Positions 1-27,223 of a stretch of DNA of 27,223 bases are shown one piece after another. The notes beneath the pieces were generated by a model, which saw only the letters and a list, made by a program, of their open reading frames with translations, was not told the origin of the DNA and searched no databases. Within the stretch, counting starts at the first letter, position 1. Every line of letters starts with the position of its first letter. This DNA is from a virus. The position numbers were made by a program, and so were the translations under genes. The stretch covers positions 1-27,223 of the IMG/VR virus record IMGVR_UViG_3300012931_000066. One strand, written 5' to 3'.

Positions 1-348
1 AGTAACGTCTATTAAGCTAATAGGGGCTTTAAAAGTTAAATTCCCTCCGATTGTAGAGTCAACAAGGTCACAAGTTTTATCCCGACCGTTAATAATTATA
101 TTGTGGCTAGTATGGTCGTAATATATAGATATTCTTTCTACGTATCCATTAATAACCGGGGTGTTATTAATCAAAACTCTGCATGTGTCTGTTAAATTAA
201 TGGGAAATAAAAGATTATCTCTTGCCGTAGCTCTAAATTGAAACGCACCGCTTAATTGTTCTATGCTAATAGTGGCAGATGCCCGAGTGAAAATCCCGCA
301 CGACATCCCATTAATTTCCAATGTGATTGGTTGTATTTGAGGAAACAT
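1..348 (-). CDS. Baseplate hub protein, Mu gpP-like (3' end outside window)
   Basis: This minus-strand reading frame starts with ATG at 346-348 and stays open for 116 codons to the window edge, so the C-terminal part is missing. The protein begins MFPQIQPITLEING and contains NGYVERISIYYDHTSHN followed by NGRDKTCDLVDST. The GRDKTxDLVD block after a GYV strand is typical of the gpP/gp44 hub family of Mu-like phages, a homologue of the T4 gp27 ring at the tip of the tail tube. Its ATG overlaps the stop of the preceding DNA-circularisation gene (TAATG), so the two are probably translationally coupled. Gene order (tape measure, circularisation protein, hub) is that of Mu. Confidence 0.83.
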   Translation of the reverse strand, partial: MFPQIQPITLEINGMSCGIFTRASATISIEQLSGAFQFRATARDNLLFPINLTDTCRVLINNTPVINGYVERISIYYDHTSHNIIINGRDKTCDLVDSTIGGNLTFKAPISLIDVT

Positions 349-1538
349 TAACCCCCTCCACCTGCTAGAACTTTAATATTTCCATTCATTACTGTTGAAT
401 CTTTTAATGAATTTAAGGATACTATTTCGCTTTCGTTATCAAATCCATCATATAACTGATAAAGCAATACGGACAATGGGAGCGTCGGGCTATCAACAGA
501 AATGACCTTACTAATATTTACATTTAACTGTTCAAAATATTTGCGCGCCGTGGCTCTTAATTTTTCCAAAGCGATAACAATATCTCTCGGCAAATTATTA
601 TTAGACATCAAATATTGATATTTCTCCTCAAGATCTGATGTTATTTGATCTAACTGTTGGTCATCTAAATAAGTTATAGCTAAAGCGTTATCGAATAAAT
701 TTAATAAAATAAAACAATTTATGCAGCTATTGTATGTTATTCTATTGCTTAGCCTCTCTTTGGATTGTGGCGTTATTGGATTAATAACAGTATCGTCATC
801 GCCAAAGTAATAAACTTTAGAATTTAGCTTATACCCAGAAGTCGAATCTTTTGCTAAATAATTAAAGCTATCAAATAAATTCTTGGTGTCTGACCCTAGG
901 TTTGTTGTGTCTTCAATCAAAGCATACCTGTTAGAATTATAAGATGTATTAGCTAAATTAAAATCGTTTAAAGCATTGTTTTCGGTGTTAACGGGCTCTA
1001 CTACTGAATTCAAATTTTGAGTTAATCCGCCCATTTTATTCCCTAAATCGGAAATATTTCTTTGAAAGCTCGTTGAAATATTATCTTTTAAATAATCGGC
1101 AGTTTGCCCCGCTATCTGTTCCGCCATGTCATCAAACCCTGACAAATTAATTCCTAAGAATTGAGGAAAGATGTTGCTGTAAGCTTCTTCGAAGGTTATT
1201 GTAAATATACACTCACCAATCCTTGTCATCTCTTCTGAAACTGTGTATTTTTTAACTACAACAGATAAAACACCATAGAATGGATGAACTAAAACCCCGA
1301 TTCCCTTTATTTGCAAAGCAACAATTAAAGCTTCTCTCCTTACTAAAAAGTTATTCCCGGTAATAACTGCCCTAACTTCAAACGCCTTTAAATTTTCCCC
1401 CATGTCTTCTACATAGCGATATTTTTTATTAGGATATTCATGTGTAACAGTTTTCCTGCTTAAAGTCATATCAGAGCCAGACATTAAAAATTCTACCCCG
1501 TTAAAACTTGCAGAATATAATTGATTTAATAACGACAT
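348..1538 (-). CDS. Mu gpN-like DNA circularisation / tail baseplate protein
   Basis: The 396-residue product has an N-terminal segment (about residues 1-130: SASFNGVEFLMSGSD, then GIGVLVHPFYGVLSVVVKKY) that matches the DNA_circ_N family of Mu-like phages. In that family the strand block 'HPxxG' lies in the conserved domain, and the protein sits between tape measure and hub in the tail tip. The name comes from early reports of DNA circularisation; a structural role in the baseplate is better supported. The C-terminal part is Asn/Asp-rich and less conserved. The start ATG overlaps the tape-measure stop (TAATG at 1536-1540), and the stop overlaps the hub ATG, so three tail genes are coupled. 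Confidence 0.83.
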   Translation of the reverse strand: MSLLNQLYSASFNGVEFLMSGSDMTLSRKTVTHEYPNKKYRYVEDMGENLKAFEVRAVITGNNFLVRREALIVALQIKGIGVLVHPFYGVLSVVVKKYTVSEEMTRIGECIFTITFEEAYSNIFPQFLGINLSGFDDMAEQIAGQTADYLKDNISTSFQRNISDLGNKMGGLTQNLNSVVEPVNTENNALNDFNLANTSYNSNRYALIEDTTNLGSDTKNLFDSFNYLAKDSTSGYKLNSKVYYFGDDDTVINPITPQSKERLSNRITYNSCINCFILLNLFDNALAITYLDDQQLDQITSDLEEKYQYLMSNNNLPRDIVIALEKLRATARKYFEQLNVNISKVISVDSPTLPLSVLLYQLYDGFDNESEIVSLNSLKDSTVMNGNIKVLAGGGG

Positions 1539-3025
1539 TATCTAGCCCCCGCGGGAGCCAAATTACTACCCCTGTCTATATTAAACCAATTAACACCAGA
1601 ACTTGTGCTTGATATTCCTGATATGACATTAGTGCGGTCATGTACACGCATATCTATGCCAACAGAAGAAGTGCTATTTTTCGGGGCGTTAATGACATTA
1701 ACATTGGGGTTTACAGCTATATTTGGGCTAACGGCTATATTAGGATTTACAGCTATATTCGGATTAACGTAAGAACTTTTACCATATACAGGAGTCTCAT
1801 CGATTGCTTTATTTACCTCGGCAACTCCAGCTCCCATTCCCTTCCATGCTTCTTTTCGATATTTATATACATCCCCAGACGCCATGATCTTTATAGCATC
1901 CCATGCTCCCTTGAAATCATCTTTTGTGATTACTTTGCTTTTGAATATTGTGTATAGCTTTATCAGTCCATCAACTATCGTAGTGATTGCAAGAAGTGGG
2001 GCTAAACCAAGCCTAAGAGCCGCACCCATTATTGGGGCTACTTGTCTAATTAAAAGCATTGTTCTTAAAATAGAACCAAACACTACAGAAATTGGGTACA
2101 AAATTGCTAAAACTCCAGCGAAACCTCCGATTATTTTCAATAAAGTAGAATGTTCTGATATCCATTGTTTAAAAGCCTCTATCGTTTTCGGATCTTCAAA
2201 CTTATCTAATAATTCACCTACCCTATCCGAAAGCTTTTTAGTGCCAATTGTGGCGTCAAAGAATGAGGCGGTATAAACCCTTAAAGCATTATGAGCCCTC
2301 TCAGCTAAAACTTCTGGAGTTCTAGACATTTCTTGAAAAGTTTTAGAAAAATTACTCCCCGACGCTGTCATTTTTTCGATAGCTTTCTGAATTAGTCCCC
2401 ATCCAATTCTTCCTTGCAATACTTTCTGGAACTTTTCTTCGCTATACCCTGCCTCTTTACCCATTTTCCTTAAAGTTTCTATTATAGGGATCCCTTCTTT
2501 TTGCATTCTCCCGAGCATTCTAGCGGCACCAAAACCCATTGATTCAAATCCTACGAATTTCGTAGTGATTTCCTCGACGCTTTTACCGCTGACCCTCGCC
2601 ATCATCCCGTATTGTTTTAATCTTTTCTCTAAATCTCCCACAGGAACGTTAGCGGCTAGCAATTTCCTTGCAGATCCAGCCGTACTTTCGAAGCTAAAAC
2701 CTGTAGCCATTGCGGAGGCTTTTACTATATCCATAGCCCTTGCCGACTCTATCGCATTCTTGGCTACGGCATCCAACTGTAATTGCATATGTTCAAAATT
2801 CATGGAAGTTTTAAAAGCGTATGTAGCTGCTCCTGCAAGAGGTAACACTACGTAATTTCTTATGGTATGACCGATATTAGTTAAAGACCTCGAAAAGCTT
2901 TGAGTTCTCTTTTCGAAAGAGGAAATGTTTTCGCCTTGTTGTTTTAAGGATTTACTTAACTTCTCAAATGTACCGGAGAAATTGTCTACCGCCTTAATTA
3001 TGTAACTTAAATCAAAATCAGCCAT
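1538..3025 (-). CDS. Tail tape measure protein
   Basis: The 495-residue product has the tape-measure pattern: an N-terminal helical part (FSGTFEKLSKSLKQQGENIS), a conserved phage-tail domain rich in Ala/Gly/Met around residues 60-200 (FKTSMNFEHMQLQLDAVAKNA), and a hydrophobic segment near 290-355. It sits after the tail chaperone and before the baseplate genes, the normal position. It is short for the family; at the usual ratio of about 0.15 nm per residue it would specify a tail of roughly 70-75 nm (inference). The C-terminus carries an NPNIAV repeat (see separate entry). Its ATG overlaps the stop of the frameshifted chaperone product. Confidence 0.87.
   Translation of the reverse strand: MADFDLSYIIKAVDNFSGTFEKLSKSLKQQGENISSFEKRTQSFSRSLTNIGHTIRNYVVLPLAGAATYAFKTSMNFEHMQLQLDAVAKNAIESARAMDIVKASAMATGFSFESTAGSARKLLAANVPVGDLEKRLKQYGMMARVSGKSVEEITTKFVGFESMGFGAARMLGRMQKEGIPIIETLRKMGKEAGYSEEKFQKVLQGRIGWGLIQKAIEKMTASGSNFSKTFQEMSRTPEVLAERAHNALRVYTASFFDATIGTKKLSDRVGELLDKFEDPKTIEAFKQWISEHSTLLKIIGGFAGVLAILYPISVVFGSILRTMLLIRQVAPIMGAALRLGLAPLLAITTIVDGLIKLYTIFKSKVITKDDFKGAWDAIKIMASGDVYKYRKEAWKGMGAGVAEVNKAIDETPVYGKSSYVNPNIAVNPNIAVSPNIAVNPNVNVINAPKNSTSSVGIDMRVHDRTNVISGISSTSSGVNWFNIDRGSNLAPAGAR
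1691..1765 (-). repeat. NPNIAV repeat in tape-measure C-terminus
   Basis: About four tandem 18-base units encode NPNIAV, NPNIAV, SPNIAV, NPNVNV at residues 421-445 of the tape measure. The DNA copies differ at several third positions, so this is an older in-frame expansion, not a fresh duplication. The repeat lies in the part of the protein near the hub end of the gene; its function is unknown. Confidence 0.85.
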
Positions 3026-3682
3026 TTCTTTGCCTACTAATTTGCCTTTCAGCTTCTCTTTCGATTTCTTCTTTTATTTTAAGCGCGTTTTCTTGCAGCC
3101 TAAAAAATTCAGGAAGCGGCATATTTTCAAATCGATCGTAAGATACCGCTCCTTTATAAAATATCATCAAGTTAGAAACGGCTAAGTAATAATCATCTTC
3201 ATTGATATTACTTAAGATTATCCCAAAAAATTGGAGAAATACTCCCCAAGCAACTGAATTATCTCAGCATAAGAAATGCTATCATAATGCAATTCAAGAA
3301 GATCAATCTTGCCGTCCAACATGCAAATCCCAGAACTTAAAAGTAATTCTTTAAAAAGATCTAAAAAGTCAGAAAAATCAACTTTGATAGACTGTTGCAA
3401 TAGAGATACAATCTCTTTACCGTTAGCTACCTTAGGTTGACTATCTTCACTTTTAGAATCCTTAGTCATTTTTATCAACTGCCCCATTTTCTCCATCCCT
3501 AGCTTTAATATAATTTCTTGCTGGTCTATTTGAGCTCTTTGATAGCATTGCTGCAATTTAGCGCAAATCTTTCCATGCTTGATTGATGGGGCGCGCAATA
3601 AAAGCTTCTTAGCTTTTACCGATTCGCCTGCCTGATGATATTTGACATCGCTTTTTAAAATAAATTCGAAATCTTTTTGCAT
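3018..3682 (-). CDS. Tail assembly chaperone, -1 frameshift long form
   Basis: Slippage by -1 at T TTT TTG (3224-3230) would pass the 0-frame stop and continue 68 codons (GIILSNINEDDYYLAV... ending ERQISRQRNG) to a TGA at 3018-3020. The fusion is 153 + 68 = 221 residues. The extension contains DRFENMPLPEFFRLQENALK followed by a charged helix, like the T-domain extensions of other phages that contact the tape measure. The new stop overlaps the tape-measure ATG (ATGGCTGA), which strongly suggests this frame is really used: otherwise a 190-base hole would separate two otherwise tightly packed genes. Confidence 0.78.
3218..3682 (-). CDS. Tail assembly chaperone, short (0-frame) form
   Basis: The 154-residue product lies between tail tube and tape measure, the position of lambda gpG, P2 E and Mu gp41. 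It begins MQKDFEFILKSDVKYH and ends in a helical segment (SYAEIIQLLGEYFSNFLG). The last codons read AAT TTT TTG GGA TAA and contain the heptamer T TTT TTG, a standard -1 frameshift signal. The ATG has a good ribosome site (AGGTGA). Primary sequence similarity to known chaperones is weak by eye, so the call rests on position, size and the slippery site together. Confidence 0.75.
   Translation of the reverse strand: MQKDFEFILKSDVKYHQAGESVKAKKLLLRAPSIKHGKICAKLQQCYQRAQIDQQEIILKLGMEKMGQLIKMTKDSKSEDSQPKVANGKEIVSLLQQSIKVDFSDFLDLFKELLLSSGICMLDGKIDLLELHYDSISYAEIIQLLGEYFSNFLG
3224..3230 (-). other. -1 ribosomal frameshift slippery site T TTT TTG
   Basis: The minus-strand heptamer T TTT TTG fits X XXY YYZ in the chaperone frame, three codons before the 0-frame stop. 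No clear downstream stem-loop or pseudoknot was seen by eye. Confidence 0.75.
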
Positions 3683-3689
3683 TACTCAC

Positions 3690-4076
3690 CTATACAGTTG
3701 TTGAACCTTTAAATTCCAAATCAATTTCTCCATCCGCTCGAGTTTGCACGGTATAATTCCCGGTAAATGCCGCGTTGGAAATAGTTCTACTGAAACTATC
3801 TTGAGAAAAACTAATAGCGTTATCAGCACCGTTAGTTTTCCAAAGTCTTGCATATCCGATATTTTCTACATCCGCGTAAAGCTTAAACTTCACTGTCGAT
3901 ATTTTAGTTTCCGCGTTATCAGAATATACAGGCTCTAAAGCCCCGCCTCCTGCGGATTGAACTTTAAAGCTTTGCTCTCCCAAACCTTCAATGTATTCCA
4001 AAGAGTTTGGAATAATCGCTATCACCTGATTGTTTATAACAATAGTAGGTGTAGATAATACTTTCTTTACTGCCAT
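3690..4076 (-). CDS. Tail tube protein, Mu gpM-like
   Basis: The 128-residue product has the pattern of Mu-like tail tube proteins: an N-terminal strand with the motif TIVINNQVIAIIPNSLEYIEG, a middle rich in charged strands (ETKISTVKFKLYADV), and a C-terminus ending with DGEIDLEFKGS. In the family this polypeptide stacks as hexameric rings inside the sheath. It follows the sheath gene closely and precedes the chaperone, as in Mu. The start has a good ribosome site (GAGGTAA seven bases before ATG). Confidence 0.85.
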   Translation of the reverse strand: MAVKKVLSTPTIVINNQVIAIIPNSLEYIEGLGEQSFKVQSAGGGALEPVYSDNAETKISTVKFKLYADVENIGYARLWKTNGADNAISFSQDSFSRTISNAAFTGNYTVQTRADGEIDLEFKGSTTV

Positions 4077-4088
4077 AAAATTACCTCA

Positions 4089-6047
4089 TTATGAATTTGT
4101 ATCAAAAGAAATTTGCATTGTTGCTACGATTTTTCTCAATTGAGTAACGATAGGAACAATCATAGTTATAGTTGCTTTACCGTTAGCTAAATCCAAGGTA
4201 ACCGTACGGTTGTTTTTGAAATACCTAAGAGCATCCTCACCAGATTGCGTCAAAACATATGTAGTAGCTAAATCGTTATATAGCCCGTCTAAATACGCGC
4301 TAATGATATTAGCATTAGCCATATTTCTATTTGGCTGAACATCTCCAGAAGTTAATCGGCATTGCGCGAATCTAGATCTCAAGTTATTGTAAAAATATTC
4401 ACGAATGTTTGATGATGTATCCACATATTCTGCATATTTAAACGAAACATCAGAATCGCCAGCCGGATTGGTTTTATATGTAGTGACAACTTCACCTGCA
4501 ATAATGCTAGTAGCCGCTATATTATTTGATAATACTGTTGCACCGGCAGACTTTAATGCTGCAATTTCATCTTTAGAAAATTCTAATCCGTTATCAATAG
4601 TTGGAAGATTCGCGAAAGGCGTGTTGAAATACGGCAAGCTTGCAATTGCCATGCCTCCAAAATTGTCTAACAAGCCGGTCGTGCTAATTACATATTGAGA
4701 AATATCAGCGTCAGTCGTTAGCCTCAATGACCTGATTGCGGCAAACTCAGCAGCGATAACATCATTAAGTTCCAATATTGCCGAGCCTTTATATAAAGTT
4801 GAACTAATGGCTTTATTAGCTAATATAATTAAGCTTTGGGAATTATAACTAGCAGCATCAGTTTCAATATTAGCAGTGCTATCAGTAATAGTGATGATCC
4901 CAACGCCATCTAAAACATTATTATCAACATTCCATCTATTATCTAATAAATCTAACAGAACATCGACATTGTATGTTGCAGGATAAACAACGGTTTGGTA
5001 TCTAGTATCTCCAATAACATCAAATAAATTAGTTAGAGATGGATTGGTGGCGCCTCCCGACATCGCTGTAACGGTGACTGAAATTCCCGCTACCGCCCCC
5101 TCAACTCGAAGACTTATTTTGTTCCCTTCTGTTCCCTTATTATTTGCAGTTATGGCAACGCTTCCAGTTGTATTGACTGCCGACACAGGACATTTAGCAT
5201 CCGCGGCTATGAAAGCTGCTAAAGCAGCCCCAACATTAGAAGCGGTTTCCCCGCTAGCAATATCTAATTCATACCTGTGATTAGCATAAGAACCGATTGT
5301 CGCGTATAAAGTTCCATCTTCGGTTGCCGTACCGCTAAAAACTACCGTTCCAGCTGCAGCAACAGCTCCAGCAACAGCATAATATGTTATCGTAACGCTT
5401 GATACCCACATTTGAGTTGCCCCAGTGTCCGTAAATATTTTTAAAGCTATGTCAGTTCCGGATGGGGTAAGAGTTGAAATATGCGCAGTTATCGTTGCCG
5501 CGGTAGAACTTTCAGCGAAAGTATTGCTAGAAGTTTCCCATGCTGTACCGCTCCAATATTTGCCATCTACAGTGTACCTAATCGTTCCATTATCAGTAGC
5601 GGAAAAACTAACGTAATTATATACACTGCCAATTCCAACGTCTGGGCAAGTAATAACATCATCAGCATAACTTCCGCCGCCTTGATCTTTTTGCTGTAAT
5701 CTCGAAGATGCAAACTCGGTTACATCTGTATCATAAGTAAATCCAGTTGAGCTAGTAAATAATTGGTTATAAGAACTTGTTTCCTCTGAATAGTCTACTA
5801 ATGGAATCGCATCCATTCTAGACACCTTATTAATCTTTTTAGCGGCTCTAATCATTCCAGATATTCTGGAATTAGATCCAAAAAGAGCATCTTGACCATT
5901 GGCGTTATCAATTGATGTGTAAAGTTGTCCCGATATGGCAGTCCCGGTTGTCATTTGACCGACAAAAAGAACTTTTTGTTCTGCATTTTCTTGCTTTAAG
6001 TAGGCTGGAACAATAGAGATGTCTACTTCTGGCAATCGTATTGGCAT
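4089..6047 (-). CDS. Tail sheath protein, Mu gpL-like, with an extra domain
   Basis: This is the contractile tail sheath. The ATG at 6045-6047 is chosen because it has a strong GGGGG ribosome site seven bases upstream and gives MPIRLPEVDISIVPAYLKQ, like other Mu-type sheaths; the frame is open 14 codons further upstream to 6089, but that part lies inside a structured leader. From this start the product is 652 residues, against about 495 for Mu gpL. The additional length sits near residues 95-230 (GGGSYADDVITCPD, RYTVDGKYWSGTAWE), resembling a beta-rich surface domain. The family core with GTEGNKISLRVEG and the C-terminal YVLTQSGEDALRYFKNNRTV are present. Confidence 0.88.
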   Translation of the reverse strand: MPIRLPEVDISIVPAYLKQENAEQKVLFVGQMTTGTAISGQLYTSIDNANGQDALFGSNSRISGMIRAAKKINKVSRMDAIPLVDYSEETSSYNQLFTSSTGFTYDTDVTEFASSRLQQKDQGGGSYADDVITCPDVGIGSVYNYVSFSATDNGTIRYTVDGKYWSGTAWETSSNTFAESSTAATITAHISTLTPSGTDIALKIFTDTGATQMWVSSVTITYYAVAGAVAAAGTVVFSGTATEDGTLYATIGSYANHRYELDIASGETASNVGAALAAFIAADAKCPVSAVNTTGSVAITANNKGTEGNKISLRVEGAVAGISVTVTAMSGGATNPSLTNLFDVIGDTRYQTVVYPATYNVDVLLDLLDNRWNVDNNVLDGVGIITITDSTANIETDAASYNSQSLIILANKAISSTLYKGSAILELNDVIAAEFAAIRSLRLTTDADISQYVISTTGLLDNFGGMAIASLPYFNTPFANLPTIDNGLEFSKDEIAALKSAGATVLSNNIAATSIIAGEVVTTYKTNPAGDSDVSFKYAEYVDTSSNIREYFYNNLRSRFAQCRLTSGDVQPNRNMANANIISAYLDGLYNDLATTYVLTQSGEDALRYFKNNRTVTLDLANGKATITMIVPIVTQLRKIVATMQISFDTNS

Positions 6048-6075
6048 ATTTCCCCCGAAATCAGTGTTAATTACT

Positions 6076-6152
6076 GCATGGAAACCCATGCGGCGTTAAC
6101 TGATCCCAGTTGAAATATTGGCGCACCAATAAATGCCAAGCGCTCCTGCGCT
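6076..6152 (-). promoter_or_regulatory. Structured leader element, copy 1 (sheath)
   Basis: Listed in plus-strand order: hairpin D GCATGG-AAAC-CCATGC (6076-6091), hairpin A AACTG-ATCC-CAGTT (6098-6111), hairpin B TATTGG-CGCA-CCAATA (6116-6131), linker AATGCCA, hairpin C AGCGC-TCCT-GCGCT (6139-6152). Read on the minus strand it is the leader of the sheath gene and ends about 30 bases before the start codon. A further perfect 7-bp hairpin (AGCCTTT/AAAGGCT, 6157-6176) lies next to it over the stop of the previous gene. On the minus strand the loops of C and A read AGGA and GGAT. Confidence 0.75.
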
Positions 6153-6162
6153 CTATAGCCTT

Positions 6163-7254
6163 TTAACTTAAAGGCTGATCGTCTAAATCAACATTCGTTT
6201 GCATAATGAGATTATGTTGCTCATTTAAATAGCTATTGAATTTTAAGTCAATATCCCTAAACGCAACACTATCGTCATCATCAATCGTATCATCATAGCA
6301 TAAGTCAAATTGATTTTCGAACTTAAATTCATGTATATAATAAGCTGGGCTATATTCTATGAATTGATGCCCCACAAAACCAATCTTAAATTCAGTATCG
6401 TCAGCAAATATTGATGGGAAATGGCATCTTAAAATGCTTTTAAATATCGGAGAAGCTAAATCCTGCATTAAATCTCTAGCGTTTAATCCTCCGACCTCTC
6501 TAGTTGTTGGAGTAAATACATAAATCGAAAATGGCTCAATAATTCTCTGCCTAAAATCTGCGCCTACCGTACTTGTTTTAGTACCATCATTAAAAGTATA
6601 TCGATCTTTAGAAGCAGTAATATTATCTAATACCACAAAAGCATATAGCTGCCCTTCTCCTTGCTTGGTATACATTTCTGTAGCTCTCTGTATAGAATTA
6701 GCTCCAGTTACTCTTATATTTGCTTGCGCATAAATTGTACCAAGAGCTGGGCTTTCAGGCAGGCTTGTTATCTGATAAGTAAAAGTTTTATCATCAATTT
6801 TAGTTATCTGGTATAAGCCGTTATAACCATGTTTTATATTTTGAATCGTTTGAATAAGCGTCCCCGCAGCCGGAGACTCTGGGTTCCCTGTTATGCTAAA
6901 AGTAAACGTGCGTCGATTGGGAACCGTTAGCAATGGATGAGAACCATTATATTGGCTTTGGTCTGCGCCTGTAATATTAACAGTCTCTTGGTATCCTTGC
7001 GTGTAATCATGATTGCTATTTGTAATAGCTGTTGCAATATTGCCAGATTGCGTTAAGGAGTTAATAGTAATAGGGGTAATTGCTCCGCTTATATATACAT
7101 ACGCACCTGTAGATAATCCATGGTCAACGCTAGTTACCGCAGTTACAATTGCCGAGGATCTAGTTAAAGAAGTAATAGCTATATTATCACTAAATAAATT
7201 AGTGTACCTTGGTAATACAAGCCATAATTGCTTTACTATATCTTGAGCTTTCAT
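6163..7254 (-). CDS. Tail terminator-like protein with inserted beta repeats
   Basis: The 363-residue product lies between the tail-completion protein and the sheath, where contractile-tailed phages encode the tail terminator (Mu gp37 position). The C-terminal half (QRIIEPFSIYVFTPTTREVGG, then IFKSILRCHFPSIF) looks like such a protein. The N-terminal half, about residues 30-175, holds repeated beta units: SVDHGLSTGAYVYISGA, and two copies of a YNG...FTFSITGNPESPAAGT / FTYQITSLPESPALGT pattern. This motif is common in phage structural proteins and usually acts as a surface or binding domain. The terminator assignment is by position; the insertion makes the protein about twice the usual size. 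Confidence 0.6.
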   Translation of the reverse strand: MKAQDIVKQLWLVLPRYTNLFSDNIAITSLTRSSAIVTAVTSVDHGLSTGAYVYISGAITPITINSLTQSGNIATAITNSNHDYTQGYQETVNITGADQSQYNGSHPLLTVPNRRTFTFSITGNPESPAAGTLIQTIQNIKHGYNGLYQITKIDDKTFTYQITSLPESPALGTIYAQANIRVTGANSIQRATEMYTKQGEGQLYAFVVLDNITASKDRYTFNDGTKTSTVGADFRQRIIEPFSIYVFTPTTREVGGLNARDLMQDLASPIFKSILRCHFPSIFADDTEFKIGFVGHQFIEYSPAYYIHEFKFENQFDLCYDDTIDDDDSVAFRDIDLKFNSYLNEQHNLIMQTNVDLDDQPLS

Positions 7255-7757
7255 AGATTACCGACGCTATACTTCAAATTTTTAATAAAATAATCTTTAA
7301 ATATCGCCTTTTTATTGTTATAGGCAGCACTTAAAAAAGGTCTTGGCGCTATTTTTTGAGAACCCCTGCCAGTCATGGATATAATGTTTTTATATTCCAG
7401 ATATTTAGCATAAGTTGCCGCACCGTAATGCAAATCAATACCAACTTGTAGCTTTTTATCTCCTACCACATTAAAATTTAACGATCTTTTTAAAGTTCCG
7501 CTTACCACCGCAGGAGCTTCTCCCGCTGCGGACGCTATATAAGATATTCCCTTTTTTAATCGTTGCCCTTTAGTTCCTATCCTTTTTATGTAAGTTCTAC
7601 CACTTTTTGGCTTGCTATCTATTAAATTCTTAGCCTCCTTGGTTAAATCTTTTCCTAGGTCATAAAATGCTCGCCTAATAGATTTACTAGTAGCATCATT
7701 CAAATTTTTAATGCTTAGCTTAGCCCTATTATTAGCTTCTTCTACAATCTTTATCAT
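7251..7757 (-). CDS. Tail completion protein, HK97 gp10-like
   Basis: The 168-residue basic product carries RRAFYDLGKDLTKEAKNL, a SGRTYIKR-type strand, APAVVSGTLKRSLNF and DLHYGAATYAKYLE, ending with IAPRPFLSAAYN. The pattern 'SG-L-RS ... YA-YLE-G ... PRPFL--A' is typical of the HK97 gp10 family, which acts at the head-tail joint or tail end. Its ATG overlaps the stop of the head-closure gene (ATGA), consistent with coupled translation of joining proteins. Confidence 0.82.
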   Translation of the reverse strand: MIKIVEEANNRAKLSIKNLNDATSKSIRRAFYDLGKDLTKEAKNLIDSKPKSGRTYIKRIGTKGQRLKKGISYIASAAGEAPAVVSGTLKRSLNFNVVGDKKLQVGIDLHYGAATYAKYLEYKNIISMTGRGSQKIAPRPFLSAAYNNKKAIFKDYFIKNLKYSVGNL

Positions 7758-8149
7758 GCAAAATTTACCTGCCTAGTCTTGTCGCCACGTAAAACCGCAT
7801 ACATTCTTAAAAACTTCAATTCCATTCCTAGCTCTTCAACCGTTATAATGTCGTAATATATTCCACGATATTCTATCCAGTCCTCGGCAGTAATTGTAAT
7901 CGTCGCAGGCTTCCTAATCCAAATTTTGTGAGTAGCTACTTTTTCTGTATTAGTGCTGTCAAAAATAGCCGTGCCTCCAGTGGTTTCAATATTCGCCCAA
8001 ACTTGAAGCTTCGCTGTAAAAGATTCCCCAGCGTTCACGTCGGGATATGTCGGTGCTTTTATCTGCCTAAGATTAATAGTTATAAAGCAATTTAACGACC
8101 CTGCGTCAACCAACTCCATGCCTTTTTTTGTAAATCTATATCTCGGCAT
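7754..8149 (-). CDS. Head-tail joining (head closure) protein
   Basis: The 131-residue product is beta-rich and includes TAKLQVWANIETTGGTAIF, EKVATHKIWIRKPATIT and DWIEYRGIYYDIITVEELG. The W-A-I-T/H-I-IR---I---D-I-Y-G--Y-I pattern is that of the phage head-tail joining family (SPP1 gp16-like), which closes the portal after packaging. It sits between the connector and the gp10-like protein, as in other HK97-type modules. Confidence 0.8.
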   Translation of the reverse strand: MPRYRFTKKGMELVDAGSLNCFITINLRQIKAPTYPDVNAGESFTAKLQVWANIETTGGTAIFDSTNTEKVATHKIWIRKPATITITAEDWIEYRGIYYDIITVEELGMELKFLRMYAVLRGDKTRQVNFA

Positions 8150-8150
8150 A

Positions 8151-8852
8151 TCACACTATGTTTATGAAAAACCCTCCGAAAATATCTTGCGGACGGTATT
8201 TCATGATTACATCTAACGCGTGGTTCGGTAACGCATTTAGCCCCGCACCTTCTGAGCCTGTTCCTTTCGAAGCCATTCCCGCTATATCATTGTCGCCACG
8301 GTTAGCATATAACCACGCAACAATGTGGTATAAGCAAGTCTTTATATCGGCAGGAACAACATCCGCCGTAGCAGCCAACCCCGCTACAAATTGTATTTTA
8401 ATCGCTTGCTCTACGTAATCGATATCAGAAGACCATTGCTGATCTGGCTTTAATTTAATTTGAGCATATTCAGGATTGGAACTAACCACATAATAGATAT
8501 TAGGATCTACTGTCGTATAAACCCCGTTAACAAGGTATTGAAAAGAAGTTAAGCTGACAAACTTAATTCTTCTCAATTCAAATTGCCCTACATCTGTAAA
8601 ATTGTTCCTGTAAGTAATCCAGTTTTGGTTAATTATGCTTGTATTGGTATAATCTTCGAAAATTTTAACCGCAGACTGGATTAGAGTTGTCACATAAGTA
8701 ATTTGTGCCGCAGCCGTAGCATTATCAATTCTAACATGCGCCGCGGCTTCGTCAACCGAAATAGGCAAAATTGTTCTAGCTGCGCCTTCTGTATATGCCC
8801 AGTTTTCTGCCTCTACAACAATTTTGTTCGGAGCGAATGATGATAAATACAT
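8151..8852 (-). CDS. Head-tail connector protein, gp6-like
   Basis: The 233-residue product has the connector layout: VDEAAAHVRIDN near residue 35, then helices around ITYVTTLIQSAVKIFEDYTNTS, a strand section (FELRRIKFVSLTSFQYL), and a C-terminal helix (DIKTCLYHIVAWLYANRGD). 'D-(E)A--H-R-D---D...A---E--T-' is the signature of phage gp6-like connectors that form a ring below the portal. It is followed two bases later by the head-closure gene. Confidence 0.82.
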   Translation of the reverse strand: MYLSSFAPNKIVVEAENWAYTEGAARTILPISVDEAAAHVRIDNATAAAQITYVTTLIQSAVKIFEDYTNTSIINQNWITYRNNFTDVGQFELRRIKFVSLTSFQYLVNGVYTTVDPNIYYVVSSNPEYAQIKLKPDQQWSSDIDYVEQAIKIQFVAGLAATADVVPADIKTCLYHIVAWLYANRGDNDIAGMASKGTGSEGAGLNALPNHALDVIMKYRPQDIFGGFFINIV

Positions 8853-8868
8853 TATTACTCATTAAATA

Positions 8869-9324
8869 CTAAGTAGAGCTAAATGTTACGCTATTGTTAT
8901 AAACAATCTGCCATTGCGTAGCCGACTTATAGCAGATTCTCAACTCATCAGCAGCAGCGTCAAAAGTAGCAGTGTTATTGGTACCATCGAAAGTAACTCC
9001 AGTCGCCGTTTTAACGGTTACAGAGCCAGAAGTAATACTTGCCAGCCATATATCTAAAAAGCAACCATCCGTTGGAGCGGCTAACGTTAAAGCAAACCCC
9101 GTCCCACCAACAACAGCGACCTTTCCGCTTGTCGCCAAAGCTCCAGCAGCGCTTACAGAGTAAGCATCATTAGAGCTTGCAATATTTAAAAGCTTAGCAG
9201 CGGATATTGATGTACCATTCATATCTATAGTGCCATATATAGCCAATTGATTATCATTAGCTATTCCACTTGTGGATTGTTCCGGTTGCTTGAAACCATT
9301 CAATACATTTGCATCAAATGACAT
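8869..9324 (-). CDS. Probable capsid decoration / head fibre-like protein
   Basis: The 151-residue product is low-complexity and rich in Ala, Ser, Thr and Gly, with alternating strands (GTGFALTLAAPTDGCFLDIW, SGSVTVKTATGVTF). The 'LTLAAPTDG--L-I' pattern occurs in phage head-decoration and fibre domains. The ATG lies inside the end of the preceding small gene and has a good ribosome site (GAGGT). A virion surface role is inferred from composition and position between capsid and connector; no catalytic motif is seen. Confidence 0.5.
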   Translation of the reverse strand: MSFDANVLNGFKQPEQSTSGIANDNQLAIYGTIDMNGTSISAAKLLNIASSNDAYSVSAAGALATSGKVAVVGGTGFALTLAAPTDGCFLDIWLASITSGSVTVKTATGVTFDGTNNTATFDAAADELRICYKSATQWQIVYNNSVTFSST

Positions 9325-9511
9325 AATCTTTTACCTCGTAATTAATTTTTAACATTTTGTTATGAAACTTACTAACAGCATTTCTGTTATCGATGATAGC
9401 CACCTTCTCCTTTATAAGGAATTGGGCAGCTTCATCGGTAACAAGGTATATTTTACCCCGATCAAACAATTGGTCTTTATGCTTATATTTCTTAAGCATA
9501 AAAATTTTCAT
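9314..9511 (-). CDS. Small conserved head-region protein
   Basis: The frame gives 65 residues starting MKIFMLKKYKHKDQLFDRGK, with DEAAQFLIKEKVAIID in the middle. Short proteins of the form 'K-L----D---F--G--Y-V----A--L---G-A' are common right after the major capsid gene in phages, role unknown. The ATG at 9509-9511 overlaps the stop of the upstream gene (TAATG), which favours it over a start ten codons earlier. Its end overlaps the next gene by 11 bases. Confidence 0.6.
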   Translation of the reverse strand: MKIFMLKKYKHKDQLFDRGKIYLVTDEAAQFLIKEKVAIIDNRNAVSKFHNKMLKINYEVKDYVI

Positions 9512-9981
9512 TATTTGTCTTTTGCTGTTGGTTTTATCCATGGATACCCTAATGTTGCAATAGCACTTAAAGTACCGCCCGTTGTAACCCCTGTGCTCGT
9601 AATCCTCAACTGAACATATCGATATTTATTCAAACATCCAATACGAGCAACAGCATTGTCATCACTAGCTGCAAAAGTAGCGTCGCCAATTGGATCAACT
9701 ACTGTAGACGCATAACTCGGACGCTCACCAGTAACGTTAGTAGTTCCAATCAAGAAATCACTTGTTATTGCGACAGCTCCAGACATACCTGAATCATCGC
9801 TTTGGTATATCGCAGGAACATAAGTTCCGTCCGTTATAGCCCCGGAGTGAATAACAAACTCTGTAGCCTCAAATCCTAAAGTATCAATAATATTGCCACT
9901 AGTCGTGGTATTAGTAGAGATAGCTCCGATATTTAAAGCATTAGCGTTTTTAATTTCGTTATGTAAATCTAACTTAGCCAT
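9511..9981 (-). CDS. Hypothetical virion protein after major capsid
   Basis: The 156-residue product is rich in Thr, Ala and Asp, lacks Cys except one, and has beta-type segments (FVIHSGAITDGTYVPAIYQS, RYVQLRITSTGVTTGGTL). The 'GTY-P-I-QSDDSGMSGA' and 'YVQLRIT-TG-T-GG' patterns occur in many phage proteins next to the major capsid gene, suspected capsid cement or stabilising proteins. There is a clear ribosome site (AGAGGTAA). Function is inferred from position only. Confidence 0.65.
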   Translation of the reverse strand: MAKLDLHNEIKNANALNIGAISTNTTTSGNIIDTLGFEATEFVIHSGAITDGTYVPAIYQSDDSGMSGAVAITSDFLIGTTNVTGERPSYASTVVDPIGDATFAASDDNAVARIGCLNKYRYVQLRITSTGVTTGGTLSAIATLGYPWIKPTAKDK

Positions 9982-9998
9982 TTTAATTACCTCTTTTC

Positions 9999-11318
9999 TT
10001 AAACAGACCCAGCAACTTTCATTTTCACAAAAGCTTCTTTTTTAACTACTTGAGCTCCAATGCGGCGGATAAAAGTAAAACTAACCATTCCGGGAGTGGT
10101 AATTTCATCTCTGATCATATACATTAACATTCTATCTGCCACAACATAGCCCTTCTTGAAGTCTCCCATTAGTATTGGATAAGTGTTCGCACCTATATCG
10201 TCCATGTCTGGAGATATAAAGTATTGAGCACCAAGAATAGTATTTGGGATACCTGCAGCAACATTACCTTGCGCCCAGATATAACGACCAACACCATCCT
10301 TTAATTGTAGAATTTTTATCCAAGTGCGTCGATTAAAGGTATAGATACGGTCATAGTTCTGGTTTCCATAGCTTTCCCATTTAATCTCGCCGAACATTTG
10401 AAGAATTGCATCCGCAGTAATGTTTGTTGTATTTCCACTTGCAATTGCGTTAATCCCTGCCTGAGAAGACATTAATCCTTCTACCTGATTAACACCGTCA
10501 CCTTTGATGAACCCGTATCCTTCTCTTTGCGCAAACTCCTCGTTAACGTCATTAGCGATTTCTGCCTGCATATCGATTGGGCTATCCATTAACTCTTCAA
10601 TAGTAATCGGCACCCTTACGCTTAATCTCTTCATGTGAATTTCTGGACGGGTGTATTGTGATTGGCTTTGAGTAACGGGATTCTGTCCTTCATATCCCCA
10701 TGAAGAACTTAAAAGCACGTTACGAACCGGTAATTGTAAAACATTTGAGTACGTAGACATTGCTCTTGCGTATTGTCTGACAGGGCTTATTTCAGTTAAG
10801 TTGCGAATCATCTCAGGCATAAACTCTGGCGGAACTAACAACCCTCCAGCATCCCCTACATCAGACCGTACGTATTTGAATTCTCTTTTTTCAAGAGAAT
10901 TGTCAAATTTATTTATTTTAGGAATGGTTACAAACCCTTGAGGATCCGATAATTTGTAATATTTATTTATGTCATCATCAGTAGATATAGCTAGCTTACT
11001 GTCTCGAGCATAAAAATATTTATTGTAAGCGTTTATTAATTCAGGATTAAGAACTTGCATTCCAGCGGAAGAATTTACGCTCTTTACGCCTTCTCTGCGC
11101 TCTAAAGCGTCGATAATTTCTTCTTGCTTTCCTGATTTAGCTTGAAGTTTTTGCACCTCTTCATGAGCCTTATTTAAATCCTTTTCCATTTTTTCAACTT
11201 TAGTTTCAATATCCGAATAGCTCTTAGAACCTTTTTCTAGAGAATCACGGATTTCATGAACTAATTTTCCTAATTCGTCTTGTGCATTTTGTGGCTGCAC
11301 TACTTGAATATCAGTCAT
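9999..11318 (-). CDS. Major capsid protein, HK97 fold
   Basis: The product (439 residues from the ATG at 11316-11318, which has AGGTGA upstream; a GTG three codons earlier is less likely) has an N-terminal coiled-coil delta domain (about 1-75, IRDSLEKGSKSYSDIETKVE), a linker, then the shell domain. GGLLVPPEFMPEMIRNL, SPVRQYARAMSTYSN and the C-terminal DFKKGYVVADRMLMYMIRD are typical of HK97-type capsids. The delta domain is normally removed by the prohead protease encoded just upstream. A structured leader (copy 2) precedes the gene. Confidence 0.93.
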   Translation of the reverse strand: MTDIQVVQPQNAQDELGKLVHEIRDSLEKGSKSYSDIETKVEKMEKDLNKAHEEVQKLQAKSGKQEEIIDALERREGVKSVNSSAGMQVLNPELINAYNKYFYARDSKLAISTDDDINKYYKLSDPQGFVTIPKINKFDNSLEKREFKYVRSDVGDAGGLLVPPEFMPEMIRNLTEISPVRQYARAMSTYSNVLQLPVRNVLLSSSWGYEGQNPVTQSQSQYTRPEIHMKRLSVRVPITIEELMDSPIDMQAEIANDVNEEFAQREGYGFIKGDGVNQVEGLMSSQAGINAIASGNTTNITADAILQMFGEIKWESYGNQNYDRIYTFNRRTWIKILQLKDGVGRYIWAQGNVAAGIPNTILGAQYFISPDMDDIGANTYPILMGDFKKGYVVADRMLMYMIRDEITTPGMVSFTFIRRIGAQVVKKEAFVKMKVAGSV

Positions 11319-11348
11319 TTTTTTCACCTGTGTATAAGTTAATAAGTT

Positions 11349-11431
11349 ACATGTAAAAACATGTCGGGTTTAATAACTGCTACCAGTTGAAATATCGCCA
11401 AGGCGATAAATGACAAGCAGGATTCCCTGCT
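11349..11431 (-). promoter_or_regulatory. Structured leader element, copy 2 (major capsid)
   Basis: Plus-strand order: hairpin D ACATGT-AAAA-ACATGT (11349-11364), hairpin A AACTG-CTAC-CAGTT (11375-11388), hairpin B TATCGCC-AA-GGCGATA (11393-11408), linker AATGACA, hairpin C AGCAGG-ATTC-CCTGCT (11416-11431). It fills the gap between protease and capsid genes and forms the capsid leader on the minus strand. Linkers match the other copies, while stems B, C and D are different sequences that still pair. Confidence 0.78.
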
Positions 11432-11440
11432 AGCATAACG

Positions 11441-12616
11441 TTAGCTCGCGATAATATTTTTTATACTACGCAAACTATTAATAATATTGTTGTGTTCTTT
11501 TTTATCGGAAATGTTTTTAAGATTTTCATTAATAGCATGAAGATGCCCTATTAATTCCATATTCTTATGCTCTTTGTCGCTACTATCGCTTTGCGTATCT
11601 TCGAAATGGATTAGATTCACCAGATACTCAACGCCGCTCTTAGTAAAGCTTCCACTTTTCCTTAAAATACGAGCCAATTGCGATTTTTTGGTTATTTGCG
11701 CAGCGGCTACAAGCTTTGTAACCTCTCTAACTGACATTTTTTTAACTTCAGTTACTTTAGCGTTTGGGTTCATAGGCTCACCAACCATAGAAATTTCCCA
11801 AAGAGTTATTTTTTTTAATTGTCTAATCGGAGGCGTGCTTGCCGTAGCTGGTCTAATGTAATCCTCTTCATCCACACTATACCCAATTGAAAAATCTGTT
11901 AACATTCCCTGTTTTGCTAATGCGTAAGCTTCCCTACCTCGCTGCACTTCAAGATTGATAGATCCTTCGCAAAACAACCCCTTTTCGTCATCTACCATCT
12001 TGCTAGGGTCAAAGCCGCCAATAATATCCATCATCGAGTGTTGGTATTGCATTTTGATAGGTCTTTTACTGGCTTTATATTTTTTAAGGCTTTCGGTAAA
12101 GGCTCCTTTAAGGATAACATCCCCGCCTCGGTCTATGTCTCCATAAGTAGCGGCATATCCTCTTATAATCCCCGTCTTTATTCCGTTAACTGTTGCTTCT
12201 TTAGTTTCTAGGACGCGGAAACCTATGTTTTTGTGTTCTATTTTTATGCTTGTGGTTTTTGTCGGCTCTTGATGATGACTATCTTCCTCGTAGTCATCAT
12301 CGCCGTCTTCGTAACCATCATCGTCGTCGCTATCTTCATCATCCCAGTATTTTTCATCATCCCCTTCGTCTCCAGTAGCTTCCGCAAACTCTATAGGCTT
12401 GTAATTATTATCTTTTAGCCACTTACGAGCTTCATCAGCAGAGAATTTGTCAGCATCAAAGTGAATAGACTCCACTTCAGCAGTGCCATCTTTTGTTATC
12501 CCATAGATAACGTCTATTCCATCCGCAAATTCGTCGTTCTTGCGGCGAAAACGGGCATATTTTTTACGGTCTTCTATTCTGGCAGCGTGTTCTTTGCTAT
12601 AAGGCATAAAACCCAT
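11441..12616 (-). CDS. HK97-type prohead protease (S78) with N-terminal domain
   Basis: The 391-residue product matures the prohead. The protease domain is at about residues 140-290: GIIRGYAATYGDIDRGGDVI, YQHSMMDIIG with the probable catalytic His at 193, and LTDFSIGYSV with the probable catalytic Ser at 243. Ahead of it are a domain with DEARKWLKDNNYKPIEF (residues 61-77), found in Mu-like protease/scaffold proteins, and an acidic linker at 84-112 made mostly of Asp and Glu. The C-terminal 100 residues may act as scaffold. A start at Met4 is also possible. It lies next to a block of opposite-strand genes and has its own promoter-like sequence and structured leader. Confidence 0.88.
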   Translation of the reverse strand: MGFMPYSKEHAARIEDRKKYARFRRKNDEFADGIDVIYGITKDGTAEVESIHFDADKFSADEARKWLKDNNYKPIEFAEATGDEGDDEKYWDDEDSDDDDGYEDGDDDYEEDSHHQEPTKTTSIKIEHKNIGFRVLETKEATVNGIKTGIIRGYAATYGDIDRGGDVILKGAFTESLKKYKASKRPIKMQYQHSMMDIIGGFDPSKMVDDEKGLFCEGSINLEVQRGREAYALAKQGMLTDFSIGYSVDEEDYIRPATASTPPIRQLKKITLWEISMVGEPMNPNAKVTEVKKMSVREVTKLVAAAQITKKSQLARILRKSGSFTKSGVEYLVNLIHFEDTQSDSSDKEHKNMELIGHLHAINENLKNISDKKEHNNIINSLRSIKNIIAS

Positions 12617-12635
12617 AAGTTATTAATTCAACACA

Positions 12636-12719
12636 GTAATTCGATTACGAATTACAAACGATAACTGCTACCAGTTGAGATACTGGATAAAATCCAATAA
12701 GTGACAAGCGATAATTCGC
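12636..12719 (-). promoter_or_regulatory. Structured leader element, copy 3 (protease)
   Basis: Plus-strand order: hairpin D GTAATTCG-ATTA-CGAATTAC (12636-12655), hairpin A AACTG-CTAC-CAGTT (12663-12676), hairpin B TGGAT-AAA-ATCCA (12684-12696), linker AAGTGACA, hairpin C GCGA-TAAT-TCGC (12708-12719). The element begins about 15 bases downstream of a promoter-like sequence on the minus strand, so it may be the very 5' end of a protease-capsid transcript. Confidence 0.77.
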
Positions 12720-12738
12720 CAAAAGCCTACGGATGTTA

Positions 12739-12768
12739 ATAATATCATTAAAAATCATTTAGTTGCAA
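12739..12768 (-). promoter_or_regulatory. Candidate sigma70-like promoter for protease-capsid genes
   Basis: The minus strand reads TTGCAA, 18 bases, TATTAT (12763-12768 and 12739-12744). The -10 matches five of six consensus bases, the -35 four of six. It would start transcription just before leader element copy 3 and bypass the opposite-strand gene block. A neighbouring 6-bp hairpin TTAAGG-AAA-CCTTAA lies at 12776-12790. Confidence 0.45.
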
Positions 12769-12830
12769 CACTTATTTAAGGAAACCTTAATAAATCAATA
12801 GCTTTATTATATTTGCTTTTACTAAAATTA

Positions 12831-12856
12831 GCGTATAAGATAATGTCTTTATACGC
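12831..12856. promoter_or_regulatory. Palindrome in control region of the plus-strand block
   Basis: An 8-bp perfect inverted repeat, GCGTATAA (12831-12838) and TTATACGC (12849-12856), lies 20 bases before the first gene of the block. A weak promoter (TTTTAC, 16 bases, GATAAT) overlaps it, so it could be an operator; a leader hairpin or a terminator is also possible. The rest of 12720-12876 shows only AT-rich sequence. Confidence 0.4.
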
Positions 12857-12876
12857 AATAAAACGGAGGGAAATAA

Positions 12877-13170
12877 ATGCAAATCAAATTAAAACATCCT
12901 AACAGTAACGTAATAGAGCAAATCCCTGTAGGTTTTTCTTGGACGATCATATTTTTTTATCCCTTAGTTCCATTGTTTAGGGGTGATATAAAATATTTAT
13001 TTCTATTTGTTGTTATTGGTCTTTTGACTTTTGGCGTTGGAGGATGGCTTTTCTTTGCATGGCAATATAATGAAATATGCCTTAAAAAATTATTAAGGCT
13101 TGGATATATTCCTGCAGATGATAAAGCAAAAGCTTATTTAATAAGAGTTGGGTTTTATAAAAATGATTAA
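12877..13170 (+). CDS. Small membrane protein
   Basis: The 97-residue product has an excellent ribosome site (GGAGG, eight bases before ATG). It starts MQIKLKHPNSNVIEQIPVGF and then carries two hydrophobic segments, about residues 22-36 and 40-65 (YLFLFVVIGLLTFGVGGWLF), followed by a basic tail with YNEICLKKLLRLGYIPADD. This arrangement resembles a family of short bacterial and phage inner-membrane proteins of unknown role. It is the first gene of a plus-strand block set against the direction of the virion genes, which fits an accessory (moron-type) function; this is inference. Confidence 0.7.
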   Translation: MQIKLKHPNSNVIEQIPVGFSWTIIFFYPLVPLFRGDIKYLFLFVVIGLLTFGVGGWLFFAWQYNEICLKKLLRLGYIPADDKAKAYLIRVGFYKND

Positions 13171-13384
13171 CGATAATTGCAACTCACCATTTGAAACACT
13201 GTCACAGGAAGAAACGGCGGAAATGCTTGGAGTAAGAACCAGCACCCTCGCCTCTTGGCGGAGTTCTGGAAAATATGGTTTAAAGTACATAAAGATCGGA
13301 AAGAAAATTACTTACATGAAAAAAGACGTAAAAGAATTTATTGAATCATGCAAGATAATTCCTAAAAACAAAATAATAAGGTGA
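13163..13384 (+). CDS. Excisionase/MerR-like HTH DNA-binding protein
   Basis: The product (73 residues from the ATG at 13163) contains SQEETAEMLGVRTSTLASWR followed by GLKYIKIGKKITYMKKDVKE. This is the winged-helix HTH_17 pattern of excisionases and small regulators: a helix-turn-helix that recognises DNA, then 'Y-KIG---Y---D---F'. The chosen ATG overlaps the stop of the membrane-protein gene; a start five codons earlier is possible. A second protein of the same type is encoded at 21721-21936. It may regulate the block or help excision; no integrase is visible in this window. Confidence 0.75.
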   Translation: MINDNCNSPFETLSQEETAEMLGVRTSTLASWRSSGKYGLKYIKIGKKITYMKKDVKEFIESCKIIPKNKIIR

Positions 13385-13388
13385 AAAA

Positions 13389-13718
13389 ATGAGCAATATA
13401 AAAAACGCTTATATTAAAAGAGCTGAAATAATTATAGAAGACCACGGACTGCTAACTGCATTCCTTGACTTAAATTATGGAGGAATGGGTCAAGGGTTTG
13501 GAGGGCGTTGCTTATTCAACGAAAAATTTAAAGACCAAGATTGTTGCGGTAATTTTATCTGGGGATGTCTTAAGATATGCGGAGTTGATTCATGGGGTCG
13601 AGTAGCTGGCAGTCATGTAAGAGTTATAAGCGATAGCGACAAAGTGCACCGAATAGGTCACATCATCGAAGATATCTGGTTTGACGGAAATGAAATTATT
13701 AAAAATCTTGAGAGGTAA
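13389..13718 (+). CDS. Conserved phage protein of unknown function
   Basis: The 109-residue product contains EDHGLLTAFLDLNYGGMGQG, GRCLFNEKF, GNFIWGCLKICGVDSWG and a C-terminal KVHRIGHIIEDIWFD. Short proteins with 'I-DHG-LTA---L-YGG-GQGFGG' and 'F-----L-I-GV--W----G--VRV' are widespread among phages and prophages, but I know of no assigned function. Gene spacing to the upstream HTH gene is four bases, so they form one transcription unit. Confidence 0.75.
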   Translation: MSNIKNAYIKRAEIIIEDHGLLTAFLDLNYGGMGQGFGGRCLFNEKFKDQDCCGNFIWGCLKICGVDSWGRVAGSHVRVISDSDKVHRIGHIIEDIWFDGNEIIKNLER

Positions 13719-13722
13719 AAAT

Positions 13723-14169
13723 ATGAAAATAAATACAATTAACAAGCCAAGCAATAGAGGTGCTTGGCTATCCCTTGGGGCTTATACAGCGATCATTATA
13801 TCCACAATTATATTTATCTCTATATTCGGCAATCTTGGGTGGGGATTTTTCGCTACTAGTTTGGTTGGCGGCGCTGCTAGCCTGTACGCTGGAATCTTTA
13901 TCATGCTCTTTAGCAGGGTATTGGAACACCGATGTAAATTAGAACAACTTTTGCCAGCCCCTAAATTACCAGCTGGCATTAAGATATTAGGGGGATTAAG
14001 CTTTGCGGTAATATTGCTAATCTTTGGCTTCCTGAATGGTCAAGGAGAGATTGACGCTGGAACTTTAACCGTGTGGGCTTTTGTTTCTTCGGCATGTTTA
14101 GGCTCTATCATTGGTTATGCTTACGGGGAAATTTGCTGCAAGAATTGTAAGGAGAAAACTAAGATATGA
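13723..14169 (+). CDS. Four-helix integral membrane protein
   Basis: The ATG at 13723 is preferred because GAGAGG lies eight bases upstream; the frame is open 14 codons further. The 148-residue product has four hydrophobic segments at about residues 20-37, 42-65, 83-103 and 111-130 (LGAYTAIIISTIIFISIF; GLSFAVILLIFGFLNG; VSSACLGSIIGYAYG) and a short Cys/Lys-rich tail. No enzyme motif is seen. It could be a superinfection-exclusion or envelope protein, but nothing in the sequence decides this. Confidence 0.65.
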   Translation: MKINTINKPSNRGAWLSLGAYTAIIISTIIFISIFGNLGWGFFATSLVGGAASLYAGIFIMLFSRVLEHRCKLEQLLPAPKLPAGIKILGGLSFAVILLIFGFLNGQGEIDAGTLTVWAFVSSACLGSIIGYAYGEICCKNCKEKTKI

Positions 14170-14450
14170 AAATAGAGAAAATTAGCTTAGAAAATGGCGT
14201 CTGCATTAAAGACGCAATTAAGCTTCTTGCCGATAAGCTCGACGAAGTGATTGATGCACAAAATAGCGAACGTAAAGAATTAGGTCAAGTGAGAGATTTT
14301 TTAAGTACGTTAGCTAAAACAGTCTCTAGGATGGATTACGATAACGCTGACCTTATAAAAGCAGTCGAACACTTAAATTCTTTTGCACAAATTGGCATGA
14401 TTCAATTGGGAAGAAAGCACGCAAATAAAAATGAAGATATACCCAACTAA
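14166..14450 (+). CDS. Small helical, coiled-coil protein
   Basis: The 94-residue product overlaps the upstream membrane-protein gene by ATGA, so the two are probably translated together. It is predicted from composition to be almost all helix (KDAIKLLADKLDEVIDAQNS; VRDFLSTLAKTVSRMDYDNA) with a heptad-like spacing of Leu/Ile. No known domain was recognised. A soluble partner for the membrane protein encoded just before it is plausible but only inferred. Confidence 0.6.
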   Translation: MKIEKISLENGVCIKDAIKLLADKLDEVIDAQNSERKELGQVRDFLSTLAKTVSRMDYDNADLIKAVEHLNSFAQIGMIQLGRKHANKNEDIPN

Positions 14451-14497
14451 AGCCACGTGTCGAGAAATATGCCGTTGTGAGAGGAATGTAAAAATAA

Positions 14498-14525
14498 ATG
14501 ACAAGGCATAATAATATGATACAAT
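14498..14525 (+). promoter_or_regulatory. Candidate promoter before the 63-residue membrane protein
   Basis: ATGACA (14498-14503), 16 bases, TACAAT (14520-14525); each box matches five of six consensus bases. Transcription would start at about 14532, next to the ATG at 14533, so the message would be nearly leaderless. Confidence 0.4.
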
Positions 14526-14532
14526 AAAAGCC

Positions 14533-14724
14533 ATGATTATAAATTTTGGTATAGCTAAACTCATAGTGTGCGTCTTAGGGGCTGTTTTTGGCTCAACTAT
14601 AGCAGCTGCAATCGCGTACGAATTAAAAATTAGTTTCAAAAAGTGTATGTTAATCGGCGCGCTTAACGGATCTACGATCCTAGCATGCTTAATAATAATT
14701 TTAAGCATTATCTCGTGGGTGTAA
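14533..14724 (+). CDS. Two-helix small membrane protein
   Basis: The 63-residue product has two hydrophobic helices (VCVLGAVFGSTIAAAIAYEL and LIGALNGSTILACLIIILSI) joined by the short basic loop KISFKKC. Small-residue spacing (G--G, A--A) suggests helix packing. Size and shape could fit a holin, a toxin-like peptide or an accessory membrane protein; no lysis partner gene is next to it. There is no clear ribosome site, which lowers confidence, although the upstream promoter-like boxes would allow a leaderless start. Confidence 0.45.
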   Translation: MIINFGIAKLIVCVLGAVFGSTIAAAIAYELKISFKKCMLIGALNGSTILACLIIILSIISWV

Positions 14725-14761
14725 GCATCTCAAGGAATGATTCCATGCAGGAATTGCTTAC
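14721..14761. terminator. Inverted repeat between converging genes
   Basis: GTAAGCA (14721-14727) pairs with TGCTTAC (14755-14761), with an inner GGAA-TGA-TTCC hairpin. It covers the last codons of both converging genes, so it may stop or protect both transcripts. Neither strand has a U-tract after it, so it is not a classical intrinsic terminator. Confidence 0.4.
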
Positions 14762-15570
14762 TCAAAAAACGTCTCGTGACAACACCTGCAGTTAACAAGA
14801 TTATCTTCGCTAGCTCCTAAACTATCATCTCCCGGAAACATCATCTCTTCTCCATTTACTTCAAAAGGTTCTTCAGCGTCAACTACATCGCCATCCACTT
14901 CAGCATGCCATTCTCTGGTATGATCATCGAGAATAGTAACCCACATCTTTTGGGCTTTCATTTCGTTAATGTTAACGCCGTCGAACTCAGCGTTAGTTTC
15001 TGATAGCGTTTCATACTCCAAAGACTTGCCGCTTTCTGCCGCCGCTTGAGTCTCGGTAATGGATATCATAATGCTGCGAGCATCAAATCTTTCTTTTAAT
15101 ATATCTTTAGCCCTTGATGCGATAGATTTATTGCTTAATGATGCCTCTTCTTTTTCAGCTTCTTCCTTTGCTCTTTTAATTGCCGTGTCCATATTTTTAC
15201 GAGTAGTGTCAGTTATCTGATGCGCCATTAAGTGGCTACGCTGAGCTGCAAATCCTTTTATGTGAGCGTCGAGTCTTTGACTAACTCTCGCGGCGTTATG
15301 AGGCTTACCTAAAACCTCTCTAATCTGCCCGGAAAACTTTTTAGCTGTAGATTGATGAATATCTTTTAATCCTTTTTCTAGCAACGCTCTATGATGTTCT
15401 AAATGCGGAGGGTGACCGTATGCGGCATAGCTCTTCTGAAAGTCTGATAAGACCTTGTTGAACACTTTTCTAACTGGTTTAATGTTTTTAGTTTCCAGCT
15501 TAAGCTTTTGTGCATAATTGCCAGCTGCGCGCTTATAAAGCTTCCGAGCGGTTTCATTACTAATCGCCAT
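14758..15570 (-). CDS. MuF-like minor head protein (SPP1 gp7-type)
   Basis: The 270-residue product follows the portal gene with an 11-base overlap, the usual place of MuF. The N-terminal two thirds are helical and basic (HHRALLEKGLKDIHQSTAKK), and the C-terminus has the MuF signature: KMWVTILDDHTREWHAEVDG followed by NGEEMMFPGDDSLGASEDN and VNCRCCHETFF, where conserved Asp/His/Cys residues sit. MuF proteins enter the prohead and help DNA ejection or minor capsid assembly. No C-terminal toxin extension is present. The gene ends against the converging plus-strand block. Confidence 0.88.
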   Translation of the reverse strand: MAISNETARKLYKRAAGNYAQKLKLETKNIKPVRKVFNKVLSDFQKSYAAYGHPPHLEHHRALLEKGLKDIHQSTAKKFSGQIREVLGKPHNAARVSQRLDAHIKGFAAQRSHLMAHQITDTTRKNMDTAIKRAKEEAEKEEASLSNKSIASRAKDILKERFDARSIMISITETQAAAESGKSLEYETLSETNAEFDGVNINEMKAQKMWVTILDDHTREWHAEVDGDVVDAEEPFEVNGEEMMFPGDDSLGASEDNLVNCRCCHETFFE

Positions 15571-17032
15571 AATGAGTGCTTACCATTTCTTTAATTTCAT
15601 CGTCGGTAAATCTTCTCGAGCCATCCTTTTCTACCTGTTTTGATAACACATTAATAAACTTTTCTTTAGATGCCGCAATTGCTGCTTCGTCTTCTTCTGC
15701 TGTACTTGAGTCATCATCATGGATATCGTCATCGGATTGGTCTAAGTCCTCTACGGGGAATCTTCCTGAAGTATCTTTAGCAACTGGAACTTGCATCGCC
15801 GCACCATAAATACTGTTGCCGCCATCCAAAGGTTCTGATCCACAATCAGCTCGAAGCTCATTCCTAGTAAATAACCCGCTTTGAATTTTTAGCTTCAACT
15901 GCTCATTCCTCCTCGTTTGCAGAGCTGGAATATTGTCTTCTTGGAAAGTTAGAATATATCTTCCCTCGGAGTCTCCGTAACGAGGCATTAAGAAATTAGT
16001 TAGTTCCTCGAAAATTCTTCTTGCGATCGGAAGCACAGCATTATCATATAAAAGGAATTTCGCCGTTTCCATGTTAGCCAAAGTCATGTGATCGGGGCTA
16101 ACTAAAGGCAGAGGTATTTTAAGCGCGTTATAGATAGCGTTAGTAACTTGTTTCTTAAGCTGGACATAGTCCATATCTCGAGGGTTCTTTAACAAGTCCT
16201 CATACTCTACTTGGTCATCTAATACAAGCGTTCTACCTGCGTTATTAGCTCCCCCAGCCGCATAGTTAATCTGCTCTTCCATTCTTTGCCGTTGGTCTTT
16301 CGGAAGCAATCTATCTTTAACTCTAAATAGCCCACCAAGTCTTGTAGCTCTCTGCAACGTAGACAGATTATGTTTTGCGCTGTCTACGTATTGCCGCATC
16401 TCGTAGAAAACATGATTAAGCGGACTAACGCCGTATACCATGTTTGAGCCAATGTAAGGATTAAACGTTCTAATATGATAAAGCTCTTTAAAATCATCGG
16501 CGTAATATCTAAATCTTACTTGACCATATTCTTTGACCTCGAATCGGTTAAAAGTATCAATTAAAGCCAATATCCTTGTAGTAATATTTCTCGGATATCC
16601 ATCATAATCAACAACTATTGTAGCCCCTTGAGATGGGGCAACCCGAATTGTCTTCGGAGGGTTATTTTTAAATCCTAAAGCGCGCAAATAAACGTTCCCA
16701 GTGACTAAATAAAACGTAACGATGGATTGAATAAATTCCTTATACGTTATATCTGCGTCAGGCTTATTAAGCAAATCTATTAAAGGGTGGTTATCAATAA
16801 ACTCTTCATTCTTTGTATCAAAAACTTTTGGCTGAATAGATGATACTTCCAGAGATATCTTATCAACTGCGGTAGCGACAGGAGCGCATTCTAGCCAAAA
16901 TAAAATCGCCTCGTTGGCAAAAACAATTGGCTTATCTCCAGTAGGATAAAGCGGCAACCCTGTAGGAACGCTGGGATTATTCATCTTACGATGGAATGGG
17001 GAAAAAGATTTAATTCTTTCTATGAATTTCAT
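15560..17032 (-). CDS. Portal protein, HK97 family
   Basis: The 490-residue product forms the dodecameric DNA entrance of the head. ECAPVATAVDKISLEVSSIQ, NKPDADITYKEFIQSIVTFY and GNVYLRALGFKNNPPK are typical of HK97-type portals, as is the C-terminal LTFQEDNIPALQTRRNEQL and LTRNELR-like 'GLFTRNELRADCGSEPLDGG'. An acidic segment (about 430-450, Asp/Glu/Ser) precedes the C-terminus. It lies between large terminase and MuF. A structured leader (copy 4) fills the gap upstream. Confidence 0.92.
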   Translation of the reverse strand: MKFIERIKSFSPFHRKMNNPSVPTGLPLYPTGDKPIVFANEAILFWLECAPVATAVDKISLEVSSIQPKVFDTKNEEFIDNHPLIDLLNKPDADITYKEFIQSIVTFYLVTGNVYLRALGFKNNPPKTIRVAPSQGATIVVDYDGYPRNITTRILALIDTFNRFEVKEYGQVRFRYYADDFKELYHIRTFNPYIGSNMVYGVSPLNHVFYEMRQYVDSAKHNLSTLQRATRLGGLFRVKDRLLPKDQRQRMEEQINYAAGGANNAGRTLVLDDQVEYEDLLKNPRDMDYVQLKKQVTNAIYNALKIPLPLVSPDHMTLANMETAKFLLYDNAVLPIARRIFEELTNFLMPRYGDSEGRYILTFQEDNIPALQTRRNEQLKLKIQSGLFTRNELRADCGSEPLDGGNSIYGAAMQVPVAKDTSGRFPVEDLDQSDDDIHDDDSSTAEEDEAAIAASKEKFINVLSKQVEKDGSRRFTDDEIKEMVSTHYGD

Positions 17033-17134
17033 ATCAACCGATAATAATAATTAATAAATTGATGTTATTAACTGTTACCAGTTGACAAATTAGAATAATC
17101 TAATAAGTGACAAGCGATTAAATTAGCGTAATCG
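17033..17134 (-). promoter_or_regulatory. Structured leader element, copy 4 (portal)
   Basis: Plus-strand order: a weak hairpin D (ATCAA 17033-17037 with TTGAT 17059-17063), hairpin A AACTG-TTAC-CAGTT (17070-17083), hairpin B ATTAGA-ATAA-TCTAAT (17089-17104), linker AAGTGACA, hairpin C CGATTA/TAATCG (17115-17134) with an 8-base loop. Hairpin C spans the stop codon of the large terminase gene. On the minus strand this is the portal leader. Confidence 0.72.
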
Positions 17135-18536
17135 GGTCGCTAGAATTATAAATGATATATTGCAACGCCATGCTAATTGTGTCAACTATATCGTCGTGCT
17201 TGCCCTTCGGGAATGCCGCTGTTTCATCTAGAAAATCAAGCGCCCATGGAGCATTTTCAGGTATCCATACTCTCCCATTCTTAACTAATGTTGCTATAGC
17301 TCTTGCCCTTATTTCTTTTGAGCCTTCAGGTTTGATTGCTTGAATCGGTAGATAAGTATCTCGTGTTAGTTCCTGTATTGCGCCCCTTCCCGATTGTTCG
17401 TTTTCTATCAACATTATATACGGGCGGTGATAATTGAATAAAGCAACTAATTGATCTTTTAAATCTGGATATTCTACTTTGTCACGCCACATATCGATTA
17501 AATAAATATCTGCACCTTTAACACCCCATGTTGTACACACCGAAAAATCATTCTCCTTTTTCGTTTCCCATGCACTATCAATCGCCTGCAAAGTAAAATC
17601 AAATTCGGTTGGCAGTTCTGCGTATCTCTTCCACCAGTCACGCTTAAAGATATTACCACCGTCAATTTCGGGAGATAGCTGGAAAAGAGCATTAAACATT
17701 GACGGATTATCAGCGCGCTTCTGTTCCAATGCTGTCCTAGATTGCAAATCTGGACATAGAGGATCGCCAACAGTCCTACCTAACGGGTCGCCTTCCTTTG
17801 CCAAGGCTGGAAGCTTTATCACTTCCCAGATGGGATTGCCAGCAACATCCTTCTGAGCCATAAGCCTGTGCGCTATATCGTCATAATGCCACGGCGTCAT
17901 TATTAAGATTTTAGACACCTTGCTAAGTTCCGAGTCTCTAAGCCTGCCAACTATTCCCCAGTTGTACTCTTGCATAATCTTTTCGCGTTGAAGCTGAGAA
18001 TAAGCCTGTTCAAAATTCCTGTATGGATCGTCTATAATAATTAGATCAGTAGGCGTTCCCGTTACTCCACCTTGGAATGAAAAGTATTTGATAAACCCGC
18101 CTTCATGCGTTACTAGTAGATCGCTTCTTGAAGTTTCTAAAATTCCGAGCTTGTCTAACATCCTTTTAGTCGGCATTGCAAAGTTATCAGCCACAAACCT
18201 CGTAGTGTGCCCTACAACCATTATGCGTCGGTCGCGATATTTATTGAGTATGTATGCGGGGAAATGGACTGTAACAAAGGTACTTTTACCGTGCTGGGGC
18301 GGGCTTAAAATAATAGTACTGACTGAAGCGCCTTGGTCGTACCGATCTAGAGCCTTGCCTATATAATCCAAGTGCGAATAATCCCAATTATAATGAGGAG
18401 AAGTTTCTTTAAGCCAGTCTTTATAGCTCTTGCTCGCCGCTCTCCTCCGCCTCTCCATCTCCGCTATTATCAGCTTCTGATGCAAGGTAGTCTGTGAGAT
18501 CTGCTCTGCCGTCAAGTACTGCTCGTAATTGTTCAT
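17118..18536 (-). CDS. terL: Terminase large subunit
   Basis: The product (up to 472 residues) is the DNA-packaging motor. The ATPase shows Walker A SPPQHGKSTF at residues 78-87 and Walker B LIIIDDPY at about 165-172. The RNase H-like nuclease shows AIDSAW near residue 312 and the C-terminal acidic motif KGKHDDIVDTISMALQYI. The start is uncertain: the first ATG overlaps the small subunit by 116 bases and has no clear ribosome site, and Met27 (18456-18458) overlaps by 38 bases. It is in the same operon as the small subunit and portal. Confidence 0.93.
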   Translation of the reverse strand: MNNYEQYLTAEQISQTTLHQKLIIAEMERRRRAASKSYKDWLKETSPHYNWDYSHLDYIGKALDRYDQGASVSTIILSPPQHGKSTFVTVHFPAYILNKYRDRRIMVVGHTTRFVADNFAMPTKRMLDKLGILETSRSDLLVTHEGGFIKYFSFQGGVTGTPTDLIIIDDPYRNFEQAYSQLQREKIMQEYNWGIVGRLRDSELSKVSKILIMTPWHYDDIAHRLMAQKDVAGNPIWEVIKLPALAKEGDPLGRTVGDPLCPDLQSRTALEQKRADNPSMFNALFQLSPEIDGGNIFKRDWWKRYAELPTEFDFTLQAIDSAWETKKENDFSVCTTWGVKGADIYLIDMWRDKVEYPDLKDQLVALFNYHRPYIMLIENEQSGRGAIQELTRDTYLPIQAIKPEGSKEIRARAIATLVKNGRVWIPENAPWALDFLDETAAFPKGKHDDIVDTISMALQYIIYNSSDPITLI

Positions 18537-18888
18537 CGGTTAATTTACTCACGTCTGGAACTTTGTTGTAAGATACGGCAACATTTTGCACTGCCTTGCC
18601 TTCAGTTCTATCCATGATTTTATCAATCGCGCCAAGAGCCGCAGAAGGGTTCTTAGACAATGTTAATAAAAAAGTTCTTAATGCCAAGAACTCTGACATG
18701 TTTTTTATGTTAAACTTCTTTACTAGCGACTTAAAATCCTCTGACAAGTTTAACTTATCTATGCCAGCGTTTAAAAGTCTTCGCATATTTGCCGATACCG
18801 GAGTATATCCTTTAGGTCTTCCCCCCCCCCTAATTCTAGGATCTCCCTTTGCGAATGGCACTAAGTTTTTTAATGAATTTTCGTGCAT
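18421..18888 (-). CDS. Terminase small subunit-like DNA-binding protein
   Basis: The 155-residue product starts MHENSLKNLVPFAKGDPRIR and continues with GGGRPKG, a basic N-terminal motif common in small-terminase and related proteins. Helices around VSANMRRLLNAGIDKLNLSE and LSKNPSAALGAIDKIMDRTE follow, and the C-terminus is acidic. The position directly before the large terminase is the main support. The GGG codons form a run of ten identical bases (see separate entry). A strong promoter lies directly upstream, with AGAGAG as ribosome site. Confidence 0.75.
   Translation of the reverse strand: MHENSLKNLVPFAKGDPRIRGGGRPKGYTPVSANMRRLLNAGIDKLNLSEDFKSLVKKFNIKNMSEFLALRTFLLTLSKNPSAALGAIDKIMDRTEGKAVQNVAVSYNKVPDVSKLTDEQLRAVLDGRADLTDYLASEADNSGDGEAEESGEQEL
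18821..18830 (-). repeat. Ten-base poly-G tract in terminase small-subunit gene
   Basis: The minus strand has ten G in a row, coding for the Gly-Gly-Gly of RGGGRPKG (about residues 21-24). In this AT-rich DNA such a tract is exceptional. Loss or gain of one base would shift the frame after about 20 codons. Confidence 0.95.
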
Positions 18889-18909
18889 AGCTCTCTCTTA
18901 AATCATTTT

Positions 18910-18938
18910 ATTATAAGAGCATTAACCTAATTTATCAA
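18910..18938 (-). promoter_or_regulatory. Strong sigma70-like promoter for terminase/head genes
   Basis: The minus strand reads TTGATA (18933-18938), 17 bases, TATAAT (18910-18915): five and six of six consensus bases. The -35 overlaps the 3' end of the methyltransferase gene. Transcription would start near 18903, 15 bases before the small-terminase ATG. Confidence 0.7.
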
Positions 18939-20054
18939 GACAGCCTTATTCCCTGTAAGTTTCTCCCATCTCGCGATGATAACATCAACATAGCGCGGCG
19001 ATATTTCCATGCCATAGCAGTCGTAAACAATGTCATCTTTTTTGCTTCCATCTTTAATAAGTTTGGCTAAAAGCTCTGTTGGCTTCATCGTCGGATGCAA
19101 ATCGTTTTTAAGTGGCTTATCAAACTCCAAAACCGTTGTTGAGAAATCCCCATAAAATTTATGCTTCCCTTTCCATCCATATACACAAAATTCGTGTTTA
19201 GCATTATAATCTTTTCTTCCGAGAACGTGATTATTTTTAACCCATACAAGATAATCGCCCCACTTTATCTGGCAATCATCAAAGGCTAGCCTCAAATTAT
19301 GTAACTCCATGCCTAACATAAATACATAAAAAGTATTGTAGTCAGCGCAAGGAATAACGGATAAAAAGTCCGAAAAGAATTGCCTATAATCTTTGATGTT
19401 ATCATTATCAATAGGAGTTTGGTTTCGATTCCCTTTATCAATAGAATTAAGAAAATCATTTTTTGATGAATAATCTACGCCATACGGAGGATCTGTCAAA
19501 ACCATATTAACGCTTTCGCTTTGCAGTAAAGACGTTACATTATCCACAATGCAACAATCTCCACACATAACCCTATGCCTTCCAAGCTGCCAGACATCCC
19601 CAAGTTTTGCAACGCTTTCCACATCGTCAACCGCAGGAGCTTCATCTTCGACAGCTTCCTGTGTCACGTCAAAATTAAAATCCATCTCATCAAATCCAAT
19701 CTCCTTAAGAAATCCCATGTCATAGTCAGCAGCAAGCATTTCAAAGTTAAATTCTCCAGCTATATTTTTGTTAAGCCTAATATTAAGCTCTGCAAACTCT
19801 TCTTGGGTAAGTTCCCTACTTGGGAAATAACAATCTACTTCTTTAACGCCTAAAGACTCTAAGACTTTTTTACGCCCGTGTCCGCCACAAATAGAGTTAT
19901 CAGTATTAACAACTAACGGTTCACAACATCCGAACTTTTGAATTGATTGCGTGAGCCTTGCGATACCTTCTTTATTTAGCACGCGCGGATTACGTTCCCA
20001 CTCTTTGAGATCGGATAATTTACGCTTTTCTAATGACCAAGTTAAATTGCTCAT
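18927..20054 (-). CDS. ParB-like nuclease / DNA methyltransferase fusion lacking motif I
   Basis: The 375-residue product has a ParB-like N-terminal domain (LKEWERNPRVLNKEGIARL; ICGGHGRKKVLESLG at 55-69) and a beta-class amino-methyltransferase domain: VLTDPPYGVDYSS (motif IV, DPPY at 188-191) and LHPTMKPTELLAKLI (motif X). In family members motif X is followed by a loop of the type D-F-G-SG-T that binds SAM. Here residues 344-349 read YDCYGME directly before ISPRYVDVII, so about 17-18 residues including the whole loop are missing in frame (junction near 19016/19017). The protein is probably inactive as a methyltransferase; the ParB part may still work. Its ATG overlaps the ferritin stop (ATGA). 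Confidence 0.85.
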   Translation of the reverse strand: MSNLTWSLEKRKLSDLKEWERNPRVLNKEGIARLTQSIQKFGCCEPLVVNTDNSICGGHGRKKVLESLGVKEVDCYFPSRELTQEEFAELNIRLNKNIAGEFNFEMLAADYDMGFLKEIGFDEMDFNFDVTQEAVEDEAPAVDDVESVAKLGDVWQLGRHRVMCGDCCIVDNVTSLLQSESVNMVLTDPPYGVDYSSKNDFLNSIDKGNRNQTPIDNDNIKDYRQFFSDFLSVIPCADYNTFYVFMLGMELHNLRLAFDDCQIKWGDYLVWVKNNHVLGRKDYNAKHEFCVYGWKGKHKFYGDFSTTVLEFDKPLKNDLHPTMKPTELLAKLIKDGSKKDDIVYDCYGMEISPRYVDVIIARWEKLTGNKAVLIN

Positions 20055-20542
20055 TTTTTGTGCATAAATTCGCTGTTTAACGCTTCAACCGCTCCAATAT
20101 CATCTTTGACGCGATTAATTGAAGTATAATTTAACAACGCTTCGCCCTCTTCCTCGACTTGTTCGTCGATAAAGTCTTTCATTAAAGACATTACCGAAAA
20201 ATCACCTTCAGCTACCGCAGCTTGGTAAATACCATTAATAGCTTGCGTTATATCTTTTTCGTGATAGTAAGCAGATGAAAACGGGTCAACAACTGAAATT
20301 GGATTAATCTGTGGGGCTTTGATATCTTTCAATTCAACGCTTATATTCACCTTAGTCATGAAATCGATAATCTTAAGCGCATGATCCGTTTCCTCGTCGA
20401 ATTTGCTAGCCATGTACTTAGCAAACCCTTCATAGTTTTGAAGGTTAAAATATATCGACAAAGCTAAGTATAATTGAGCAGAGTAAAACTCAAGGTTAAT
20501 TTGATCGTTTAGTAGTTGTTGTACTTTTTCTGATATTTGCAT
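20051..20542 (-). CDS. ftnA: Bacterial non-haem ferritin (FtnA type)
   Basis: The 163-residue product is a full-length ferritin: four-helix bundle subunit forming a 24-mer shell that oxidises Fe(II) and stores Fe(III). All ferroxidase-centre residues of E. coli FtnA have counterparts: E18 (NLEFYSAQLY), E51 and H54 (FDEETDHALKI), E95, Q128 and E131 (DEQVEEEGEAL), and Y25. The absence of haem-ligand Met places it with FtnA, not bacterioferritin. It is the first gene of the leftward phage operon, coupled by ATGA to the ParB-methyltransferase fusion, not to host iron genes. GAGGT seven bases before the ATG is the ribosome site, and the leader contains a CsrA-type hairpin. Confidence 0.93.
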   Translation of the reverse strand: MQISEKVQQLLNDQINLEFYSAQLYLALSIYFNLQNYEGFAKYMASKFDEETDHALKIIDFMTKVNISVELKDIKAPQINPISVVDPFSSAYYHEKDITQAINGIYQAAVAEGDFSVMSLMKDFIDEQVEEEGEALLNYTSINRVKDDIGAVEALNSEFMHKK

Positions 20543-20564
20543 AGAACCTCAAAAATAAAATAAA

Positions 20565-20576
20565 CTCATCCTTGAG
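20565..20576 (-). promoter_or_regulatory. CsrA-type binding hairpin in ferritin leader
   Basis: On the minus strand the leader reads CUCA-AGGA-UGAG, a 4-bp stem with AGGA as tetraloop, embedded in UCAAGGAUGA. This is close to the known CsrA consensus ACARGGAUGU with the GGA in a hairpin loop. It lies 27 bases before the ferritin ATG. Confidence 0.55.
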
Positions 20577-20594
20577 ATTTTAAGATCACGTACG

Positions 20595-20654
20595 CGCACT
20601 TTAGCATAATCTTAACTAAAAATGAACAAAATTAAGTGCGTTCCAAAATGGAAC
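20595..20654. promoter_or_regulatory. Inverted repeats in divergent control region
   Basis: CGCACTT (20595-20601) and AAGTGCG (20634-20640) form a 7-bp inverted repeat 32 bases apart. Directly adjacent is GTTCC-AAAAT-GGAAC (20640-20654). They lie between the leftward ferritin operon and the rightward early-type operon, where repressor sites are expected. No clear promoter for ferritin was recognised by eye in this interval. Confidence 0.45.
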
Positions 20655-20718
20655 ATACTGCCAAACCCCTTGATAACACTAACTAATTCTCGCTACTAAA
20701 AATATTCCACAAAAGCAC

Positions 20719-20746
20719 TTGACATACCATAATCATGCACTATAAT
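20719..20746 (+). promoter_or_regulatory. Sigma70-like promoter for the rightward operon
   Basis: TTGACA (20719-20724), 16 bases, TATAAT (20741-20746): both boxes perfect, spacing one base below optimum. It drives the genes from 20813 to 22963. Confidence 0.75.
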
Positions 20747-20812
20747 TACACTTAAGATACATTGATTAATGTGTCGGGTAAAAGTAAAAATAGTAAAAAT
20801 GAGGTTAAACAT

Positions 20813-21184
20813 ATGAAAACATTAGAAATTTATTACGGCAACTCCAGCATTGAGCAAAAAAGATTTATCGAAGAGAGAATAAGTAGATTAATCGTGACCA
20901 ACCAAACATACTTAGTAGAAAAACTATTCGAAAAAGATATAGCATCTTACGACGACATAACAAACTTCCTGGAAGATGAAGGCGGAAATTATCCAGAAAT
21001 TTTTGATTGGTGGTTAATTAATAACGACTACGACTATCTCGCAAGAAAATTAATTGGGAATGGCGAGTGCGTTTTAGAAAGCGATTACGGCACTTGGTGG
21101 GGCAGAAAATGCTGTGGTCAAGCGATAGCTGTGGACAATATTTTTTGGAACATTTTTCAAAATGAAATTAAAGAAATCAAATAA
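20813..21184 (+). CDS. Hypothetical protein, first gene of rightward operon
   Basis: The ATG at 20813 is chosen because GAGG lies ten bases upstream and promoter spacing fits; the frame is open to 20762. The 123-residue product is acidic, with EQKRFIEERISRLIVTNQTY, NYPEIFDWWLINNDYDYLAR and GTWWGRKCCGQAIAVD. The pattern resembles small phage proteins of unknown role that follow an early promoter. No catalytic motif was recognised. Confidence 0.65.
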   Translation: MKTLEIYYGNSSIEQKRFIEERISRLIVTNQTYLVEKLFEKDIASYDDITNFLEDEGGNYPEIFDWWLINNDYDYLARKLIGNGECVLESDYGTWWGRKCCGQAIAVDNIFWNIFQNEIKEIK

Positions 21185-21196
21185 CGAGGTAACGAT

Positions 21197-21403
21197 ATGA
21201 AAAACGAATACATTTTAAAATTAACAGAAGCGGACATTGAAGAGATGGTTCAAGAAACTGCGGTAGAAGAGAAGGGTAAAAAATTAACTAGAGATGATCT
21301 CGATTTAATATTTAAAAAGTTAGGGAATGTTCTAGCTGAAGAAATATATCCGATTTGCAGAGATTTGATAAACGATTTAGAAACTAAGGGAGAAACAATA
21401 TGA
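21197..21403 (+). CDS. Small acidic hypothetical protein
   Basis: The 68-residue product (MKNEYILKLTEADIEEMVQE...) is helical and acidic, with a GAGG ribosome site. Its stop overlaps the next ATG (ATGA), so it is coupled to the following gene. No family was recognised. Confidence 0.6.
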   Translation: MKNEYILKLTEADIEEMVQETAVEEKGKKLTRDDLDLIFKKLGNVLAEEIYPICRDLINDLETKGETI

Positions 21404-21717
21404 ATAACTTAAACGCAGGCTGGAACACGCTAATAGGCTCAATAAAATCTGAACGAGTTAAGTATAGCGAAGAACGTCACAAAATTAATAAGATGAAAAT
21501 AACTTTTGTGAAAGATGTTCATACAACTAGAAGAAAGCAGAAAGAAGAGTATAAACAAATTAGCAAACAAGCTCTAGAGTCGCTTTTACTAGAAAATATT
21601 AGACTGCTAGAAAAGCAACTTAACATGCCGAAAAACGAGAGAAACTTAACTTTCATAGACGAGTGCGAGAACTGGTTAATTAAGATTAGAAAACTATTAT
21701 TAGAAGATGAGGTTTAA
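21400..21717 (+). CDS. Basic helical hypothetical protein
   Basis: The 105-residue product is strongly helical and Lys/Glu-rich (YSEERHKINKMKITFVKDVH; KQISKQALESLLLENIRLLE). It is coupled by ATGA to the gene before and followed four bases later by an HTH gene. No family was recognised; nucleic-acid or protein binding would fit the composition but is not shown. Confidence 0.6.
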   Translation: MNNLNAGWNTLIGSIKSERVKYSEERHKINKMKITFVKDVHTTRRKQKEEYKQISKQALESLLLENIRLLEKQLNMPKNERNLTFIDECENWLIKIRKLLLEDEV

Positions 21718-21720
21718 TTT

Positions 21721-21936
21721 ATGACAGAGTTAAAAGATAAAGAACTAGGGGTATTACTATACACTCCAGATCAAGTTGCAGAAATGTTACACATAACGGT
21801 GCGAACTTTGGCAAAATGGAGAAAGCAAAAGAAAATCAACGGGATACCGATCGGTCACAAAGTTCTTTACACGATCGATCAGGTAAATGAGTTTGTAGAG
21901 AATAGTAAAAATAAAATAAGGGGTACAAAAATATGA
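21721..21936 (+). CDS. Excisionase/MerR-like HTH DNA-binding protein
   Basis: The 71-residue product contains LLYTPDQVAEMLHITVRTLA, KWRKQKKINGIPIGHKVLY and TIDQVNEFVENS, the HTH_17 pattern: 'Y---EVAE-L-V---TL--W----KI--IKIG----Y---D---F'. Such proteins act as excisionases or as small transcription regulators. It is the only recognisable regulator in the rightward operon and a candidate for binding the inverted repeats at 20595-20654. The stop overlaps the next ATG (ATGA). Confidence 0.8.
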   Translation: MTELKDKELGVLLYTPDQVAEMLHITVRTLAKWRKQKKINGIPIGHKVLYTIDQVNEFVENSKNKIRGTKI

Positions 21937-22262
21937 AACATCAAGATATTTCTGATTTTTTAAAAGCATTCGATGATTTTATAGAAGCATTTAAAAAATC
22001 TGGGCGTATAGATCAATTTAGAAAAGATGAGCTAGAATTAATATTTGATGATATAAACTCAGAAAAAAACCCCGAACTAAAGATAGAAGAAGTTATCTCA
22101 GATTATGACAAGATGAGCATTGACGAGTCAATGAGTTATTCCAAATTAGACGATCATCAAAAAGAAATAATGGATAATTATCTTGATGGCAAAATTAGGT
22201 TTGCTGGATTTATACGTTATCCTGAAGAAGAAAAAAAAATTACAATTATTTTCAAACGATAA
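21933..22262 (+). CDS. Acidic hypothetical protein
   Basis: The 109-residue product is acidic and helical in its first half (DFLKAFDDFIEAFKKSGRID; LIFDDINSEKNPELKIEEVI) and ends with a short strand part (FAGFIRYPEEEKKITIIFKR). It is coupled by ATGA to the HTH gene. No known domain was recognised. Confidence 0.6.
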   Translation: MKHQDISDFLKAFDDFIEAFKKSGRIDQFRKDELELIFDDINSEKNPELKIEEVISDYDKMSIDESMSYSKLDDHQKEIMDNYLDGKIRFAGFIRYPEEEKKITIIFKR

Positions 22263-22282
22263 TAAAAGCTAGAGGTTATTTT

Positions 22283-22540
22283 ATGTCTAATAAAAAAACA
22301 GACTGGGTAATAAAAAGATACGAGGGAAGAATTCAGCAGTTAACACAAAGGGCTGAACAACTTACTCAAGAAGCTGAAACCATCAAAGAGGTTGTTGAAA
22401 CCTTAAAATCTTTAAAAAGAGAACGTTGCGACTTCAAATTATCTCCCATAAGAAAGTCATATTGTGAATATATATTAGAAACAATTGAAAAAATGGCGCC
22501 AGCAAAAGAAAAGCAATTAGCTATCTATTGGAAGAGGTAG
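22283..22540 (+). CDS. Small coiled-coil protein
   Basis: The 85-residue product has a long heptad-type helix (IQQLTQRAEQLTQEAETIKE and onward to about residue 45) and a shorter C-terminal helix. GAGG gives a ribosome site eleven bases before ATG. No function was recognised. Confidence 0.6.
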   Translation: MSNKKTDWVIKRYEGRIQQLTQRAEQLTQEAETIKEVVETLKSLKRERCDFKLSPIRKSYCEYILETIEKMAPAKEKQLAIYWKR

Positions 22541-22560
22541 CAGAGTTTCGCTAAGGAAGG

Positions 22561-22584
22561 GGGCAGGAAAGTGTAAACCTGCCC
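22561..22584 (+). terminator. GC-rich hairpin after the coiled-coil gene
   Basis: GGGCAGG (22561-22567) pairs with CCTGCCC (22578-22584), loop of ten bases. It follows the stop at 22540. The nearest T-run (TTTTT) starts ten bases later, so it is either a poor intrinsic terminator or an RNA-processing/protein-binding hairpin; AAGGA and CAGGA motifs lie around and in it. Confidence 0.45.
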
Positions 22585-22598
22585 TTAATGAGATTTTT

Positions 22599-22655
22599 AT
22601 GACTATTATTAACAATGGGGATTGTAACACACGATTAGCTCAACCGTCGAGGTAA
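22599..22655 (+). CDS. Possible 18-residue leader peptide
   Basis: An ATG gives MTIINNGDCNTRLAQPSR and stops inside the ribosome site of the next gene (GAGGTAA). No good ribosome site precedes it. It may be a leader peptide coupled to the next gene, or chance. Confidence 0.2.
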   Translation: MTIINNGDCNTRLAQPSR

Positions 22656-22660
22656 AAATT

Positions 22661-22963
22661 ATGTTTGATAGTGATTCAAGACAAAGATTAGAAGATTTAC
22701 TCACTAAAACTAATCAGATTCTAGTTAAAATTAACGCTACGATAGAAGAAAGTAGAGTTATTGAAGATAGAATCGATGGAACTATGTCTCTACTTAAAAA
22801 TGGGGTTATAGCTATTAGCCAATTGCTAGGTCTTGCTGTTCAAGGAACGATTAGAATGTCTCAACACCAAGCGGCAGGGTGTAGAGAGATGCTAAACGCT
22901 ATTGACAGAACAGTTAACGAATATAGACATAGCAAAACGAGCCCTAGGCTCGGGATGGATTAA
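22661..22963 (+). CDS. Helical hypothetical protein
   Basis: The 100-residue product starts MFDSDSRQRLEDLLTKTNQI, continues with another helix (NATIEESRVIEDRIDGTMSL), then a mildly hydrophobic stretch (GVIAISQLLGLAVQGTIRMS). The heptad-like N-terminus followed by a hydrophobic segment could mean a membrane-associated coiled coil, but the segment is short. A CGAGCC-CTA-GGCTCG hairpin (22938-22952) lies in its last codons. No family was recognised. Confidence 0.6.
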   Translation: MFDSDSRQRLEDLLTKTNQILVKINATIEESRVIEDRIDGTMSLLKNGVIAISQLLGLAVQGTIRMSQHQAAGCREMLNAIDRTVNEYRHSKTSPRLGMD

Positions 22964-22976
22964 GTTTGAGTAGTTG

Positions 22977-23001
22977 AACCGTCAAGGATTACTTGACGGT
23001 T
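22977..23001. terminator. Perfect 10-bp hairpin between converging genes
   Basis: AACCGTCAAG (22977-22986) pairs fully with CTTGACGGTT (22992-23001), loop GATTA. It lies between the ends of the rightward operon and the leftward SSB operon, so it can act in both directions. There is no U-tract on either side, so it may be Rho-independent only weakly, or a 3'-end stabiliser. Confidence 0.6.
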
Positions 23002-23003
23002 GC

Positions 23004-23255
23004 CTAACCTAACATATTCCACATTTCTTTTCTAAAAACTTCATCAAAATGTTCTGGAATTGATTTAGTCATAGCAGCAACTTTTTCGTTTAATTTATCA
23101 ATATCGGCAAGGCATTTTTCGCTTAGAAGAGATCCCTCAGGCTTTATTTCCTTGAAATAACTTCTGTGTTTTTTATTCTCGCATCTGTCGCACTTGCTAG
23201 TATTAATATCTGTACATTTATACCAGTAATCACAGAAATTCCCACATAAACTCAT
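23004..23255 (-). CDS. Cys-rich, possibly zinc-binding small protein
   Basis: The 83-residue product starts MSLCGNFCDYWYKCTDINTS with Cys at 4, 8, 14, 21 and 24 (the last pair CDRCENKK), a spacing that suggests a metal-binding knuckle. A helical C-terminus follows (EKCLADIDKLNEKVAAMTKS). It is the last gene of the SSB operon and overlaps the 42-residue gene before it by ATGA. No named family was recognised. Confidence 0.65.
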   Translation of the reverse strand: MSLCGNFCDYWYKCTDINTSKCDRCENKKHRSYFKEIKPEGSLLSEKCLADIDKLNEKVAAMTKSIPEHFDEVFRKEMWNMLG

Positions 23256-23380
23256 AATTCTGCTCTAAAATTAATTACAGCCTCATTAAGGCTCCTAAAT
23301 TCTTCTACCCATGCAATCATACCACCAAGACAAAATACACCGCTTCTTGGACATTCTAGCCGCCTAAAAAGGGATTTCAT
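23252..23380 (-). CDS. Small 42-residue protein between ssb and Cys-rich gene
   Basis: An ATG at 23378-23380 inside the end of ssb opens a frame of 42 residues that starts MKSLFRRLECPRSGVFCLGG and continues with MIAWVEEFRSLNEAVINFRA. It stops at 23252-23254, overlapping the ATG of the next gene (ATGA). It fills the gap of about 110 bases that would otherwise interrupt a tightly packed operon. The composition (two Cys, a W-EEFRSL-EA helix) looks like a real small phage protein. No function is known to me. Confidence 0.6.
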   Translation of the reverse strand: MKSLFRRLECPRSGVFCLGGMIAWVEEFRSLNEAVINFRAEL

Positions 23381-23816
23381 TATCATACTCTTGGTTGGTT
23401 TCTGGGAATTCAGGATAATTTATCGCAGCTTGACTAAAATCATTGCTAACTGCTTTTTGTTGAACTGTTGCTTCTCCCGTTCCTCTTTCAGAACTAAGAA
23501 CTACCAGCTTTCTAACAAAAATAGAGGTTTTTAACTGAGATACACCAGTTTTAGGATTGTCATACATGCGATATGTAACGCTTCCCTCGACGTATAACTT
23601 GGTTTTCTTTGCTGTAAGTAAGTATTTCCTTACGAACTCTTGTAATTTATCATTAAAAATAACTAGATTATGCCAATCTGTAGCAGTCTTTTCCCCTTCT
23701 CTTACTTTTTCGAATGGCTTGTCTGTAGCTAAAGCAATTCTTATAACTTTTTCACTTTCTGCATATATCCTGCCGATATATCCAACTAAAATAACTTTGT
23801 TTACTGATTGAGACAT
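23364..23816 (-). CDS. ssb: Single-stranded DNA-binding protein
   Basis: The 150-residue product is an SSB with an OB fold: VNKVILVGYIGRIY at the N-terminus, RIALATDKPF, TATDWHNLVIFNDKLQEFVR, KLYVEGSVTYRMYDN, and the acidic C-terminal tip ending DNEIPF, which in SSBs recruits replication partners. Typical bacterial SSBs have DDDIPF. The ribosome site is ideal (AGGAGG). Position next to the origin and Rep gene suggests use in replication of this element. Confidence 0.93.
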   Translation of the reverse strand: MSQSVNKVILVGYIGRIYAESEKVIRIALATDKPFEKVREGEKTATDWHNLVIFNDKLQEFVRKYLLTAKKTKLYVEGSVTYRMYDNPKTGVSQLKTSIFVRKLVVLSSERGTGEATVQQKAVSNDFSQAAINYPEFPETNQEYDNEIPF

Positions 23817-23894
23817 CTGGTATTAACCCTCCTAAAAAAATAAATAAAAAGAAAGAACAAAAACAAAACAAAATACGCCCAACTATGCCTCTGA

Positions 23895-23923
23895 ATTTTA
23901 TATTTTTTCGCGAAGCAAGGCAA
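23895..23923 (-). promoter_or_regulatory. Candidate promoter for ssb operon
   Basis: Minus strand TTGCCT (23918-23923), 17 bases, TAAAAT (23895-23900); four and five of six consensus bases. It lies about 80 bases before the ssb ATG. Confidence 0.4.
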
Positions 23924-23926
23924 ACC

Positions 23927-23971
23927 CTTTTTTTGTTTGTTTTTTTTTAATAAGAGTTAATAAGAATTAAT
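23927..23971 (+). repeat. AT-rich tract with 10-bp repeats (possible DNA unwinding element)
   Basis: A T-rich run is followed by two tandem TTAATAAGAR units (23947-23956 and 23957-23966) and a half unit TTAAT. Short AT-rich direct repeats next to iterons are typical of the unwinding site of plasmid origins. Confidence 0.5.
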
Positions 23972-24041
23972 GGCGAAAAGTGAAAAACGCTGGAGAAGAG
24001 CCAGTACCAAGGGATAGATGGCAATTTAAGAGAGGCAATTC

Positions 24042-24126
24042 TTACACACTTTGGTACAAAAATTTACACACTTTGGTACAAAAACCTACATACTTTGGTA
24101 CAAGAAGTGAATAGTTGGTACAAAAT
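24042..24126 (+). repeat. Iterons of a plasmid-type replication origin
   Basis: Three direct repeats with the core ACACTTTGGTACAAAAA start at 24042, 24064 and 24086, exactly 22 bases apart, two identical and one with three or four changes (CTACATACTTTGGTACAAGA). A degenerate fourth unit (AGTTGGTACAAAA) follows near 24113. A partial inverted copy, GTACCAAG, lies at 24004-24011. Two turns of the helix per repeat is the usual iteron spacing for Rep binding. The Rep-like gene begins about 140 bases downstream. Confidence 0.88.
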
Positions 24127-24161
24127 ATCAACTAAAGTATTGATACTGTTGGATTATTGCC

Positions 24162-24170
24162 TGTTGATAA
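24162..24170 (-). promoter_or_regulatory. DnaA-box-like site
   Basis: The minus strand reads TTATCAACA, one base from the DnaA box TTATCCACA. It lies between the iterons and the rep gene, a usual position. With a 1-mismatch, short site the match could be chance. Confidence 0.4.
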
Positions 24171-24263
24171 GTGTATTAATTTAATTAACGGGAAAATTTA
24201 ATTTTACATTCGCTTAAAAAAAACTTAAAATCGGCTCCGCATGTACAAAAACTATATGTTAAT

Positions 24264-25763
24264 ATGCGGCGGTATTTCTATTTAGGTGTGCACATTATGC
24301 AATTATATGTAAATGATATTCTAATAGCTTGCTACAACAGTAAATTCGCGAAGGATGAGTTTTTAATCTATCTTTTTTTTATATCTGAGCATCAAAGAAA
24401 TGGCGCATGTGATTTTTATCTAGCTGACATAACGAATTATCTAAATCTTCATCACAGAACATACACTCAAATAAATTTAATTATTCTAAATTTACGAGCT
24501 AAAAGACTTCTGTACCAAGATATCTGGATTAATCCATTTTCTAACATAGAAAAGTGCGGCAGGTTAATAAAAATAAAGTTTGATCAGGAATTTATAAACT
24601 TATTAACTGCAAGTCGTAGATACCATACTGTAGACTTTGATATTATTAAAAAATTACCGCGATTTGAAAATATCATCTTTTATCTACACATCAGGCAACG
24701 AGAATTTCAAAAAAACAAACCTTTAACATTACTCAAAGATACTTTTTTAGAACAGATAGGCGCCGATAAATTACGTTCAGATTCGTTTAAAAAAAACGTC
24801 TTAAAATTCATATCTGCAATCAATATTGCTGACTCAAAAATATTTATTAACCTGCTAAAAATTCATAACAACCATAAAATAATTTTCATGATTGAAACTA
24901 AAGACAAGAACTTGGTCGAAGCCCCGACTAATGTAGATAAATTAATAAAAATACGCGAAAGAATCAAAAATTTAAATACAAAACTGGATGCTAATAATTT
25001 TATAGCCGAGATACATAGCAAACATTACGACAAATACTTATTAGCGTTGGAATTTATAGCTAAGAAAAACAAAGCAGAACTAGACTATTTTATTAATGAA
25101 ATAGCTTATCTATTAAGCAAAGGGGCTACGCTAAAAGGGATTTTAGATATTTTATGCGACTACAAGCTTTTTACAAGCAAGATTATTGAAGCCATTAAAA
25201 CATCAAAAGAATTTTCAACTAAAAACGTTATCGGGTGGATAAAAACGGGTTTGAAAAATAATTGGGATTTTACAAAACAGGTTAAAAGGCTCTTAAGTCA
25301 AACTGCTTCATTAAATAAAACAGAGGTAACAGCTATGAGTGATAAATCTAATAAAAGCAATCAAATTGTTGAGAACGTTAGAAGCTATGATAATTCAGAT
25401 TTTAAACGACTAGAGATGGAAGATAGGGTGAGAATGAAATGCTCACAAGAAGCTAATTCATGGAAAGAATCGTTAACAAACGAGCAGAAGCAATCTTTAG
25501 AAGATGAAGCGACAAGAATTTTAAAAGATAAAACCTACCGAGATATAAAAGATTCAAAGTATTTATGCATGATCGATAACGCTGATAATCATTGCGAATG
25601 GGTTTATTCGAAAGTACTAAAAATGTACAGAGAAGATGGAATCTTACTCGATGTTGTTTTTAACAAAAAATGGCAACACGAAACAATTTTTGATAGCGAC
25701 GGAATAATAGCTCAGGTAAAGGATATAAACGGTAATGTGGTATTCGATTCTAAAAAAGATTAG
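24264..25763 (+). CDS. Plasmid-type replication initiator (Rep)
   Basis: The 499-residue product is probably the iteron-binding initiator. Residues 25-90 form a winged-helix-like segment (KDEFLIYLFFISEHQRNGAC; LADITNYLNLHHRTYTQINL). Around 330-345 stands NVIGWIKTGLKNNWDF, a motif common in proteobacterial plasmid and phage replication proteins. Initiation may instead be at ATG 24297 (MQLYVNDILIA). A second in-frame ATG at 25335 has a strong ribosome site (AGAGGT, seven bases before) and could give a 142-residue C-terminal protein. The family cannot be fixed by eye; the call rests on iterons, ssb nearby, the HTH and the motif. Confidence 0.7.
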   Translation: MRRYFYLGVHIMQLYVNDILIACYNSKFAKDEFLIYLFFISEHQRNGACDFYLADITNYLNLHHRTYTQINLIILNLRAKRLLYQDIWINPFSNIEKCGRLIKIKFDQEFINLLTASRRYHTVDFDIIKKLPRFENIIFYLHIRQREFQKNKPLTLLKDTFLEQIGADKLRSDSFKKNVLKFISAINIADSKIFINLLKIHNNHKIIFMIETKDKNLVEAPTNVDKLIKIRERIKNLNTKLDANNFIAEIHSKHYDKYLLALEFIAKKNKAELDYFINEIAYLLSKGATLKGILDILCDYKLFTSKIIEAIKTSKEFSTKNVIGWIKTGLKNNWDFTKQVKRLLSQTASLNKTEVTAMSDKSNKSNQIVENVRSYDNSDFKRLEMEDRVRMKCSQEANSWKESLTNEQKQSLEDEATRILKDKTYRDIKDSKYLCMIDNADNHCEWVYSKVLKMYREDGILLDVVFNKKWQHETIFDSDGIIAQVKDINGNVVFDSKKD

Positions 25764-25783
25764 CTACCTCAAAAATAAAATGC

Positions 25784-25812
25784 TTGACAAATTGATTTAA
25801 GAGAAATATACT
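25784..25812 (+). promoter_or_regulatory. Strong sigma70 promoter for csrA
   Basis: TTGACA (25784-25789), 17 bases, TATACT (25807-25812): six and five of six consensus bases at optimal spacing. Transcription should start near 25819, giving a csrA leader of about 55 bases. Confidence 0.82.
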
Positions 25813-25829
25813 TAACCATGAAGATAAGA

Positions 25830-25867
25830 GGAGCGAGTAAAATCGCGCTGGATGAATAAAAATTGGA
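25830..25867 (+). promoter_or_regulatory. csrA leader with three GGA motifs
   Basis: GGA occurs at 25830-25832, 25850-25852 and 25865-25867, the last within the ribosome site (TTGGAG). A small stem GCGA/TCGC lies between the first two. Several GGA sites around the ribosome site are how CsrA represses its own and other mRNAs. Confidence 0.45.
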
Positions 25868-25873
25868 GTATTT

Positions 25874-26080
25874 ATGTTAGTTTTAACAAGACGCATAGGT
25901 GAAACCATTGTTATAGGTGGAAATATTGAAGTAACTCTTCTTGGGTTCAGCTTCGGAAAGGCAAGGATAGGAATTAAAGCTCCTAAGGAAATTTCTGTTC
26001 ATAGAAGAGAAATCGAAGATAGGATTTTGAGAGGGGATCCTTGGGAAGGTAAAGAAGCTAAAAAAGTATGGGAGGAATAA
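25874..26080 (+). CDS. csrA: CsrA-type post-transcriptional regulator
   Basis: The 68-residue product is a CsrA/RsmA homologue: [20 protein letters not shown], then [17 protein letters not shown]. The RNA-binding residues L4, R6, R7 and R44 of the family are present. The dimer binds GGA in RNA hairpin loops and blocks or changes translation. The loop at residues 25-30 (FSFGKA) differs from the usual VKGNQV. The C-terminus ends [15 protein letters not shown], unlike host-type tails. It follows rep under its own promoter and begins a run of small genes. Confidence 0.95.
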
Positions 26081-26083
26081 TTT

Positions 26084-26422
26084 ATGTTAAGTAGAAACCA
26101 GCTATTAGATTTTAAACACAGCTTTGCTATCCCATTTAAAACAGTGGGAAGTATAGCTAAGCAAGACTGCATGAAGCACTATCAGTCAATGCGCTTAAAG
26201 CATGAATCAATTAGGAATATTTCAGAACTATCGGAAGAAGATATTCAGCTTATGGCTACTGAAGTTTTAGGCAGAACATTAACAGGTAAAGAATTAGAAT
26301 TAGCAATGGATGATATAAATTATCAATTAGATAAATGTTTTTACAGAGTATGCGGTGACGTACTTGCAGATTTTCCGACAATAGATGAGGAGGTTGATGA
26401 TGAAGACGAAGATTATCTATAG
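26084..26422 (+). CDS. Hypothetical protein downstream of csrA
   Basis: The 112-residue product begins three bases after the csrA stop (GGAGGAATAATTTATG gives a strong ribosome site). It contains FAIPFKTVGSIAKQDCMKHY, LSEEDIQLMATEVLGRTLTG and an acidic C-terminus. No family was recognised. Tight coupling to csrA suggests they are expressed together. Confidence 0.65.
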   Translation: MLSRNQLLDFKHSFAIPFKTVGSIAKQDCMKHYQSMRLKHESIRNISELSEEDIQLMATEVLGRTLTGKELELAMDDINYQLDKCFYRVCGDVLADFPTIDEEVDDEDEDYL

Positions 26423-26567
26423 AGATATAGACTATATAGTCAAAAACGCTTTCGTAGTTGATCTACGAAAGAATGTTATTGATGTTCCAGCTTGGGCTAG
26501 ACTTTTTAATTATAAGAAGACTGGCGAACTTAGAAAAATAAACAGAGAGGTAACTAAAAATGTCTGA
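26400..26567 (+). CDS. Small hypothetical protein
   Basis: The ATG at 26400 lies six bases after AGGAGG, so it is preferred over the one at 26385; it overlaps the end of the upstream gene. The 55-residue product starts MKTKIIYRDIDYIVKNAFVV and is basic. A perfect 9-bp hairpin, CTTTCGTAG-TTGAT-CTACGAAAG (26449-26471), lies within the coding sequence. No family was recognised. Confidence 0.55.
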   Translation: MKTKIIYRDIDYIVKNAFVVDLRKNVIDVPAWARLFNYKKTGELRKINREVTKNV

Positions 26568-26751
26568 GAAAGAAATTAAATATATCAAGTTAGCAGCTTA
26601 TATTTTAGCTGGAATAGTAATGATACTCGGGTTTTGGATGCTATTTGAAAAGATAGATAAGGTATTCGTGTTCATTATAGGCGGCATAATTGGGTATGCG
26701 CTGAAAGCCGTTAATAGTCTGAAAGCGGCTAATAATCCGATTAGGGGGTAG
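26560..26751 (+). CDS. Small two-helix membrane protein
   Basis: The 63-residue product has two hydrophobic helices (LAAYILAGIVMILGFWMLF and VFVFIIGGIIGYALKAV) separated by EKIDK, and a short C-terminal tail. The ribosome site GAGAGG is good and the ATG overlaps the stop of the previous gene. Role unknown. Confidence 0.6.
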   Translation: MSEKEIKYIKLAAYILAGIVMILGFWMLFEKIDKVFVFIIGGIIGYALKAVNSLKAANNPIRG

Positions 26752-26754
26752 TAC

Positions 26755-26922
26755 ATGGTTTACGACTACATTATAAAAATATCTTTTGTAGACGGAGAAG
26801 ATGGATATGATCATGAAGAAACAATCCATTCTTTAAGAGAATTAATAGATGAAGGGATAAGCTCTAACCATCCAAATTGGAGAATAGAAGATTTGACAAT
26901 TTATCGTAATACAGATGAATGA
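26755..26922 (+). CDS. Small 55-residue acidic protein
   Basis: An ATG at 26755 with a strong ribosome site (AGGGGG) opens a 55-residue frame: MVYDYIIKISFVDGEDGYDH ... RIEDLTIYRNTDE. It fills the gap between neighbours and is coherent with them (beta strand, acidic helix, strand). No family was recognised. Confidence 0.6.
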   Translation: MVYDYIIKISFVDGEDGYDHEETIHSLRELIDEGISSNHPNWRIEDLTIYRNTDE

Positions 26923-26942
26923 CAAAGAAAGGGGATAGTATA

Positions 26943-27188
26943 ATGAAAACAATAAGAGATTTAAAAGATATTCCTATGATTAAAGTATCGCTAACAATTC
27001 CTCAGCCTGATTTCACGGAAGAAGAGAGAGAATTTTACTTTAAAAAAGTTAATAGAGAAATATGCGAGCTCAATGCTAAAGCTCACGGATTGACTCCGAA
27101 ATGGGTAAAAGATAACGAAGGGATTGAGCATTTTTGCCCCACTGACAATAGGAGTTTTATTAACAGATTTTTTGATGCGATTTTTTAA
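26943..27188 (+). CDS. Small hypothetical protein
   Basis: The ATG at 26943 is preferred (AAAGGGG upstream); one at 26919 overlapping the previous stop is also possible. The 81-residue product starts MKTIRDLKDIPMIKVSLTIP and ends FINRFFDAIF, with EEEREFYFKKVNREICELNA in the middle. No family was recognised. Confidence 0.6.
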   Translation: MKTIRDLKDIPMIKVSLTIPQPDFTEEEREFYFKKVNREICELNAKAHGLTPKWVKDNEGIEHFCPTDNRSFINRFFDAIF

Positions 27189-27212
27189 AAATGAAAAATA
27201 AATAGGTGAAAT

Positions 27213-27223
27213 ATGAATAATCA
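27213..27223 (+). CDS. Start of a further gene (cut by window end)
   Basis: ATG AAT AAT follows AGGTGA at seven bases. Only three full codons are in the window, so nothing more can be said. Confidence 0.35.

Follow-up and report, generated by a model that had tools for sequence, protein, structure and literature searches.

Iron handling by phages has been discussed mostly in terms of stress genes of the Dps type or of the idea of iron-carrying tails. Dps and Mn-catalase, which are ferritin-superfamily iron and peroxide enzymes, have been reported in hundreds of gut phages, among them tailed phages of the Gratiaviridae and Flandersviridae and Lactobacillus phages, and they have been read as oxidative-stress genes (PMC8008677). 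A ferritin of giant viruses of eukaryotes (NCLDV), read there as a eukaryotic iron storage protein, has been proposed to manage iron during virion production (PMC7136201). A ferritin-like protein has been detected by mass spectrometry of phage Sajous1, and infection by Vi01-like phages was normal in tonB and feoB mutants, indicating no dependence on TonB or FeoB (PMC10892097). UniProt already contains phage proteins named non-heme ferritin. No paper on a phage-encoded ferritin of the FTN type was found in the open-access papers searched, nor was any description of a clade-wide association between ferritin and terminase found in the literature searched. Such a ferritin, kept beside packaging genes in one phage clade and recurring in head modules of unrelated phages, would offer a defined protein with which to probe the role of iron for a phage, and one with which cytoplasmic protection, host benefit and virion function could be separated.

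The window, the whole stretch of DNA that was analysed (27,223 nucleotides), is an IMG/VR virus record, a 27 kb contig of an uncultured myophage. Related loci are referred to below by L numbers. The features around the ferritin gene are as follows:

20543-20761, no strand: divergent intergenic region upstream of ferritin (motif scans)
20051-20542, minus strand: ferritin, 163 aa, non-haem FTN type (Pfam, AlphaFold, ligand check)
18927-20054, minus strand: ParB-like domain fused to an N6/N4 DNA methylase (PHROGs and Pfam)
18421-18888, minus strand: putative small terminase, TerS (position, and homology to the gene at the same position in L021, 47%, and L004, 41%; no family match)
17118-18536, minus strand: large terminase, TerL (Pfam, PHROGs, NCBIfam)
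15560-17032, minus strand: portal (Pfam; 70% identical in L021)

Ferritin is the first gene of its strand, and its boundaries match an entry in the ORF list of the window exactly. Its ATG is preceded by a GAGG ribosome-binding motif, and it is joined to the ParB-methyltransferase gene by an ATGA overlap of stop and start codons. The terminase operon starts 1.2 kb downstream on the same strand, and the terminases are followed by genes for the portal, a Mu F-like protein, prohead protease, major capsid, connectors, tail sheath, tape measure and baseplate hub. As tail sheath, tape measure and baseplate hub lie on this strand together with the head genes, the window is a fragment of a contractile-tailed phage. 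The GC content of the ferritin gene (35.8%) is inside the range of the other genes of the phage. In the divergent intergenic region, a perfect sigma-70-like promoter at 20719-20746 serves the opposite (plus-strand) operon, and a GTTCC-N5-GGAAC palindrome is situated at 20640-20654, upstream of ferritin; no consensus promoter for the ferritin strand was found in 20543-20761, and no Fur box was found upstream of ferritin or anywhere in the window. The window contains no Rfam family and no tRNA, and the operon has no DNA-level similarity to known phages. Within the minus-strand structural operon, an island of small plus-strand ORFs (12877-14450) lies between the Mu F-like and protease genes; none of them matches Pfam and two match PHROGs of unknown function.

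The protein matches the Pfam Ferritin family PF00210 with 101.4 bits (E 5e-29; curated cut-off, 24.5 bits), its only Pfam match. The di-iron ligands of sites A and B (E18, E51, H54, E95 and E131) are all present, as are the third-site (C) glutamates of the bacterial and archaeal type (E50, E127 and E130) together with Y25 and Q128, so that all ten residues checked are found; none of the ten varies among 28 cellular ferritins of many phyla. An AlphaFold model (pLDDT 96.5, pTM 0.90) has the full five-helix fold, with predicted helices A to E at 5-34, 38-64, 85-111, 115-145 and 149-159, the last being the short C-terminal E helix. The best structural matches in the PDB are archaeal and bacterial 24-mer ferritins with a TM score of about 0.96. 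Those of Archaeoglobus fulgidus (1s3q), Pyrococcus furiosus (2jd6) and Thermotoga maritima (1vlg) share the five helices (TM about 0.96 on the query), all the di-iron and third-site ligands and 33-36% identity with the window protein, which differs from archaeal and bacterial ferritins in residing in a phage packaging operon and in grouping with other phage ferritins on a long branch apart. Two UniProt viral proteins named ferritin, A0A8D9C9X5 (uncultured marine phage) and A0A8S5Q7U4 (Siphoviridae sp. ctrzs15), match it structurally over the full length (TM on the query, 0.96 and 0.90) at just 20-24% identity.

Several neighbouring families were considered and rejected. The NCBIfam matches are to non-heme ferritin models only. 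The E. coli FtnA type (PRK10304, NF007638) has the same domain, and 1eum aligns ungapped over 125 residues, but the window protein is not its equivalog, as it scores 69.4 bits with NF007638 against a cut-off of 178. Bacterioferritin, which has a haem-ligand Met and a site-B His, does not fit either: there is no Bfr family match in Pfam or NCBIfam, position 128 is Q and positions 130-131 are E-E, without a Bfr-type His. Dps, which has no E helix but an extra BC helix and an inter-subunit centre, is set aside since an E helix is predicted, the 65-84 loop has no helix and the best 50 PDB matches are all ferritins. Unlike the Dps and Mn-catalase of other tailed phages, the window protein is of the true FTN type, with a predicted E helix and its di-iron centre within the subunit, and is encoded beside terminase genes. 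Judged from sequence and model, the window gene encodes a complete, intact non-haem ferritin.

These results uphold the first-pass annotation where it had described a complete ferritin gene with every ferroxidase residue, coupled by ATGA to a ParB-methyltransferase gene and located just before terminase. The naming of the ParB-methyltransferase gene stands, with one correction. Its N-terminal ParB part and C-terminal methylase part are both supported by PHROGs and Pfam, but the methylase part is without the glycine-rich SAM-binding segment seen in its homologues in L056 (FLGTGTTLIACEQ) and L062 (FLGSGSTLIACEQ), an in-frame gap being found instead ('...IVYDCYGMEISPRY'). The gap may mean that the methylase is inactive, or it may be an assembly error.

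A search for ferritin next to terminase in other phages, which had been suggested from the window sequence, was productive. Four other uncultured phages (L021, L057, L058 and L145) encode a ferritin 27-44% identical to that of the window, and in all five carriers, which are metagenome contigs and mostly fragments, the gene lies 0.1-2.3 kb from the small-terminase gene. PHROG 16594, annotated as of unknown function, matches the ferritins of the window, L021, L057 and L058. The closest relative, L021 (37 kb), is 70% identical to the window in portal, 74% in capsid, 51% in TerL and 44% in ferritin. The genes around ferritin vary among the carriers and include those for a ParB-methylase, a GNAT acetyltransferase, an HTH protein and an HExxE protein. 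The gene order in L021 is ferritin, HExxE protein, GNAT acetyltransferase, small ORF, TerS and TerL; in L057 it is ferritin, HTH, HExxE protein, ParB, TerS and TerL; and in L145, which has a portal of a different family, it is ParB-methylase, 165-aa ORF, ferritin, TerS and TerL. In L058, ferritin is 80 bases from TerS on the opposite strand, and the two are therefore not co-transcribed there. As an observation apart, a conserved protein of 100-115 aa with an HE-I-[TA]-E motif (HEITE or HEIAE) is encoded in L021 (10535-10837), L057 (5936-6283) and L055 (20-361), between ferritin and ParB/TerS in the first two and upstream of ParB in the third. It has no Pfam or PHROG match and may be a metal-binding partner of the ferritin cassette.

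All ten ligands are kept in the ferritins of both the window and L021, and their retention at 44% identity is, as far as the sequences tell, purifying conservation. Site A and E95 are invariant in all five ferritins of the clade. Some of the other residues vary: L145 has K at 130; L057 has D50, D130 and S131; and L058 has K130 and G131. The B-site glutamate is thus lost in L057 (S) and L058 (G), and site C is altered in these two and in L145. Because ferroxidase ligands are lost in two relatives, the word 'complete' covers the window gene and its nearest relative rather than the whole clade. In some relatives the ferroxidase chemistry may, on the sequence evidence, be altered or lost with the fold kept.

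How long has this lineage had the gene? In the TerL tree (488 alignment columns), the five carriers fall in one clade with support of 94/93, which also includes two members for which no ferritin state was called. TerL relatives with 4 kb or more of upstream sequence number 40; 37 of these have no ferritin and the only carriers among them are L021, L057 and L145. L056, a neighbour of the carrier clade, shows no ferritin within the 2.7 kb of sequence available upstream of its TerL. In the ferritin tree (about 170 columns), the five clade ferritins lie on one side of a branch with 92 others on the other side (SH-aLRT 83), and those of the window and L021 are sisters on a long shared stem (SH-aLRT 97-99). 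Pairwise ferritin identity among the five carriers tracks TerL identity (Pearson 0.85; exact Mantel, 5/120). The clade ferritins split in a tree with very divergent viral ferritins and are joined when those long branches are left out (support 51; 83 in another tree), so a single origin is likely rather than proven. The best cellular ferritins, among the matches listed, are 36-44% identical to that of the window and scattered over phyla, none exceeding 44% and none being near-identical. The phylogeny that the first-pass annotation had proposed as a check on host derivation groups the clade ferritins together. That annotation had also named beforehand a recent chance pick-up and an inactive protein as outcomes that would count against it; what was found is that relatives keep the gene, that the best cellular match is at about 44% (among the matches listed) and that the ligands are intact. 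With four distant relatives having ferritin beside the same packaging genes, the lineage has kept the gene for a long time. We take this pattern of sequences as ancient co-inheritance of ferritin and the terminase module within a single phage clade, for which one acquisition in the clade ancestor followed by vertical descent is the simplest account.

The gene is not confined to this clade. A scan of viral contigs with ferritin or ParB-methylase by single sequences gave zero matches and profile scans were needed; these recovered further phage ferritins from IMG/VR, all above the Pfam cut-off where tested. In at least three unrelated phage groups ferritin lies inside the head and packaging genes. 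One of these groups consists of large phages with the order TerL, portal, ferritin, 397-aa ORF and major capsid, the ferritin being situated between portal (PHROG 6547) and major capsid (PHROG 11589):

L156, 9941-10498: ferritin
L158, 9941-10498: ferritin
L045, 9956-10495: ferritin
L159, 2829-3386: ferritin

In L044 ferritin comes directly after the portal gene, in L160 it has TerL/portal on one side and the capsid genes on the other, and in L047 it precedes a T4-type portal (a weak portal match). Other phage ferritins are found away from head genes, after putative recombination-type genes in L146 and L155 and away from the putative head genes in L157. The lineages are few, and the loci, limited in number, were chosen by similarity, so that the placement in head modules can be taken as no more than a hint. 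Several matches were not counted as phage ferritins: six unannotated tblastn matches in the phage collection (short faecal contigs and a Staphylococcus assembly) are probable host fragments; the ferritins of L024-L041 and L149-L151, IMG/VR records that stem from isolate genomes, are situated close to the ends of contigs or prophages and probably belong to the host; and that of L152, followed by a TonB-dependent receptor, was judged a host gene. The opinion that ferritin is not a normal phage gene thus does not hold as put, given its presence in several other phage groups, the phage Dps and Mn-catalase (PMC8008677) and the UniProt phage ferritins; it is uncommon but recurrent in phages.

What might the window ferritin do? 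The reading that we prefer, with a probability of roughly 0.55, is that it is an intracellular ferroxidase and iron store limiting damage by Fe2+ and peroxide during phage growth. A non-haem ferritin of the 24-subunit type, presumably assembled as a 24-mer, would be active in the cytoplasm of a cell that is infected or lysogenised. There, the di-iron centre would oxidise Fe2+ with O2 or H2O2, and the ferric mineral would be stored in the ferritin cage. The expected benefit, if the gene is expressed at that time, would be that phage DNA suffers less from Fenton chemistry and that iron is kept in reserve during DNA replication and packaging. The predicted fold and ligands, the operon position and the conservation in the clade underpin this reading, and the published Dps and Mn-catalase of gut phages (PMC8008677) also speak for it. 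Against it count the lack of a Fur box upstream and the position beside packaging genes, which points to expression at a late stage, when a protection of replication would be less important. Moreover, as L057 and L058 are without the B-site glutamate and these two and L145 have changes in site C, selection may in some members be maintaining something other than ferroxidase activity. Intracellular iron control had at first been favoured from gene position; it is still the most likely reading, but position alone does not favour it, since the head-module ferritins of unrelated phages make the location no less compatible with a role in the virion or in packaging.

The main alternative, which we consider clearly less probable, is that ferritin has its role in the virion or in head assembly and packaging, being in or on the particle for DNA protection, iron delivery or a structural purpose, or acting on the packaging machinery. 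The closeness to the small terminase in all five carriers is in keeping with such a role, as are the ferritins among portal and capsid genes of unrelated phages (L045, L156, L158, L159, L044 and L160, with L047 weak) and the weak structural match of several phage proteins named prohead protease to the ferritin bundle. In the window clade, however, ferritin is part of a stretch of variable cargo, and L058 has it and TerS on opposite strands; in L146, L155 and L157 it is away from head genes. A 24-mer ferritin cage, about 12 nm across, would not pass a portal, which also counts against this reading. The ferritin-like protein in the Sajous1 mass spectrometry fits a virion role, but the normal infection of tonB and feoB mutants by Vi01-like phages does not (PMC10892097); the 'Ferrojan horse' idea raised initially has no direct support here, the single published test of it with a ferritin-like phage protein having shown no TonB or FeoB dependence.

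We regard as rather unlikely that ferritin is a lysogenic-conversion (moron) gene by which a prophage or phage-plasmid lets its carrier store more iron or better tolerate peroxide. Being the first gene of its unit in the variable region by TerS, a usual site for cargo, with neighbours that differ among relatives, it would suit this role, and L021 encodes a ParA-type partition protein. On the other hand, the window yielded no integrase, repressor or plasmid origin, a portal-pattern search of limited sensitivity through 84,980 species genomes turned up no prophage relative, and the putative replication protein has no plasmid match. A broader conjecture, which we hold to be unlikely, is that ferritin cages are a recurrently recruited part of the head and packaging modules of tailed phages, made with terminase, portal and capsid genes in several unrelated lineages and packaged in or docked to the virion, where they would protect the genome or deliver iron. 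That the phage recently acquired a host ferritin by chance, as a gene without function in the phage, is hardly credible and is rejected: phages do capture host genes, and the donor could be unsampled as the closest cellular ferritins (among the matches listed) are scattered over many phyla, but the same gene occupies the same place in four diverged relatives, the carriers form one TerL clade, and the window and L021 ferritins are sisters on a long stem with no cellular ferritin above 44% identity among the matches listed.

Two further features of the carrier contigs may be recorded. In L021, two identical 140-aa ORFs (in 6136-6863 and 6898-7640) are each followed by an ORF, and these next ORFs share the N-terminal sequence MPRKISFMFRSIYLATITNYAGG, marking a tandem duplication of about 0.78 kb. 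In L145, the Mu F-like minor-head ORF (7824-9635, 603 aa) is interrupted by a long insertion (roughly 'GHPGEDINCFLGATKF' to 'YNLETFSNSYIINDNLLMSNCRC') which by eye looks like an intein.
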